The notes under the pieces are model-generated. The model worked only from the letters and a program-made list of their open reading frames with translations, had not been told where the DNA came from and did not search any database. A stretch of DNA of 50,947 nt from Elusimicrobiota bacterium (GTDB lineage Bacteria > Elusimicrobiota > Endomicrobiia > Endomicrobiales > JAPLKN01). Positions 1 to 50,947 of the stretch are shown piece by piece; positions within the stretch are counted from its first letter, which is position 1, and the number at the start of each line of letters is the position of its first letter. Both the position numbers and the translations under genes were made by a program. The stretch covers positions 1-50,947 of the forward strand of contig JAPLKN010000124.1 in the NCBI GenBank assembly GCA_026388075.1, in the 5' to 3' direction.

Positions 1-876
1 GATATCGGCAACGGGTTCACCAGATACTTTTCTTTGGTTGCGCACTTCAATACTTGCTCTCATACTTTTTAGAACTTCTAACATTCCGTCCCGTGTAGGA
101 TTGACGCCCACATTAGGTATTTCTAAACTTGACCCAGGCATAATTGCCGCGGCTACCATAAAAAATGCTGCCGAAGAAATATCTGACGGCACAAGCATAT
201 CCATTGCCTTAATTTTTGCAGGGCCTTTAACACTTACCTTCTTTCCGCGAATCTCAATATCCACTCCTCTTGCCTTAAGCATTATTTCCGTATGATTTCT
301 GGAATTGGACGGTTCTTCAATACTGCTTGTTCCCGAAGCTTGAAGAGCTGCAAGAATAATACAAGATTTTACCTGCGCGCTTGCAGTAGGACTTTTATAG
401 TCTATTTTCCTTAATTTTGAACTACCTTCTATTTCAATGGGCAAAAAGTTATTTTCTCTTGCCTTAATTTTTACTCCCATCATTGATAATGGCTCAATTA
501 TTCTTTTCATCGGCCGGCGGGAAAGGCTTTCATCTCCAGATATACGCGATATAAAATCTTGGCCTGAAAGAATCCCTGTTAAAAGCCTGGCCGTCGTTCC
601 AGAGTTTCCCGCATCTATTATTCCTTCAAACGGTTTTAATCCTTTTAAGCCGACTCCGTGAATTAAAAGAGTCTCTTCATCTTTTTCAATTTTTACACCG
701 AGATTCTGAAATGCTTTAAGGGTTTGCATGCAGTCATCGGCAGGAAGATAGTTTTCAATTCTGGAATCGCCTTCAGCAATAGAAGAAAACATTATTGCTC
801 TATGCGTAATAGATTTGTCGGCCGGGATTTCAATTTTTCCTTGGATTTTTGAAGCAGGTCTAATTGTCCATTCCAT
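1..876 (-). CDS. aroA: 3-phosphoshikimate 1-carboxyvinyltransferase (EPSP synthase), 3' end beyond the window
   Basis: This gene is open to the left edge, so only the first 292 codons of a family usually near 430 residues are visible. EPSP synthase joins phosphoenolpyruvate to shikimate-3-phosphate, the penultimate step to chorismate, in the cytoplasm. The translation starts MEWTIRPASK and shows the substrate-binding KSITHR stretch at about residues 21-26 and the family signature GNSGTTARL at about 90-98. The start is the ATG at 876, just inside the last repeat-free sequence. It is the most downstream visible member of the minus-strand aromatic cluster, 101 bp after tyrA, and the gap holds a short-period repeat. 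The assignment is firm; the C-terminal lobe cannot be judged. Confidence 0.95.
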   Translation of the reverse strand, partial: MEWTIRPASKIQGKIEIPADKSITHRAIMFSSIAEGDSRIENYLPADDCMQTLKAFQNLGVKIEKDEETLLIHGVGLKGLKPFEGIIDAGNSGTTARLLTGILSGQDFISRISGDESLSRRPMKRIIEPLSMMGVKIKARENNFLPIEIEGSSKLRKIDYKSPTASAQVKSCIILAALQASGTSSIEEPSNSRNHTEIMLKARGVDIEIRGKKVSVKGPAKIKAMDMLVPSDISSAAFFMVAAAIMPGSSLEIPNVGVNPTRDGMLEVLKSMRASIEVRNQRKVSGEPVADI

Positions 877-888
877 ATTTAGAAGATT

Positions 889-982
889 TCTTGATTACAC
901 GGATTTTTAACTTCGATTACACAGATAAAACAAAGACATATTAAAATCTGTGTAATCGCTTTTGCTAATCTGTGTAATCAAG
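889..982. repeat. Short-period inverted repeat, 'CTGTGTAAT' word
   Basis: Four near-identical 10-14 base words occur here, two as GATTACAC(A/G)GAT and two as the complement ATCTGTGTAATC, so the stretch can fold on itself. The same word recurs at 4478-4543. It fills the aroA-tyrA gap and the last copy overlaps the 3' end of tyrA. No coding function is seen. Confidence 0.75.
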
Positions 983-1853
983 CTCCTGTTTGCAGGAGCT
1001 TAAGGCGGGCAGATTTTGCATCAGAATAAATTTTTTCAAGCGCCTTTATATCTCCCAGTTTTTTCTTTGTTTCGTTTAAATATTTAATAAAAATATTTAT
1101 CGCTTTTTTTAGTTCTTCTTTGTTCATATTGCATATCGCAGCCCAGTCGCGGGGATTTGAATCCGCGACCCTGGTGATATCCTTAAAGGATCCGGCCAAA
1201 AGGCTGGAAATATCCTTAGCTTGTTTAAGCTTCTTTACCATATTGCACAAATTAAACGCTATTAGATGGGGAAGATGGCTAATCAATGCCACCGACTTAT
1301 CATGGCTTTTTACGTCAAACATTTTAATGCGCGCTCCGGTCAGCTGCCAAATATTTTTAATTTGCGCGAAAGCATCTTGATTTGTAAGTTTTTCTTTAAC
1401 CAAAACAACCGTGGCATCCTTGAATAAATTTTCTGAAGCAAATCGGACCCCTGTTTTTTCTGAACCGGCCATGGGATGCGCCCCGATGAAGCAAATATTA
1501 TTTCTTTTTGCGATTTTATTTTTCAAAACTGTTTTCACCTTTTCCAGCACTTTCCCCTTAACGCTTCCGACATCAGAAACAATTGCTCCCTTTTTCAAAT
1601 AAGGCAATATATTTTTTATCGTTTTATCAATTATATCTACCGGCGTGCAAACTATAACCACATCTGCCGAAGAGACCCCTTTTGAAAAATCGGTTGTAAA
1701 TTCATCAACGGCATTTAACTTTTTAGCTAAAATTAATTTCTCTTTATGCCGGCCCACGCCGATAACACGGTATTTCCGGCTTTTAATCAAAGCCATTCCT
1801 AATGAACCGCCTATCAGTCCTACTCCTATGATTGCGAGCTTTTTCATTTTCAT
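978..1853 (-). CDS. tyrA: Prephenate dehydrogenase
   Basis: This 291-residue protein should oxidatively decarboxylate prephenate to 4-hydroxyphenylpyruvate with NAD(P)+, the committed step to tyrosine. The N-terminus has the Rossmann motif G10-x-G12-x-x-G15-G-S, the middle has the HPMAGSE motif near residue 126, and SHLPHL follows near 192. The length fits a stand-alone dehydrogenase with neither a chorismate mutase nor an ACT domain, so feedback control probably falls elsewhere. The ATG at 1853 follows a GGAAG ribosome site; an internal ATG two codons later is possible. It lies between aroF and aroA in the same direction. Just upstream is a relic of another tyrA start and a GGGACAGTCC repeat. 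Confidence 0.94.
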   Translation of the reverse strand: MKMKKLAIIGVGLIGGSLGMALIKSRKYRVIGVGRHKEKLILAKKLNAVDEFTTDFSKGVSSADVVIVCTPVDIIDKTIKNILPYLKKGAIVSDVGSVKGKVLEKVKTVLKNKIAKRNNICFIGAHPMAGSEKTGVRFASENLFKDATVVLVKEKLTNQDAFAQIKNIWQLTGARIKMFDVKSHDKSVALISHLPHLIAFNLCNMVKKLKQAKDISSLLAGSFKDITRVADSNPRDWAAICNMNKEELKKAINIFIKYLNETKKKLGDIKALEKIYSDAKSARLKLLQTGA

Positions 1854-1863
1854 AATACTTCCT

Positions 1864-1944
1864 TCATACGGGGACAGTCCACAGAATCGGGACAGTCCCC
1901 TTTCCGCCTATTAAACCGACACCTACTATAGCTATTTTTTTCAT
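1864..1944 (-). pseudogene. Relic of a second tyrA 5' end
   Basis: An ATG immediately after the aroF stop (TAAATG) opens a 26-codon frame whose first 14 residues, MKKIAIVGVGLIGG, match residues 3-16 of the intact TyrA except for Leu/Ile and Ile/Val changes. At DNA level many codons differ synonymously. After codon 14 the frame enters a GGGACAGTCC repeat and stops. It has its own GGAAGAG ribosome site. The simplest reading is the remnant of an older or alternative tyrA start, cut by a repeat insertion; a translated leader peptide is the alternative. Confidence 0.75.
1870..1900. repeat. GGGACAGTCC REP-like repeat
   Basis: Two direct copies of GGGACAGTCC, each nearly self-complementary (GGGAC/GTCCC), are 9 bases apart (1871-1880 and 1889-1898). 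They lie exactly between the tyrA relic and intact tyrA. Similar GGGAC-type palindromes bound the 23850-24128 element and occur in the hairpin at 4823-4877. I infer a REP-like mobile repeat. Confidence 0.6.
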
Positions 1945-2958
1945 TTATATATCTCTTCCGACTGCCCGAGACAATGGTTTAAGTTCTTTCATCAGCTGCG
2001 AAAACTGTGCCGGAAGAAGGCTTTGCGGGCCGTCGGATAAAGCTTCTTCAGGCTTCGGATGAACTTCAATTATAAGGCCGTCCGCCCCGGCCGCGATTGA
2101 TGCTTTGGCCATCACCGGCACATGTTCGCGTATTCCTATTCCGTGGGAAGGGTCAACAATAACCGGCAGATGCGAAAATTTTTTTATTACCGGAACCGCA
2201 TTTAAATCCAGCGTAAAGCGCGTTGCATCTTCAAATGTCCTTATTCCTCTTTCGCAAAGAATAACATTGTAGTTTCCTTGAGCCATAACATATTCCGCCG
2301 AAAGCAGAAGCTCTTTTATAGTTGAAGCCATCCCTCTTTTTAAAAGAACCGGCTTCTTTTGTTTGCCGGCAGCTTTAAGCAGATCGTAATTTTGAATGTT
2401 TCGCGCTCCGATCTGTATTATGTCGCAATATTTGGCAACTAAAGATATCTGGTCAACAGTCATAGCTTCGCTAACTATCGGAAGCCCGACAGATTTTCTC
2501 ACCGCCAAAAGGTATTCTAGCCCCTGCTTGCCCAGCCCCTGAAACGAATAAGGCGAACTTCTCGGCTTGAATGCTCCACCCCTAAAAATCACCGCGCCCG
2601 CTTTTTTTACAAGTCTTGCGGTTTCCAAAGCTCTTGACTTACTTTCAACCGCGCAGGGCCCTGCCATAACGACAATTTTTTTGCCACCGATTCTTATACC
2701 GTCAACATTTATTATGGTATTATCTTTTTTGAATTCACGGCTGGCAAGCTTATACGGTTTTTCTATTTCGCTTATATGGTCTACCATATCCATGGATTCA
2801 AAGGTTTCGCGATAGCGTTCCGCTCTTTCCCCAATCATTCCGATAATGGTAACATCAACACCACGCGACACGTGAGGAATATATTTAAGCGCCTTTATCT
2901 TTTTGATTACAAGATTAATATCTTTAGTCGGCGTTCCTTTTTTAAGAGTGATTATCAT
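1945..2958 (-). CDS. aroF: 3-deoxy-7-phosphoheptulonate synthase (DAHP synthase, type I-beta)
   Basis: This 337-residue enzyme condenses phosphoenolpyruvate with erythrose-4-phosphate, the entry step of the shikimate pathway. Residues 1-70 form a ferredoxin-like regulatory domain as in type I-beta enzymes, which commonly carries feedback inhibition. The barrel follows, with VVMAGPCAVES near 94, KPRSSPYSFQGLG near 130, PVLLKRGM near 205, CERGIRTFE near 237 and IVDPSHGIG near 268. The ATG at 2958 overlaps the hisC stop by 4 bases, so the two are translationally coupled. The gene symbol follows common usage for this family; the pathway role is firm. Confidence 0.94.
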   Translation of the reverse strand: MIITLKKGTPTKDINLVIKKIKALKYIPHVSRGVDVTIIGMIGERAERYRETFESMDMVDHISEIEKPYKLASREFKKDNTIINVDGIRIGGKKIVVMAGPCAVESKSRALETARLVKKAGAVIFRGGAFKPRSSPYSFQGLGKQGLEYLLAVRKSVGLPIVSEAMTVDQISLVAKYCDIIQIGARNIQNYDLLKAAGKQKKPVLLKRGMASTIKELLLSAEYVMAQGNYNVILCERGIRTFEDATRFTLDLNAVPVIKKFSHLPVIVDPSHGIGIREHVPVMAKASIAAGADGLIIEVHPKPEEALSDGPQSLLPAQFSQLMKELKPLSRAVGRDI

Positions 2959-4106
2959 ACATATTTTCCTCCGACAGTTTTTTGCATTTTTTTGAAAGCT
3001 TCAATGAATTTTTCATTTTCTTCTTTTAGGCCAATGCTTACCCTTATATGGTTCGGAAATTTATATTCATCCATTGCCCTGATTATTATCCCTTCTTTAA
3101 GAAGAAAATTAAAAACTTCAACTCCCTTTAAAGGGCTGGCATCAACCAAAATAAAATTAGCTGCGGAAGGAATAAACTTAATATTCATTTTTTTGAATTG
3201 GTCATACAAATATTTTTTTCCTTTTTTCACAAGTGAAATACTTTTTGTGACTTGAGTGCTATCTTCCAGGCTTTTTATTGCCGCAACTTGAGCAAGCGAA
3301 TTAATATTGAACGGCGGCCGCACCCGTTCCATATAGGATACGATCCCTTTTGAAGCAAAAGCATATCCTATCCTTAAACCGGCAAGTCCGTATATTTTTG
3401 AAAAAGTTCTTAAGATTATTAAATTAGGCCAGTCTGCCAGGTATCCGAACGTTTCGGGATAGTCTTTCTCAAGCCTTGCATATTCGTAATATGCCTCATC
3501 CATTATAGTGATAGGCAGATTAAATATTGCTTTTTGTTTTACAATATTTAAAAATTCATTAAATTCATCCTTTGTATTATAAGTTCCCGTGGGATTGTTC
3601 GGATTTGCTATGAATATAGCCTTAGTATTCGGCCCTACTGCGTTAGCCATTGAAATAATATCATGTCTTAATTCTTTCATAGGGACAGAAATAACCTTTG
3701 AATCCATAAGCCTTCCTGCCCTTTTGTACTGAATAAACGCATGTTCGGAAACGATGACTTCATCGGTAGGTTTAAAAAAAACTTCCGATATAATTTCAAT
3801 CAGTTCATCTGAACCGGCGCCTAAAGTAATGTTTTCCGTTTTTATTTTGAATTTTTTGGAAATTGCCGATTTGAGATTCCATGCATTGGAATCAGGATAA
3901 AAATACAGTTCGTTGACAGCCTTTTTTACGGCATCCTTAGCTTTCTTTGAAGGCCCGAGAGGATTTTCATTAGATGCCAGTTTTATTACTTTCTTAAGCC
4001 CCAGCTCGCGTTTGATAGTTTCAACGGGCTTACCTGCGATGTAGGGTTCAAAATCTTCGCAGCAGGGGCGTATCATGTCTTTGATATTAAATTTTATTTT
4101 TTCCAT
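2955..4106 (-). CDS. hisC: Histidinol-phosphate aminotransferase family (possible aromatic aminotransferase)
   Basis: This is a 383-residue fold-type I PLP aminotransferase. Visible motifs are KLASNENPLGPS near the start, IFIANPNNPTGT, MDEAYYEY, and the PLP-lysine region TFSKIYGLAGLRIGYAFA. The family converts imidazole-acetol phosphate to histidinol phosphate. Here the gene sits inside an aromatic operon (aroF overlaps it by 4 bases, tyrA and aroA follow) with no histidine genes in sight, so transamination of prephenate or aromatic keto acids is a likely main or added role; that is inference from context. The start has no obvious ribosome site, and upstream lies GC-rich repeat DNA. Confidence 0.9.
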   Translation of the reverse strand: MEKIKFNIKDMIRPCCEDFEPYIAGKPVETIKRELGLKKVIKLASNENPLGPSKKAKDAVKKAVNELYFYPDSNAWNLKSAISKKFKIKTENITLGAGSDELIEIISEVFFKPTDEVIVSEHAFIQYKRAGRLMDSKVISVPMKELRHDIISMANAVGPNTKAIFIANPNNPTGTYNTKDEFNEFLNIVKQKAIFNLPITIMDEAYYEYARLEKDYPETFGYLADWPNLIILRTFSKIYGLAGLRIGYAFASKGIVSYMERVRPPFNINSLAQVAAIKSLEDSTQVTKSISLVKKGKKYLYDQFKKMNIKFIPSAANFILVDASPLKGVEVFNFLLKEGIIIRAMDEYKFPNHIRVSIGLKEENEKFIEAFKKMQKTVGGKYV

Positions 4107-4111
4107 ATATT

Positions 4112-4465
4112 TTACCCGCCTTCGCAGAATGCCGCCAACTCCTGTTGGCGGATGTCATGCCCAAGGCAGATCCGCCTTTTGGGCGGAAATGCGAAAAGGG
4201 TATCCACCAAAGCTGTGTCAGCAATGCGGCGGAGAGCCGCGGTTATTGATGACAGGATTAGCGCAGGTGGATGCTTCGGCGCCTGCCTCGCCGGCGGGCG
4301 GGGATTCCGCCGAAGGTGGAGCAGGTCCGGCCGACTACTGTCGGCGGGGCTCCACTTCTCCACTTTTAGCGAAATTATTTAGGGTCTGCTGAAAAACATA
4401 TCAGACCCTTGATTATCAGCCCAAGGCTGATCCCTGCCCGCCGGCAGGCGCGGCGACTAGGGCGG
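4112..4465. repeat. GC-rich palindrome patch upstream of hisC
   Basis: This stretch is much richer in G+C than its surroundings and is packed with small perfect hairpins: 4132-4151 (8 bp stem, CCGCCAAC/GTTGGCGG), 4171-4187 (TCCGCC/GGCGGA) and 4382-4408 (GGGTCTG/CAGACCC), plus CTGCCCGCCGGCAGG-type palindromes near 4433. Open frames exist on both strands here, but they overlap each other and have no recognisable domain, so I do not call a gene. Clustered REP-type repeats are the best description. Confidence 0.65.
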
Positions 4466-4477
4466 ACACTGATTACA

Positions 4478-4600
4478 GAATTGATTACACAGATTATGAT
4501 TGACGGTGAATCGGTGTGATCTTGCCGTTATCTGTGTAATCCTTCGATAAACTCAGGATGGTGAGCGAAGCCGAACCATCAAGGGCTTAATGAAAAATAT
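4478..4600. repeat. 'CTGTGTAAT' and 'CTTCGATAAACTCAGGATG' intergenic repeats
   Basis: Positions 4478-4543 repeat the GATTACACAGAT / ATCTGTGTAATC word seen at 889-982, as an inverted pair. It runs straight into a second word, CCTTCGATAAACTCAGGATG followed by GGTGAGCGAAGCCGAACCATC; a related CTTCGA/TCAGGAT word occurs at 41337-41472. The remaining 4601-4780 is AT-rich with nothing recognisable. Confidence 0.6.
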
Positions 4601-4784
4601 TTTCGTAACAAAAAGTGCAAGTTTTTTGATGAAATGCGCGTTAAAACCGTTCACTTCTAAGTTCTTTTTTTTCGTATAACTTATTAATAATTCAATCATT
4701 AGTTTTATTTTTCAGTAAGCCCTATTTAACTCTGCTCAAAAAAAGACAGACCTAAAGGTCAAGTTTGAGAAAAAACGCTTTCAT

Positions 4785-4905
4785 TTAATTACTTAACCTT
4801 AACCTGTCTGCCCCTGCGCCTTGTTTTGCGCTAGTCCCCACGCTTAGTTTTTGTAAAAAACTGTGGGGACGCAAAACAGCGGGGGGCTCACTCTCAACCT
4901 GTCGT
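4785..4905. repeat. Hairpin and 'CTTAACCTGT' repeat 3' of pheA
   Basis: A strong imperfect hairpin spans 4823-4877: outer arms GTTTTGCG/CGCAAAAC, inner arms GTCCCCAC/GTGGGGAC, and an inner AGTTTTT/AAAAACT stem. It begins 29 bases beyond the pheA stop in the direction of pheA transcription, so it may end or stabilise that transcript, although no clear T run follows. It is flanked by CTTAACCTTAACCTGTC and CTCAACCTGTC words that recur at 25384-25545. Confidence 0.6.
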
Positions 4906-5970
4906 TTATTCCGCCTTTGGGTAGGACCCCAAAATTTTCATAAACACACAGTGTTTAGAAAGTTCTTCTAAAGCTTTCTCAACTTTTTTTTCTGAAGTGT
5001 GCCCTAGAAAATCAATAAAAAAGATATATTCCCATGCCCGCTTTTTGGTAGGACGGGACTCTATTTTGGTAAGGTTTATCTTATTTTTCTTAAACGGAGC
5101 CAGCATATCGTGCAATACTCCCACCTTGTCTTTAACCGAAAATAATATGGATGTCTTATCATGCCCGGAATGCTGGGCAGGTTTTTTTCCTATAACCAAA
5201 AATCTTGTGTAGTTTTCTTTTATATCTTCAATACCTCTTTCAATAATTTCAAGATTATAAAGCGTTACCGCTGCTTTTGAAGCTATGGCTGCGCTTCCTT
5301 TTTCTTTTGAAGCCCGTTTAGCGGCCTCTGAAGTAGATGCAACTTCTATAACAGGGACATTCGGCATATTTGCTTCAAGCCAGTTCCTGCATTGAGCCAC
5401 TGCCTGGGGAAAAGAATATATTTTTTTAATGTCCTTTTTCTTTCCTGAAACGGATAGAAGGCACTGCTCTATCTGCATGCTTATTTCAGCGCAGATAACA
5501 AGATCCGATTCTATGAACATATCCAAAGTATGATTAACCACTCCTTCGGTAGAATTTTCAATCGGAACCACGCCGTAGTTAACCCTGTCTTTTTCAACTT
5601 CATTGAAAACATCCGCAATTGATTTTACCGGTATATATTTTGAGGTTGAACCGAAATTTTTTAATGCTGCCTGGTGGGTAAAAGTTCCTTCAGGGCCAAA
5701 AAAAGCAATTTTCAGGCGCGATTCCAAAGAGCGGCATACATTAAATATTTCCTGGTATATTGACTCAATCGCGGAAGAAGAAAGCAAACCCCTATTTTTT
5801 CTTGCAAGCCCAAGGATAATCTTTTTTTCCCTGTGAGGAACATAAAAATCCATTCCGGCTTCGGATTTCAGCTTTCCGATATTTTTTGCCAAAAAAGCCC
5901 TTTTATTAAGCATGTCCAAAATATCTTTGTCTACTTTGTCAATTTCGTTACGAATTTTTTCTAAGTTCAT
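4906..5970 (-). CDS. pheA: Bifunctional chorismate mutase / prephenate dehydratase (P-protein)
   Basis: This 354-residue protein should turn chorismate into prephenate and then phenylpyruvate for phenylalanine. Residues 1-80 are an AroQ-type chorismate mutase (IRNEIDKVDKDILDMLNKR). Residues about 86-265 are the dehydratase, with AFFGPEGTFTHQAA, the IENSTEGVV motif and the TRFLVIG motif holding the catalytic Thr. A C-terminal ACT domain (about 273-350, GVLHDML and ESRP motifs) would bind phenylalanine for feedback control. Its ATG overlaps the pgeF stop by 4 bases. The next aromatic gene, hisC, is 800 bp downstream past repeat DNA, so read-through is uncertain. Confidence 0.95.
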   Translation of the reverse strand: MNLEKIRNEIDKVDKDILDMLNKRAFLAKNIGKLKSEAGMDFYVPHREKKIILGLARKNRGLLSSSAIESIYQEIFNVCRSLESRLKIAFFGPEGTFTHQAALKNFGSTSKYIPVKSIADVFNEVEKDRVNYGVVPIENSTEGVVNHTLDMFIESDLVICAEISMQIEQCLLSVSGKKKDIKKIYSFPQAVAQCRNWLEANMPNVPVIEVASTSEAAKRASKEKGSAAIASKAAVTLYNLEIIERGIEDIKENYTRFLVIGKKPAQHSGHDKTSILFSVKDKVGVLHDMLAPFKKNKINLTKIESRPTKKRAWEYIFFIDFLGHTSEKKVEKALEELSKHCVFMKILGSYPKAE

Positions 5971-6692
5971 TTTTTCGCCTCATTTATTTTTTCAATTACA
6001 GCCAAAGACATCATACGGCTTGCGGTTTTTTCCCTTCTATATGAAAAAAACATATCCGGCTCGTGGCAAGTGCAATGTTTATTCAATGATATTTTTTTAA
6101 CACCCGCTTCTTTTAACTGCTTAACTGCTACTGAAGATAGATTTAATTTATTTTCCTTTTCATTCAATCCAAAAATACTTTTAAGCTCTTTTGAAACTTC
6201 ATAGCAGCATTTCTGTATATGCGGGCCTAATGTTGCAAAAATATCTTTCGGGTGAACTTTGAAATCTTCAATAAATATCTTTATTGCCTCTTCAATGATC
6301 TTTTTTTCTAATCCCCGCCATCCCGCATGTATTATCCCGATCACCGGAACGCTTTTTGAACTTAAAAAAATCGGGATGCAGTCGGCGGTAAAAATCGCCA
6401 AAGGCAAGTTCAGGCAATTTGTTATCAATCCGTCACAAAGAGCTATTTTCTGTCCTTTGTTATTTTCATTTACTACAGCGACTTTGTTATCATGAACCTG
6501 CTCGGCTGTTGTTAAAGAACCAAAATCTATAGAATATTGCGAACAAAATATTTTTCTTAAATTATCGTCTTTTAGGTTCCCGAGCTTCTTTGTCGTTACG
6601 AGATTTCTGTAAAAAAACTTATCATCCGAGAAAATATCATTTTTTATTTGCCACATTTTTTCAGTTACCCGCAACCAGTAACCAGCAATCAT
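5967..6692 (-). CDS. pgeF: Peptidoglycan editing factor PgeF / purine nucleoside phosphorylase-like (YfiH, laccase domain)
   Basis: A 241-residue member of the YfiH/DUF152 family, known for removing misplaced L-Ser from muramyl peptides and for purine nucleoside phosphorylase activity. The metal and active-site signatures are present: TADCIPIFL, GIIHAGWRG, GPHIQKCCYEV and KHCTCHEPDMFFSYRRE. The first 12 residues (MIAGYWLRVTEK) are encoded by a short repeat (GTTACTGGTTGCGGGTAACTG) and look unlike protein sequence, so the ATG at 6656 (MWQIKND) may be the true start. It lies upstream of pheA with a 4-base overlap. The family call is firm; the substrate is not decided by sequence. Confidence 0.88.
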   Translation of the reverse strand: MIAGYWLRVTEKMWQIKNDIFSDDKFFYRNLVTTKKLGNLKDDNLRKIFCSQYSIDFGSLTTAEQVHDNKVAVVNENNKGQKIALCDGLITNCLNLPLAIFTADCIPIFLSSKSVPVIGIIHAGWRGLEKKIIEEAIKIFIEDFKVHPKDIFATLGPHIQKCCYEVSKELKSIFGLNEKENKLNLSSVAVKQLKEAGVKKISLNKHCTCHEPDMFFSYRREKTASRMMSLAVIEKINEAKK

Positions 6693-6713
6693 TTTTTAAC
6701 TGCCTTTATGTTA

Positions 6714-6768
6714 CTAAAGCATGGAGTCAGCAAAAGAGCTAAAGAACAAAAGAGCATAAGAACGCTTT
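6714..6768. repeat. Short-period 'AAAAGAGC' repeat
   Basis: GCAAAAGAGCTAAAGAAC followed by AAAAGAGCATAAGAACGC gives an 8-9 base period of the word AAAGAGC/AAAGAAC. It fills the pilT-pgeF gap. The same word, in both orientations, fills 14948-15045 upstream of murC. Confidence 0.65.
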
Positions 6769-6773
6769 TATTA

Positions 6774-7880
6774 CTAAATCTTCGGCTGGCGTTCAATAAA
6801 ATTCATCGCATCTTCCGAGCTTGACTGAATTCCCCTTATCGCAAGCTTTATCTCTTCGGGATTGGCAGAAGCCAGCAAAGCGTCTTCAAGTTTTATCTCG
6901 TTTGCTCTTAAAAGCCCGACCAGAGCCTGGTTAAATGTCTGCATTCCGTAGTACTGGCCCTGCTTCATCTGCGATAACACCTCGCTCAGCTTGCTGTCTT
7001 CAATAAGTTTTTTTATTATCCCGTTAACAACAAGAACTTCAACTGCGGGAACCCGTCCGACTCCCGATGCATGAGGGAGCAGTCTTTGTGATATTACCGC
7101 CTTAAGTGTATCGGCCAATATCAGCCTTGCCTGGTTCTGCTGGTGAGGCGGAAACAAATCTATTATTCTAGTAACTGTCTGAATAGCGTCAATCGTATGA
7201 ATTGTTGATAACACCAGATGCCCTGTTTGCGCGGCAGTTATGGCAGTTGAAACGGTTTCAAGGTCGCGCATTTCTCCGACTAAAATAACGTCAGGATCCT
7301 GTCTTACAACATTTCTCAAAGCGTCAAAATAAGTAAGAGTGTCAGTGCCAAGTTCCCTCTGGCTGAATATTGCTTTTTTGTCCGCATGCACAAACTCTAT
7401 CGGGTCTTCAATAGTTATTATGTTTGCCGAATGAGTAGAATTGATATGGTCAATCATTGAAGCAAGCGTTGTTGATTTTCCGCAGCCGGTTGTTCCTGTA
7501 ACTAGCACAAGGCCCCGTCTATTTTCCGAAATTTTTTCAATGGCCTGCGGCAATTTAAGATCTTTCAAGTTCGGTATATTTGAAGGAATATAGCGGAAAG
7601 CCATATTCACCATTCCTCTTTGTGTAAAAGCATTAATTCTGAACCGTCCCAGATCATTGAAGTTTAAAGCCATGTCAACTTCGTGCCGTACCCTGAATAT
7701 GCTTTTTCTCTCTTCGTTCATAAGGCTTTGCGCAATTGCGCTGGTTTCATCTGCCGAAAAAGTTTTATTAAGAGATATCAGCTCGCCGTCTATTCGCAGA
7801 TAAGACGGGCCGTTAGCCCTTATGTGTAAATCTGAAGCCTTTTTGTTTCTCAACTCTTGAAGCAGAGGCAGTATTTCCAT
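6774..7880 (-). CDS. pilT: Type IV pilus twitching motility ATPase PilT
   Basis: A 368-residue hexameric retraction ATPase acting on the cytoplasmic face of the type IV pilus machine. In order: an N-terminal PAS-like domain (1-110), Walker A GTTGCGKST near 130, the Asp box ITIEDPIEF near 155, Walker B DPDVILVGEMRD near 194, and the His box TGHLVLSTIHT near 222. Length and motif order are typical of PilT rather than PilB. No other pilus gene is nearby. It sits after ftsZ in the same direction but is separated by 385 bp holding a triple inverted-repeat array, so it is probably transcribed separately. Confidence 0.95.
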   Translation of the reverse strand: MEILPLLQELRNKKASDLHIRANGPSYLRIDGELISLNKTFSADETSAIAQSLMNEERKSIFRVRHEVDMALNFNDLGRFRINAFTQRGMVNMAFRYIPSNIPNLKDLKLPQAIEKISENRRGLVLVTGTTGCGKSTTLASMIDHINSTHSANIITIEDPIEFVHADKKAIFSQRELGTDTLTYFDALRNVVRQDPDVILVGEMRDLETVSTAITAAQTGHLVLSTIHTIDAIQTVTRIIDLFPPHQQNQARLILADTLKAVISQRLLPHASGVGRVPAVEVLVVNGIIKKLIEDSKLSEVLSQMKQGQYYGMQTFNQALVGLLRANEIKLEDALLASANPEEIKLAIRGIQSSSEDAMNFIERQPKI

Positions 7881-7893
7881 TTTTTTCCCCTTT

Positions 7894-8237
7894 ACCCCGT
7901 TAGAAATAGCCTAACGTTTGTTTATTTAAAAACTGCGAAAAAGCAGAATTTTACTAATCTATACAGTTGTTACTTCTTCTTATGTCTCTCTATTTCTAAC
8001 GGGGTGAACCCCATCACAAATAGCCTAACGTTTGTTTATTTAAAAAAACTACGAAAAAGCGAACTTTACTAATCTGTACAGTTGTTACTTCTTCTTACGT
8101 CTCTCTATTTCTAACGGGGTGAACCCCATCACAATAGCCTAACGTTTGTTTGTTGAAAAAATTGCGAAAAAGACGCAATTTGCCAATCTAAGTAGTTTTA
8201 TCACTTCTTCTTATCGTTTTACTGTTTCTAACGGGGT
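7894..8237. repeat. Array of three ~113 bp elements with terminal inverted repeats
   Basis: Three head-to-tail copies: 7894-8005, 8008-8120 and 8123-8237. Copy 1 has a perfect 16 bp terminal inverted repeat, ACCCCGTTAGAAATAG / CTATTTCTAACGGGGT. In copies 2 and 3 the left arm has drifted to ACCCCATCAC while the right arm stays. The cores are clearly homologous (CCTAACGTTTGTTTATT, GCGAAAAAG, GTTACTTCTTCTTA). The left arm can also pair locally (CGTTAG/CTAACG), giving alternative hairpins. The array fills the gap between the ftsZ stop and the pilT start. The same family, in the other orientation, is at 35580-35800. There is no spacer pattern or cas gene, so this is not CRISPR. Confidence 0.9.
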
Positions 8238-8265
8238 GAACCCCGTAGATTATCTTTATGTAAAC

Positions 8266-9333
8266 TTATTTTAATTTCTGTATATTCCAGTTTAGATATG
8301 CCGGCTTATTTACGTCTATGGGATTTTCTCCCTTAGTTACCTGCGGCTTAGTTGTGTGAGCCCTGATTCCTCTGCGCGCAGGAAATCCCGTGGCAATTAC
8401 CGTAATTTTGATTTTATCTCCGTAATTGGGATCTATAACCTGCCCGTAAAATACGTGGGCCCTGGGAGAACCGGCATCTTTAATAAGATTTATTGCGTCT
8501 TGAACCTCAAAAAGCGAAATATTGTTTGATCCTGTGATATTTATCAGTATTCCTTTCGCCCCGTCAATAGAAACATCGTCCAGCAAAGGGCTGTTTATAG
8601 CTTTTTGAGCCGCGTCCATCGCTCTTGTAGGGCCGGAACTTTCCCCAATACCCATCAGGGCTTCACCGGCTCCCTGCATAATAGTCCGCACATCGGCAAA
8701 ATCAACATTAATCTCACCGGTCTGGTTTATAACATCAGTAATGGATTGAACCGCCTGCCTTAAAACATCGTCAACTGTCCTGAATGCATCAGTAACAGGG
8801 GTCTTGTCATCAATTATTTTAAATATTTTCTGATTGGGAATGACGACAAGCGTATCGGTAAAATTCCTTATGTTTCTTATTCCTTCCTCTGCCTGCTGCA
8901 ACCTTATTATTCCTTCAAAATCAAAAGGTTTTGTCACCACGCCTACCGTCAATATTCCTAAAGAACGCGCGATAGAAGCTACAACGGGTGCCGCTCCTGT
9001 TCCCGTTCCGCCTCCCATACCCGCGGTAACAAAAACCATCTGAGTTCCTTCAAGCATTCCTTTTATGCGTTCCCTGCTTTCCTCAGCAGATTTTTGCCCT
9101 AAGGAAGGATTTCCCCCTACTCCCAATCCTTGAGAAATCATCTCCCCTATTTGAACGCGCACCGGCGCCTTAGATATTCTAAGCGCCTGCACGTCGGTAT
9201 TCATTGCAATAAACTCAACACCGTTTAAGCCCGCTTCTATCATTCTATTCACTGCGTTTGAGCCTCCGCCGCCCACGCCTAACACTTTTATGCTTGCCGG
9301 CCCTGAGTATTTTGGATGAGTGATTTTAGCCAT
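8266..9333 (-). CDS. ftsZ: Cell division protein FtsZ
   Basis: A 355-residue tubulin-like GTPase that forms the division ring. The GTP-binding signature GMGGGTGTGAAPV is near residue 105, with the N-terminal VLGVGGGGSNAVNRM and the synergy-loop region NVDFADVRTIM near 208. The globular core ends near 315, leaving a tail of only about 40 residues ending KPAYLNWNIQKLK, in place of the long linker and D-x-P-x-F-L peptide common elsewhere. The ATG lies 2 bp after the ftsA stop, so the two are cotranscribed. The inverted-repeat array starts 29 bp beyond its stop. Confidence 0.97.
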   Translation of the reverse strand: MAKITHPKYSGPASIKVLGVGGGGSNAVNRMIEAGLNGVEFIAMNTDVQALRISKAPVRVQIGEMISQGLGVGGNPSLGQKSAEESRERIKGMLEGTQMVFVTAGMGGGTGTGAAPVVASIARSLGILTVGVVTKPFDFEGIIRLQQAEEGIRNIRNFTDTLVVIPNQKIFKIIDDKTPVTDAFRTVDDVLRQAVQSITDVINQTGEINVDFADVRTIMQGAGEALMGIGESSGPTRAMDAAQKAINSPLLDDVSIDGAKGILINITGSNNISLFEVQDAINLIKDAGSPRAHVFYGQVIDPNYGDKIKITVIATGFPARRGIRAHTTKPQVTKGENPIDVNKPAYLNWNIQKLK

Positions 9334-9335
9334 AA

Positions 9336-10568
9336 TTAAAATGTCCTCTCAAACCATTCTTTTATGCCTTCAATGAATGTAGACCCTTTAACGAAATTCG
9401 GCACGTATCCTCCGTTTAAGTTTATTTCTTCGTTCAAAAGGCCGATTGCTGTGGCATACGTTGTGTCACCCAGTATTTTATCATTTCCTCTTAAATCCTG
9501 CGGCAAACCGACTCTAGCGGAACAGTTTAACGCTTGTTCCGCAGCGGGTATAATCCCTTCAAGTTTTGCCCCGCCGCCGGTAATAATCACTTCGCCGGGA
9601 ATAATCGCATCGGCATAGTTGGATTTTCTTATTTCATCATCAATCATAACAAAAATCTGGTCAAGCCTCGGCTGTATCATTTCAATCAGCTGTCGTCTTG
9701 AAGTTTCGCGCACTGTTCTTCCGTCAACGCCTTTATAATCAAATTTTATATCCGTATCCAAAAGGTTTGCCATCGCAATGCCGTATTTTTCTTTAATATC
9801 CTGCGCTGAAGTCATTGAGGTTCTGAGCCCGTGAGAAATATCACGCGTAATAAAATCCGAGCCGACCTGAAGCTCTTTTGAAAAGCGTATACTGCCTTCC
9901 GAATATATCGCTATTCCGGTTGTAAGTCCGCCGAAATCAATCAAAAGGCAACCCAGTTCTTTTTCTTCCTGAGTTATTACACTGTTTCCGACCGCAACAA
10001 GGCCATACATCTGGTTTAATATGTCTTTGAATCCCGCCCCGGATGTAGCCTTATAGATGTTATTAATGTGGCTTGAGGAAGCTGTTATTATATGAATATC
10101 AACTTCAAGAAAATTCCCTTCCATCCCGACGGGATTTGGAACTCCTCTTTGATGGTTCAGCGAATACTCCTGAGGAATACTGCTTAAGATTTCTCTGTCC
10201 TGAGAAAGGCGGACCGCTTTAGCAGTTTCAATTGCGCTAAAAACATCTTCTTGAGTGATTTCTTTATCTGTACGCGAAATATTTATTGCGCCGTGTGCGT
10301 TCATGGATTCTATGTGGCTTCCCCTTAAACCCAGGCAAATGTTCTGCACTGTTTCATTCGCCTGCTCTTCGGCCATTTCTATGGCTTTCCCGATCGCATA
10401 AGAAGTTTCCTGAATGCTTATTACTACCCCGCCTTTTATTCCTTTTGAAGGGACTTTCGCACCGCTTACAATTTCAATCTCGCCGGTGCCGTCATTGACT
10501 TTCCCCAGCACACAGCACACCTGGCTTGATCCTATATCAATTCCCGCTAATACTTGCCCTTTAGACAT
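9336..10568 (-). CDS. ftsA: Cell division protein FtsA
   Basis: An actin-like ATPase that anchors FtsZ to the membrane. The start LAGIDIGSSQVCCVLG holds the phosphate-1 loop, LLIDFGGLTTGIAIY near 230 the phosphate-2 loop, and IIPGEVIITGGGAKLEGI the adenosine motif. The C-terminus GIKEWFERTF is a short amphipathic helix typical of membrane targeting. I chose the ATG at 10568 because GAGGTGG sits 5 bases upstream; the GTG at 10577 lies within that ribosome site. It is 2 bp from ftsZ and 141 bp after ftsQ. Confidence 0.95.
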   Translation of the reverse strand: MSKGQVLAGIDIGSSQVCCVLGKVNDGTGEIEIVSGAKVPSKGIKGGVVISIQETSYAIGKAIEMAEEQANETVQNICLGLRGSHIESMNAHGAINISRTDKEITQEDVFSAIETAKAVRLSQDREILSSIPQEYSLNHQRGVPNPVGMEGNFLEVDIHIITASSSHINNIYKATSGAGFKDILNQMYGLVAVGNSVITQEEKELGCLLIDFGGLTTGIAIYSEGSIRFSKELQVGSDFITRDISHGLRTSMTSAQDIKEKYGIAMANLLDTDIKFDYKGVDGRTVRETSRRQLIEMIQPRLDQIFVMIDDEIRKSNYADAIIPGEVIITGGGAKLEGIIPAAEQALNCSARVGLPQDLRGNDKILGDTTYATAIGLLNEEINLNGGYVPNFVKGSTFIEGIKEWFERTF

Positions 10569-10709
10569 TTTAACCACCTCGTTGAACTGTCCTTTTAAAT
10601 TTTATCTGGTTGTTCTGAAAACATTTTTGCCAAAAGCCATTCTTTCGGCCATATTCTGCCTGCCCCGTAAAGAAAATTTTTTACTTAAATTATATTTTAG
10701 CTAATAAAC

Positions 10710-11600
10710 TCATTTCCCTAACTTTGACATTACCGGAAATGTATAGCTTGAAGCATAATTTCCACGGGGTTTGCTAAAAATTCCTTTAGGTTTTACAAGC
10801 ACTCTGCCCGAATCAAGATAATTTAAATTGACATAATCAATTTTATTAAATCGTTTTAAGGCGTCATCAAGGACTTCTTTCATTTTTTTTAGTTTAATAT
10901 CAAACTTGTCTTTTTCAACTTTTCCCCAGATAATCCTTGTCCCGTCACTCAGCTTCACCGCGGCATCATCAACAGATTCAAAGTAGAACAAAACGCTTTT
11001 CGCAAAATATTCCTCGGCTTTTTCGGAAAATATTTCAATAAACTCTAGGATTTCTTCTCTGTCAAAATCATTCCATGCGGAAATTTCGGGAAGAGTTGCC
11101 TTGGCAAACTCACCCCTTAACGGAAACGGCACATTGCCGCTATCAATTCCTGAGCGTTTGCCGTTTATATTGACAAAACCCACAGGAATCCTTTCCTGTA
11201 TTTTGATAATTATCTTTTTAAATCCCCGTCTGATATTTATTTTTTTCAGTTCAGGCCTTAATTTAAGCACATCTTTTTCTGCCTTTACTAGATCCTGAGA
11301 GAAAATATTATCGCCGATATCAAACGGTAAAAGAGCAAGAATTTCGCCTTTTAAAACATTTTTTGAGCCGGAGAGTTCAATGCTTTCAATTTTAAGTATA
11401 TCTGCTTTGGAAATATATTCCTGTAACGCTCCCCATCCTCTTGCGATACCGTATATCAAAGTGCACAACAATATTATAAAAGCGCTTAATTTAACCAGTT
11501 TTTTTGTCGCATTGCCGCTTCTTGAGTTTGATCTAAATACATAAGTGCGTGATCGTCTGATTCTACGCCCGGACATTCGGCGAAAACGGCTCTTTTTCAT
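10710..11600 (-). CDS. ftsQ: Cell division protein FtsQ (DivIB family, POTRA domain)
   Basis: A 296-residue bitopic membrane protein of the divisome. The first 33 residues are very basic (MKKSRFRRMSGRRIRRSR), a single membrane helix follows at about 34-53 (KLSAFIILLCTLIYGIARGW), then a POTRA domain (IESIELSGSKNVLKGEILAL) and the FtsQ/DivIB beta domain in the periplasm. Its place between ddl and ftsA supports the call, since sequence conservation in this family is low. The gap to ddl is 24 bp. Confidence 0.9.
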   Translation of the reverse strand: MKKSRFRRMSGRRIRRSRTYVFRSNSRSGNATKKLVKLSAFIILLCTLIYGIARGWGALQEYISKADILKIESIELSGSKNVLKGEILALLPFDIGDNIFSQDLVKAEKDVLKLRPELKKINIRRGFKKIIIKIQERIPVGFVNINGKRSGIDSGNVPFPLRGEFAKATLPEISAWNDFDREEILEFIEIFSEKAEEYFAKSVLFYFESVDDAAVKLSDGTRIIWGKVEKDKFDIKLKKMKEVLDDALKRFNKIDYVNLNYLDSGRVLVKPKGIFSKPRGNYASSYTFPVMSKLGK

Positions 11601-11624
11601 AATTTTGTATTTTATTAAAATTTT

Positions 11625-12554
11625 TCAAACTGCGACAGAAAGCTCTATAATTTTTAAAACCAGTTGTTTGAAATCAAGGCCCACCGCTTTAGCAGCATCC
11701 GGAAGAAGAGACGTCTTAGTCATTCCGGGAATAGTGTTGATTTCAAGAATCCAAGGCTTAAATTTTTTGTCAACTATGATGTCAACCCTGGCAACCGCTT
11801 TACATCCGAGAATTTTAAAAACTTTTAAAGCTACTTTTTGCACGTCATTTATTACTTTTTCCGGCAGCCGAGGCGGAATTATATGCTTGGATTTCCCTTT
11901 CGCATACTTGGATTCAAAATCATAAAATTTGTTTGCCGGCACAATTTCAATAACAGGCAATGCCTTTTCGCCCAAAATTCCCACAGTAACTTCGGTTCCG
12001 TCTATATAGTATTCCAACAAAATTTTGGAATCATGCTTAAACGCTTCTTTTACTGCCCGGCTCAAATCTTTTTTCTTATCTACAATTGAAACGCCGATTG
12101 CCGAGCCTTGTGTCGCAGGTTTTACAACAACCGGAAATTTTGAAAAATGCTGATATGAGCCCCCTTTTTCAATAACTTTCCACTTAGGCGTCGGAATGTT
12201 TGCGGCATCAAAAATCATTTTGCTGTAAACCTTATCCATAGATACCGCGCTTGCAAAAACGCCGCAGCCTGAATAGGGTATTCCCATTACTTCCAGCAAA
12301 CCCTGAACAGTTCCGTCTTCACCCAAAGGTCCATGCAACGCTATATAAGCAAAATCAATCTTATTTTTTTTTAATTTGAAAGGGAGATTTGAATCTGCAT
12401 CTATTCCTACTGCATTAATTTTCAGCTCTTTTAACGCTTTTATTACTGCTTTTCCCGAAAGAATTGAAATCTCTCTTTCCGCCGAACTTCCTCCGTAGAG
12501 AACTCCGATTCTTTTATTTCTAAGCCAATTTTTTATATTCATTCTTTTAGTCAT
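11625..12554 (-). CDS. ddl: D-alanine--D-alanine ligase
   Basis: A 309-residue ATP-grasp ligase joining two D-alanines for the peptidoglycan pentapeptide. Motifs: RIGVLYGGSSAEREISILSG at the start, ALHGPLGEDGTVQGLLE near 76, PVVVKPATQGSAIGVS near 148, and WILEINTIPGMTKTSLLP near 268 with metal-binding residues. The start is either the ATG at 12554, which abuts a hairpin array and has no ribosome site, or the ATG four codons on at 12542. Order ddl-ftsQ-ftsA-ftsZ is the usual dcw order. Confidence 0.95.
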   Translation of the reverse strand: MTKRMNIKNWLRNKRIGVLYGGSSAEREISILSGKAVIKALKELKINAVGIDADSNLPFKLKKNKIDFAYIALHGPLGEDGTVQGLLEVMGIPYSGCGVFASAVSMDKVYSKMIFDAANIPTPKWKVIEKGGSYQHFSKFPVVVKPATQGSAIGVSIVDKKKDLSRAVKEAFKHDSKILLEYYIDGTEVTVGILGEKALPVIEIVPANKFYDFESKYAKGKSKHIIPPRLPEKVINDVQKVALKVFKILGCKAVARVDIIVDKKFKPWILEINTIPGMTKTSLLPDAAKAVGLDFKQLVLKIIELSVAV

Positions 12555-12560
12555 AAGGGA

Positions 12561-12696
12561 TAAGCAGTAAGGATTAAGTGCCCCAAAGGGGCATCCCCAA
12601 AGGCAGTAATTGGGGATCCAATTACTAGACCATAGATTCCCGATAGAATCATTCGGGAATGACTCGTATAACGAGTCACTTACCCCTTACCGCTTA
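12561..12696. repeat. Nested multi-hairpin palindromic element
   Basis: Outer arms 12561-12580 and 12677-12696 pair at 17 of 20 positions. Inside lie four consecutive perfect hairpins: 12579-12593 (TGCCCC/GGGGCA), 12605-12626 (AGTAATTGG/CCAATTACT), 12636-12660 (ATTCCCGA/TCGGGAAT) and 12661-12677 (GACTCGT/ACGAGTC). It fills the murB-ddl gap. The outer word TAAGGGGTAAG recurs around 45242-45329. An RNA from either strand could fold into a five-stem cloverleaf-like shape, but I see no known RNA family. Confidence 0.8.
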
Positions 12697-12705
12697 CAAC
12701 TGACG

Positions 12706-13620
12706 TTAACCAATTATTTTTATTTCAAGTTCTAAATCTATTCCGAATTTTTCTTTTACTTTATGTCGAACTACTTTTATAAGTTCTAGAACATCTGACG
12801 ACTTTGCGTCACCTGAATTTATAATGAAATTTGCGTGTTTTTCAGAAATTTTTGCACCGCCGAACTTCAATCCCTTAAGGCCTGCCTGTTCTATCAGTCT
12901 TCCGGCATAATCGCCTTGAGGATTTTTAAAAATACTGCCTGCATTCCAGCTTTCAATCGGCTGGCTTTCAAGCCGACGATCAGTATTTTCTTTTATTTTT
13001 TTAACAATATCATTTTTTGTGCTCTTTTTCAAGTTTAAAGTCGACTCAAGAAGGACCTTTTTTTCTAAATTTGTTACTCGATAACGAAATAATATGTCCT
13101 TTTTCAAAATTTCCGCAATTTGGCCGTTTTCATTTATGGCTTTAACGGAATTTATTATATCTTCGATCCATGCATCACTTGAACCGGCATTTCCCACAAT
13201 TGCGCCGCCTAGAGTGCCGGGAATTCCCGCAAGATATTCAATCCCAGAAAGGCCCCGCTGAACACATTCGTTTACTATCTTTGCTAAACTCACTCCGCAG
13301 CCGGCAACTAATTTTTCTGCTTGGAAAACAAAATCTTTAAATTCGCCCGTCAAACGAACCACCACACCGTCAAATCCGCGGTCGCTCACTAAGATGTTAG
13401 AACCTCCTCCTAAAACAAATAAAGGAAGCCGTTCTTTATGCGTAAAATTCCATAAATTTTGGATTTCTTTTTTATTGGCTGCTTCAACAAAATATCTTGC
13501 GGGTCCCCCGATCTTGAAGGTAGTGTGCTTTTTGAGAGGCTCATCAAGTTTCAGGCTTGAAACTATTGACGAGATTTGGGAGGCTAAATCTTTTCTAATA
13601 TTTCTTCTCCTATTTTCCAT
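12706..13620 (-). CDS. murB: UDP-N-acetylmuramate dehydrogenase (UDP-N-acetylenolpyruvoylglucosamine reductase)
   Basis: A 304-residue FAD enzyme that reduces UDP-GlcNAc-enolpyruvate to UDP-MurNAc with NADPH. FAD-binding motifs are TTFKIGGPARYFVEA near 37, LFVLGGGSNILVSD near 70 and GIPGTLGGAIVGNAG near 125. The catalytic Ser lies in NAGSIFKNP near 225 and the late Glu-containing stretch is ISEKHANFIIN. The length fits the short type (MurB type II). Its start lies 37 bases inside the 3' end of murC, an unusually long overlap that implies coupled translation. Confidence 0.95.
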   Translation of the reverse strand: MENRRRNIRKDLASQISSIVSSLKLDEPLKKHTTFKIGGPARYFVEAANKKEIQNLWNFTHKERLPLFVLGGGSNILVSDRGFDGVVVRLTGEFKDFVFQAEKLVAGCGVSLAKIVNECVQRGLSGIEYLAGIPGTLGGAIVGNAGSSDAWIEDIINSVKAINENGQIAEILKKDILFRYRVTNLEKKVLLESTLNLKKSTKNDIVKKIKENTDRRLESQPIESWNAGSIFKNPQGDYAGRLIEQAGLKGLKFGGAKISEKHANFIINSGDAKSSDVLELIKVVRHKVKEKFGIDLELEIKIIG

Positions 13621-14936
13621 ACATCGCCGGCGCCAAGCGTAAGTATAATATCGCCGGACCTAATTTCTTTTATCAATGAATCAGAGTCTTTGAAATACTG
13701 CGCATTTTTCCCGTTGCTTTTCATTGAATTGTAAATCAAACTGCTTGAAACACCTTCAATGGGCTTTTCGCCTGCGGGATAAATCTGAAGAAGCCTTATT
13801 TCTTCAGAACTTTTTAAAGCTTCAGCAAAATCTTCATACAAATTTGCCGTACGGGTATATCTATGCGGTTGAAAAAGCGTTATCAAACGCCGATCGGGCC
13901 AGTTGCTTTTTATAGCAGCAATTGTTGCTTTTATTTCGGTTGGATGGTGGCCATAGTCGTCAATAATCAGAACTCCATTTTTGTCACCCTTTATTTCAAG
14001 CCTTCTTCCGACACCCGCGAATTCTTCCAGCGCTAAAGATATTTTGCTAAAAGGAATCCCGAGCTCACATCCTACGGCAATTGCGGCAAGAGAATTTAAT
14101 ACATTATGAAGCCCGGGAATATTTAGTTTAATAGCCCCCAGTTTCTTGCCGTCTTTAAAGACTTCAAATGAATAGCCCCAGCCTTTAGTTCTAATATCTT
14201 TTGCGGTAAAATTCGGATTATCTTTTAAACCGTAAGTAATATAACGCCGCTTTATCTTGGGAGCGATTTCTCTTATATTAGGGTCGTCCCAGCAAACAAT
14301 ATCGCAACCGTAAAATGGAACGCTATTGATATGCTCTACAAAAGCCTTCTTGATATTTTCTAATGTTTTGTAGTAATCTAAATGGTCGTTATCAATATTA
14401 GTTATAACGGCAATAGTCGGAGAAAGTTTTAAAAATGATCCGTCGGACTCATCGGCTTCCGCCACTAGATACTCGCCTTTGCCCAGCTTTGCCCCGCTTT
14501 TTATATTTTTAAATCTCCCTCCGATAACCATAGTAGGGTCAAGCCCGCCCTTGGCCAAAACTAAGGAAGTTAAAGAAGTTGTTGTTGTTTTCCCGTGAGT
14601 CCCGGCAATTGTTATAGCGTATTTAAGCCTTGCCAGTTCTGCAAGCATCTCTATCCTTGGTATAACGGGAATTTTTTCTTTTTCTGCCGCTATAACTTCA
14701 GGGTTCGTTACATCAACGGCCGTTGATGTAACAACGACATTTGATCCTAGGATATTTTCCGCCTTATGGCCGATGTTTATTTTCGCGCCCAGTTTTTTCA
14801 AGTGATCTGTCACGTCTGTTTTTTTAAGGTCAGAACCTGAAACTTTATAGCCAAGATTAACAAGCACCTCGGCTATACCTGACATCCCCGATCCGCCTAT
14901 ACCGACAAAATGAATGTGCTGAATTTTTTTAAACAC
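13584..14936 (-). CDS. murC: UDP-N-acetylmuramate--L-alanine ligase
   Basis: A 450-residue Mur ligase adding L-Ala to UDP-MurNAc. The N-terminal domain has HFVGIGGSGMSGIAE, the ATP loop is AGTHGKTTTTSL near 112, then EADESDGSFLKL, NIDNDHLDYY, the lysine/His region IIDDYGHHPTEIKATI near 315, and FQPHRYTRT. The start is a GTG at 14936 preceded by GGAG at good spacing. It is the first visible gene of the dcw run; murG and ftsW, often upstream, are not here. Confidence 0.96.
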   Translation of the reverse strand: MFKKIQHIHFVGIGGSGMSGIAEVLVNLGYKVSGSDLKKTDVTDHLKKLGAKINIGHKAENILGSNVVVTSTAVDVTNPEVIAAEKEKIPVIPRIEMLAELARLKYAITIAGTHGKTTTTSLTSLVLAKGGLDPTMVIGGRFKNIKSGAKLGKGEYLVAEADESDGSFLKLSPTIAVITNIDNDHLDYYKTLENIKKAFVEHINSVPFYGCDIVCWDDPNIREIAPKIKRRYITYGLKDNPNFTAKDIRTKGWGYSFEVFKDGKKLGAIKLNIPGLHNVLNSLAAIAVGCELGIPFSKISLALEEFAGVGRRLEIKGDKNGVLIIDDYGHHPTEIKATIAAIKSNWPDRRLITLFQPHRYTRTANLYEDFAEALKSSEEIRLLQIYPAGEKPIEGVSSSLIYNSMKSNGKNAQYFKDSDSLIKEIRSGDIILTLGAGDVWKIGEEILEKI

Positions 14937-14947
14937 GCTAACTCCTT

Positions 14948-15045
14948 TAACTTCGTTCTCTTGTTCTTCTGCTCTATAGTTCTTTTGCTAAAAAGGCCTT
15001 ATAAAAACTTAAGAGCAGTAGAGCTGAAGAGCAAAAGAGCGCTTT
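14948..15045. repeat. 'AGAGC' short-period inverted repeat upstream of murC
   Basis: The left part is CTCTTG, TTCTTCTGCTCT and GTTCTTTTGCT; the right part is AGAGCAGTAGAGCTGAAGAGC and AAAAGAGCGC, its approximate complement, around a centre near 14998. It is the same word as at 6714-6768. It occupies the gap between the queF relic and murC. Confidence 0.65.
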
Positions 15046-15048
15046 TTA

Positions 15049-15083
15049 TTTCTTATATTCCGCTTTAACTGTTGTCATGATTT
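15049..15083 (-). pseudogene. Relic of the queF 3' end
   Basis: Read on the minus strand this stretch encodes TTVKAEYKK and a stop, identical in protein to the last nine residues of intact queF 790 bp away. The 30 aligned bases differ at four positions, all synonymous (ACG/ACA, GTA/GTT, AAA/AAG, and TGA/TAA at the stop). It lies just beyond the two-gene nucleotidyltransferase module, so the module seems to have entered at the end of queF and left the old end behind. Confidence 0.8.
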
Positions 15084-15096
15084 TACAAAAAAACGA

Positions 15097-15666
15097 TTAT
15101 TTATTGTTCCCTATTTCTTTTCTCAAGTTATTGAATTTTCTAACTAAATTTTCCCCTTTCGATATTGTCTCAAATTCTTTAAGCCATTTAATAATATAGT
15201 CAAAATCTATGGTGGCCGAATACCTTATCAAAATGCCTTTTACATCTTCCGCGTCTATGGGTCTTCCGGCAAACATTTTATGCACAATGACATCCTCTTT
15301 TGACGCAAATCTAACATTATACTTATCTATTTTAACACGAATTGCCCTTTTTATAGCCTGACTTTCGTATGGCGTAAAGGAAAAAATAAAATCCACCCTG
15401 ATATGTATTTCGGTATCTTCACATGGAAGAACACGGGTTTTAGATACAAAACTTTCCTCATCTTTAACCAATACCCTTAACTTAAGTTTTGTAATTATAT
15501 CTAATATTTTAGAGTGTTCCTCTGAATCTATGCCAAGCGTTATATCTATATCCCTGGTAAGTCTGGGATTTCCATAAAGCAAAACTGCCTGCCCTCCGAT
15601 AATCATATAAGGCACTTTTTTTTTGTCCAGTTCGCGCGCAAGACTGTTTAAAAGCTGATTTATCAT
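15097..15666 (-). CDS. Nucleotidyltransferase family protein (AbiEii / DUF6036-like)
   Basis: A 189-residue protein with a minimal nucleotidyltransferase fold. IIGGQAVLLYGNPRLTRDID at about residues 22-41 gives the GG...D-x-D core, with a further acidic strand (HIRVDFIF) near 88 and the KEDVIVHKMFAGRPIDAEDV segment near 122, typical of the AbiEii-like group. That group includes toxins and phage-defence partners, but also uncharacterised enzymes, so the function stays open. Its start overlaps the preceding small gene by 4 bases. The pair is bracketed by the real queF end and a queF-end relic, which suggests acquisition as a unit. Confidence 0.75.
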   Translation of the reverse strand: MINQLLNSLARELDKKKVPYMIIGGQAVLLYGNPRLTRDIDITLGIDSEEHSKILDIITKLKLRVLVKDEESFVSKTRVLPCEDTEIHIRVDFIFSFTPYESQAIKRAIRVKIDKYNVRFASKEDVIVHKMFAGRPIDAEDVKGILIRYSATIDFDYIIKWLKEFETISKGENLVRKFNNLRKEIGNNK

Positions 15667-15866
15667 TTTTTAGCTCCATTGAGCATTTTCGCTATCTTCT
15701 TATCAACTTCTATTCCTTCTAAAATTGTTTTGCTACTAATAGCCCCAAAAAAAACTGCTTCTTTATGCAAATTTTCATAAATTTTTAGTGCCTGCCCGTA
15801 AGAATATTTCTTAGTTTTTAATAATTGCCTTTGAAATTTTTCAAAAAGTTCAATATTTTTAATCAT
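15663..15866 (-). CDS. Small hypothetical protein paired with the nucleotidyltransferase
   Basis: A 67-residue, mostly helical, charged protein (FEKFQRQLLKTKKYSYGQAL, KEAVFFGAISSKTILEGIEV). I do not recognise a named domain, but I recall similar small proteins upstream of AbiEii-like nucleotidyltransferases. The ATG overlaps the queF stop in an ATGA and its own stop overlaps the next start, so queF, this gene and the nucleotidyltransferase form one coupled unit. It could be an antitoxin-like or substrate-binding partner; this is inference from pairing. Confidence 0.65.
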   Translation of the reverse strand: MIKNIELFEKFQRQLLKTKKYSYGQALKIYENLHKEAVFFGAISSKTILEGIEVDKKIAKMLNGAKK

Positions 15867-16246
15867 TTTTTATATTCCGCTTTTACTGTCGTGGTTATTC
15901 CGCCGCGCGGATTGAAAACAAGCTCTACAGTCATTGATTTGGGTTTAACAGTTTTAACTAAATCTTCTAAAATCTTGTTTACCGCGCTTTCGTGGACTAT
16001 TCCAACCATGCGATAGGACTGCAGATAATATTTCAAAGATTTAAGCTCAACAACAACCGTATCCGGAACATAATTTATGTTCAAGTAAGCAAAATCGGGC
16101 AGGCCTGACCACGGGCAAAGGCAGGTAAACTCCTCGCTTTCAATATTGATATCTATCCTTTTGCCTTTGTATTGGTACGGCATTACTTCAAGCAGTTCCG
16201 GGGATACTTTATTAAATACGGGTTTATCAGATATCTGCTTTTTCAT
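15863..16246 (-). CDS. queF: NADPH-dependent 7-cyano-7-deazaguanine (preQ0) reductase
   Basis: A 127-residue single-domain (YkvM-type) QueF that reduces the nitrile of preQ0 to preQ1 in queuosine synthesis. The catalytic Cys44 and Asp51 are in FTCLCPWSGLPDFA, and the QueF motif is ELKSLKYY at 67-74, followed by the substrate region VGIVHESAVNKI and VFNPRGGI. Other queuosine genes are not nearby. The last nine codons are duplicated as a relic at 15049-15083. An 11 bp hairpin lies 39 bp upstream of the start. Confidence 0.95.
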   Translation of the reverse strand: MKKQISDKPVFNKVSPELLEVMPYQYKGKRIDINIESEEFTCLCPWSGLPDFAYLNINYVPDTVVVELKSLKYYLQSYRMVGIVHESAVNKILEDLVKTVKPKSMTVELVFNPRGGITTTVKAEYKK

Positions 16247-16284
16247 TTTTCCTCTTTTTCGTCTATTTCCATTCCCTTATGCCG

Positions 16285-16309
16285 ATTTCCGAGACAGTGT
16301 CTCGGAAAT
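16285..16309. promoter_or_regulatory. Hairpin in the queF leader
   Basis: ATTTCCGAGAC and GTCTCGGAAAT form a perfect 11 bp stem with a 3-base loop. On the minus strand it lies in the likely 5' leader of queF; on the plus strand a T-rich tract (TTATTTTCTGTTTTTTC) follows, terminator-like although no plus-strand gene ends here. No preQ1 riboswitch core is visible. Confidence 0.5.
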
Positions 16310-16622
16310 TATTTTCTGTTTTTTCAGCTTTAAATAATACAAGTAGCGCTAAATCTGCCTCTTTCAAATAGGCTAGACACCGTATAGCCTTTTCTATTGA
16401 CTATTCAGATGTTCCCCTCTTTTACAAAGAGGGGTGAGGGGAGATTTATTACTGTCAAATACCTCTCAATCCGGCACTCCCCCCTATCTTTTTCAAAGGG
16501 AGAAGTTATACAGGCTGCGGGGAATTATCAAGTCAACATAGCGTACCGCTGTAGCGCGCCCCTGTTCAATAACTGAAGAAATTTCATTAATTAGCAGAGA
16601 ATATTTCTGCAATTTCATTTTT
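16310..16622. repeat. Intergenic region with CCCCTCTTT / AAAGAGGGG repeat
   Basis: No gene is supported between marC and queF. At 16411-16443 the word CCCCTCTTTTACAAAGAGGGG forms a hairpin followed by TGAGGGGA. A related CTCCCCCC...CAAAGGGAG word follows near 16485-16502. These look like dispersed repeats. The last 100 bases show nothing recognisable. Confidence 0.55.
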
Positions 16623-17210
16623 CTAAAATCCTTTAGCTATAAACAGCTCTATTCCTTTCCGGACCACCATTACGCCGATTGATGCCAAGATTAAACAGGC
16701 GAGCTTGGACACCGTTTTTGCACCGGGCTTGCCAAGCAACTTATTAATAGTGTTGGATAAGTAAAAAAGAACTCCAGCGATAATTACATTGAGTATGACC
16801 ACGATCATCGTCAAAATGTATCCGTACTGGCTCACTAAAAGCAGGCTGGTAGTTAAAACCGCCGGACCAACTATTAACGGCACACCTATAGGTACCGCAC
16901 CGACGCTTTCCGGATCAACATTCTGGACCTTCTTTTCCACCGCAATCATATCGTTTAGCGAAATAACAAAAAGGAGCACTCCGCCTGCGATCATGAAATC
17001 GGATACGGTAATTCTTAGAAGAGCTAATATCCATTGACCGAGTAAAAGAAAAGTGATGCCTACAACCATTGCAGTGATTGTAGATTGAATAATTGTTTTT
17101 CTTATCGCAGGCCTTTTCATTCCTTCGGTTAAATTCATAAAAACAGGGAATGTTCCGAGAGCATCTACTGCAACAAATATGGGCACAAAACAAAGCCAGA
17201 ATTCTAACAT
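16623..17210 (-). CDS. MarC family integral membrane protein (UPF0056)
   Basis: A 195-residue protein with about six membrane helices. The start LCFVPIFVAVDALGTFPVF and the later GVLLFVISLNDMI and VPIGVPLIVGPAVLTTSLLL segments are typical of the MarC/YchE/YhgN family, whose biochemical role is unsettled despite an early link to multiple antibiotic resistance. It follows the first glycosyltransferase gene by 11 bp on the same strand and may be cotranscribed. The family call is firm; the function is unknown. Confidence 0.88.
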   Translation of the reverse strand: MLEFWLCFVPIFVAVDALGTFPVFMNLTEGMKRPAIRKTIIQSTITAMVVGITFLLLGQWILALLRITVSDFMIAGGVLLFVISLNDMIAVEKKVQNVDPESVGAVPIGVPLIVGPAVLTTSLLLVSQYGYILTMIVVILNVIIAGVLFYLSNTINKLLGKPGAKTVSKLACLILASIGVMVVRKGIELFIAKGF

Positions 17211-17221
17211 TTTTTCTCCCT

Positions 17222-18856
17222 TTAGTTAAAACTTTTATTTTTTGCTTCGTTTTTCAATCCAGTTATCTGGTACAGCAAATCCTGTTTTTCATCTTTCACA
17301 ACTACAAATAAATCATATCTTTCAACAAATGAAGCAATTTCTTTTGCCTCTAGGCCGGGATGCCGGATATTCAGATCTTTTATGTTTGCCGCTGACGGTT
17401 GAAGCATTTTAGAATCAACATAAATCTTATACCCTTTTTTGATATTTAAATCCACTAATTTTTTTAAGTTTATAAAATATTCGGCGTAATTATTGTTTGC
17501 TTTTTTAAGCTCCTCCGATAAATATATTGCATCAACCTTATAAGGAACAAAATAATTATAGTGCGCCATTTCACGATAAGAAGATATGCCTAAATTAAGA
17601 ATCAACTGATTCTCTTTTGGCCGGTTTTTAAGGAAATCAGTAATTAGCAACATGCCGTTTGAAGAAGCCTTTGTTTCAGACATAATGAATCCGAAGAAAT
17701 TAAAGACAAATAAAAATGAAACAAAAATACCCAAAAATATTCTTTTGACAATTTCCTTGGCGCTTATTTTTTCAATTAAAAAACCCATTATTAAAATCAA
17801 AGGGAATAACAAAAACAAGGCAAACTCTGAATTACCCGGGTCCCACCAAGTATTAAAAGCTCCGAACATCAAAATCCACAATGTCATTGCCGCTATTTTC
17901 CAATTTAAAGAATCGCATATTATTCGAAAGTTTTTAATTGCAAAATAGAAAAACACTATGCCTGAAACTGCCATTCCGGCAAAGAGAGCCGTAAGATAAA
18001 TATTGCCAAAAGATATATTTCCTTTTAGCAAACTTTTCAAGAACATCTCTTCGCCGCCACCCCCATAAAAAACATGGAACAAAGCTTTTAAAGATGCTTT
18101 GATATTCGACATGCCATGCCATATCCCCCATTCTCCTTGATGAGCATACCTGGTTAACCAATAATTAAAATCTCTTGCTGTTCTTATGCCTTCAACAAAA
18201 TACCCCACAAACATATATACGCCAGCCGTTAAAACAAAAGAAATTGTGGAATAAATAACTATCGTTTTAATTTTATTTTTGAGGTCAAGCTTTGATAGCA
18301 ATATGTAAAAAATCGCAAAGAAAAAGAAAAATATGCTGATTTGGTGATACAGCATTGATAAAGAAGTGCTTATTGCCGAGCATGTAATCAACAGAAGTGT
18401 CGGATTATTCACCATTTTATCTGTGAGCAGAAGTGAAAGAGCAATAAAAAATAAGGTTGATATATATACTTCGGGATTGGATACATTAAGCCAAAAACCG
18501 TATGAGAAAACTATAACAAAAGATAACAAAACCGCAATGGTTTTATCTTTTAGAAAGGATTTAGCATACAGATAAAAGAAATAAACAGTTAGGCTTCCGA
18601 AAATCGCATTCATAATCTGCATCGGATAAAGAGCTCCGCCGGAATATCCCAAAAGTCGAAAACATTTATGGAATAAAAATCCTGTAAGATTAAATAGCAG
18701 ATGATGCGGATGGAAAGATTTCCATCCTGACCCGACCGCGCATACATATAACAATGCGTCACCGGTATAGCTCTTAATTATAAAAATTGAAAATAGTAAA
18801 AATATACTCAAAACTAATGAAAAATCAAATAATTTATTTTTATTTTCTAATTGCAT
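17222..18856 (-). CDS. Polytopic membrane protein, GT-C-type glycosyltransferase-like
   Basis: A 544-residue protein with about ten to twelve hydrophobic segments and a roughly 130-residue soluble C-terminus. The first extracytoplasmic loop carries YTGDALLYVCAVGSGWKSFH and PHHLLFN, the acidic-residue and HPHH pattern of lipid-linked-sugar glycosyltransferases and DUF2723-like proteins. Such enzymes transfer sugars from polyprenyl carriers on the outer face of the inner membrane. It lies 38 bp downstream of a secreted collar-domain protein, and a second such pair lies next to it, so glycosylation of the collar protein or of a surface polymer is a reasonable guess. The fold class is moderately sure; donor and acceptor are unknown. 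Confidence 0.65.
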   Translation of the reverse strand: MQLENKNKLFDFSLVLSIFLLFSIFIIKSYTGDALLYVCAVGSGWKSFHPHHLLFNLTGFLFHKCFRLLGYSGGALYPMQIMNAIFGSLTVYFFYLYAKSFLKDKTIAVLLSFVIVFSYGFWLNVSNPEVYISTLFFIALSLLLTDKMVNNPTLLLITCSAISTSLSMLYHQISIFFFFFAIFYILLSKLDLKNKIKTIVIYSTISFVLTAGVYMFVGYFVEGIRTARDFNYWLTRYAHQGEWGIWHGMSNIKASLKALFHVFYGGGGEEMFLKSLLKGNISFGNIYLTALFAGMAVSGIVFFYFAIKNFRIICDSLNWKIAAMTLWILMFGAFNTWWDPGNSEFALFLLFPLILIMGFLIEKISAKEIVKRIFLGIFVSFLFVFNFFGFIMSETKASSNGMLLITDFLKNRPKENQLILNLGISSYREMAHYNYFVPYKVDAIYLSEELKKANNNYAEYFINLKKLVDLNIKKGYKIYVDSKMLQPSAANIKDLNIRHPGLEAKEIASFVERYDLFVVVKDEKQDLLYQITGLKNEAKNKSFN

Positions 18857-18894
18857 TTATTCTTCCTTTTTCCTTAAAAATGAAACATCAGATT

Positions 18895-19813
18895 TTACAT
18901 TTTCATAATAAATGCCAACTTGTAATAGGCTGGACGAATATCAATAGTGTTTCCGCTGCCCGTTGAATCTGTAGTTCCGGAATGGGAGTGATCTCCTGAA
19001 GAATTAGTTAAAGCTGTTCTACTTTGCGATGCACCATCGCCATAAGCAAATGTACTTGCCCCACCAGTATTTCCATATAAATTGGCTGTATGAGAATGTC
19101 CGCCTGGTGAATTTGTTGTAAAAGGATGGGAGTGGGCTGGTAATTGTCCAATTGCCAAAGTAATCGAATGAGATCCACCAGTTCCACCAGGATTCTCGCT
19201 TGAGTTAGCCACAGATAATATAAACCTATCTGTTAAATCAGGAGTTCCTCCTGTTCCATCACAAAGATGCCATCCTGACGGGATATCAGTAATTAGCCCC
19301 GACCACATTCCTATAAATCCTTTCGGGACCATATAATAGGTCGTGCCGGCGCTGAATGTTTTAAACTCTCCCACACTACTCAGATTTCCAACTGCCGACC
19401 CGCCTATCGTCATTGTGATGTCATGACCAGCATCTTCAGAAAAACCTTCGGAGGTTTGGGAATGCAAAGAATACATTTGTGCTGTTATTTTTTCCCTGGG
19501 CGACAATATTTTTGAATTCACCGTAAGTTGGATCCAATAATCTTTACCGCGCCAATCTACATTTGGCGTTAAAATATAACTAAAAATCCCTGAAGACACG
19601 CTTACACTCTGAGTCCCTGACGACCACGAGGCTATACCACCTGATGCTGCCGGGTATATTTCAAAAACCATACTTCTTGACCCATTAGCCGGCTGGCCAT
19701 ATTCTTTGAGCCGTCCTTGATAAACAATCTCATTGGGAACATCTGCAAATAGTATGCCCCCCCCCCATAACCAAAGCGCCAAACAAGATTAACACTGCCG
19801 TAATTTTTTTCAT
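18895..19813 (-). CDS. Secreted tail-collar-domain protein A, out of frame at a G10 tract (phase-variable?)
   Basis: The best start is the ATG at 19813, with GGAGG 5 bases upstream, giving the signal peptide MKKITAVLILFGALVMG. A run of ten G (19757-19766) follows, and with this length the frame is lost. The body (18895-19782 is open) would join in frame if the run were 9 or 12 G, giving a cleavage site near LFA/DVP. The body has an N-terminal beta domain (EIVYQGRLKEYGQP), then a phage tail-collar domain (FIGMWSGLITDIPSGWHLCD, TPDLTDRF), HxH motifs (AHSHP, GHSHT, DHSHSG) and the RPAYYKLAFIMK end. The only other start in the body frame is an internal TTG without a ribosome site. I read it as a phase-off surface protein; a sequencing error in the run is the alternative. 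Confidence 0.75.
19757..19766 (-). repeat. Homopolymer G10 tract (candidate phase-variation switch)
   Basis: Ten consecutive C on the plus strand, read as G10 on the coding strand, lie inside the signal-peptide coding region of collar gene A. Loss of one G or gain of two would put the ATG in frame with the gene body. The equivalent tract in the paralogue has 13. Confidence 0.85.
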
Positions 19814-19879
19814 TGAAACCTCCGAATTAAAATATTAAGAGACATGGATTCCTCCGCCGTGGCGGACGAGAATGACAAA
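19814..19879 (-). promoter_or_regulatory. Duplicated leader of collar gene A
   Basis: The 66 bases before the ATG are nearly identical to 22558-22623. They hold GGAGG 5 bases before the ATG, an AT-rich part (TTAAAATATT) that could include a -10 element, and a TCCGCC/GGCGGA palindrome at the far end. Sequence identity stops beyond this point, so it marks the edge of the duplication. Confidence 0.6.
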
Positions 19880-19971
19880 GATCCTCGGTGCCAGGCATTA
19901 ACTTGTTGACTTATTAATACCCTTACTCCGATTACTTGTTCCCTATTTTTGAATAAATATATCAGTCAATC

Positions 19972-21678
19972 CTATTTTAGCAAAACAATTGTTGGATTAG
20001 TTAAAGGACCCTCATCGACAATATCATATGTCGGCTCCGAATTACCAAATATTTTTACTATTTTATACTTTTTCTGAATTTTTTCTAACATAATTTTATA
20101 GATTTCTAATTTTTCCAATCCTGGAACATTAGAAATATCTTTATTAGTAGGAGAATAAAGGATCAAACCAATATATTCATCTTTTTTTAATTGTTCAGGA
20201 ATTTGACTTAAGTTGCTAAACGGCAATAAACTGTAATCCAAAGTATTAGGCAGTGAAAAATTATGATAATCGTAAAAAAATACTTTAACTTTGTTTTTTA
20301 ATACATAATCAGCGAAATAGTCCCTGGATTCTTTTGGCCATTCGTTTGAAAATTTTCCTTTAAATAACGAGTTAATTCCGCTTAATACAGCGGCATAAGG
20401 ATATGTTCTCAAAGTTCCCAATAAAAGCACAGCGGAGAGCAATATTTTTATATTTTTGGGTGACCGCTGGTATAAAAATATTAAAGGAAAAATAATAAAT
20501 AAGGCGGCCGGTAACAACAGAAAAGCCAGATGTCTCTGAAACATTTGCTCACTCATGTTTACGATTTTATAAAATGAATAAAGATAAAATACCGCGAATC
20601 CACAAAATGCATAAACATTAGTTTTTATCATAAGATATATTGATGATATCACCAAAATGATAAGCGAAATTGCCGATAAACTTGTTAGCAAATTGACATC
20701 CCTCAGAAATTCTAAAATATAATTTAATCTGCCTATCCAAGCGCCATCAACTGTACTCGCGTTATTTAACATTTCCAATAGCCATTTTCTATAATCAGGA
20801 GAAGACAGCCAAGACGCTGGATTGATAATCAAATAAGGCAAAACAATTGCCAAAATTAATACGATCCATTGTTTTTTGTTCTTTATGCATCCAGAAATTA
20901 TTTGTTCTAATGCCAAAGAAAGAGGCAAAAACATTATATAAGCTGCATTTAATTGAATGGCAACAGTTGATGAAGCAAAAACTGCACAGGCAATCAGCCA
21001 ATAAAATTTAGATTTGTTTTCTTTTGCCAAAATCGTTTTAAGAAATAGAATGGTTGTTATTCCCGCAAAGATAACTTGATGAGAAGTAGGAAGCATCTGA
21101 TTTGAATAATAACCCAATATTCCTGACCTATCAAACCACAAATTGAACGCTAAACTAGTAGGCCAAAATGCTAATGGCAAAAGAAATAAAGTGCTTAGCA
21201 TGACAAAAATCATGCTCCCGAAAATAAACAAAATAATCGCTAACACTTTTGTAATATATATTGGCTTGACGGGAACAATCTTTCTAGTAATTGGCCAATG
21301 CGTCCTACCCTGTGCCTTATCCAACATATAATACATCGGTTCTTGCCTGGTTATTTTTTTGTATATCGAAAAAACCAAAGTATATGGATATACGGCAGTT
21401 CCGCCGTATTTAAAAAAAACTGGATTTAATTTGTATTTAAGCGCATTTATTCCAGCATTTATCGCGAAAGGTTCATCATATTCACCAACATAATAAGGCT
21501 TATCCATCGGAATATCATAAATTAAATGTACCCTTGAAAAATAGAAAAGACCAATTAGAATTAAAAATATTGCCAATATTGCTTTGGATATTATTGGAGT
21601 ACCTTTTGATTCATAAGCAATGAATTTATGGTAAAAGTTAATAAGAGATTTGCCAAAGGTTTTAATAATATTAAACAT
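19972..21678 (-). CDS. Polytopic membrane glycosyltransferase-like protein (GT-C, GT39-like)
   Basis: A 568-residue protein with about eleven to thirteen membrane segments. After the first helix comes YVGEYDEPFAINAGINALKY and then LNPVFFKYGGTAVYPY, the D-E-P...NP..F.Y pattern of dolichyl-phosphate-mannose-protein mannosyltransferase-like and ArnT-like enzymes, where the acidic residue is catalytic. About 130 C-terminal residues are soluble. GAGGATAAATT precedes the ATG at 21678. It follows collar gene B by 29 bp. It is not an obvious close copy of the 544-residue protein although both share the GT-C plan. Substrate unknown. Confidence 0.7.
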   Translation of the reverse strand: MFNIIKTFGKSLINFYHKFIAYESKGTPIISKAILAIFLILIGLFYFSRVHLIYDIPMDKPYYVGEYDEPFAINAGINALKYKLNPVFFKYGGTAVYPYTLVFSIYKKITRQEPMYYMLDKAQGRTHWPITRKIVPVKPIYITKVLAIILFIFGSMIFVMLSTLFLLPLAFWPTSLAFNLWFDRSGILGYYSNQMLPTSHQVIFAGITTILFLKTILAKENKSKFYWLIACAVFASSTVAIQLNAAYIMFLPLSLALEQIISGCIKNKKQWIVLILAIVLPYLIINPASWLSSPDYRKWLLEMLNNASTVDGAWIGRLNYILEFLRDVNLLTSLSAISLIILVISSIYLMIKTNVYAFCGFAVFYLYSFYKIVNMSEQMFQRHLAFLLLPAALFIIFPLIFLYQRSPKNIKILLSAVLLLGTLRTYPYAAVLSGINSLFKGKFSNEWPKESRDYFADYVLKNKVKVFFYDYHNFSLPNTLDYSLLPFSNLSQIPEQLKKDEYIGLILYSPTNKDISNVPGLEKLEIYKIMLEKIQKKYKIVKIFGNSEPTYDIVDEGPLTNPTIVLLK

Positions 21679-21707
21679 AATTTATCCTCGCGCTCTATTT
21701 TAAGAAT

Positions 21708-22557
21708 CTATTGCTTCATAATATACGCCAAGGAATAAAATGGCGGTCGATTTTCATGAGATCCTCCTCCCCCAGTAGCATCTGTACTTAAAGCATATGA
21801 TGGCCCTGAAAGCCTAAAACCATTAGTGGAACCTCCTTCAGTATAACTCATAGTCCACATTGTAAAACCATGCGAATGGGAAGGCATTTGAGCTGCTGTT
21901 AATGTTACGCTTTCTGCACCACCAGTATCTGAAACATTATAGCTGCTACCCGCCCCGACAATGAATCTATCTCTTAAATCCGGTGTTCCATTTGTTCCGT
22001 CGCACAATGCCCAACCTGAAGGAATATTGGCTATTGTCCCCGACCAAATACCTATAAAGCCCTTTGGAACCATATAGTAGGTTGTATTTCCAAGAAACGC
22101 CTTAAACTCGCCATCGCTTTTTAGAACTGCCTTTGTCTGCGAACCGATACTCATGGATATGTCTGCTCCTGAATCTTCAGAAAGATTTTCCGCGGTTTTT
22201 GAATGCAATGCAAACACCTGGGCAGTTATTTTTTCTCTCGGAGATAATTCTTTGGAATTCACTGTAATTTGGATCCAGAAGTCTTTCCCTCTCCAGTCTA
22301 CATTTGGGGTTAAAACATAACTAAAAATTCCTGAAGATACATTTACACTTTGCGCCCCGGATGTCCACGACGCTATTCCGCCTGATGCTGCCGGATAAAT
22401 TTCAAAGACCATACTTCTGCTTCCGGAAACCGGCTGACCGTATTCTTTAAGCCGGCCCTGATAGACTATCTCATTGGGAACATCTGCAAATAGTATGCCC
22501 CCCCCCCCCCATAACCAAAGCGCCAAACAAGATTAACACTGCCGTAATTTTTTTCAT
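21708..22557 (-). CDS. Secreted tail-collar-domain protein B, out of frame at a G13 tract (phase-variable?)
   Basis: This is the paralogue of collar gene A. The ATG at 22557 with GGAGG encodes the same MKKITAVLILFGALVMG signal start, then meets thirteen G (22498-22510), which again puts it out of frame with the body open over 21708-22526; 12 or 15 G would restore it. The body repeats EIVYQGRLKEYGQP, the collar domain FIGIWSGTIANIPSGWALCD and TPDLRDRFIVG, a PSHSHGF motif and the RPPFYSLAYIMK end. It lacks the long His/Ser-rich stretch of copy A, so the tips differ while stalk and leader are conserved. It precedes the 568-residue glycosyltransferase gene. Confidence 0.75.
22498..22510 (-). repeat. 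Homopolymer G13 tract (candidate phase-variation switch)
   Basis: Thirteen C on the plus strand, G13 on the coding strand, sit at the same codon position as the G10 tract of the paralogue. The difference is exactly three, so both copies are in the same off phase relative to their ATG. Confidence 0.85.
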
Positions 22558-22623
22558 TGAAACCTCCGAATTAAAATATTAAGAGACATGGATTCGTCCG
22601 CCGTGGCGGACGAGAATGACAAA
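22558..22623 (-). promoter_or_regulatory. Duplicated leader of collar gene B
   Basis: Nearly identical to 19814-19879, with the same GGAGG site and AT-rich middle, and a perfect GTCCGCC/GGCGGAC palindrome (7 bp arms) at its upstream end. It lies between the rlmI stop at 22658 and the collar start. Confidence 0.6.
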
Positions 22624-22657
22624 TAATGCAGGCAACAAAAAACACTAATAAATCTAC

Positions 22658-23833
22658 TCAAATAACTTCCAGCACTGCAAATTTTAAATATTCCGTTTCG
22701 GGCATTGAAATTAATATGGGGTGGTCTTTTGCCTGTAATCCCATCTCCAAGATACGAACCTGCTTGTCAGATTTTGCGCAAGCGTCTTTCAACATTTCCC
22801 TAAAATCAGACTGAGAAAGATTATGTGAACATGAACTAGTTGCAAGGATCCCGCCCCCGCTAAGCAGTTTTAAAGCGCTGGTATTCAATTTCACATACGC
22901 TTTAAATCCCGCATTAAAATCTTTTTTACTTTTTATCAGTGCCGGCGGGTCGAGGTTTATTATATCAAATTTTTCTTTCTCTGCCTGAATATCGGAAAGA
23001 TAATCTGATGTGTTACCCAATATTCCGTTAAATTTTTCTTTAAAAGCGTTTAAATCCGCATTTTCTTCCGCTTTCTCTAAAGCTGATTTTGAAGAATCAA
23101 GCCATATTACTTCTTTCGCTCCGGCTTTTAACGCGTAAATCCCGAAAGCCCCTGTATGACAAAAACAATCCAAAACCTTTTTTCCCTTGCAATATTTTGA
23201 AAAAAGATGCCTGTTGTCTCTTTGATCAAAGTAAAAACCGGTTTTTTGCCCTGATGAAATATCTACCCAAAACGAAATTCCGTTTTCTTCTATTTTTATT
23301 TTATCAGGTATATCTCCGTAAAGAATTTCCGTTTTTTCTTCCAAACCTTCTAATTTTCTTAAAAAAGAATCGTTACGCGCAATTATTCCGGCGGGGTTAA
23401 ATACTTGTTTCAAGGATTCTATTATTTCGTTTTGATTTTTTTCGATTCCTGCGGAAAGAAACTGCAGCGAAAGGTAACGGGCATACTTGTCTACGATAAG
23501 GCCGGGAATTCCGTCTGATTCTCCGAAAAAAGCCCTGAAAGATTCCAAATCAGGATAGATAGTTTTTCTGTATTCAAGCGCTTTTGAAATCTTGCGGGTC
23601 CAAAAAGCTGTATCAATATTTTCTTGAGATTTTGTGATCAGCCGAACCGCAATAAGAGAACTCGGATTAAAAAAACCTTTGCCCAAAAATCTCTGCAGGT
23701 TGTCGTAGGTGTCTACAATATCGCCTTTGGAAGGGCCCCCCTGTATTTCCCTTATTTCATTAGAAAAAACCCACGGATGCCCGCTGTTTATTCTTTTTTC
23801 TTCGTTTCGTTTCAAAAATACTTTTTTTGACAT
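22658..23833 (-). CDS. rlmI: Class I SAM-dependent rRNA methyltransferase (RlmI-like, PUA domain)
   Basis: A 391-residue protein with an N-terminal PUA domain (1-75, SGHPWVFSNEI), a middle EEHEA-like domain, and a C-terminal Rossmann methyltransferase. Motif I is VLDCFCHTGAFGIYALKAGA near 215, motif IV NLDPPALIKS near 285, and the late CSHN motif is present. The family methylates C5 of a cytosine in 23S rRNA (C1962 in E. coli). DISSGQKTGFYFDQRDNR is highly typical. The specific target is by family homology. Confidence 0.88.
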   Translation of the reverse strand: MSKKVFLKRNEEKRINSGHPWVFSNEIREIQGGPSKGDIVDTYDNLQRFLGKGFFNPSSLIAVRLITKSQENIDTAFWTRKISKALEYRKTIYPDLESFRAFFGESDGIPGLIVDKYARYLSLQFLSAGIEKNQNEIIESLKQVFNPAGIIARNDSFLRKLEGLEEKTEILYGDIPDKIKIEENGISFWVDISSGQKTGFYFDQRDNRHLFSKYCKGKKVLDCFCHTGAFGIYALKAGAKEVIWLDSSKSALEKAEENADLNAFKEKFNGILGNTSDYLSDIQAEKEKFDIINLDPPALIKSKKDFNAGFKAYVKLNTSALKLLSGGGILATSSCSHNLSQSDFREMLKDACAKSDKQVRILEMGLQAKDHPILISMPETEYLKFAVLEVI

Positions 23834-23849
23834 CCCTTTTACCGCCTAC

Positions 23850-24128
23850 AAAGTAGGGACAGCGCCCATTTATTTTTCCTCTTTTCTCGCAAATCTTTTT
23901 TATGATCTGAATCAATTGAAAAATCTATCAAAACAAGTCGTCTTTGCGAATCCGAAGGATGAAGCAATCTCGCTTTTCCAACTAAAACACCAAGATTGCT
24001 TCGTCGTCTCGCAAGACAGGACTCCTCGCAAAGACATCCCAGAGGGGGTTTTTCAATTGGCTCAATCTGACGAATTTTAATTTTTTATTATATTTTTATG
24101 CTAAATAAATGGGCGCTGTCCCTACTTT
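23850..24128. mobile_element. 279 bp non-coding element with 26 bp perfect inverted ends (MITE / REP-pair-like)
   Basis: Positions 23850-23875 and 24103-24128 are perfect 26 bp inverted repeats (AAAGTAGGGACAGCGCCC...). Inside, further imperfect inverted pairs (CAATTGAAAAA / TTTTTCAATTG, and TTTGCGAATCC...GAAGCAATCT against AGATTGCTTCGTC...CTCGCAAAGA) would let nearly the whole element fold into one long hairpin. It encodes no convincing protein. It fills the glyA-rlmI gap. The GAAGCAATCTCG-type core resembles a dispersed repeat found in many bacterial genomes. Confidence 0.85.
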
Positions 24129-24138
24129 CAAATATCCC

Positions 24139-25371
24139 TCAATAAAGAGGGAATTTTTTGCAAAGTTTTATTACTTCGGATTTGATATTTTTAAGAATGT
24201 TTTCGTCCGATCTGTTTTTAAGAGTTTGTATAATCCAGCCGGCTATTTTATCCATTTCCTGTTCTTTCATACCGCGCGTAGTAATCGCGGGCGTGCCTAT
24301 CCTGATACCGGATGCAACCATAGGCTTTTCGGGATCATAAGGTATGGCGTTTTTGTTAACGGTAATTCCTACGCTTTCTAATACTGTTTGAGCTTCATTG
24401 CCTTTCACGCCCAAAGGCCTTAAATCAACTAAAAACATATGACAGTCGGTTCCGCCGGAAACTATTCTTAAACCGCCTTGAACCAAACTTTGGGCAAAGA
24501 CTTTAGCATTTTTCAAAACTTGTTCCTGATATTTTTTAAATTCAGGTTTTAAAGCTTCTCCAAACGCCACCGCTTTTGCGGCTATTACATGCATAAGCGG
24601 GCCCCCTTGAGTTCCGGGAAAAACCATCTTGTCTACTGCTTGAGCATATTTTGTCTTGCACATTATCATGCCGCCTCTGGGGCCACGCAAAGTTTTATGC
24701 GTTGTAGTAGTAACAATGTCAGCGTATTCAATAGGCGAAGGATATATACCGGCTGCGATCAATCCTGCGTAATGGGCGATGTCTGCAACTATAAATGCAC
24801 CTATGGAATCGGCTATTTCCCTAATTTTTTTCCATTCCCATACCCTTGAGTAGGCGCTTGCCCCGGTAATTATTAATTTAGGCTTATTTTCTTTGGCAAG
24901 TCTTTCCATCTCATCATAATCAATTAGTTCGGTGTCCTGCCTGACGACATATGGAATGACTTTATAATATTTCCCTGAAAAATTTACTGGGCTTCCGTGA
25001 GTAAGATGCCCTCCGTGAGCCAAACTCATACCCATCATAGTATCGCCGATATTAATAAGTGAAAGATATGCCGCAATATTTGCCTGCGTCCCTGAATGGG
25101 GCTGCACATTTACGTGTTCCGCGCCAAAAAGTTTTTTAGCTCGTTCTATGGCCAGGCTTTCCGCCATGTCCACAAACTCACATCCGCCGTAATACCTTTT
25201 TCCCGGGTAACCTTCGGCATATTTATTGGTCAATACCGACCCTTGAGCTTCCAAGACCGCTTGCGAAGCATGATTTTCCGAAGCTATCAACTCAAGAGTA
25301 AATCTTTGCCGTTCAAGTTCTTTTTCTAATACATTATAAACTTCAGGATCTTGTTTTGATATTGAACTCAT
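24139..25371 (-). CDS. glyA: Serine hydroxymethyltransferase
   Basis: A 410-residue PLP enzyme converting serine and tetrahydrofolate to glycine and methylene-tetrahydrofolate, the main one-carbon source. The PLP lysine lies in [13 protein letters not shown] near residue 226. Other signatures are [41 protein letters not shown] and [12 protein letters not shown]. Length is typical. The ATG at 25371 follows an AGGAG site. Upstream lie AACCTG-word repeats and the truncated tsaC. Confidence 0.97.
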
Positions 25372-25383
25372 CTTAGCTCCTTT

Positions 25384-25545
25384 TTAATGCAGGTTGAGAT
25401 AACTACTGGTTAAGACTTAGAAAAACATATATTTCAATCAACCTAAACCTTTCGTATTCTTAACCTGCTGTTTATTAGCCTTAACCTGTTTTTCTCTAAA
25501 CATGGGTTCTCAACCTAAGTTTGTCCCGCTTTCAACCTGTCTTTT
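25384..25545. repeat. 'CTTAACCTG / TCAACCTG' short repeats
   Basis: The words CTTAACCTGC, CCTTAACCTG, TCTCAACCTAAG and TTCAACCTGTC occur within 110 bases between glyA and the truncated tsaC, and the last overlaps the end of that frame. The same words flank the hairpin 3' of pheA (4785-4905). Confidence 0.6.
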
Positions 25546-25964
25546 TTTTGCAGGCACTCAAGTAACTCGTGCCCTGGCACGCAGCCTTTCCGGACAATAA
25601 CATAAGGAAATTTTTGCATATCTATAACTGACGATTCCTTACCAACTTTACATTCTCCGCCGTCAAGTATAAGATCAACTTTACCTTTAAAATATTTTAA
25701 GGCTTCCGAAACCTTTCTTGAGCTCGGCTTACCTGAAATATTTGCACTGGTAGTTGCAATGGGAAATCCGAAAGATTTAACCAACATTGAAACGATATTA
25801 TCTTTTGGTATCCTGATACCCGCGTCTTTTCTTCCGCCCATGGCAATTTTCCCAAGATGTGTTGTAGGAAGAACAATTGTCAGCGGCCCCGGCCAAAACT
25901 TTTCAATAAGTTTTTTTGCATCTTCATTTATTTCTACAAAATTTAAAAGACTTCTGTCTTCATT
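25515..25964 (-). pseudogene. tsaC: Threonylcarbamoyl-AMP synthase (Sua5/YrdC/TsaC), 5'-truncated
   Basis: The open frame runs from a stop at 25965-25967 down to 25515 and encodes the later two thirds of a YrdC domain: FWPGPLTIVLPTT, AGIRIP, FPIATTSANISGKPS (the conserved S-x-N) and ESSVIDM. About 50 N-terminal residues with the YPTDTVYGL and K-x-R parts are absent, and none of the three upstream minus-strand frames supplies them; AT-rich AAAGTTA repeats sit there instead. An internal ATG at 25841 could start a 108-residue fragment without a full active site. The gene (t6A tRNA modification) is normally essential, so an intact copy is expected elsewhere. Confidence 0.8.
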
Positions 25965-25984
25965 TTATTTAACAACGTATAAAA

Positions 25985-26056
25985 GTTTAATCTTATTGAA
26001 TAATTTATTAAAGCTTTTTCTTTTTAACTTTAAACTTTATAACTTTCATAACTTTT
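25985..26056. repeat. 'AAAGTTA' short-period repeat
   Basis: On the minus strand the sequence reads GAAGTTAGAAAAGTTATGAA, AGTTATAAAGTTTAAAGTTA and AAAAG, a 7-9 base period of AAAGTTA. The same word is in the rsmI-argC gap at 28320-28370. Here it directly replaces the missing 5' part of tsaC. Confidence 0.6.
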
Positions 26057-27262
26057 CTAACTTCGATAGCTGGCATTAATTTTTACATAGTCAAAAGAAA
26101 AATCGCAAGTATAATATTTCGCGCTTTCTTTTCCCGAATTTAAATTTACAGTGATTTTTATTTCCTTGTTATGTAATATCCTTTTAGTTTTTTCTTCAGA
26201 GAAATTTGCGCCTATGCCTTTTTTTGCAACGCAAACATTACCGATCCATACATCAACTTTTTCAGGTTTAAATGATACTCCCGACCTGCCGGCAGCCGCC
26301 ATTATTCTTCCCCAGTTTGCATCATTACCGAATATAGCGGTTTTAAAAAGAGGTGAAGTCGCTATGGTTGACGCTATTTTTTTTGCGCCATTTTTATCTC
26401 TTGCGCCATTAACTTCTATTTCAATGAGTTTGGTCGCTCCCTCTCCGTCTCTAGCAAGTTTTTTTGCAAGATCAAGACAAACTTTTAAAAGGTTTTTAGA
26501 AAAAATATCAAAGGCTTTGCCTGATTCGGCAATAAGAGAATTTCCGGCTGCCCCGTTAGCAAGCAAAAAGACAGAATCATTTGTTGAAGTATCTCCGTCC
26601 ACGGAGACGCAGTTAAATGATTTTTCTATAGAGTTAGACAGGGCTTTTTCAACCGCTTTATTTGATATATTTGCATCCGTCAGTATAAAAGAAAGCATGG
26701 TCGCATGAGGTTTTTTAAGATCAGGATGAATCATGCCGGCGCCTTTAACGCATCCCCAGATATTTATTTTTTTGTTCCCTATTTTAAAAGATCCGCTGGA
26801 AATTTTAGTAAAAGTATCAGTGGTCATAATAGCTTGCACGCAGGATAGCTCGTCTTTTTTAGAAAAGCCGATTTTGCCGGATAGTATTTTTATCCCTTTA
26901 GATATTTTTTCTATCGGCAAATGTTTTCCTATTACGCCGGTTGAAGCTACCAGGAAATTTTCTTTTTTCACTCCCAAAGATTTCCCGGCAAGGCCGCACA
27001 TTTCTTCGGCATTTTTAAATCCTTTGAGCCCGGTACAAGCATTGGCACAGCCGGAGTTTGCAATAATTCCGCGAACATTTGTCTTATTCATCTTTAAATG
27101 TTTTTGGCTTACTAAAACCGGAGCAGCCTTGCAAAGATTAGACGTAAACATACCATAAGCTTTGGCTGGTTTTTTGGAATATAAAAGGGCAAGGTCCTTT
27201 TTTTGAAACTTTTTTGCTATCCCGCAATGAATACCGCCCAAAAGAAAATCTTTAGGAATCAT
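26057..27262 (-). CDS. argJ: Bifunctional glutamate N-acetyltransferase / ornithine acetyltransferase
   Basis: A 401-residue enzyme that recycles the acetyl group from N-acetylornithine to glutamate in arginine synthesis; many members also use acetyl-CoA. It self-cleaves before the Thr in the HATML motif (KPHATMLSF, near residue 187). Other conserved parts are WGCVKGAGMIHPDL, DGDTSTNDS, GEGATKLIEIEV and NDANWGRI. The start shares one base with the argC stop (TAATG), so the genes are coupled. Whether it is mono- or bifunctional cannot be told from sequence. Confidence 0.95.
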   Translation of the reverse strand: MIPKDFLLGGIHCGIAKKFQKKDLALLYSKKPAKAYGMFTSNLCKAAPVLVSQKHLKMNKTNVRGIIANSGCANACTGLKGFKNAEEMCGLAGKSLGVKKENFLVASTGVIGKHLPIEKISKGIKILSGKIGFSKKDELSCVQAIMTTDTFTKISSGSFKIGNKKINIWGCVKGAGMIHPDLKKPHATMLSFILTDANISNKAVEKALSNSIEKSFNCVSVDGDTSTNDSVFLLANGAAGNSLIAESGKAFDIFSKNLLKVCLDLAKKLARDGEGATKLIEIEVNGARDKNGAKKIASTIATSPLFKTAIFGNDANWGRIMAAAGRSGVSFKPEKVDVWIGNVCVAKKGIGANFSEEKTKRILHNKEIKITVNLNSGKESAKYYTCDFSFDYVKINASYRS

Positions 27263-28284
27263 TATTTTAAGCCTTCCTCTTCGCCAAGGTTAAACATAAT
27301 ATTCATATTTTGCACAGCTTGCCCCGAAGCGCCTTTGATAAGATTGTCTATAGCAGAAATTACTATGAGCCTGTTAATCCTGTCATCAACTTTAAGCCCG
27401 ATTTCACAAAAATTCGTGTTTACTACATTTTTTGTTGACGGGAGTTCCCCTTCTTTTAATACTCTAACAAAAGGCTCATTTTTATAAAATTCCGAGTATA
27501 AAGAAATTATATCCGCAGTAGATATCTTCTTTTTTAAATCCAAATATATTGTAGACAGCATCCCTCTTTCAATAGGGATTATATGCGGGGTGAAAGTCAA
27601 TACAACTTTCTCACCTACAACTTTAGAAAGCTCCTGTTCTATTTCCGGTATGTGCCTGTGAATACCGCCAATATTGTAAGCCCTGAAATTTGGATGCTCT
27701 TTTTGAAAATATTCTTCAGCGGCTTTTCTTCCGGCACCTGAAATACCGCTTTTAGAATCGACTATTAAGGAAGAACTTTCAACAATATTTTTCTTCATGG
27801 CCGGCGCGCAGGCCAAAATTACGCTTGTCGGATAACATCCCGGATTTGCTATCAGCTTGGCTTTTTTTATTTTTTCCCTGTAAATTTCCGGCAAACCATA
27901 AACCGCTTCCGTTAAAAGATGCGTGGCAGTATGTTTTGAACCATACCATTTTTCATAAATCTGCCCGTCATTAAGCCTGAAGTCTGCCGACAAATCTATG
28001 ACTTTTTTACCCGCTTTTATTATCTCGGGAACAATTTCAAATGAAATTCTGTGAGGCAAAGCAAGAAAAACCACATCGCACTTATCGCTTAATCCCTTGA
28101 TGTCTAAAGGCTCGCAATTAATATCAATTTGGGATAAATTCGGATATATTTGTTTTAACGGTTTTACTTCAGAAGAAGTCCTTCCCTGCAATACGGAAAT
28201 TTTAACATTCTTATGCTTTAAAAGAATTTTCAGCAGTTCTTCCCCTGTAAAACCTGTTATCCCGATAATTCCGATTTTGATCAT
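27262..28284 (-). CDS. argC: N-acetyl-gamma-glutamyl-phosphate reductase
   Basis: A 340-residue NADPH enzyme making N-acetylglutamate semialdehyde in arginine synthesis. The N-terminal fold starts IGIIGITGFTGEELLKIL, and the catalytic cysteine is in NPGCYPTSV near residue 149. GISGAGRKA and HRHIPEIEQEL are also typical. It is followed directly by argJ. No ARG box or other control site is evident upstream, only an AT-rich 80 bp gap. Confidence 0.96.
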   Translation of the reverse strand: MIKIGIIGITGFTGEELLKILLKHKNVKISVLQGRTSSEVKPLKQIYPNLSQIDINCEPLDIKGLSDKCDVVFLALPHRISFEIVPEIIKAGKKVIDLSADFRLNDGQIYEKWYGSKHTATHLLTEAVYGLPEIYREKIKKAKLIANPGCYPTSVILACAPAMKKNIVESSSLIVDSKSGISGAGRKAAEEYFQKEHPNFRAYNIGGIHRHIPEIEQELSKVVGEKVVLTFTPHIIPIERGMLSTIYLDLKKKISTADIISLYSEFYKNEPFVRVLKEGELPSTKNVVNTNFCEIGLKVDDRINRLIVISAIDNLIKGASGQAVQNMNIMFNLGEEEGLK

Positions 28285-28364
28285 ATCTGCTCCCTGATGC
28301 TATTTAAAACAATGTTTGAAGTTTAAAAATATTTAAAAGTTATTTTTCTAATCTTTTTAACTTT

Positions 28365-29054
28365 CTAAACGCCTTTGTCTTTTACTGCAGAAATTATTAC
28401 TACAAACTCCCCTTTAAGTTTTCTGCTGCCGACAGTTTCTATTACTTCCTTTAAAGTGCCCCTTATAAATTCTTCAAATGTTTTTGTCAGTTCCCGCGCG
28501 AGCGCCACTTTCGTGTCTTCGGAAAATATTTCAAGACAAAGTTCCAGTGTTTTCTTTATTCTATACGGCGATTCATAAAAAACGATTGTTTTATTAAGTT
28601 CAGACGCTTTTTTAAGTTCTTTTTTAAGTTTCCCGGCTTTTCTTTTTAAAAAACCTAAAAAAATAAATCCGTCGGTAGGAAGGCCCGAACCTACCAGTGC
28701 GGTAACAACAGCGCTTGGACCCGGCAATGAAATAACCGGAATTTTTTCTTCAACAGCTTTAGAAATAAGAAAATAACCGGGATCCGAAATTCCCGGTGTT
28801 CCGGAATCAGAAACCAGAGCAATAGTTTTACCTGATTTTAATCCTTCAATTAGTTCCGGAATTCTTTTATTCTGATTAAATGTGTAAAAGCTGACCAATT
28901 TTTTTTGTATGTTAAAGTGATTTAACAATTTTACGGTCTGCCTGGTATCTTCGCAGGCTATAAAATCTACCTTCTTTAAAATATCCAGAGCGCGAAGAGT
29001 TATATCGGCCAGATTACCGATCGGTGTTGGAACCAGATATAGTGTTCCTGCCAT
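28365..29054 (-). CDS. rsmI: 16S rRNA (cytidine1402-2'-O)-methyltransferase
   Basis: A 229-residue tetrapyrrole-methylase-fold protein that methylates the ribose of C1402 in the ribosomal P site. Motifs: LYLVPTPIGNLADITLRAL at the start, CEDTRQTVKLL, VSDSGTPGISDPG near 80, and LPGPSAVVTALVGSGLP near 110. It lacks the extra C-terminal region of longer homologues. A 9 bp hairpin (AGCTTTCAG/CTGAAAGCT) lies in its 5' leader. Confidence 0.95.
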   Translation of the reverse strand: MAGTLYLVPTPIGNLADITLRALDILKKVDFIACEDTRQTVKLLNHFNIQKKLVSFYTFNQNKRIPELIEGLKSGKTIALVSDSGTPGISDPGYFLISKAVEEKIPVISLPGPSAVVTALVGSGLPTDGFIFLGFLKRKAGKLKKELKKASELNKTIVFYESPYRIKKTLELCLEIFSEDTKVALARELTKTFEEFIRGTLKEVIETVGSRKLKGEFVVIISAVKDKGV

Positions 29055-29067
29055 TTTTTGAGCCCTA

Positions 29068-29123
29068 AGCTTTCAGGAATAAATTTTTTTACTGCTCTTT
29101 TGTTCTGTTTCTAGCTGAAAGCT
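29068..29123. repeat. Inverted repeat AGCTTTCAG / CTGAAAGCT upstream of rsmI
   Basis: Perfect 9 bp arms at 29068-29076 and 29115-29123 enclose a T-rich loop with the ACTGCTCTTTTGTTCTG word that resembles the AGAGC repeats elsewhere. The right arm is extended by CTAGCTGAAAGCTGATCGC, a short-period word. Confidence 0.6.
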
Positions 29124-29148
29124 GATCGCTTATTGCCGACAGCAATTA

Positions 29149-30399
29149 TCATTTCTTTTCTTCATTCAAAGCCTGCAAAAAAGCATCTACCACTTTGGGG
29201 TCAAACTGTTTTCCCCTGTTGTTTATAAGCTCTTTGATAGCATCTTCTTTTGGATATGCTTTATGATAAGGCCGGTCAGTCGTCATGGCATCATAAGCGT
29301 CAATCACCGAGACAATTCGTGAGCCTAAAGGAATTTCTTCCCCTGCAAGACCGTCAGGGTACCCTTCCCCATTATACCACTCATGATGATGGTGAACCAT
29401 CGGGGCAACCGGAGATAAAAAAGCTACCGGTTCTATTATGCGGTTTCCTATTACCGGGTGCTTCCTTAAGGCCTCTTCTTCTTCAGGCTCAAGTTTTCCG
29501 GCTTTATTTAAAATCTCTTCTTTTATCCCGATTTTTCCTATATCGTGCACCAGGGCCGCATATTCAATATGCCGGATAAGAGGTTCGGGCAGATTCAATT
29601 TTTTGCAAATCAGACGGGCATATTTTCGCGCTCGGTCGGCATGCTCGTGGGTATACGAATCCTTTGCATCTATCGTTCGGGCAAGAGCCTGTATTATTTC
29701 TAAGTAAAAGTTCTGTATGTTGTCATAGAGATCAATATTTTCAAATAAAAGCGCGGACTGGTCCGCAAGAACCGACAACAGAAGCATATCTTTTTCTTCA
29801 AACTTTTTGCCATCATCCGGGCTATTAACATTTAATACGCCTAATACCTTGTCACGTACCCGAAGCGGCATTGTAATGAAAGAACTTGAAGTATAGCGTA
29901 AATTATCATTAGGCTTTAAGAATCTTTCGTCTTTTTCTACATCTTCAACAAAAATTGCTTTGCCGGTCTGAGCTGCCCTGCCGGAAATGCTTTCTCCCAA
30001 TTTTACTTTTATAGCGTTCACGATTTGATCATTTATCCCTCTTGAAGCAATTATGTTAAGTTCGCTTTTAGACGGGTCTATCAGCATAACAGAACCTGCG
30101 GCCGCATGTGTTATTTTACAGCCCAAATCAACTATTGCTTTGCCAAGAACTTCTTTAGTTCCGATTTCTATCGCTGACATTGTGAACTCATGAATTTCCG
30201 TCAGCCTGGAAGAAAGCCCGTCAATATCAATTACTAAGTTTTGTAAGTTACCTTGAGATTTTTTAAGTTTTTCTAATGCCTTATTTACTTCTATTTTGAC
30301 CCTTTTGCGTTCGTAAATTATCGCTAACCACATTAACGCAAAAGCGCCCAAAAAAATAAGCAGCTCGCGGTCAGCAAAATTCAGATTAGTTATAGCCAT
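29149..30399 (-). CDS. GAF / HD-GYP domain protein (likely cyclic-di-GMP phosphodiesterase)
   Basis: A 416-residue signalling protein. A single membrane helix (about 12-27) is followed by a coiled-coil-like region (30-65), a GAF sensor domain (about 75-225) and an HD-GYP domain (about 230-410). The metal-binding HDIGKIG is near residue 284, HHHHEWYNGEGYPDGL near 338-353, and the family's later IVSVIDAYDAMTTDRPY is intact, so hydrolysis of cyclic di-GMP is expected. It starts 21 bp after the GH57 gene. Ligand and output are unknown. Confidence 0.9.
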   Translation of the reverse strand: MAITNLNFADRELLIFLGAFALMWLAIIYERKRVKIEVNKALEKLKKSQGNLQNLVIDIDGLSSRLTEIHEFTMSAIEIGTKEVLGKAIVDLGCKITHAAAGSVMLIDPSKSELNIIASRGINDQIVNAIKVKLGESISGRAAQTGKAIFVEDVEKDERFLKPNDNLRYTSSSFITMPLRVRDKVLGVLNVNSPDDGKKFEEKDMLLLSVLADQSALLFENIDLYDNIQNFYLEIIQALARTIDAKDSYTHEHADRARKYARLICKKLNLPEPLIRHIEYAALVHDIGKIGIKEEILNKAGKLEPEEEEALRKHPVIGNRIIEPVAFLSPVAPMVHHHHEWYNGEGYPDGLAGEEIPLGSRIVSVIDAYDAMTTDRPYHKAYPKEDAIKELINNRGKQFDPKVVDAFLQALNEEKK

Positions 30400-30419
30400 A
30401 ATATTTTAATTAAACAAAA

Positions 30420-32003
30420 TTACAGATATACCCTGTAATCTATTTCGGGGAAGATATTATTTTTATATTCAAGATGCCCCAAAAAACCCTCGTCTATTGA
30501 GTTTGAATTAATCTGCTCATAAAGTCTTGTAAAATTTGATATATGGTCACGAGTCCTTTTTTCAGCGTATGCAACCATTGTTCCTGCTGTCATTATAAAC
30601 GCCCAGTCTGATGACTGTGCTAAAAGAAGCTCTCTTGCGGCCTGGTTTAGCGCTCTTCTTTTCATTCCCGAAGCATCAGGATTGGATGAGGCTAGTTCCA
30701 CCATTCTGTCTGCAGCTTTATGCAGATGGCGGTAAATCCAGTCATTCGTGCCGTTAAGCCAGACTTCATAATATCCCTTGTCGCCCCAGCTTGAAGCAGC
30801 CGGTGTTAATACCTGATTTTTGGGATACTTTTGAAGATATTCAGAAGGCGTTATCATTGTGAAAACATTCTGGTCGTAATGAATTTTTCTGAACAAAAAG
30901 TTCAAAAACTGGGGCCCTTCAAACCACCAGTGGCCGAAAAGCTCGGCGTCGTACATTGAAACAATCAGGGGCTCTCTTCCCAAAACACCGCTGAGATATT
31001 CTATCTGCTTTTCGCGGTTGAACATAAAATTTGCCGCATGCTGAGCAGCTTTGTTTGATGCCCATTCAGGATTGTAGGGATGTTTCTGACCCAACGGGAC
31101 TTTGCCTGTAATCCTGTGATATTTCAAACCGATGTTTCTTCTGACCCCGTCGGAATGAAGATAAGGCCTGATGTAATCATACTCTAAATCATACCCTAAA
31201 TCCCTGTAAAATTCCCGGTAGTCAGGGTCTCCCGGATAGCCGGTTTCAGCGCTCCATACTTGGTGGGCCGTTTCAAGATCCCTTCCGAACGCCGCAACCC
31301 CGGTAGGGCAATATACGGGAGCGAAAACGCCGAACCTTGGGCGCGGAGTGCCGTAAAGAATCCCGTGCGCTTCAAGAAAGAAAAATCTCAAGCCCTCTTT
31401 TTTAAGTTCCCTGTCTATCCCCGGATCATAAGCGCATTCGGAAAGCCAGATACCATTAGGTTTTTTCCCAAAATGTTTTTCATAATCCTGGACAGCCACT
31501 TTAATCTGAGCCCTCATAGCTCTTTCGTTTATTTTTAAGGGCATAAATCCGTGCGTTGCGCAGCAGGTAATAATTTCCAGTTTTCCCGCATCCTGAAAGT
31601 CCTTGAAACCGAACAGTATATTCCCGTGATATTTTTCCCATATCCTGCGCCCCTCTTTAAGCATTCTTTCATACATCAGCGCGGTAGAGTGGTATTCAGG
31701 AATTGTATTGGTACGCCAGACTTCCTTTTCAGAAAGTTCAATGAGTTTGTTAAGACGCTCATAGTACCTGCTTTGAAGCAAAGAGTCGGAAAGCATTCCT
31801 ACAAGAGGCGGGGTTAAAGTCATAGTAACTCTAAAATCAACGCCGTCTCTCATTAACGATTCAAACACTGACAATAGAGGCAGATAGGTTTCAGTTATCC
31901 CTTCATAAAGCCAGTCTTCTTCTAGAAAATCAGGGAACTCCGGGTGACGGACAAACGGAAGGTGAGCATGAAGCTGAAGACACAAGTAACCCTTAGGTTT
32001 CAT
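30420..32003 (-). CDS. GH57 family 1,4-alpha-glucan branching enzyme (DUF1957 domain)
   Basis: A 527-residue protein beginning GYLCLQLHAHLPFVRHPE, a GH57 hallmark. The likely nucleophile Glu is in GIWLSECAYDPG near residue 189 and the acid/base Asp in MYDAELFGHWWFEGP near 352. The helical DUF1957 C-terminal domain ends the protein (ELLLAQSSDWAFIM). Family members make alpha-1,6 branches in glycogen-like glucans. GGAG lies 9 bases before the ATG. The DUF4912 gene immediately upstream is its frequent neighbour in other genomes. Confidence 0.92.
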   Translation of the reverse strand: MKPKGYLCLQLHAHLPFVRHPEFPDFLEEDWLYEGITETYLPLLSVFESLMRDGVDFRVTMTLTPPLVGMLSDSLLQSRYYERLNKLIELSEKEVWRTNTIPEYHSTALMYERMLKEGRRIWEKYHGNILFGFKDFQDAGKLEIITCCATHGFMPLKINERAMRAQIKVAVQDYEKHFGKKPNGIWLSECAYDPGIDRELKKEGLRFFFLEAHGILYGTPRPRFGVFAPVYCPTGVAAFGRDLETAHQVWSAETGYPGDPDYREFYRDLGYDLEYDYIRPYLHSDGVRRNIGLKYHRITGKVPLGQKHPYNPEWASNKAAQHAANFMFNREKQIEYLSGVLGREPLIVSMYDAELFGHWWFEGPQFLNFLFRKIHYDQNVFTMITPSEYLQKYPKNQVLTPAASSWGDKGYYEVWLNGTNDWIYRHLHKAADRMVELASSNPDASGMKRRALNQAARELLLAQSSDWAFIMTAGTMVAYAEKRTRDHISNFTRLYEQINSNSIDEGFLGHLEYKNNIFPEIDYRVYL

Positions 32004-32137
32004 AAAATCATTCTCCGATCGATTTCCAGAAATTGTTTTCTAGAAGTAAAATAATTTCTTCAAATTAGCACTGAAAAAAACAGATCTCTGCCGAGATCTG
32101 TCCTGAACAATTAATTCTAAAATTTTAAATAAAACGC

Positions 32138-33001
32138 CTATTTGGCTTTTCGTTCAACGTGGAAAGTTATTTGCCTTTTCATTTTTCCATCTGCCGAAGT
32201 GGCTTCAATGGGATATTCCTGTTTGCCGTCAGGCAAATAAAATCGGAGTGAAAAAGAACCGTCAGGATTCAGCCTAACATCTTTTCCCTGAACGGTCAGC
32301 TTTGCATTTGATTCTGTTGCTCCGTACACAATCAGTTCGGTATCAGCCCTAAGCCAGAACCCTTTTGCTTTTTCTTCCGGAACATTGATTTTTCTCCAAG
32401 AACTTGCGCCCATCGGAGAGCCGGGCAAAGATATTGATACTATTTCCTCCCAGCGTTCGCGCATAAGCTTTGCTACATCAAAAGAACTTTTTCCTATCTT
32501 ATCCACGCCTGAAAGCCTCAAGAGCCTTTCAAATTCCTGTTGAAGCATAGCCCACTGTTCATCCGTAATAGGGGAAATTCCCTGGCGCGGCATGATGATT
32601 ACATTTGATCTTACAACTGTTACGAATTTTCCGTCCGGGGTTATAATGCCAAGATCAACACACCAAGCCCTGTTTGCTTCTCTGACATTTATATACCAGT
32701 TTTCAGCCCAGTAGTCTATTGAAATATCAAAATATTTGTGGTGGTTTGACCCATTAAATGTTACCCCGGTCACATCGTAAATCCGCAGCGTCCATTTGCT
32801 TGAATTATAATTTTGCTCGCCGAGTTTTTTGCTAAGGTCAGAAAATACTTTGGGAGGAACTTCCCAATATGCATACATCCACATCGGATCTCTTGGGAGA
32901 ATAATGATTTTTGTATCACCATAATTTCTGGGCAATCCGGTTTTATCCACAAAAGGATAGGATTGTTCACCTTTTATTTTTGAACTAGAGTCTTCATACA
33001 T
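32138..33001 (-). CDS. DUF4912 domain protein
   Basis: A 287-residue protein with the DUF4912 pattern: IIILPRDPMWMYAYWEVPP near 32, an Ig-like fold (TLRIYDVTG, YFDISIDYWAENWYINV) and a C-terminal strand-rich tail (ADTELIVYGATESNAKLTVQ) resembling a carbohydrate-binding or beta-sandwich module. Its function is not established; its steady link to GH57 branching enzymes suggests a role in glycogen metabolism. GGGAGG precedes the ATG, and a 7 bp hairpin sits against that site. It is the first gene of the long minus-strand run below the divergent promoter region. Confidence 0.88.
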   Translation of the reverse strand: MYEDSSSKIKGEQSYPFVDKTGLPRNYGDTKIIILPRDPMWMYAYWEVPPKVFSDLSKKLGEQNYNSSKWTLRIYDVTGVTFNGSNHHKYFDISIDYWAENWYINVREANRAWCVDLGIITPDGKFVTVVRSNVIIMPRQGISPITDEQWAMLQQEFERLLRLSGVDKIGKSSFDVAKLMRERWEEIVSISLPGSPMGASSWRKINVPEEKAKGFWLRADTELIVYGATESNAKLTVQGKDVRLNPDGSFSLRFYLPDGKQEYPIEATSADGKMKRQITFHVERKAK

Positions 33002-33012
33002 AATAGCCTCCC

Positions 33013-33036
33013 TTGGCCAAAATCTTTTATGGCCAA
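33013..33036 (-). promoter_or_regulatory. Hairpin abutting the DUF4912 ribosome site
   Basis: TTGGCCA (33013-33019) and TGGCCAA (33030-33036) form a perfect stem with a 10-base loop directly 5' of GGGAGG on the minus strand. It may tune translation. A similar arrangement is seen before amt1. Confidence 0.5.
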
Positions 33037-33112
33037 AGCTAATAATTATTTATTATTATATTATTATCTATTTTTGGAAAAGACAACAATAATCCCAAGA
33101 TAATTTAATTTG

Positions 33113-33141
33113 ATTTTAACTTTTTATATTTGAATTGTCAA
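33113..33141 (-). promoter_or_regulatory. Sigma70-type promoter for the DUF4912-GH57 run
   Basis: On the minus strand TTGACA (33136-33141) is followed after exactly 17 bases by TAAAAT (33113-33118), in a very AT-rich region about 110 bases upstream of the DUF4912 start. Confidence 0.65.
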
Positions 33142-33197
33142 ATAATTTTTCGATTTCAAAAATCCGTAACAATATAACAATATTTTATAAATAAAAA

Positions 33198-33227
33198 TTG
33201 ACACTTTGCTCACTTTTTTGATAAGAT
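33198..33227 (+). promoter_or_regulatory. Sigma70-type promoter for the TPR-aroE run
   Basis: TTGACA (33198-33203) and TAAGAT (33222-33227) are 18 bases apart. The expected start point lies only about 7 bases before the ATG at 33241, and no ribosome site is visible, so the first gene may be read from a leaderless message. Confidence 0.65.
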
Positions 33228-33240
33228 TCTCATACCTAAT

Positions 33241-33738
33241 ATGATATTTTTAAAGATTTTTGCAGGCATTGTTTTTTTCTTTTTAGGCTTAATTTATTTG
33301 TATAAATCGGACCTAGTTTTAAGCCTGAACCGCATCGCACGCGAAATAATATTTAATGACCGGATTATACTTCTTAAGCGCAAAAAGCTTGCAATCTTAT
33401 TCTTTTGCTTATCTTTTATAGCACTTTATATGGGCTTTACTTCGCTAGCCAATATGCTGGAAGATGAAAATGAAAAAAGATTGACCAGCATGAGTGTTGA
33501 TCACTTGATGTATACGGCGATGCAGGATTACTGCACCGGAAAGTTTGATAAAGCTTTAGAAAAATATAAGACAGTTCTCAAATCCTATCCGGGCAACACT
33601 GAGGCTTTAAAAAGAATAGCATATACATACCTTGCGGCGGGCGATAAAAACAAAGCAAATCAGACATGGCAGCGCCTTTCAAGAATTGTCCCGAACGATA
33701 AAGAAATAAAAGGAAACTTAAAAGAATTCTCCAAATGA
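33241..33738 (+). CDS. Membrane-anchored TPR protein, hypothetical
   Basis: A 165-residue protein with two membrane helices (about 3-21, IFAGIVFFFLGLIYLYK, and 50-68, LAILFFCLSFIALYMGF) and then a tetratricopeptide region (AMQDYCTGKFDKALEKYKTV near 95, EALKRIAYTYLAAGDKNKAN near 122). The TPR part would be a protein-binding platform, but I cannot name a partner. Its stop overlaps the aroE start by 4 bases. It is the first gene of the plus-strand run. Confidence 0.75.
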   Translation: MIFLKIFAGIVFFFLGLIYLYKSDLVLSLNRIAREIIFNDRIILLKRKKLAILFFCLSFIALYMGFTSLANMLEDENEKRLTSMSVDHLMYTAMQDYCTGKFDKALEKYKTVLKSYPGNTEALKRIAYTYLAAGDKNKANQTWQRLSRIVPNDKEIKGNLKEFSK

Positions 33739-34571
33739 ATATTACAGGCCAAACTAAAATTTTCGGTATTTTCGGCTATCCCATAAAACATACCCTTTCT
33801 CCGTCAATGCATAATGCTGCATTCAAATCTTCTAATCTTAACTGCATGTATATCCCTTTTGAGGTTGATCCCAAAGATTTAAAAAATGCGGTCCTGTCCT
33901 TAAAATCGCTTAATATTTCGGGCATTAACGTTACTGTTCCCCTCAAAGAAAGGATAATTCAATATTTGGATAAAATTGATCCTTTGGCAAAAAAGATCGG
34001 CAGTGTCAATACTGTAAAAAATGTAAACGGTAAATTAGTCGGATATAATACCGATGGAAAAGGATTTCTTAAAGATCTGATGAACTGCGGATTTAATCCT
34101 AAAAGAAAAACCGCTTTAATCATTGGTGCCGGCGGCGCCGGAAAAGCGGTAGCGTCTGCATTATCCTGGGCCGGGGCAAAAAAAATATATATATCCGACA
34201 AAAGAGAAACTCTTGCTGAAAAACTTGCAAGAAAAACAAAAAAAGCAGTATATGTACCCTTCAAAATATGGAAAACTAAAATTCAAAACACTGATATTTT
34301 AGTTAATGCGACTCCCGTAGGGATGCATAAAAAAGACCCCGGCCTTATTGATCCGAAATTTCTGAAAAAAAATCTTTTCGTCTATGATCTCGTTTACAAC
34401 CGGGAAACAAAGTTGCTAAAGGATGCTAAAAAATTAAAGTTGAAAGCTTTTAGCGGACTCGGCATGCTTTTATCGCAAGGTGCGATATCATTTGAAATAT
34501 GGACCGGAAAAAAAGCGCCGGTTAATGTTATGAAAAAAACCTTGCTCAATTCTTTAAAAAGGAGTGATTAA
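33735..34571 (+). CDS. aroE: Shikimate dehydrogenase
   Basis: A 278-residue NADPH enzyme reducing 3-dehydroshikimate to shikimate. The substrate site is GYPIKHTLSPSMHN near residue 14 and INVTVPLKERI near 62 with the catalytic Lys, followed by VGYNTDGKGFL with the Asp. The cofactor site is ALIIGAGGAGKAVASALS near 130, then LVNATPVGM. It supplies the same pathway as the distant aroF/aroA cluster. Translationally coupled to the TPR gene. Confidence 0.95.
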   Translation: MNITGQTKIFGIFGYPIKHTLSPSMHNAAFKSSNLNCMYIPFEVDPKDLKNAVLSLKSLNISGINVTVPLKERIIQYLDKIDPLAKKIGSVNTVKNVNGKLVGYNTDGKGFLKDLMNCGFNPKRKTALIIGAGGAGKAVASALSWAGAKKIYISDKRETLAEKLARKTKKAVYVPFKIWKTKIQNTDILVNATPVGMHKKDPGLIDPKFLKKNLFVYDLVYNRETKLLKDAKKLKLKAFSGLGMLLSQGAISFEIWTGKKAPVNVMKKTLLNSLKRSD

Positions 34572-34572
34572 A

Positions 34573-35589
34573 TTGATTATCTGGCTTGCAAGAATACTTA
34601 TTCTTTTAGCAGGGCCTACAATAGCCTATTTCCAGGTTTCTAAAACACTTAACGCCGCTTTGATTGGTTTTACCCTTTCATTGATAATTATTATAGTTGA
34701 ACTGGTTATACAATCAATCCCTCTGGATACACTGATTATCGGAATCCTAGGCATCGTGCTTGGCTTAATTATAGCCAAACTTCTTGATTACACAATTTAT
34801 CTTACTGAAAACCAGAAACTCTATGAAATTGTAAGAGATTTTAACCTTGTAATTAAAATCATTTTTGCTTACTTAGGCCTAGTGATAGCAGTTCACAAAA
34901 AAAGCGAACTAGACCTCTTAGACAGAGATATTTTCAAAAAAGGCGCGCGAAAAAGATCCACCGACGTAATTATTCTTGACACAAGCGCTGTTATTGACGG
35001 TAGAATAGCCGATATTGCTGAAACAAAATTTATATCCGCAGTCTTAGTTCTTCCCCGTTTTGTTTTGGAAGAACTTCAGAAACTTGCCGATTCATCGGAT
35101 AACCATAAAAGGATGCGCGCAAGAAGAGGCCTTGATATTATTGCACAGCTTCAAAAAATGGAAGAAGTGACCGTAAAAATATTTGACAAAGACTATCCTG
35201 AGATAAAAGAAGTTGATAAAAAATTATTGCTTTTAGGCAAGGACCTCCAGGCAAAAATAGTTACCACTGATTTTAACCTTAATAAAATTGCAACTCTTCA
35301 GGGTGTTACCGTTTTAAACATTAATGATCTTTCTAATTCGTTAAAACCTGTATATCTTCCCGGCGAAACCATGATGATTTTTCCGGTTAAGGAAGGAAAA
35401 GAGCAGAAACAGGCTGTAGGGTATTTGGATGACGGGACAATGGTCGTCATAGAAGACGGAAGAAGATATATAGGAAAACGAATTGAAGTAACCGTATCAT
35501 CAATTCTGCAGACTTCGTCAGGCCGCATGGTGTTTACCCATCCTGCAAGCGAATCCAACAAAGACTATTCAAACGGTTCACCCCGTTAG
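34573..35589 (+). CDS. Membrane protein with PIN and TRAM domains (YacL family)
   Basis: About four membrane helices fill the first 110 residues, then a PIN nuclease-fold domain (IILDTSAVIDGRIADIAE, VLPRFVLEELQKLAD, IVTTDFNLNKIA) with the conserved acidic residues, and a C-terminal TRAM domain (DDGTMVVIEDGRRYIGKRIE). YacL-type proteins are probable RNases or RNA binders of unsettled role. I prefer the TTG at 34573 because GGAG lies 8 bases upstream; a GTG at 34564 is the alternative. The last three codons and the stop (S-P-R-stop) are supplied by the terminal repeat of the adjacent inverted-repeat element. Confidence 0.88.
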   Translation: MIIWLARILILLAGPTIAYFQVSKTLNAALIGFTLSLIIIIVELVIQSIPLDTLIIGILGIVLGLIIAKLLDYTIYLTENQKLYEIVRDFNLVIKIIFAYLGLVIAVHKKSELDLLDRDIFKKGARKRSTDVIILDTSAVIDGRIADIAETKFISAVLVLPRFVLEELQKLADSSDNHKRMRARRGLDIIAQLQKMEEVTVKIFDKDYPEIKEVDKKLLLLGKDLQAKIVTTDFNLNKIATLQGVTVLNINDLSNSLKPVYLPGETMMIFPVKEGKEQKQAVGYLDDGTMVVIEDGRRYIGKRIEVTVSSILQTSSGRMVFTHPASESNKDYSNGSPR

Positions 35590-35800
35590 AAATAGTTAGA
35601 TTATTAAAAGAGTCATCAACGAAAGATATTGTAAATAATATTTTTTAATAAATTCATAAATTAGTAAAAGTTAAGCTATTTCTGGGGTACACCCCGTTAG
35701 AAATAGTTAGACTATAAGTAGAATTATCAACTAAAGATATTGTAAATAAATTTTTCATAATTTCATAAATTAACTAAAGTTAGGCTATTTCTAACGGGGT
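35580..35800. repeat. Two tandem ~110 bp elements with terminal inverted repeats
   Basis: Copy 35580-35688 and copy 35691-35800 share ends ACCCCGTTAGAAATAG / CTATTTCTAACGGGGT; the ends of the second copy are a perfect 16 bp pair, and the first has lost AAC in its right arm. The cores are alike (AAAGATATTGTAAATAA, TTTCATAAATTA) and align with the reverse complement of the ftsZ-pilT copies (GA-ATAAG-AGAA-TA-CAACT, and GTTAGG before the right end). The first left arm forms the stop of the PIN/TRAM gene and the last right arm ends 8 bases before the ispD ATG, where its GGGGT may serve as a weak ribosome site. Confidence 0.9.
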
Positions 35801-35808
35801 AAAGCACA

Positions 35809-36474
35809 ATGAGCGCAGCTGCCATAATTGTTGCCGCAGGATTAGGCAAAAGATTCAGCCCCGATATTCCTAAACAGTTTGTAAAACTTAACGGAATCCC
35901 CGTATTTTTATGGAGTGTTTTCGCTTTTAAAAAATCAAAAATATTCTCGCAGATAATTGTAGTGGTCCCAAAAAATTATCTGCTACAGCTTGGGCCCTAT
36001 GCTAATAAATATGATATTGAGCTGATAGCCGGAGGAAAAGAAAGATTTGACTCTGTAAAATCAGGGCTTAGGAAACTAAAGAAAAATATAGAATACGTTG
36101 CGATACATGACGGGGCAAGGCCTCTTATAAAAATTAAAGAGATTATTGAATGTTTTAATGCGGCAAAAAGATACGGTGCAGCGATAGTTGCCGTGCCGGC
36201 AAAAGATACCGTAAAAAAGGTAAACGCTTCATCATTTATTGAAAAAACTATTCCGCGCAATTCCGTGCGGCTTGCCCAGACTCCGCAGATTTTCAAGAAA
36301 ACTTTAATTCAAAAGGTTTACTCAAGAAAGATCTCCCCTAAAACTACCGATGACGCCCAGCTTATTGAAATAGTCGGTGGAAAAGTAAAAATTGTTAACG
36401 GGGATTACAACAATTTAAAGATAACCGAGCCAAGGGATTTAAAAATAGCTGAGTTGCTTTTGAAATCAGAATAA
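35809..36474 (+). CDS. ispD: 2-C-methyl-D-erythritol 4-phosphate cytidylyltransferase
   Basis: A 221-residue enzyme of the MEP isoprenoid pathway, joining CTP to methylerythritol phosphate. The N-terminus AAIIVAAGLGKRF with the later PKQFVKLNG forms the nucleotide loop, and VAIHDGARPLI near residue 98 holds the metal Asp. KDTVKKV and RLAQTPQIFKKTL are also typical. No strong ribosome site other than GGGGT from the repeat is seen. ispF follows 119 bp on. Confidence 0.95.
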   Translation: MSAAAIIVAAGLGKRFSPDIPKQFVKLNGIPVFLWSVFAFKKSKIFSQIIVVVPKNYLLQLGPYANKYDIELIAGGKERFDSVKSGLRKLKKNIEYVAIHDGARPLIKIKEIIECFNAAKRYGAAIVAVPAKDTVKKVNASSFIEKTIPRNSVRLAQTPQIFKKTLIQKVYSRKISPKTTDDAQLIEIVGGKVKIVNGDYNNLKITEPRDLKIAELLLKSE

Positions 36475-36593
36475 ACCCCGCAGAAATTTTGTTTCAAACG
36501 ATTATGTCACAATTACACAAGGCCGATAAAAATAAATGAAGTATTAAAAGCCAGCAGATTTTAAAATTTTATTTACAGGGTAAAGAGGAAAAA

Positions 36594-37067
36594 ATGCTTG
36601 TTGGAATAGGATACGATGCACATCGTTTTAAAAAAGGAAGAAAACTGATTTTGGGCGGAATAGAAATTAAATATTCTTTGGGCCTTTTTGGCCATAGTGA
36701 CGCCGATGTTTTAGTTCATTCTATAATGGATTCCCTTTTAGGCGCTGCGGGAATGGATGATATCGGGCATTTGTTCCCAAACGATGACCTGCGCTACAAA
36801 AATATTTCAAGCATAATACTTCTTAAAAAAGTGATTGAAAAACTTAAATCAAAAAAATTTAAAATAAAAAACATTGATTCCGTAATAATTGCTGAAAAAC
36901 CTAAAATTTCTCCTTTTATTTTACAAATGAAAAAAGTGTTGTCCAAAGCGCTTTCCCTGCCAAAGGAAAGAATAGGAATAAAAGCAACCACTAATGAAGG
37001 AATGGATTTTATAGGCCGCGGGGAAGGTATTGCCTCAATATCTATTGCCCTGATCGGAAAGAAATGA
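36594..37067 (+). CDS. ispF: 2-C-methyl-D-erythritol 2,4-cyclodiphosphate synthase
   Basis: A 157-residue trimeric zinc enzyme two steps after IspD in the MEP pathway. Metal ligands are in GIGYDAHRF (Asp, His) near residue 5 and in LFGHSDADVLVHSIMDSLLG near 33. IGIKATTNEGMDFIGRGEGI near the C-terminus binds CDP. GAGGA lies before the ATG. Together with ispD and cysS it forms the common ispD-ispF-cysS-rlmB order. Confidence 0.96.
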   Translation: MLVGIGYDAHRFKKGRKLILGGIEIKYSLGLFGHSDADVLVHSIMDSLLGAAGMDDIGHLFPNDDLRYKNISSIILLKKVIEKLKSKKFKIKNIDSVIIAEKPKISPFILQMKKVLSKALSLPKERIGIKATTNEGMDFIGRGEGIASISIALIGKK

Positions 37068-37132
37068 AGTTCCATTTTCTGAGACGATCAAAACAGGCAC
37101 TGAAATAATTCAAAAATCTCGATAAGGATAAA

Positions 37133-38530
37133 ATGTCAATAAAAATATTTAATACGATTTCTAAGAAAAAAGAAGAGTTTAAACCGCTTAAGAAAAATAA
37201 GGTAACAATGTATGTCTGCGGCATTACGCCCTATGATGAAGTTCATCTGGGCCATGCCCGCGCATATGTTACATTTGACGTTATCAGACGGCATTTTATA
37301 AACTCCGGTTATAAGGTAACTTATATCCAAAATTTTACGGACATTGATGACAAAATAATTAAACGGGCTAACGAGCTGAAAGTCAGCCCTAAAAAGCTGG
37401 CTGAAAAAAACATAGAAAACTACTTCCTTCAAATCGGTAAACTTAATGTTTTATCCGCCGATAAATACCCGAAAGTAACCGAATATATCCCGCAAATAAT
37501 TAAGTTCATAAAAAAGCTCATAAAAAAAGGGGCTGCCTACATTTTAGACGGCGATGTGTATTTTTCGGTGCGCAATTTTCCGGATTACGGCAAACTTTCA
37601 AAAAGAAATATTGAGGATTTGAAAAGCGGCGCAAGAGTAGAAATAGATGAAAATAAAAAAGACCCTTTAGATTTTGCGCTCTGGAAAAAATCAAAGCCGG
37701 AAGAACCGGCCGAAGTATCGTTTGACAGCCCCTGGGGCAAAGGCCGCCCCGGCTGGCACATAGAATGCTCGGTGATGTCAACTACTATTCTCGGGGACAC
37801 AATTGATATACACGGCGGCGGACAGGACCTGATTTTTCCCCACCATGAAAACGAGATCGCACAGACCGAAACCGCGACTGGTAAACCCTTCGTCAGATAC
37901 TGGATTCACAACGGTTTTGTGACAATAAATAAAGAAAAGATGTCTAAATCCCTCGGCAACTTTTTTACCCTGAAAGATATATTTGAAAAATACGAGCCGC
38001 GCGTGGTAAGATATTTTCTCCTGTCCCAACACTACCGGAGCCCGATTGATTTTTCCGAAGAGAAGCTGCTGGCAGCAAAAAACGCGCTCGCAGGGCTCGA
38101 CAATACCAGCATAAAGTTGAAGACCATGTTTACGAACATCGGAGACCTTCCCTCAAAAGAAGAATTGAGTGACGAGAAATCAAAAGCAAAAAGCAGTTTC
38201 CTTGAAGCTCTAGACAACGATTTCAATACAGAAAATGCACTTTCTGAACTGCACAAACTTAAATACGAAATGCACGGAAATCCTGACCGGGCATTCTATA
38301 ACAAAGCATATAACACTCTGAAAATGTTAATGGAAAAATATATCGGTATTCCTTTGAGAGAATCTGAAGCAATCCCCGAAAAAGTGATTACTCTTCTTTC
38401 CCAACGAGAGGAATTCAGGAAACAAAAAGATTGGAAGAAATCAGATCAAGTGCGTAAACAGATCGAACAGTTGGGATATGGAATAGAAGATAATCCGAAT
38501 GCAAAATCAACTGCGTACAAGAAAATATGA
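37133..38530 (+). CDS. cysS: Cysteine--tRNA ligase
   Basis: A 465-residue class I synthetase. The zinc-site Cys is in MYVCGITPYDEVH, followed by the HIGH-type HLGHARAYVTFDVI near residue 36. The second Cys is in WHIECSVMS near 212, GGGQDLIFPHHENE follows, and KMSKSLGN is near 268. The C-terminal helical domain is complete. Its stop overlaps the rlmB start by 4 bases. Confidence 0.97.
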   Translation: MSIKIFNTISKKKEEFKPLKKNKVTMYVCGITPYDEVHLGHARAYVTFDVIRRHFINSGYKVTYIQNFTDIDDKIIKRANELKVSPKKLAEKNIENYFLQIGKLNVLSADKYPKVTEYIPQIIKFIKKLIKKGAAYILDGDVYFSVRNFPDYGKLSKRNIEDLKSGARVEIDENKKDPLDFALWKKSKPEEPAEVSFDSPWGKGRPGWHIECSVMSTTILGDTIDIHGGGQDLIFPHHENEIAQTETATGKPFVRYWIHNGFVTINKEKMSKSLGNFFTLKDIFEKYEPRVVRYFLLSQHYRSPIDFSEEKLLAAKNALAGLDNTSIKLKTMFTNIGDLPSKEELSDEKSKAKSSFLEALDNDFNTENALSELHKLKYEMHGNPDRAFYNKAYNTLKMLMEKYIGIPLRESEAIPEKVITLLSQREEFRKQKDWKKSDQVRKQIEQLGYGIEDNPNAKSTAYKKI

Positions 38531-39255
38531 GTGAATATATCTCCGGGCGAAACCCAGTTAAAGAACTTCTTAGAGCCGGCCAAAAAACTGTAAATAAAAT
38601 ACTTCTTTCAAATCAGGCCCGGGGTTCGGTGATTGAAGAAATAGTAAAGTTAGCAAAAGAAAGAAAAATTCCTATCCATAACGTTCCGCCGATAAAGCTG
38701 GACAAACTTTCAAAAGAAAATAACCAAGGCGTAGTTGCAGAAATAACATCGGCCTCTTATCTGGACATTGATGAGCTGTTAAAAAAAGTTCAAAGTGACG
38801 CAAAACCTTTTATCGTGATTTTGGACAATATAGAAGATCCTCACAATCTGGGCGCGATAATACGTAGCGCGGTTACTTTCGGAGCAAACGGTATTGTGAT
38901 AGGTAAATGGCGTTCAGCGGGGCTTACGGATACTGTAAGCCGGACTTCGGCGGGCGCAAGCGAACATATTCCAATTGCGCGAGTAACCAATATCGCGGAA
39001 TGCGTCAGTCAGCTCAAAGAAAAGGGATTTTGGGTGGCAGGCGCTGAAGGAAACAACAAACCTATTGAAGAAGAAAGATTTTCATTTCCTCTGGCTCTTG
39101 TTATCGGAGGTGAAGGAAAAGGCATATCAAGATTAGTCAAAGAAAGATGCGATATTTTAGTATCAATAGCTCAAACCTCAAAAATATCTTCTCTTAACGC
39201 TTCTTGCGCGGCAGCCGTTATTCTTTACGAAATTTACAAACAGAAAGCAAGATGA
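38527..39255 (+). CDS. rlmB: 23S rRNA (guanosine-2'-O-)-methyltransferase, SpoU/TrmH family
   Basis: A 242-residue protein: an N-terminal substrate-binding domain (YISGRNPVKELLRAGQKTVN), then the knotted SpoU methyltransferase with motif 1 LDNIEDPHNLGAIIRSA near residue 99, motif 2 LVIGGEGKGIS near 194 and motif 3 SSLNASCAAAVILYE near the end. RlmB methylates G2251 in the peptidyl-transferase P loop. The downstream position after cysS is common and supports RlmB over other SpoU members. Confidence 0.9.
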   Translation: MSEYISGRNPVKELLRAGQKTVNKILLSNQARGSVIEEIVKLAKERKIPIHNVPPIKLDKLSKENNQGVVAEITSASYLDIDELLKKVQSDAKPFIVILDNIEDPHNLGAIIRSAVTFGANGIVIGKWRSAGLTDTVSRTSAGASEHIPIARVTNIAECVSQLKEKGFWVAGAEGNNKPIEEERFSFPLALVIGGEGKGISRLVKERCDILVSIAQTSKISSLNASCAAAVILYEIYKQKAR

Positions 39256-39287
39256 ATGTTTTGAATATTATATATCAAGCATGGATT

Positions 39288-39779
39288 TCAATTTTGAGAA
39301 TTTTCTTCCGGGCGTATATACTTTTTTAATGACCTTTCAAACTCCTTGCGGCCTTTTTCCCTTTCAAACGATTGTTTTGATTTCTCATTTAAATATCTCT
39401 GCCCCTGAATTGCTGTGTTCTGCATAGAATTAGCCCACCCGCGGATCTGGCGGGAAATTGCTTCAACTGATGATTTCAAATTTGAAATTTGAGATTTCAG
39501 ATCATCAAAAACCGGCATCTGCTCCAAAACAGCTAATATTGACCTGACCTCTCCGGCAGAACCCCGTGAATAATATAAAAACGTTATTAATTCTTGAGTT
39601 GTCCCGCGTTCAAAACCTTCGGCGATATTGTTGGAAACAGAAAGAGCTGCCCGCTGAAGCTGATTTGCTATATCTCCTTTAAAACGGAATCTTTTATCTT
39701 CAGTTAACCTAAAAACTTCAACAACCAGTCTGATTCCATCTTTCCACACCGGTACGTCCTCAAATCTTTCGTATTTCAT
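39288..39779 (-). CDS. Four-helix-bundle protein (23S rRNA IVS / S23 family)
   Basis: A 163-residue protein: FEDVPVWKDGIRLVVEVFRL, FKGDIANQLQRAALSVSNNIAEGFERG and the Y-x-x-S-R-G-S-A-x-E motif. Family members were first seen encoded in intervening sequences of 23S rRNA genes, but most stand alone, with unknown function and scattered spread. Residues 91-105 (FDDLKSQISNLKSSV) are encoded by a short-period TTTCAAATTTGAAA repeat that also lies upstream of the gene, so the repeat appears to have entered the coding frame. GAGGTAATTT precedes the ATG. It converges on rlmB. Confidence 0.85.
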   Translation of the reverse strand: MKYERFEDVPVWKDGIRLVVEVFRLTEDKRFRFKGDIANQLQRAALSVSNNIAEGFERGTTQELITFLYYSRGSAGEVRSILAVLEQMPVFDDLKSQISNLKSSVEAISRQIRGWANSMQNTAIQGQRYLNEKSKQSFEREKGRKEFERSLKKYIRPEENSQN

Positions 39780-39787
39780 AAATTACC

Positions 39788-39823
39788 TCTTTTCAAATCT
39801 CAAATCTGATATTTAAAATTTGA
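39788..39823. repeat. 'CAAATCT / AAATTTGA' short repeat
   Basis: TTTCAAATCTCAAATCTGAT followed by ATTTAAAATTTGAT lies just upstream of the S23-family gene. The same word forms 39471-39507 within the gene, including the perfect 14 bp palindrome TTTCAAATTTGAAA at 39474-39487. Confidence 0.65.
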
Positions 39824-39837
39824 TAGGTTAACATTAT

Positions 39838-40569
39838 CTAACGGATAGACGCACAATATAGCAAAATCCCCGCCGAAACCGCAGCATTTAAAGATTCAAC
39901 ATTTCCTGACATAGGTATTGAAATTCGTTTTTTTGCAAAAGGCAGAAGCCCATCAGCTAAGCCTCCCCCTTCGTTACCTATAACTAGAATAAAACTTTCA
40001 GGCCATTTAAAAGAATTAAGGCTTTCACCGCGAATGTCTGCCGCAATTACCGTAAAAGGTTTAAGCTGTGAATATTCATTAATTTTTATAATTTCAAGTT
40101 TTTCCAAGCTTCCGGCTGAAGCTCTTACAACTTTTGAAGAAAACGGATCAACTGTTCCGCTCAAAAAAATTATCCCTTTTAATCCAAAAGCTGCCGCCGT
40201 TCGTATAATAGTCCCCATATTTCCCGGATCCTGAAGACGGTCAAGAAAAACATATCTTGAAGAGGAATCTATTTTTGAAGAATCAAAAAGAATAAGCTCC
40301 GCCACACCCAGCAAACCCTGGCTATTTTGGGTTGCGCTTACGCTTTCAAATACTTTCTTTTCAACTAAAAACATGCGGTCAAACTTTATTTCTGGAATTT
40401 CAACTCCTTCGCAAACAAAAAGGTCTTTAACTTTTTTCAAATCGCCCAAAGCAAGCCGGCCTTCCACGACATACGCTGATTGTTCGTGCCTGAATTCCTT
40501 GTCGTTAAGAAGCTTTCTGAGCCTTACTATATTAGAGTTAGCTTTTGAAGTGATCTTTTCCTGCCTCAT
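39838..40569 (-). CDS. TrmH/SpoU family RNA 2'-O-methyltransferase
   Basis: A 243-residue SpoU-class enzyme. An N-terminal L30e-like domain (NIVRLRKLLNDKEFRHEQSA, YVVEGRLALGDL) precedes the knotted domain with motif 1 FLDRLQDPGNMGTIIRTAAA near residue 109, motif 2 LVIGNEGGGLADGL and motif 3 SLNAAVSAGILLY. It is distinct from the RlmB above and may act on rRNA or tRNA; the target cannot be told. It stands alone, divergent from tRNA-Thr. Confidence 0.88.
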   Translation of the reverse strand: MRQEKITSKANSNIVRLRKLLNDKEFRHEQSAYVVEGRLALGDLKKVKDLFVCEGVEIPEIKFDRMFLVEKKVFESVSATQNSQGLLGVAELILFDSSKIDSSSRYVFLDRLQDPGNMGTIIRTAAAFGLKGIIFLSGTVDPFSSKVVRASAGSLEKLEIIKINEYSQLKPFTVIAADIRGESLNSFKWPESFILVIGNEGGGLADGLLPFAKKRISIPMSGNVESLNAAVSAGILLYCASIR

Positions 40570-40635
40570 ATTCCACCTGGCTATGTTCCAAAATCTATAA
40601 ACGGCATATTACAAAAGTTTCGCCTAAAAATCAAT

Positions 40636-40664
40636 TTGACACTATTCTAAATATTTAGTATTTT
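40636..40664 (+). promoter_or_regulatory. Promoter for tRNA-Thr
   Basis: TTGACA (40636-40641) and TATTTT (40659-40664) are separated by 17 bases and end 27 bases before the tRNA. Confidence 0.6.
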
Positions 40665-40691
40665 TTAAGCGTTGCTTTAGTTTAACAAAGA

Positions 40692-40763
40692 GCCGACGTA
40701 GCTCAGTGGTAGAGCAGCGGTTTTGTAAACCGCTGGTCGGAGGTTCAAGTCCTCTCGTCGGCT
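40692..40763 (+). tRNA. tRNA-Thr (anticodon TGT)
   Basis: The 72-base sequence folds as a cloverleaf: acceptor GCCGACG/CGTCGGC, D arm GCTC...GAGC, anticodon stem GCGGT/ACCGC with loop TTTGTAA (anticodon TGT), and T arm GGAGG-TTCAAGT-CCTCT. G1-C72 and C2-G71 fit threonine identity. CCA is not encoded; the discriminator T begins a T7 tract (40763-40769), which with the acceptor stem may serve as terminator. Confidence 0.96.
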
Positions 40764-40800
40764 TTTTTTATTAGCCGTACAACCTACGAGGTTGAATGGC

Positions 40801-41319
40801 TTATTTTTTGGGAAAATGTTTCTCATAAGCAAGTATTTTTGATTTCAAAGACATCCTTGCAAAACGAGGTGAGGGAGAAGGCAAAATGATAAAATTAACA
40901 TTTTTAATTTTATCTTTAAAATTCTGGTTATAAAGTTTTTGAACAAAAGAACTTGTAAAAAAAACTGTTTTTATTGTGGGGTGACTATATAACATTTTAG
41001 GAATATCATTGAATAATATCGGAACTAAATTAGAATCGGAAGCATTATGATCAATCCTTTGACAAACTTTTATAATATCAGTTAATCCTACTTCTAGTTC
41101 AGTAAAAAGTTTCCTTTTCTTCGCTAAAGAAGACATATCCCGGTATGACCCGTACAAACATTCCATTATTTTCCAAAACTGGCTGTATTTACTTCCGTAA
41201 AACCATGGAGTTTTCCATATCCTGCGCGGCCCCGGAAAGCTTCCGACAATTAAATATTTTATATTTTTTGGAAAAAAATCCTTAAAAGGATGGCTTTCAG
41301 CTGTCTTTTTGTCTTTCAT
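40801..41319 (-). CDS. Uracil-DNA glycosylase superfamily protein (hypoxanthine-DNA glycosylase-like)
   Basis: A 172-residue protein with the UDG-fold motifs: motif A YLIVGSFPGPRR near residue 22, WKTPWFYGSKYSQFWKIM, GLTDIIKVCQR and the late motif LPSPSPRFARMSLKSKI near 148. The G-S-x-P-G and L-P-S-x-S-P forms point to the family 6 (HDG) or mismatch-specific side of the superfamily, which removes deaminated bases. The exact base is inference. The gene stands alone. Confidence 0.78.
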   Translation of the reverse strand: MKDKKTAESHPFKDFFPKNIKYLIVGSFPGPRRIWKTPWFYGSKYSQFWKIMECLYGSYRDMSSLAKKRKLFTELEVGLTDIIKVCQRIDHNASDSNLVPILFNDIPKMLYSHPTIKTVFFTSSFVQKLYNQNFKDKIKNVNFIILPSPSPRFARMSLKSKILAYEKHFPKK

Positions 41320-41336
41320 AAGGGTACATGATCCTT

Positions 41337-41472
41337 CGATTCGCCCTTTGACTAGGATCAGGGCTCACTCAGGATACTTCGATAGTTATCTCGAAAAAAC
41401 CTTCGTTCTTAAGAGTCGATCCACGAAGTACTGAGCGAATCCTGAGCTTATGAAGGATGAGTCGAAGTACAT
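41337..41472. repeat. 'CTTCGA...TCAGGAT' inverted repeat
   Basis: The words CTTCGATTCGCCC, CTCACTCAGGATACTTCGA and GAGTCGATCCACGAAG are followed by their rough complements ACTGAGCGAATCCTGAGC and AGGATGAGTCGAAGTAC. This gives an imperfect 135 bp palindrome between the UDG gene and dnaE. A single related word is at 4540-4585. Confidence 0.65.
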
Positions 41473-41550
41473 TATATAAAATCAAATTTAAAACAGCGAA
41501 AATATTTTTGAAAACAAAAAATTATTATGTACAATAAGCAAAGTTAATTA

Positions 41551-41656
41551 ACCCCGTTAGAGAAATAAAAGCTAATTAAAAAAGAAAAAAGTTTTCTTCT
41601 TTTAGAAATATTAATATAAATTTTAAATCCTAATCGGCAGCATTCTCTAACGGGGT
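41551..41656. repeat. Single 106 bp element with terminal inverted repeat
   Basis: The ends ACCCCGTTAGAGAA / TTCTCTAACGGGGT are a perfect 14 bp pair and clearly belong to the family seen after ftsZ and before ispD, but with GAGAA for GAAATAG. The core differs and has its own A-rich/T-rich hairpin (AAAAAGAAAAAAG / TTTTCTTCTTTT). It lies 59 bp upstream of dnaE. Confidence 0.85.
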
Positions 41657-41715
41657 AAATCCCCAGGGGGATCCTAATTACTGCCACACACCAATAACAT
41701 TTCTTTTGGAGAATT

Positions 41716-44700
41716 ATGACCCATTCGGAATTTGTTCATCTTCATAACCATACTGAATATTCATTATTGGACGGAGCTTGTGCCTTAACTGATGATAAAG
41801 GCAAGCCTTCCCCTCTTATACAAACGATCGCTAAAGAATTTAAAATGCCCGCCCTTGCAATTACGGATCACGGCAATATGTATGGCGCGGTAGAATTTTA
41901 TACCGTGTGCCGTGAAGCAGGAATAAAACCAATAATCGGGTGTGAAGTCTATGTTGCGCCCGGTTCTCGTTTTGACAAAAAAGTAGAAAGATCTGATGAT
42001 TGGGAAAATTATCACCATTTAACACTCCTTGCAAAAGATTTTGAAGGCTATCAAAACCTTATGCAAATTGTCAGCGTTGGTTTTACGGAAGGATTTTACT
42101 ATAAGCCTCGCGTAGATAAAGAAATTTTAAATAAATTTTCAAAAGGAATTATCGCTTTGTCGGGCTGTCTTGCCGGCGAAGTTGCTTCAAATTTATTAAA
42201 AGAAAAATTTGACGCAGCCCAAAAAGTTGCCGTTGACTACAACAGTATTTTCGGCAATGGCAACTTTTATCTTGAGATAATGGATAATGGGCTTGAAGAA
42301 CAAAGGAGAATAATTCCCCACCTGATAGATCTTTCAAAAAAACTTAATATCGGACTCGTTGCAACAAACGACTGCCATTATCTTAAAAAGGAAGACGCCT
42401 ACGATCATGATGTGCTATTGTGCATAGGAACAGCCAGCACTCTTGATGATCCTAGCCGGCTTAGGTTTTCTTCCGATCAGTTCTATTACCGCCCCCCTGA
42501 AGAGATGATAAAACTATTTTCTTATTTGCCTGAATCAATTAAAAACACACTTTTAATTTCCGAGAAAACTGCCCTTGAAATAGATTTTAACCAGCTTTAC
42601 ATGCCTCATTATCCTGTTGTTGAAGGCGAAACTCCGGAAAAATTTCTTGAAAAACTCTGCCGGAAAGGGCTTAAAACACGCTATAGTGAACCGGCCGAGA
42701 TACCTGAAAAAAGACTTAATTATGAGCTTTCAATAATAAACAAAATGGGATTTGCCTCATATTTTTTGATAGTTTGGGATTTTATACAATTTGCCAAATC
42801 TCAAAACATATCCGTAGGGCCGGGACGCGGTTCAGGAGCCGGCTCAATAGTCGCTTACTCGCTCGGTATTACTGATATCTGCCCTTTGCGTTACGGATTA
42901 CTTTTTGAAAGGTTTTTAAATCCCGAAAGAAGATCAATGCCTGATTTAGACATAGATTTTGCGGATAACGGGCGAGACAAGGTAATTGAATATGTAATAA
43001 ACAAATACGGTAATAAAAATTGCGCCCAGATAATCACTTTTGGCGCTATGAAAGCGCGCCTTGTTGTAAGGGATGTCGGAAGAGTAATGGGATTTACGCC
43101 TTCTGAAACGGACCGCATAGCCAAGATGATCCCTCCGATGGGGTCAACTATTTATACCGCGCTTCAAACGATCCCTGAATTAAAAAATCTCGCAAAATCT
43201 GATGATAAAATTGAAAAGCTTCTTAAAACTGCGCAGAAGCTTGAAGGGCTTAAACGCCATACCGGAGTTCATGCCGCCGGGATGGTTATCGCTAAAGAAG
43301 AAATTACAAAATTTTCCCCTCTGTCGCGCGGCGCAAAAGATATAATCACTACCCAATATGACGGAACGATACTGCCGAAACTAGGCCTTTTAAAAATTGA
43401 TTTCCTCGGCCTTAAAACCCTTACTGTGATTGATGAAACGGTAGAAATAATAAATAAAACCGATCCGAAATTCTCAATAGAAAAAATAGATCTTGAAGAT
43501 AAAAACACTTACCAGCTTTTCCTAGAAGCGCGCACTCTCGGTATTTTTCAGGTTGAATCCAAAGGAATGCGGGATTTAATCAGAAAACTTCAGCCGACAA
43601 ATATTGAAGATATTATCGCTTTAGTAGCATTATATAGGCCCGGGCCGATGGGGTCAGGAATGCTGGATGATTTTGTCTCCAGAAAGCACGGGCGCACTAA
43701 AGTAAAGTATGACCATCCTCTGCTTGAACCGATTTTGAAAGACACCTACGGAGTAATCCTTTATCAGGAACAAGTAATGCGCATAGCAACAGATCTTGCC
43801 GCTTTTTCTGCGGGTCAAGCCGACGGGCTTAGAAAGGCTATGGGCAAGAAAATTCCCGAAGAGATAGAAAAACAAAGAGAAAATTTTATTAACGGCGCAA
43901 AAAATAAAGGGATTGAAAAAAGGCTTGCCGAAAAAATATTTGAACAAATAGTTCACTTCGGCGGTTACGGATTCAATAAATCACACGCCGCGGCATACGG
44001 AATTATTTCTTATAGAACCGCTTATTTAAAATCCCGCTATCCTTTAGAATTTATGGCAGCTTTATTAAATTCAGAGATAGGGCACTCTGCTATAGGCAAA
44101 GACGAAGAAGAAAGCAAACTTGCCACATACCTTACAGATTCGGAAAAAATGAAAATAAAAATTCTTCCTCCTGACATACAGTTCTCGGAGCCGCGATTTT
44201 CAATAGAAAACGGAAATATTAGATATGGCCTTACCGCAATTAAAAATGTAGGCGAAGGCGTGGCTGAATCAATAACTAATTCAAGAAAAGAAAAAGGCCC
44301 TTTTAAAAACTGGCAAGATTTTATAATGAGAGCCTATCTCCATGCTGCAAATAGAAAAGTTCTGGAATCATTAATAAAAGCCGGAGCCTTTGACAGTTTT
44401 GGCGAAAGTTACTTGTTCACAAGAGCCGATCTTATGACTAAATTGGACAAGTCCTTAGAACTTGCCGGCAGTAAGAATCAGGACGCTTCTATCGGGCAAG
44501 GCCTTTTGTTTGAAATGACTGAAATATCAGATACCAAAATAAACGGCATTAAAGTTGATGCGTGGTCAGAACACGACGCTCTTTCTAATGAAAAGGAAGT
44601 TCTTGGTTTTTATCTTTCAGGACACCCCTTAACTAAGCATCAGCAGGACCTCCTCTGCTATTCTCAGTACCGCCTTGACCGTCTTCCGCAGGGAGGCGCT

Positions 44701-45237
44701 GATCCGAGATCTTCTCCTTTAATCAGAGTTGCCGGAATTATTACAAATGCTAAAAAACTTGTCTCTAAAGCGAAAAATGAGTCTTATGCAAGATTTCGGT
44801 TAGAAGATTTAAACGGACAAATTGATGTCGTAGTATTTCCCAGCAGTTACAAAAACGGCCTTTCAAAATATATAGTCCCTAACAATTTTGTTGTAGTCAA
44901 AGGAAGGCTTTCCGGCCGAGATTCGGGCAATGAGCTTCTGGCAGAAGAAATAATGTCTATTGACGAGGCAAAACAAAAATTTGCGCCGTATGTCGGCACT
45001 ATCCGGCTAAAAATATCGTCTGCGGGGCTTGAAACAGAAACCCTTGAAAATATTAAAACGATAATTAAAAAATATCCGGGAAAATCGCCAGTGGTTTTGG
45101 ATGTTTTAGTTGCTGCCAACGAAGAATACTCTATTGAAACCGATTTGAAGGTAAAATATACTGACGAGTTTTTAAAAGATATTGAAAAAATCATCGGCCC
45201 TGATTCATGGGAAATGGAAACACAACAGCAGTTATAA
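41716..45237 (+). CDS. dnaE: DNA polymerase III subunit alpha
   Basis: The 1173-residue replicative polymerase of the DnaE1 class. An N-terminal PHP domain begins FVHLHNHTEYSLLDG; the palm follows with SVGPGRGSGAGSIVAY near residue 370, the catalytic PDLDIDFAD near 408-416 and the third Asp in LKIDFLGLKTL near 560. Then come the thumb/fingers (YRPGPMGSGMLDDF, QVMRIA, GYGFNKSHAAAYG), a helix-hairpin-helix region, an OB domain near 1000 (IRVAGIITNAKKL) and a C-terminal tail. GGAG is at good spacing before the ATG. The length is normal and no frameshift is seen. Confidence 0.97.
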   Translation: MTHSEFVHLHNHTEYSLLDGACALTDDKGKPSPLIQTIAKEFKMPALAITDHGNMYGAVEFYTVCREAGIKPIIGCEVYVAPGSRFDKKVERSDDWENYHHLTLLAKDFEGYQNLMQIVSVGFTEGFYYKPRVDKEILNKFSKGIIALSGCLAGEVASNLLKEKFDAAQKVAVDYNSIFGNGNFYLEIMDNGLEEQRRIIPHLIDLSKKLNIGLVATNDCHYLKKEDAYDHDVLLCIGTASTLDDPSRLRFSSDQFYYRPPEEMIKLFSYLPESIKNTLLISEKTALEIDFNQLYMPHYPVVEGETPEKFLEKLCRKGLKTRYSEPAEIPEKRLNYELSIINKMGFASYFLIVWDFIQFAKSQNISVGPGRGSGAGSIVAYSLGITDICPLRYGLLFERFLNPERRSMPDLDIDFADNGRDKVIEYVINKYGNKNCAQIITFGAMKARLVVRDVGRVMGFTPSETDRIAKMIPPMGSTIYTALQTIPELKNLAKSDDKIEKLLKTAQKLEGLKRHTGVHAAGMVIAKEEITKFSPLSRGAKDIITTQYDGTILPKLGLLKIDFLGLKTLTVIDETVEIINKTDPKFSIEKIDLEDKNTYQLFLEARTLGIFQVESKGMRDLIRKLQPTNIEDIIALVALYRPGPMGSGMLDDFVSRKHGRTKVKYDHPLLEPILKDTYGVILYQEQVMRIATDLAAFSAGQADGLRKAMGKKIPEEIEKQRENFINGAKNKGIEKRLAEKIFEQIVHFGGYGFNKSHAAAYGIISYRTAYLKSRYPLEFMAALLNSEIGHSAIGKDEEESKLATYLTDSEKMKIKILPPDIQFSEPRFSIENGNIRYGLTAIKNVGEGVAESITNSRKEKGPFKNWQDFIMRAYLHAANRKVLESLIKAGAFDSFGESYLFTRADLMTKLDKSLELAGSKNQDASIGQGLLFEMTEISDTKINGIKVDAWSEHDALSNEKEVLGFYLSGHPLTKHQQDLLCYSQYRLDRLPQGGADPRSSPLIRVAGIITNAKKLVSKAKNESYARFRLEDLNGQIDVVVFPSSYKNGLSKYIVPNNFVVVKGRLSGRDSGNELLAEEIMSIDEAKQKFAPYVGTIRLKISSAGLETETLENIKTIIKKYPGKSPVVLDVLVAANEEYSIETDLKVKYTDEFLKDIEKIIGPDSWEMETQQQL

Positions 45238-45241
45238 GGGA

Positions 45242-45329
45242 TAAGGGGTAAGTGATAAGTTTCAAAAATAACCTTAAAACAATTTTCCAATTCAATCTTA
45301 ACACTTAAAGCGAAGCGTCTTACCCCTTA
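45242..45329. repeat. TAAGGGGTAAG inverted repeat between dnaE and amrB
   Basis: TAAGGGGTAAG (45242-45252) and CTTACCCCTTA (45319-45329) are a perfect 11 bp pair; the left arm continues with GTGATAAGT. The word matches the outer arms of the 12561-12696 element. It starts 5 bases after the dnaE stop. Confidence 0.7.
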
Positions 45330-45346
45330 CCACTGGGGAGGTAACA

Positions 45347-46201
45347 ATGAATATCAGGAAACCGGCAGTAGCGGGGCAATTTTATCCATCTAATCCTGAC
45401 GAACTTTCTTTGACGGTTGACGAATTTTTGGGCAATGTTCCCAATTTAAGCATTAAAGGTACCCCGGTTGCTTTCCTAGTGCCTCATGCCGGATACATAT
45501 TTTCAGCTCAGACAGCCGCTTATTCATATAAACTCCTTTCAAAAACTGCGGCAAAAAATGTTATTTTAATAGGTAACTGCCACAACTTTCCTTTATACTG
45601 CGGCGCAATTTTTCCTGAAGGCCAATTTAAAACACCGCTTGGAAATATTGAAACGGATGAAAAAATTGCTAAGCAAATTATTAAGAATTCTAAACTCTTG
45701 GCGCTTGATGCCGCCCCCCATATCTCTGAACATTCCCTTGAAGTTCAGCTGCCTTTTCTTCAAAGGGTTTTAAAGAATTTCAAAATCGTTCCTATTCTTT
45801 TGGGAAATTTTTCTATGCAACAATGCAAAGAGATTGGCGAAGCAATCGCAAAAGCTATTATTGAGCTAAAAATTTCTGAGAGCACGGTAATTATTGCATC
45901 TTCTGATATGTCTCATTATCCCAGCGAATCCGAGGCAAAAGAAACAGACAAATCCGCTTTGGAAGCTTTAGAAAAATTTGATCCTGAGCTATTAAAAAAG
46001 ACTATTGACAATTTAATGTCCCAAGGGATAACCGAACTTCACTGTGTTTTCTGTGGAGAAGAATCAATATATACGACAATGTTTGCTTCTAAATATCTGG
46101 GAGCAAAAGAAATAAAGGTGTTAAATTATTCCAATTCAGCTAAAACGTCCGGCGATAAATCACGGGTCGTGGGATACGGCGCAGCTGTCTTTTTGAAATA
46201 A
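45347..46201 (+). CDS. amrB: AmmeMemoRadiSam system protein B (MEMO family)
   Basis: A 284-residue MEMO1-like protein. Typical parts are IRKPAVAGQFYPSNPDEL at the start, VAFLVPHAGYIFSAQTAAYS with a metal-type His, ISEHSLEVQLPFLQRV, SSDMSHYPSESEAKETD and VGYGAAVF at the end. The family resembles extradiol dioxygenases and is usually encoded with AmmeMemoRadiSam protein A and a radical SAM enzyme; neither partner is in this window. GGGGAGG precedes the ATG. The biochemical role is unknown. Confidence 0.93.
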   Translation: MNIRKPAVAGQFYPSNPDELSLTVDEFLGNVPNLSIKGTPVAFLVPHAGYIFSAQTAAYSYKLLSKTAAKNVILIGNCHNFPLYCGAIFPEGQFKTPLGNIETDEKIAKQIIKNSKLLALDAAPHISEHSLEVQLPFLQRVLKNFKIVPILLGNFSMQQCKEIGEAIAKAIIELKISESTVIIASSDMSHYPSESEAKETDKSALEALEKFDPELLKKTIDNLMSQGITELHCVFCGEESIYTTMFASKYLGAKEIKVLNYSNSAKTSGDKSRVVGYGAAVFLK

Positions 46202-46206
46202 AAAGA

Positions 46207-46245
46207 AGCCGGGCTTTAAATCAATTAAAACCCAGCTCCTTTTTT
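46207..46245 (+). terminator. Candidate terminator of amrB
   Basis: AGCCGGGCTTT and AAAACCCAGCT pair with two mismatches around a 9-base AT loop, and CCTTTTTT follows. It starts 6 bases after the amrB stop. Confidence 0.6.
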
Positions 46246-46315
46246 ACCTAGCTCCTACCTACCCTCGGGTCCATAGGACCCTATGGGTCCGAGGACTATC
46301 TACTACCTACTGTTT
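46246..46315. repeat. 'CTACCTAC' words and a GGGTCC palindrome
   Basis: Between the convergent amrB and glnB genes lie CCTAGCTCCTACCTACC and CTATCTACTACCTACTG, flanking an imperfect palindrome CCTCGGGTCCATAGG / CCTATGGGTCCGAGG (46263-46294). CTACCTACTGT recurs after the second glnB at 49331-49341. Confidence 0.6.
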
Positions 46316-46657
46316 CTACCCTATTGCCTGCCCGCCTTTTTCACCTGTCCTAATTCTAATACATTCAGGCAAGTCAAGGATGAATATTTTGCCGTCCCCT
46401 ACTTCTCCGGTCCTTGCCCCTTTTATGATAGCTTTAACCGTCGGTTCAACAAAATTATCATTGACAGCTATTTCAAGCCGTATTTTTTTTAGGAGGTTTC
46501 CTGTTTCCTTAACTCCTCTGTAAACCTCAGTAACTCCTTTTTGCCTTCCGTGGCCTAATACTTCTGAAACAGTTATCAGATTAACATCAGCCTTATAAAG
46601 CTCTTGTTTTACTTCGTCAAGTTTGTAAGGCTGAATTACAGCAATAATTAGTTTCAT
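46316..46657 (-). CDS. glnB: Nitrogen regulatory protein P-II (copy 1)
   Basis: A 113-residue trimeric P-II signal protein, next to its usual partner amt. The T loop reads [20 protein letters not shown]; Tyr46 is kept, but position 51, the residue uridylylated in E. coli GlnB (AEY there), is Glu (VKE). The B loop [13 protein letters not shown] and C loop RIRTGE for ATP and 2-oxoglutarate are intact. I take the ATG at 46657, which follows GGAGG; the ATG at 46669 overlaps that site. A palindromic repeat separates it from amt1, whose stop lies within a repeat arm. Confidence 0.94.
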
Positions 46658-46681
46658 GTTTTCCTCCATTTTCTAGCGTAC

Positions 46682-46774
46682 AGCGTATAGCGTTTAGCGG
46701 ATAGGAACTGCCTTTGGTGTTTGCTTTTCGTGTTTTGCTTTTTCTATACGCTATTTGCTACCCGCTATCCGCTA
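46682..46774. repeat. 'GCGTATAGCG' inverted repeat overlapping the amt1 stop
   Basis: Arms GCGTATAG (46683-46690) / CTATACGC (46744-46751) and TAGCGGATAG (46695-46704) / CTATCCGCTA (46765-46774) are perfect. The last arm includes the amt1 stop codon (46772-46774). The word is unlike the repeats in the other gaps. Confidence 0.7.
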
Positions 46775-48157
46775 TTCCAATACTGTATAAGCGCCTTCAT
46801 GATGCTGTGACAAGTCCAAACCCATCGATTCATCTTTGTCCGTAACGCGAAGACCCATAAAAATATCTATGAGCTTAAGTAAAACTACTGTCACAACCAG
46901 CGAGTAAATAACCGTAATTCCGACCGCTATTAGCTGAATCTTAAGCTGAGCAAATTTTCCAAAAATAAGGCCGTCCGCTCCGGCAGGATTTACCAATTTA
47001 GTTGCAAAAATCCCGGTCGCGATCGCACCCCACATACCGCCAATGCCGTGAACACCAAACGCATCCAAAGAATCATCGTATCCAAATCTTGGTTTTATCA
47101 GTGCTACAGCGATGAAACAAACAATGCTTACTCCCGTGCCTATGGCTAAAGCACCAGAAATGTCCACAAAACCAGCTGCGGGAGTAATAGCAACAAGCCC
47201 AGCGACAGCACCAGTTGCAATACCAAGAGTTGTAGGTTTTCCGCTCATAAGCCATTCAATAAGCGCCCATACGAGACCGGCCGTTGCCGCACAAGTGTTA
47301 GTTACAACAAACGCATTTACCGCAAGACCGTTGGCACCGAGCGCACTTCCAGCATTAAAACCGAACCAACCAAACCATAAAAGTCCAGCCCCGAGAACGG
47401 TAAACGGTATATTATGCGGAGGGATGGGTTTATTATCGTATCCTCTACGCCTGCCCAAAACTAATGCGGTTACAATCGCTGCGATTCCGGCATTGATATG
47501 TACAACCGTACCTCCGGCAAAATCCAATGCTCCCAATTTCTTAAGCCATCCACCCATACCCCAGACCCAGTGCGCAACGGGATCATACACGAATGTTGCC
47601 CACAATACTATAAACACCAGAAATGAAGAAAACTTCATCCTTTCGGCAAACGCACCGATGATAAGAGCAGGAGTGATTACCGCAAACATAGCCTGAAATA
47701 TCATAAAAAGTTGATGAGGTATCGTGGCGGAATAATCAGCATACGGCTCAAGCCCCACTCCTTTTAAAAAAGCCCACCCTAAACCGCCAGTAAAACCGTC
47801 ACTGGGATGAAAAGCAAGGCTGTACCCGAAAATAACCCATTGAAGACTCATAACGCACAATACAATCATGCACTGCATTAAAATACCCAGCACATTCTTT
47901 TTCCTGACAAGGCCTCCGTAGAAAAACCCGAGCGCCGGAGTCATCACCATTACAAGCGCGGTCGCAACTATTACCCAGGCAGTGTCGCCAGTGTCAATCT
48001 TTGCGGGCGCCGGCGCTGGAACGGCAGTTTGCGACTGAACCGCAACCTGTTGAGTTGTGCCGGAAGCCGGCAGACTGCTGTCCTTTGCTTCGGCACAGAG
48101 TAAAACCCCGCTTAAAAGCATAAATCCTAACAATCCTAACCTAAATAAGTATTTCAT
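46772..48157 (-). CDS. amt: Ammonium transporter (copy 1)
   Basis: A 461-residue Amt/Rh channel. A cleavable signal sequence (MKYLFRLGLLGFMLLSG) and a Pro/Ala-rich linker precede eleven membrane helices. Conserved parts are ALGFFYGGLVRKKNVLG, the first pore-region FAGGTVVHINAG, LLWFGWFGFNAGSALG with twin-region residues, and DAFGVHGIGGMWGAI with the second pore His. The C-tail ends GLDLSQHHEGAYTVLE. The ATG at 48157 follows AGGAGG; a longer frame to 48199 runs through a hairpin and is unlikely. It is paired with glnB1. Confidence 0.94.
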   Translation of the reverse strand: MKYLFRLGLLGFMLLSGVLLCAEAKDSSLPASGTTQQVAVQSQTAVPAPAPAKIDTGDTAWVIVATALVMVMTPALGFFYGGLVRKKNVLGILMQCMIVLCVMSLQWVIFGYSLAFHPSDGFTGGLGWAFLKGVGLEPYADYSATIPHQLFMIFQAMFAVITPALIIGAFAERMKFSSFLVFIVLWATFVYDPVAHWVWGMGGWLKKLGALDFAGGTVVHINAGIAAIVTALVLGRRRGYDNKPIPPHNIPFTVLGAGLLWFGWFGFNAGSALGANGLAVNAFVVTNTCAATAGLVWALIEWLMSGKPTTLGIATGAVAGLVAITPAAGFVDISGALAIGTGVSIVCFIAVALIKPRFGYDDSLDAFGVHGIGGMWGAIATGIFATKLVNPAGADGLIFGKFAQLKIQLIAVGITVIYSLVVTVVLLKLIDIFMGLRVTDKDESMGLDLSQHHEGAYTVLE

Positions 48158-48168
48158 TTTTTCCTCCT

Positions 48169-48191
48169 GAAGTCCTGCTTTGCAGGACTTC
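48169..48191 (-). promoter_or_regulatory. Hairpin directly 5' of the amt1 ribosome site
   Basis: GAAGTCCTGC and GCAGGACTTC form a perfect 10 bp stem with a 3-base loop, touching the AGGAGG at 48163-48168 on the minus strand. It may stabilise the message or affect initiation. Confidence 0.6.
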
Positions 48192-48216
48192 ACCCCCATG
48201 CCTAGGTTTCGACTTG

Positions 48217-48271
48217 CCCCTGTGTATTGATTTCGAAGAAATCATCAGGGATAGAAAACTAAACAGGGGGG
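48217..48271. repeat. Hairpin element shared with the amt2-glnB2 gap
   Basis: TGATTTC-GAA-GAAATCA (48228-48244) is a perfect stem, and GCCCCTGT / ACAGGGGGGC arms enclose it loosely. Bases 48254-48271 (GAAAACTAAACAGGGGGG) are the exact 18 bp reverse complement of 49741-49758. It lies between the beta-barrel gene and amt1. Confidence 0.65.
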
Positions 48272-48280
48272 CTGACTGCG

Positions 48281-48979
48281 TCAGAAATTTATATCCAACT
48301 GCGTTGTAAACTGATTGTTCCTATTGATTATCGGATTAGTGTTGTTATACATTACATAACCAAAAATTATGCTTGTATTTGGCGCAAAAGAATACGATAC
48401 CCCAGTACTTAAGGAACCGTAAACACTTTTTCCTGAAGCATAATCAATTGCAAACCAAACCTTTTCACTTAAATACCGATCAAAACTAACAATTACTCCT
48501 GTATTTGCTTTTTCACCCTTTTCATCAAGGAGTAATTTACCGTTTCCGCTATAATACCCCAGCGAAAACCGCCCGACAGGCTTAAATGTTTTAGCGGTAA
48601 TGGCATACAAAATGTTCATATCAGAAACATCTTTTTTCCCGCCGAAATTGAAACCACCTACAGCCAACGCAGGGATTTTTTCAGCCTCATGAATACCATA
48701 TTTCAGGTTAAAAAACAACGGATCCGCTGATGGCTCGGCCACATCAAAACCAATTTCAAGGTTTTTGAACGCCCCGTAGGTTAACCCGACATAAGTCGGT
48801 GAAGCATAGGCTTTTGTATCGTTTGATGTTACCGAGTAATAATTGTCTATGCCCAGGTGAAAGGTCCCTTTTGCCTGTATATCCGTAGACGGATTCCAGA
48901 TTTGCGTGGAAGGCGTCCCAAAAACCGAACTGACTGCACCTACCGTTAAACCTAACAAAACAAACATTAATATTTTCAT
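48281..48979 (-). CDS. Outer-membrane beta-barrel protein, hypothetical
   Basis: A 232-residue protein with a signal peptide (MKILMFVLLGLTVGAVSSVFG) and alternating amphipathic strands (YVGLTYGAFKNLEIGFDVAE, SLGYYSGNGKLLLDEK, GVSYSFAPNTSIIFGYVMYN) ending in TTQLDINF, whose final Phe is a beta-barrel assembly signal. It is probably a porin-like or transport channel of the outer membrane. Its position directly before amt1 suggests a role in nitrogen-compound uptake; that is inference. GGAGG precedes the ATG. Confidence 0.75.
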   Translation of the reverse strand: MKILMFVLLGLTVGAVSSVFGTPSTQIWNPSTDIQAKGTFHLGIDNYYSVTSNDTKAYASPTYVGLTYGAFKNLEIGFDVAEPSADPLFFNLKYGIHEAEKIPALAVGGFNFGGKKDVSDMNILYAITAKTFKPVGRFSLGYYSGNGKLLLDEKGEKANTGVIVSFDRYLSEKVWFAIDYASGKSVYGSLSTGVSYSFAPNTSIIFGYVMYNNTNPIINRNNQFTTQLDINF

Positions 48980-49060
48980 TTTTTCCCTCCTAAAAAGAAA
49001 AAAGCCATCAATCCCTCCCTTAGGACCGAAGACCGCAATGTCTTTTTCTCCTGCGTCATG
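48980..49060 (-). promoter_or_regulatory. Structured leader of the beta-barrel gene
   Basis: Two small hairpins lie upstream of the gene on the minus strand: TCCTGC/GCAGGA (49048-49064) and AGAC/GTCT around CGCAAT near 49022-49035. Then comes GGGAGGG and finally the GGAGG ribosome site. No known riboswitch class is recognised. Confidence 0.35.
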
Positions 49061-49087
49061 CAGGAATTTATAACATTCTGCACAAAT

Positions 49088-49127
49088 AAGAAGTCCTCAA
49101 AATCTTCTATGATTTTGAGGACTTCTT
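49088..49127. terminator. 17 bp perfect hairpin between glnB2 and the beta-barrel gene
   Basis: AAGAAGTCCTCAAAATC (49088-49104) and GATTTTGAGGACTTCTT (49111-49127) pair fully around a 6-base loop. It is the longest uninterrupted stem in this 367 bp gap and probably ends the amt2-glnB2 transcript or protects its 3' end, although no long T run follows on the minus strand. The rest of 49128-49346 is AT-rich with a T8 tract near 49290 and CTACCTACTGT words by the glnB2 stop. Confidence 0.65.
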
Positions 49128-49346
49128 TGTCCTTCATTAATATATTTTACATTTAAAAATAGTTATTCTTTGAAACAAAATACAAAATATTTGTGAATTT
49201 AGTACCAAAATAGGGTAATTATCCCTGATTTTCGCTTTTTTTTATTTACCACCGCTGTCGTTTTCTAACTCCACTTGGTTTCAGTGTTATTTTTTTTAAG
49301 GTATTTTTTCCTAATACCTGCCTACTAAAACCTACCTACTGTCTTT

Positions 49347-49688
49347 TTACCCTATCGCAACGCCTCCCGTTTCACCGGTTCTTATCCTGATACATTCAGG
49401 CAAGTCAAGGATGAATATTTTGCCGTCCCCTACTTCTCCGGTCCTTGCCCCTTTTATGATAGCTTTAACCGTCGGTTCAACAAAATTATCATTGACAGCT
49501 ATTTCAAGCCGTATTTTCTTTAAGAGGTTCCCTGTTTCTTTAACTCCTCTGTAAACCTCAGTAATTCCTTTTTGCCTTCCGTGCCCTAATACTTCTGAAA
49601 CAGTTATAAGATTTACCTCAGCTTTATAAAGCTCTTGTTTTACTTCGTCAAGTTTGTAAGACTGAATTACAGCAATAATTAGTTTCAT
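49347..49688 (-). CDS. glnB: Nitrogen regulatory protein P-II (copy 2)
   Basis: A 113-residue P-II nearly identical to copy 1 (differences include Gln-Ser-Tyr for Gln-Pro-Tyr at 9-11 and GETGGVAIG for GEKGGQAIG at the end). The T loop again reads [10 protein letters not shown] with Glu in place of Tyr51. The ATG at 49688 follows GGGAGG with 4 bases between; an ATG 18 bases upstream would run through that site. It follows amt2 by 93 bp, in which a hairpin lies. Confidence 0.94.
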
Positions 49689-49740
49689 AAAACCTCCCGA
49701 CTTCAATAAGTTTTTACTAAATCGGAGCTGCCTTTGGGCA

Positions 49741-49775
49741 CCCCCCTGTTTAGTTTTCGAAGAAAACTAGGGGGG
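49741..49775. repeat. Hairpin element between amt2 and glnB2
   Basis: TAGTTTTC-GAA-GAAAACTA (49751-49769) is a perfect 8 bp stem, extended by CCCCCC / GGGGGG after a 4-base bulge (TGTT). Its first 18 bases recur inverted upstream of amt1 (48254-48271). It could attenuate read-through from amt2 into glnB2. Confidence 0.65.
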
Positions 49776-49781
49776 TATTTT

Positions 49782-50947
49782 CTATTCAAGTACCGTATAA
49801 GCGCCTTCATGATGCTGTGACAAGTCCAAACCCATTGATTCATCTTTGTCTTCGACTCTTACTCCCATCACCGCATCTATTATTTTAAGTATTATGAAAG
49901 TTATAATTGATGAGTATAAAATCGTAACGGTGGCAGCAATCAGCTGGATTTTAAGCTGGCTGAAATTCCCGAAAATCAGGCCGTTAGCCCCGGCAGGATT
50001 GACTATTTTTGTTGCAAAAATACCTGTGGCTATTACTCCCCATATTCCGCCGATTCCGTGCACGCCGAACGCATCCAGGGAATCGTCATAGCCCAGTTTG
50101 GCCTTTAAAAATGCTACAGCAAAAAAGCATAAGGCGCTTGATACTAAACCTATCGCCATGGCCCCTGACACATCAACAAACCCTGAGGCAGGAGTGACGG
50201 CGGCCAAACCCGCTATCACACCTGTTGCAATACCGAGCGTTGTCGGCTTGCCGCTGATTACCCATTCAAGTATAGACCACACAAGCCCAGCAGTTGCGCC
50301 CGCGGTATTCGTTACTACAAAAGCACTTACGGCAAGGCCGTTTGCGCCGAGAGCGCTTCCCGCATTGAAACCGAACCATCCAAACCACAGAAGCCCCGCG
50401 CCAAGAACGGTAAAAGGTATATTATGAGGAGGTATAGGTTTTCCTTGATACCCCCTGCGGTTTCCTATTACCAAAGCCGAAACTATAGCCGCAATACCCG
50501 CATTAATATGCACCACCGCTCCGCCGGCAAAATCCAAAGTTCCCAGTTTTTTCAGCCATCCGTCCGCTCCCCATATCCAGTGCGCTATCGGATCATATAC
50601 AAATGTTGCCCATAAAACCATAAAAACTAGAAATGAGGAAAATTTCATTCTTTCGGCAAAAGCGCCGATTATCAAAGCGGGGGTAATGACCGCAAACATT
50701 GCCTGAAAAATCATAAACAACTGGTGGGGTATCGTTGCCGAATAGCTGTTATAAGGTTCAAGCCCCACTCCTTTTAAAAAAGACCACTCAAGCCCACCGA
50801 TAAAACCGTTTCCCGGATGAAAAGCCAGGCTATAGCCGAACATTATCCATTGCAGGCTCAAAATACATAAAACAACCATACACTGCATTAATATTCCCAA
50901 TACATTTTTTCTTCTCACTAATCCGCCGTAGAAAAAACCCAGCGCCG
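49782..50947 (-). CDS. amt: Ammonium transporter (copy 2), 5' end beyond the window
   Basis: The frame continues to the right edge (ALGFFYGGLVRRKNVLG at the border), so the signal peptide and first helix are outside. The 388 visible residues closely match copy 1: FAGGAVVHINAG, LLWFGWFGFNAGSALG, DAFGVHGIGGIWGVI and the identical tail DKDESMGLDLSQHHEGAY. Together with glnB2 it repeats the amt-glnB order of copy 1, so the pair arose by cassette duplication. Confidence 0.95.
   Translation of the reverse strand, partial: ALGFFYGGLVRRKNVLGILMQCMVVLCILSLQWIMFGYSLAFHPGNGFIGGLEWSFLKGVGLEPYNSYSATIPHQLFMIFQAMFAVITPALIIGAFAERMKFSSFLVFMVLWATFVYDPIAHWIWGADGWLKKLGTLDFAGGAVVHINAGIAAIVSALVIGNRRGYQGKPIPPHNIPFTVLGAGLLWFGWFGFNAGSALGANGLAVSAFVVTNTAGATAGLVWSILEWVISGKPTTLGIATGVIAGLAAVTPASGFVDVSGAMAIGLVSSALCFFAVAFLKAKLGYDDSLDAFGVHGIGGIWGVIATGIFATKIVNPAGANGLIFGNFSQLKIQLIAATVTILYSSIITFIILKIIDAVMGVRVEDKDESMGLDLSQHHEGAYTVLE

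Follow-up and report, generated by a model that had tools for sequence, protein, structure and literature searches.

A probable MITE-like mobile palindrome between ftsZ and pilT in an Elusimicrobiota genome, and copies with the same ends in other phyla

In an Elusimicrobiota bacterium, the gap between ftsZ and pilT is filled with a row of inverted repeats. Is this a hairpin that serves the message of the two genes, or a piece of DNA that came in from elsewhere? The window, i.e., the whole stretch of DNA that was analysed (50,947 nucleotides), holds the array at 7895-8236 as three tandem units of about 115 bp each. Tandem Repeats Finder places it at 7904-8244, with a period of 115, 3.0 copies and a score of 474, and the inverted ends of the units are also recovered by a repeat finder. 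The array is real and not a product of chance. The neighbouring genes were named by NCBIfam profiles, with scores over the curated cut-offs (Table 1). As both of them lie on the minus strand, the RNA is the reverse complement of the strand shown.

A preliminary description of this DNA had proposed units of about 113 bp with inverted ends of 16 bp. The tandem units and their inverted ends were observed again, with inner left ends that are altered and with limits that had to be redrawn. The unit boundaries were set by the duplicated flanks found at other copies; unit 1 thus runs from 7895 to 8004, and the transposition ends are CCCC and GGGG. All three units keep an intact right end, TCTAACGGGG, while the left end, CCCCGTTAGA, is intact in unit 1 only; units 2 and 3 carry CCCCATCACAA in place of CCCCGTTAGAA. 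Neighbouring ends do abut as described, with a third GGGGTGAACCCC junction at 8233-8244 after unit 3. The flanks of the array as a whole are unmatched, being TTTA on the left and TGAA on the right. Inner left ends have changed in the same manner at L042 and L065, which are further tandem arrays of the genome. In the three arrays compared, the pairs lost at the inner ends can mostly still form as G.U on one RNA strand, and at the ftsZ-pilT array and L065 this is the transcribed strand of the flanking genes.

Table 1. Coordinates of the array, its neighbours and related elements (positions in the window, save for the last row, which names other loci)
Feature	Position	Strand	Remarks
pilT (PilT/PilU family ATPase)	6774..7880	-	start codon 14 bp from array
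Target-site 4-mer TTTA, left of array	7891..7894	.	YWWR target type
Unit 1, family A, 110 bp	7895..8004	.	10-bp ends both intact: CCCCGTTAGA ... TCTAACGGGG; fold z -5.9
Junction GGGGTGAACCCC, units 1/2	8001..8012	.	read from sequence
Unit 2	8009..8119	.	left end altered to CCCCATCACAA; right end intact
Junction GGGGTGAACCCC, units 2/3	8116..8127	.	read from sequence
Unit 3	8124..8236	.	left end altered to CCCCATCACAA; right end intact
Probable left-end remnant of a fourth unit, CCCCGTAGATTATC	8241..8254	.	read from sequence
ftsZ	8266..9333	-	stop codon 29 bp from array
Second family A locus, two tandem units	35581..35799	.	ispD-like ORF (name from sequence) starts ~9 bp downstream
Third locus, single element, 104 bp	41552..41655	.	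ends CCCCGTTAGAGAA ... TTCTCTAACGGGG; between divergent ORFs
tRNA-carrying elements	L314 1644-1750; L301 1956-2268; L099 1140-1248; L156 3579-3686; L370 1501-1619; L369		

The search for end pairs, advised at the outset, was carried out over the whole genome and revealed dispersed copies. The 13-mer end, with at most one mismatch, occurs 149 times in the 2.14-Mb genome as against 7 times for the reversed pattern. The exact pair CCCCGTTAGA N63-93 TCTAACGGGG occurs 43 times, and the reversed control not at all; as the ends in this pattern are fixed at 10 bp, the variation of the ends is underestimated. Nearly every end pairs, left with right, with a partner 81-131 bp away. At least three interior families share the same ends: A (108-113 bp), to which the array belongs, B (82-84 bp) and C (mostly 110 bp). 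Family C has up to three internal hairpins, and copies of family B occur nested within it. Within this element family, the array between ftsZ and pilT is an ordinary insertion site among others. It is neither found only here nor a degenerate coding region, two possibilities which the preliminary description had itself raised. In the window, the first unit at 35581 gives the upstream ORF its stop with its left end (CCC CGT TAG); at 35575-35607, the last codons of that ORF (NGSPR) and the stop come from the element. Rfam models run against the window did not match the element, their sole match being a tRNA at 40692-40763.

The bases around the copies suggest how they came to their places. An exact 4-bp duplication directly outside CCCC and GGGG was found at 108 of 206 non-redundant exact pairs, whereas 20.1 were expected with shuffled flanks (maximum of 500 shuffles: 31). 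Identical 4-mers flank the element directly in 20 of 48 own copies and 46 of 80 foreign ones; a 5-bp flank repeat was seen neither in these copies nor in the 206 pairs. Inverted instead of direct flanks were seen in 10 of the 80, and an exact duplication is missing at about half of the copies. Short units of 29-65 bp can be duplicated at their flanks as well. The consensus of the duplicated site is symmetric, G^YWWR^C, where ^ marks its borders. Its first position is T (0.90) or C (0.10) and its fourth A (0.90) or G (0.10), the middle two being A/T-rich; the base before the site is G and the base after it is C, each at 0.50. The exact duplication and the symmetric consensus together indicate insertion of the copies through a staggered cut of 4 bp. 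Further, a fixed stagger with a symmetric target points to a transposase, perhaps of the DDE type. Hairpin loops in general are not the target, as the stem around duplicated sites was 2.15 compared with 2.13 in shuffles. When gene adjacency was compared, ftsZ and pilT were neighbours without the element in five relatives of the same order, which would fit a recent insertion in the lineage of this genome.

The array very probably represents family A of a mobile palindrome that is MITE-like and non-autonomous and was inserted in trans with a 4-bp duplication. It shows features of a MITE, namely terminal inverted repeats, a fixed-length 4-bp duplication, dispersed copies and no gene of its own. 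According to the proposed mechanism, the functional ends would be the 10-bp terminal inverted repeats CCCCGTTAGA and TCTAACGGGG. A trans-acting enzyme, putatively a DDE transposase, would cut outside CCCC and GGGG and link the element to target DNA opened at G^YWWR^C with a stagger of 4 bp, whereby, judging from the flanks, the target 4-mer would be duplicated. Any interior of roughly 30-130 bp could travel in this way. The interiors would diverge into genome-specific families, some of which may move between phyla, and the insertions would survive mainly in short intergenic gaps or in frame inside genes. At the present locus, one unit may have landed at TTTA just upstream of pilT, after which the array would have grown by tandem duplication. 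The inner left ends would then have changed mostly by G.U-tolerant substitutions, such that the palindrome was broken in the DNA while the pairing in the ftsZ-pilT RNA was presumably kept.

The element is by no means limited to one genome. A search of 84,980 species genomes with the pair pattern gave at least 115 stretches, where about 7 would be expected by chance in the whole 257 Gb. The same ten-letter ends are present in uncultivated bacteria of at least nine phyla. Carriers among the matches listed include Omnitrophota, many Patescibacteria, Planctomycetota (including Brocadiaceae), WOR-3/Stahlbacteria and Deltaproteobacteria, along with Nitrospirae, Cloacimonadota, Spirochaetia, Elusimicrobia and one Clostridia bin. 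Each of the 50 foreign genomes from which the first loci came holds pairs, 1-27 in number, with none in the control. The distribution in the own phylum is patchy, with exact pairs in 9 of 294 sampled genomes (43, 21, 6, 5, 3, 2, 2, 1 and 1). The interiors are mostly unrelated between genomes, 94 of 183 elements being singletons. Family C of the own genome is 72-75% identical to Deltaproteobacterial copies over 111-113 bp, and 82% identical over the element to copies from within its phylum, in a genome that belongs to another family. One interior family found across phyla at 72-82% identity argues for horizontal spread. Carriage by phages was considered and rejected: the forms of about 83-113 bp and 114-144 bp are absent from IMG/VR viral contigs, and those of 55-80 bp occur in only six, two of which were checked by eye for a transposase ORF. 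Neither the end as an element nor the in-frame peptides described below were found in the open-licence papers searched.

Could the element be a local product of a known insertion sequence? IS1380 has CC ends and a target duplication of 4-5 bp, both of which the element recalls. An ordinary MITE, derived from a resident IS of a known DDE family that the searches missed and with no wider system behind it, is possible but rather unlikely; terminal inverted repeats, a duplication of fixed length and the lack of genes are the standard anatomy of such elements (PMC10969869, PMC2229807). The transposase search proposed in the preliminary description was run, and the Y1_Tnp, IS1380, DDE_Tnp_1 and IS701 domains do not track the carriers. 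The IS1380 transposase (PF13701) passed the cut-off in 0 of 16 carriers. DDE_Tnp_1 (PF01609) was found in 7 of 20 carriers and is absent from eight of nine Patescibacteria carriers, and the IS701-type DDE_5 (PF13546) is present in 1 of 20 genomes. Derivation from IS1380, from IS4/IS5/IS1634-type (DDE_Tnp_1) elements or from IS701 was rejected on these grounds. As MAGs are incomplete, a single missing gene says little, and repeated absence in small genomes says more. It also speaks against a local derivative that identical 10-bp ends in at least nine phyla would be unusual for one. An autonomous copy was not found either, as none of the long end-to-end spans in the examined loci consists of one unit that holds a transposase ORF; the long spans are pairs of mini-elements (L167 was inspected). 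In three Patescibacteria genomes, a mutated partner was seen at a distance of about 100 bp from several ends that had seemed unpaired. No gene family was found to recur beside the elements.

The hairpin itself raises the second alternative, that a conserved regulatory or terminator hairpin is kept by selection at transcript ends, for example as an ftsZ-pilT attenuator. The fold is indeed very stable, unit 1 reaching -33.4 kcal/mol on the sense strand and -29.8 kcal/mol on the other (z about -5.9). Short tandem gaps are favoured, the changes at the inner ends are G.U-tolerant on the sense strand, and two terminator-like sites lie at the array, but on the plus strand. However, the relatives lack the element at ftsZ-pilT, exact pairs are found in just the 9 of 294 genomes noted above, and the element duplicates target DNA and sits inside reading frames. 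Such a regulatory role as the reason for the element is, therefore, improbable. The preliminary description had also foreseen a triple hairpin tail on ftsZ transcripts. A strong hairpin array is predicted (z = -6.9 for the whole array), but not as three independent hairpins, since the minimum-energy structure pairs the outer ends of units 1 and 3. A switch between a long and a short hairpin, suggested there as well, is not supported as a conserved feature: the long form reaches -29.8 to -33.4 kcal/mol, the short one -4.7. The internal pairing CGTTAG/CTAACG on which it was based is possible in unit 1, whereas units 2 and 3 and the family-A consensus have no internal partner. The outer stem of family A does not covary more than shuffles do, save for a C-G/U-A exchange at one pair. 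In the internal helix of family C, 7 cells are changed on both sides compared with 3.4 by shuffling, and its hairpin co-varies as GGAGG/CCTCC, GGCGG/CCGCC and GGTGG/CCACC (CG/UA/AU); as the rows are related, this is suggestive and not proof. Thus, it is certain that the element forms a hairpin, whereas a selected RNA function is not certain. The local effect of the array is probably small, that of a hairpin spacer in the ftsZ-pilT message.

The places where the mobile palindrome is tolerated were tallied relative to gene ends, as had been advised, and are mostly short gaps between genes. The 56 clusters in the examined parts of the own genome comprise 31 in tandem gaps, 6 in divergent and 4 in convergent ones, 9 in genes and 6 at edges. 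Same-direction gaps that hold the element often leave just 1-30 bp spare. About 72% of random positions in the examined loci fall inside long ORFs; set against the few copies in genes, this indicates that insertions in genes are mostly lost. Those that persist are read in frame. In QueC (7-cyano-7-deazaguanine synthase), the insert takes up residues 85-122 inside a profile match of 7-248; in the glycine cleavage T protein, residues 131-168 inside a GCV_T match of 6-292; and in MnmE, residues 367-404. In-frame copies are also present in a UvrD/AddA-like helicase and an outer-membrane efflux protein, and in other genomes the profiles of RNase R and NAD kinase continue around the insert. As the in-frame test partly selects for in-frame copies, the intact profiles were relied upon and no count of frames is given. 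The candidates for out-of-frame copies resemble gene borders or spurious ORFs. Removal of in-gene copies by RNA splicing was dismissed as needless, since the copies are read in frame. Eight of the nine single in-gene copies classified in the own genome belong to family C. At least one frame is always open in this family, while family A is open in 5 of 23. The survival of family C inside genes would be explained by its openness and its length of 110 bp, which with the 4 bp makes 38 codons. Each end brings a stop codon in one frame (CGT TAG, TAA CGG). At L097 (6918-7021) and L162 (6072-6289), elements lie in frame right before prepilin-type N-terminal helices (SLTG^FTLVELL and SLTG^FSLLELL, ^ marking the border), and the inserted TTTA/TGAA site lies at the prepilin cleavage region.

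REP/REPIN-type repeats, mobilised by the IS200-like tyrosine transposase RAYT (PF01797), resemble the element in their paired palindromes of about 100 bp and their intergenic preference, and Y1_Tnp matches occur in 12 of 16 carriers. That the array belongs to this class is quite improbable, nevertheless. REP/REPIN carry a GTAG tag at each hairpin foot, while the element ends in CCCC/GGGG, has no GTAG or CGTC tag, and a single end is not a hairpin by itself. RAYT chemistry would not be expected to duplicate a variable 4-mer. Four of the 16 carriers, with 8-16 copies each, have no Y1_Tnp match. Among 30 Y1_Tnp loci fetched, an end pair was seen in two only, neither flanking the gene on both sides; RAYT was, therefore, rejected as the mobiliser. 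RAYT-like genes flanked by other terminal inverted repeats have been described (PMC3733652). The own genome has 15 IS200-like Y1_Tnp genes of the RAYT type, which is many for 2.1 Mb. An artefact of metagenome assembly or binning, suggested by the fact that all 115 named genome matches listed are MAGs, is extremely improbable given independent projects, many contigs per genome, interior families that differ per genome, target duplications, and in-frame junctions inside QueC, GcvT and MnmE.

Among known systems, the closest in behaviour are the Rickettsia palindromic elements (RPEs) and their Wolbachia relatives. RPEs are palindromes of about 100-150 bp with several interior families, located between genes and in frame in conserved proteins. 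Insertion into genes is limited to some of the families, neither a mobilising enzyme nor a target duplication is on record for them, and those of R. conorii end in CGTC (PMC2229807, PMC10969869, PMC3733652). The present element shares the palindrome size, the several interior families and the in-frame insertions. It is a MITE-like palindrome that behaves like RPEs but is not one by its ends or host. In contrast to the R. conorii RPEs, the ends here are CCCCGTTAGA; the 4-bp YWWR duplication is clear, and at least nine phyla are involved instead of one genus. Neither the CGTC tag nor the RPE consensus was found in it, and no Rickettsiales are among the named matches listed. Bacterial MITEs such as Correia/NEMIS, RUP, ERIC and MITEAba12 are likewise short, without a gene, and have terminal inverted repeats, target duplications and AT-rich targets. 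They are confined to a genus or family, many with TA at the ends, unlike the single 10-bp end found here across phyla, around interiors that are unrelated to one another and in some cases are whole tRNA genes. Integron attC sites also have short conserved inverted cores, GTTAGA/TCTAAC, around a variable interior. The cores of the element are similar but reversed in orientation, and target DNA is duplicated. The element stands out by ends that are identical from phylum to phylum and by a target that is well defined.

A broader reading, offered tentatively and with somewhat less than an even chance, is that all these copies belong to one undescribed, horizontally spreading system in at least nine phyla. 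Its enzyme, outside the transposase families tested, would read the roughly 10 bp of CCCCGTTAGA, cut G^YWWR^C with a 4-bp stagger, and mobilise almost any short DNA, including intact tRNA genes that nest and enter the anticodon loops of other tRNAs. If the explanation as a MITE-like palindrome is right, the same class of mobile hairpin is present in many MAGs, among them those of Patescibacteria, Omnitrophota, Planctomycetota and Desulfobacterota, and would mark DNA exchange between subsurface phyla. Peptides of 29 or 38 residues (PVR...SNGV, TPLE...SLTG) would be added to conserved enzymes, and stop codons supplied at gene ends; for annotators, recurrent peptides of this kind in MAG proteins would be transposon footprints. 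With exact ends, a target consensus and a duplication in hand, the movement of protein-coding palindromes like those of Rickettsia would become testable.

Some foreign elements enclose a complete tRNA gene (Val-CAC, Ala-CGC or Met-CAT). In all six loci listed in Table 1, the unit lies in the anticodon loop of a second tRNA gene, directly behind TTCA, and in L369 and L301, tRNA-carrying units are nested several deep. Removal of the element and four bases restores a tRNA-Glu(TTC) with a 7-base loop in L099, L156 and L301. These three are not plain duplications, as the right flank is CRRG and not TTCA. Mobile tRNA cassettes and intron-like insertions are the candidate readings of such units. Likely intact copies of tRNA-Glu(TTC) were found in several carriers with a pattern that misses some forms of it.

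Other repeats were met along the way. Short inverted-repeat elements with the ends AGACTGTGTCATAA and GAGGCTGTTGC, a different MITE set of the same genome, are nested inside the family at L056 (4947-5147), L038 (6119-6460) and L063 (6559-6948). At L050 (13956-14381), a stretch of 426 bp between CCCCGTTAGA and TCTAACGGGG contains a 5S rRNA gene along with partial 5S-like repeats; this pair adjoins a 23S rRNA gene, and its flanking 4-mers are unmatched. The window also has a strong inverted repeat at 890-982 (CTTGATTACACGGATTTTTAACTTCGATTACACAGAT and its partner, 81% complementary) that is unrelated to the family. Lastly, long direct repeats of 74-99% identity are found in it at 46313-47071/49344-50081 and 19361-19879/22102-22623, and are probably duplicated genes or gene segments.

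Follow-up and report, generated by a model that had tools for sequence, protein, structure and literature searches.

Two paralogous genes, here called A and B, lie close together in the window analysed, a stretch of 50,947 nucleotides (contig C124 of a 2.14-Mb Endomicrobiales genome in 167 contigs), and in both of them a run of G inside the signal-peptide codons puts the signal peptide out of frame with the long open body that follows. The question raised by this locus is whether such an arrangement corresponds to a reversible switch of an exported protein, to two genes that have been permanently lost or simply to homopolymers whose length has been miscalled.

The start of both genes can be read directly from the sequence, with a GGAGG ribosome-binding site followed by an ATG coding for MKKITAVLILFGALVMG. 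The common 5′ sequence is GGAGG...ATG AAA AAA ATT ACG GCA GTG TTA ATC TTG TTT GGC GCT TTG GTT ATG, and the last G of the second ATG is the first of the run, which counts 10 G in A and 13 in B. After the run both copies continue as CATACTATTTGCAGATGTTCCC, which in the body frame gives ILFA/DVP (the slash marks the junction between signal peptide and body). The signal peptide reads on into the body frame (ILFADVPNEIVYQG...) only if the G count is divisible by three and, with both tracts at n = 1 mod 3, A and B are found in the same off phase. The first-pass annotation had placed the two runs within the signal-peptide codons, had seen signal peptide and body out of frame in both copies and had proposed that 9, 12 or 15 G would join them, all of which is borne out by a direct reading. 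The product of the present phase is a peptide of 27-28 residues ending in ...GHTICRCSQ before the stop, and an early stop is likewise reached in the remaining phase (n = 2 mod 3). On the other side of the tract, the bodies are open throughout their 262-286 codons, with zero internal stops. The coordinates of these features are listed in the table below.

Table. Features of genes A and B and their surroundings (positions in the window)
Feature	Position	Strand	Remarks
Gene A	18895-19813	minus	signal peptide + body
A, mature body (DVPNEI...)	18898-19743	minus	MAT-N-like domain + gp12/collar-type tip; stop codon 18895-18897
A, signal-peptide codons	19744-19813	minus	ATG at 19813; G10 inside; junction in frame in relatives
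A, G10 tract	19757-19766	minus	n = 1 mod 3 (OFF)
A, ribosome-binding site GGAGG	19819-19823	minus	read directly
A, 5′ module	19727-19879	minus	leader with TCCGCCacGGCGGA hairpin, ribosome site, signal peptide, tract
Gene B	21708-22557	minus	signal peptide + body
B, mature body	21711-22484	minus	stop codon 21708-21710
B, signal-peptide codons	22485-22557	minus	ATG at 22557; G13 inside
B, G13 tract	22498-22510	minus	n = 1 mod 3 (OFF)
B, ribosome-binding site GGAGG	22563-22567	minus	read directly
B, 5′ module	22468-22623	minus	counterpart of A module
544-aa multi-membrane protein	17222-18856	minus	downstream of A; weak resemblance to LA_3751-type glycosyltransferase (candidate role)
568-aa protein	19972-21678	minus	downstream of B; without a family match, and no paralogue of the 544-aa protein

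Both tracts are embedded in a 5′ module (153 and 156 nt in A and B, respectively), where one substitution and three G make up all the differences between the copies, whereas beyond the modules the bodies show ~80% DNA identity at first and less further on. Near-identical modules attached to diverged bodies indicate that the module was copied recently between two old paralogues. Following this copying the tract was altered by three bases and the ~150 flanking nucleotides by only one, suggesting that tract length changes faster than the flanking sequence and that, as judged from this comparison, the G tract of the module is unstable; the variation concerned is that between two copies of one module (10 versus 13) within one genome. 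On the other hand, their location in a common module means that G10 and G13 are not independent events, and the possibility of two separate occurrences was discarded for this reason. The two tracts therefore do not count as separate support for the proposal of the first-pass annotation. Its argument that their difference of exactly three fits selection on frame does not hold either: such a difference has a chance of 1/3, and selection would favour the ON state, whereas both copies are OFF. The leaders of both genes also contain a hairpin, TCCGCCnnGGCGGA (19853-19866 and 22597-22610), inside a repeat of 24 nt (GTCATTCTCG...), which was considered as a mobile element and rejected, since it has merely two further diverged copies in the genome (C153:3309 and C61:13842), ahead of unrelated genes, one of which resembles ATP-synthase beta.

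The length of the tracts is far from that expected by chance. The window contains 25 G/C runs of at least 5, the longest of them, excluding those of A and B, being 6, and runs of 7-9 are absent from it, yet it holds the G10 of A and the G13 of B. A geometric extrapolation of the run decay in the window predicts ~0.035 runs of at least 10 G per 2.14-Mb genome, as compared to the two observed, one in A and the other in B. Only three tracts of at least 9 G exist in the whole genome, those of A and B plus a G9 in mreB, which is in frame. The tracts of A and B are, in short, homopolymers beyond chance at coding positions where a change of one base shifts the frame. Growth of the tracts through a loss of mismatch repair is not supported, since an intact MutS was found in the source genome, and a MutS match was obtained in 71 of the 84 Endomicrobiales genomes.

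Two paralogues from the same genome show what the junction looks like in the absence of poly-G, reading in a single frame MKKQWFLFGIMLCMLFGISYLYA/EVPNEIVYQG (contig C156) and MRKLFFAIFVIFSAGILLA/DVPNEIVYQG (contig C151). At least nine relatives in the Endomicrobiales likewise keep an intact signal peptide in frame with [AED]VPNEI and lack poly-G, as exemplified by the junction MCKKVFIFIFLLSAVSFAYA/DVPNEIRYNG of one of them (L017). The in-frame form, taken here as the ON state, is therefore ancestral, and the poly-G tract is an addition in the lineage of the source genome, the sole member of its own family within the searched genome set. All the named relatives recovered by protein search belong to the Endomicrobia/Elusimicrobia. 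The C151 paralogue (G000:C151:20552-21438, L003) carries a one-base frameshift in its body, soon after KLKEYG and away from homopolymers, which indicates that family members do decay here or that the assembly has indels.

The bodies of A and B differ with dN 0.28 and dS 1.56 overall, and with dN 0.097 and dS 1.07 along the first 105 codons, so that dN/dS is ~0.1-0.2, with substitutions gathered at third positions. This pattern shows the bodies to have evolved under purifying selection mostly older than the sharing of the module, and to have been translated in the body frame during the greater part of their divergence. As the module was shared late, however, a recent permanent loss would be compatible with this constraint taken alone.

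With respect to the encoded protein, tail-collar families of PHROGs match A and B (E 2e-21 and 9e-29), and the profile of the A/B family matches phage tail fibres and T4 gp12 structures in the PDB, as well as a cellular collar protein of Bizionia. The collar domain initially proposed for both genes is upheld by these matches and by the C156 paralogue, which scores 87.9 bits against Pfam Collar (PF07484), over its gathering cut-off of 24 bits, whereas A and B themselves (11.2 and 17.4 bits) stay under it. Following the signal peptide, the N-terminal domain weakly matches Bdello_MAT_N (NF053851) in 10 of the 12 family members (best E 1.7e-5); in the search with this model B reaches 20.4 bits against a curated cut-off of 60 and A has no match, for which reason the domain is called here MAT-like and not a MAT member. 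The order of parts known from MAT proteins can nevertheless be recognised in the alignment and the predicted strands, with a conserved beta-rich domain right after the signal peptide and a collar tip, of predicted adhesive role, at the C-terminus. A structure model of the monomer shows strands at 20-100 with good confidence and a C-terminal half of low confidence, and a structure search with it gave weak matches, mostly to collar proteins, the C-terminal half being poorly modelled. The simplest reading would be that of a secreted adhesive fibre, and A and B are probably phage-fibre-like adhesins displayed at the surface. A prophage origin was rejected, given that the adjoining genes are housekeeping ones and the relatives carry signal peptides, and so was a tandem duplication of an adhesin plus glycosyltransferase unit, the two membrane proteins downstream of A and B being dissimilar.

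Long poly-G tracts are also widespread in the order, with runs of at least 12 G in 35 of the 84 Endomicrobiales genomes and about 90 tract loci read in our survey. Among the genes whose two open halves flank a tract of at least 11 G, 14 of 15 are out of frame against an expectation of two-thirds (each locus counted once, with the two aberrant runs, G64 and G78, excluded), an excess that suggests that some of these genes may be pseudogenes; indeed, the survey includes small genomes, probably those of reduced symbionts, in which genuine pseudogenes are to be expected. The broken genes are of the classic phase-variable kinds, and include HsdS (L135 and L137; G17 and G14), type III mod or related DNA methylases (L225 and L226; G13 and G15), GT8 with both halves recognised (L203; G16), GT11 (L216; G13), an MBOAT O-acyltransferase (L059; G13), FkbM methyltransferases (L204 and L206; G12 and G16), a hexapeptide acetyltransferase (L195; G12), a PMT-like gene (G18) and a Cache/PAS protein (G14). 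Such long tracts, mostly out of frame, compose an apparent order-wide phasome. These loci share with A and B the order, the type of tract and the frameshifting of surface and restriction-modification classes, but they are other genes, nearly all from one other family (f6).

Some additional observations were made during this survey. An unrelated, likely outer-membrane protein (MKNSFVLKFVFAIAAVVFVGGGGILFAEF; L154:957-1580, G052:C69) has a G11 in frame within its signal peptide and the same G-ILFA-[DE] junction as A and B, a striking parallel with an independent tract. A Dam-like DNA methyltransferase (L133, G015:C20) contains, in an FLGGGAVFFE-type motif, a G9 that the assembly shows out of frame. 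Tracts of G64, G78 and a G19-G34 cluster at a contig end (L062, G028:C2; L134, G015:C24) look like assembly or sequencing artefacts, and several surveyed contigs end at poly-G. The genomes of one genus, g10 (G010, G011, G032, G035, G037, G042 and G058), have zero tracts of at least 10 G, unlike other genera of their family.

The ancestral in-frame form, the beyond-chance tracts, the constrained bodies, the change of three G and the order-wide poly-G in phase-variable genes favour slipped-strand phase variation of paired secreted adhesins as the best explanation, to which we would assign a probability of about 0.7; the OFF state of both genes in the consensus sequence counts against it. The same mechanism had been put forward in the first-pass annotation, and the frames, the ancestral form, the constraint and the order survey make it the best-supported reading, once the independence of the two tracts and the argument from selection by threes are set aside. 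Each gene would be a translational on/off contingency locus, in which slippage of the DNA polymerase at the signal-peptide tract makes the run of G longer or shorter. At a length of 9, 12 or 15, ribosomes starting at the ATG would read through an oligo-glycine within the signal peptide and go on to the body, and the adhesin, formed by the signal peptide, a MAT-N-like beta domain of ~110 aa and a T4-gp12/collar-type tip, would be exported, displayed and able to bind, whereas any other count would lead to a stop after ~27 codons and the adhesin would not be made, a state from which cells could return. The tract is carried by the short 5′ cassette, recently copied between A and B by duplication or gene conversion, which would leave two divergent tips each switchable on and off.

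Pseudogenisation and an assembly error of one extra base are serious rivals to this explanation. In the case of pseudogenes, a single tract expansion in the shared module would have silenced A and B for good, and their bodies would be intact merely through recency. This fits with both genes being OFF, with the recent sharing of the module, with the frameshift of the C151 paralogue outside homopolymers and with the excess of out-of-frame tracts among reduced relatives, but the fully open bodies, the perfect ribosome site and signal peptide, a tract that went on changing length after the module was shared and the concentration of the order's poly-G in classic phase-variable classes make it unlikely. 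An error of assembly or sequencing, with true lengths of 9 and 12, A and B simply ON and a harmless oligo-glycine, would explain that each tract equals an ON length plus one, and consensus calls of G10-13 are uncertain by ~1. However, the other window genes that were checked are intact, with full-length family matches, which indicates that the assembly is not indel-prone, and a run of 9-12 G would remain mutable and far beyond chance, so we regard this possibility as quite unlikely.

Two further alternatives keep the assembled sequence and look for expression from it. If the ribosome or the RNA polymerase slipped on the G tract, the frame could be restored in part, giving a constant low expression; the common register of A and B would suit this, and slippage is conceivable on so long a tract, but the documented motifs of transcriptional slippage are mainly A/T runs (PMC3711429) and the length of the tract is not conserved between A and B, which renders recoding very improbable. 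Translation of a cytoplasmic body from an internal TTG, which opens frames of 295 (A) and 272 (B) codons, is hardly credible, as no recognisable ribosome site precedes this TTG, the product would start with MALWLWGGG and lack a charged signal peptide, and in the paralogues and relatives it is the upstream ATG that begins an exported product.

Slipped-strand phase variation would bring homopolymer switching to an uncultured lineage of the Elusimicrobiota, on secreted MAT/gp12-like fibres, while the same type of tract breaks restriction-modification and surface-glycan genes in many relatives of the source genome. More tentatively, it is possible that the poly-G phasome of the Endomicrobiales is genome-scale and that, in the family of the source genome, the 5′ switch cassette moves among paralogous adhesin genes by gene conversion, bringing diverging tips under a common switch that flips independently, which would provide an uncultured non-pathogen with a combinatorial adhesin repertoire. 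If sequencing reads confirm the switching, archived metagenomes would offer a direct test of adhesin switching at the population level in an organism that has never been grown, and many annotated 'pseudogenes' of the Endomicrobiales would need to be read again. A literature search, with subscription papers outside its reach, found no report of phase variation in Elusimicrobiota or Endomicrobia; such switching in this phylum and gene class, and a copied switch module, seem to be new to the literature searched, whereas the mechanism itself is known.

On/off switching by copying slips in poly-G is well known from pathogens such as Neisseria, where the G tract of pilC is located in the signal-peptide region, and most work on homopolymer-driven phase variation concerns pathogens and host-adapted commensals. 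As for the protein, T4 gp12 and the phage tail collars (PF07484, PF21939, PDB 1ocy) share with A and B the gp12-type tip in the C-terminal half, but A and B have a signal peptide and sit among housekeeping genes, not in a prophage. The MAT proteins of Bdellovibrio form fibres on the cell surface, in which a conserved domain immediately follows the signal peptide and the adhesive tips vary (PMC10769870), and the term 'phase variation' is absent from the main text of that paper. Their plan of signal peptide, conserved beta-rich domain and phage-fibre-like adhesive tip is that of A and B, although they are much longer (~1,000 versus ~300 aa) and the similarity amounts to ~20 bits against a cut-off of 60. 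With regard to the switch, poly-G phase variation is attributed to pilC1/pilC2 of Neisseria (Jonsson et al. 1991, as cited in PMC5953494), with G tracts of G9-20 (PMC5953494). PilC/PilY1 is a pilus-associated, unrelated protein from another phylum, for which switching has been proven experimentally, but pilC1/pilC2, as two paralogues each with a G tract that frameshifts an adhesion-related exported protein, are the closest precedent for A and B.
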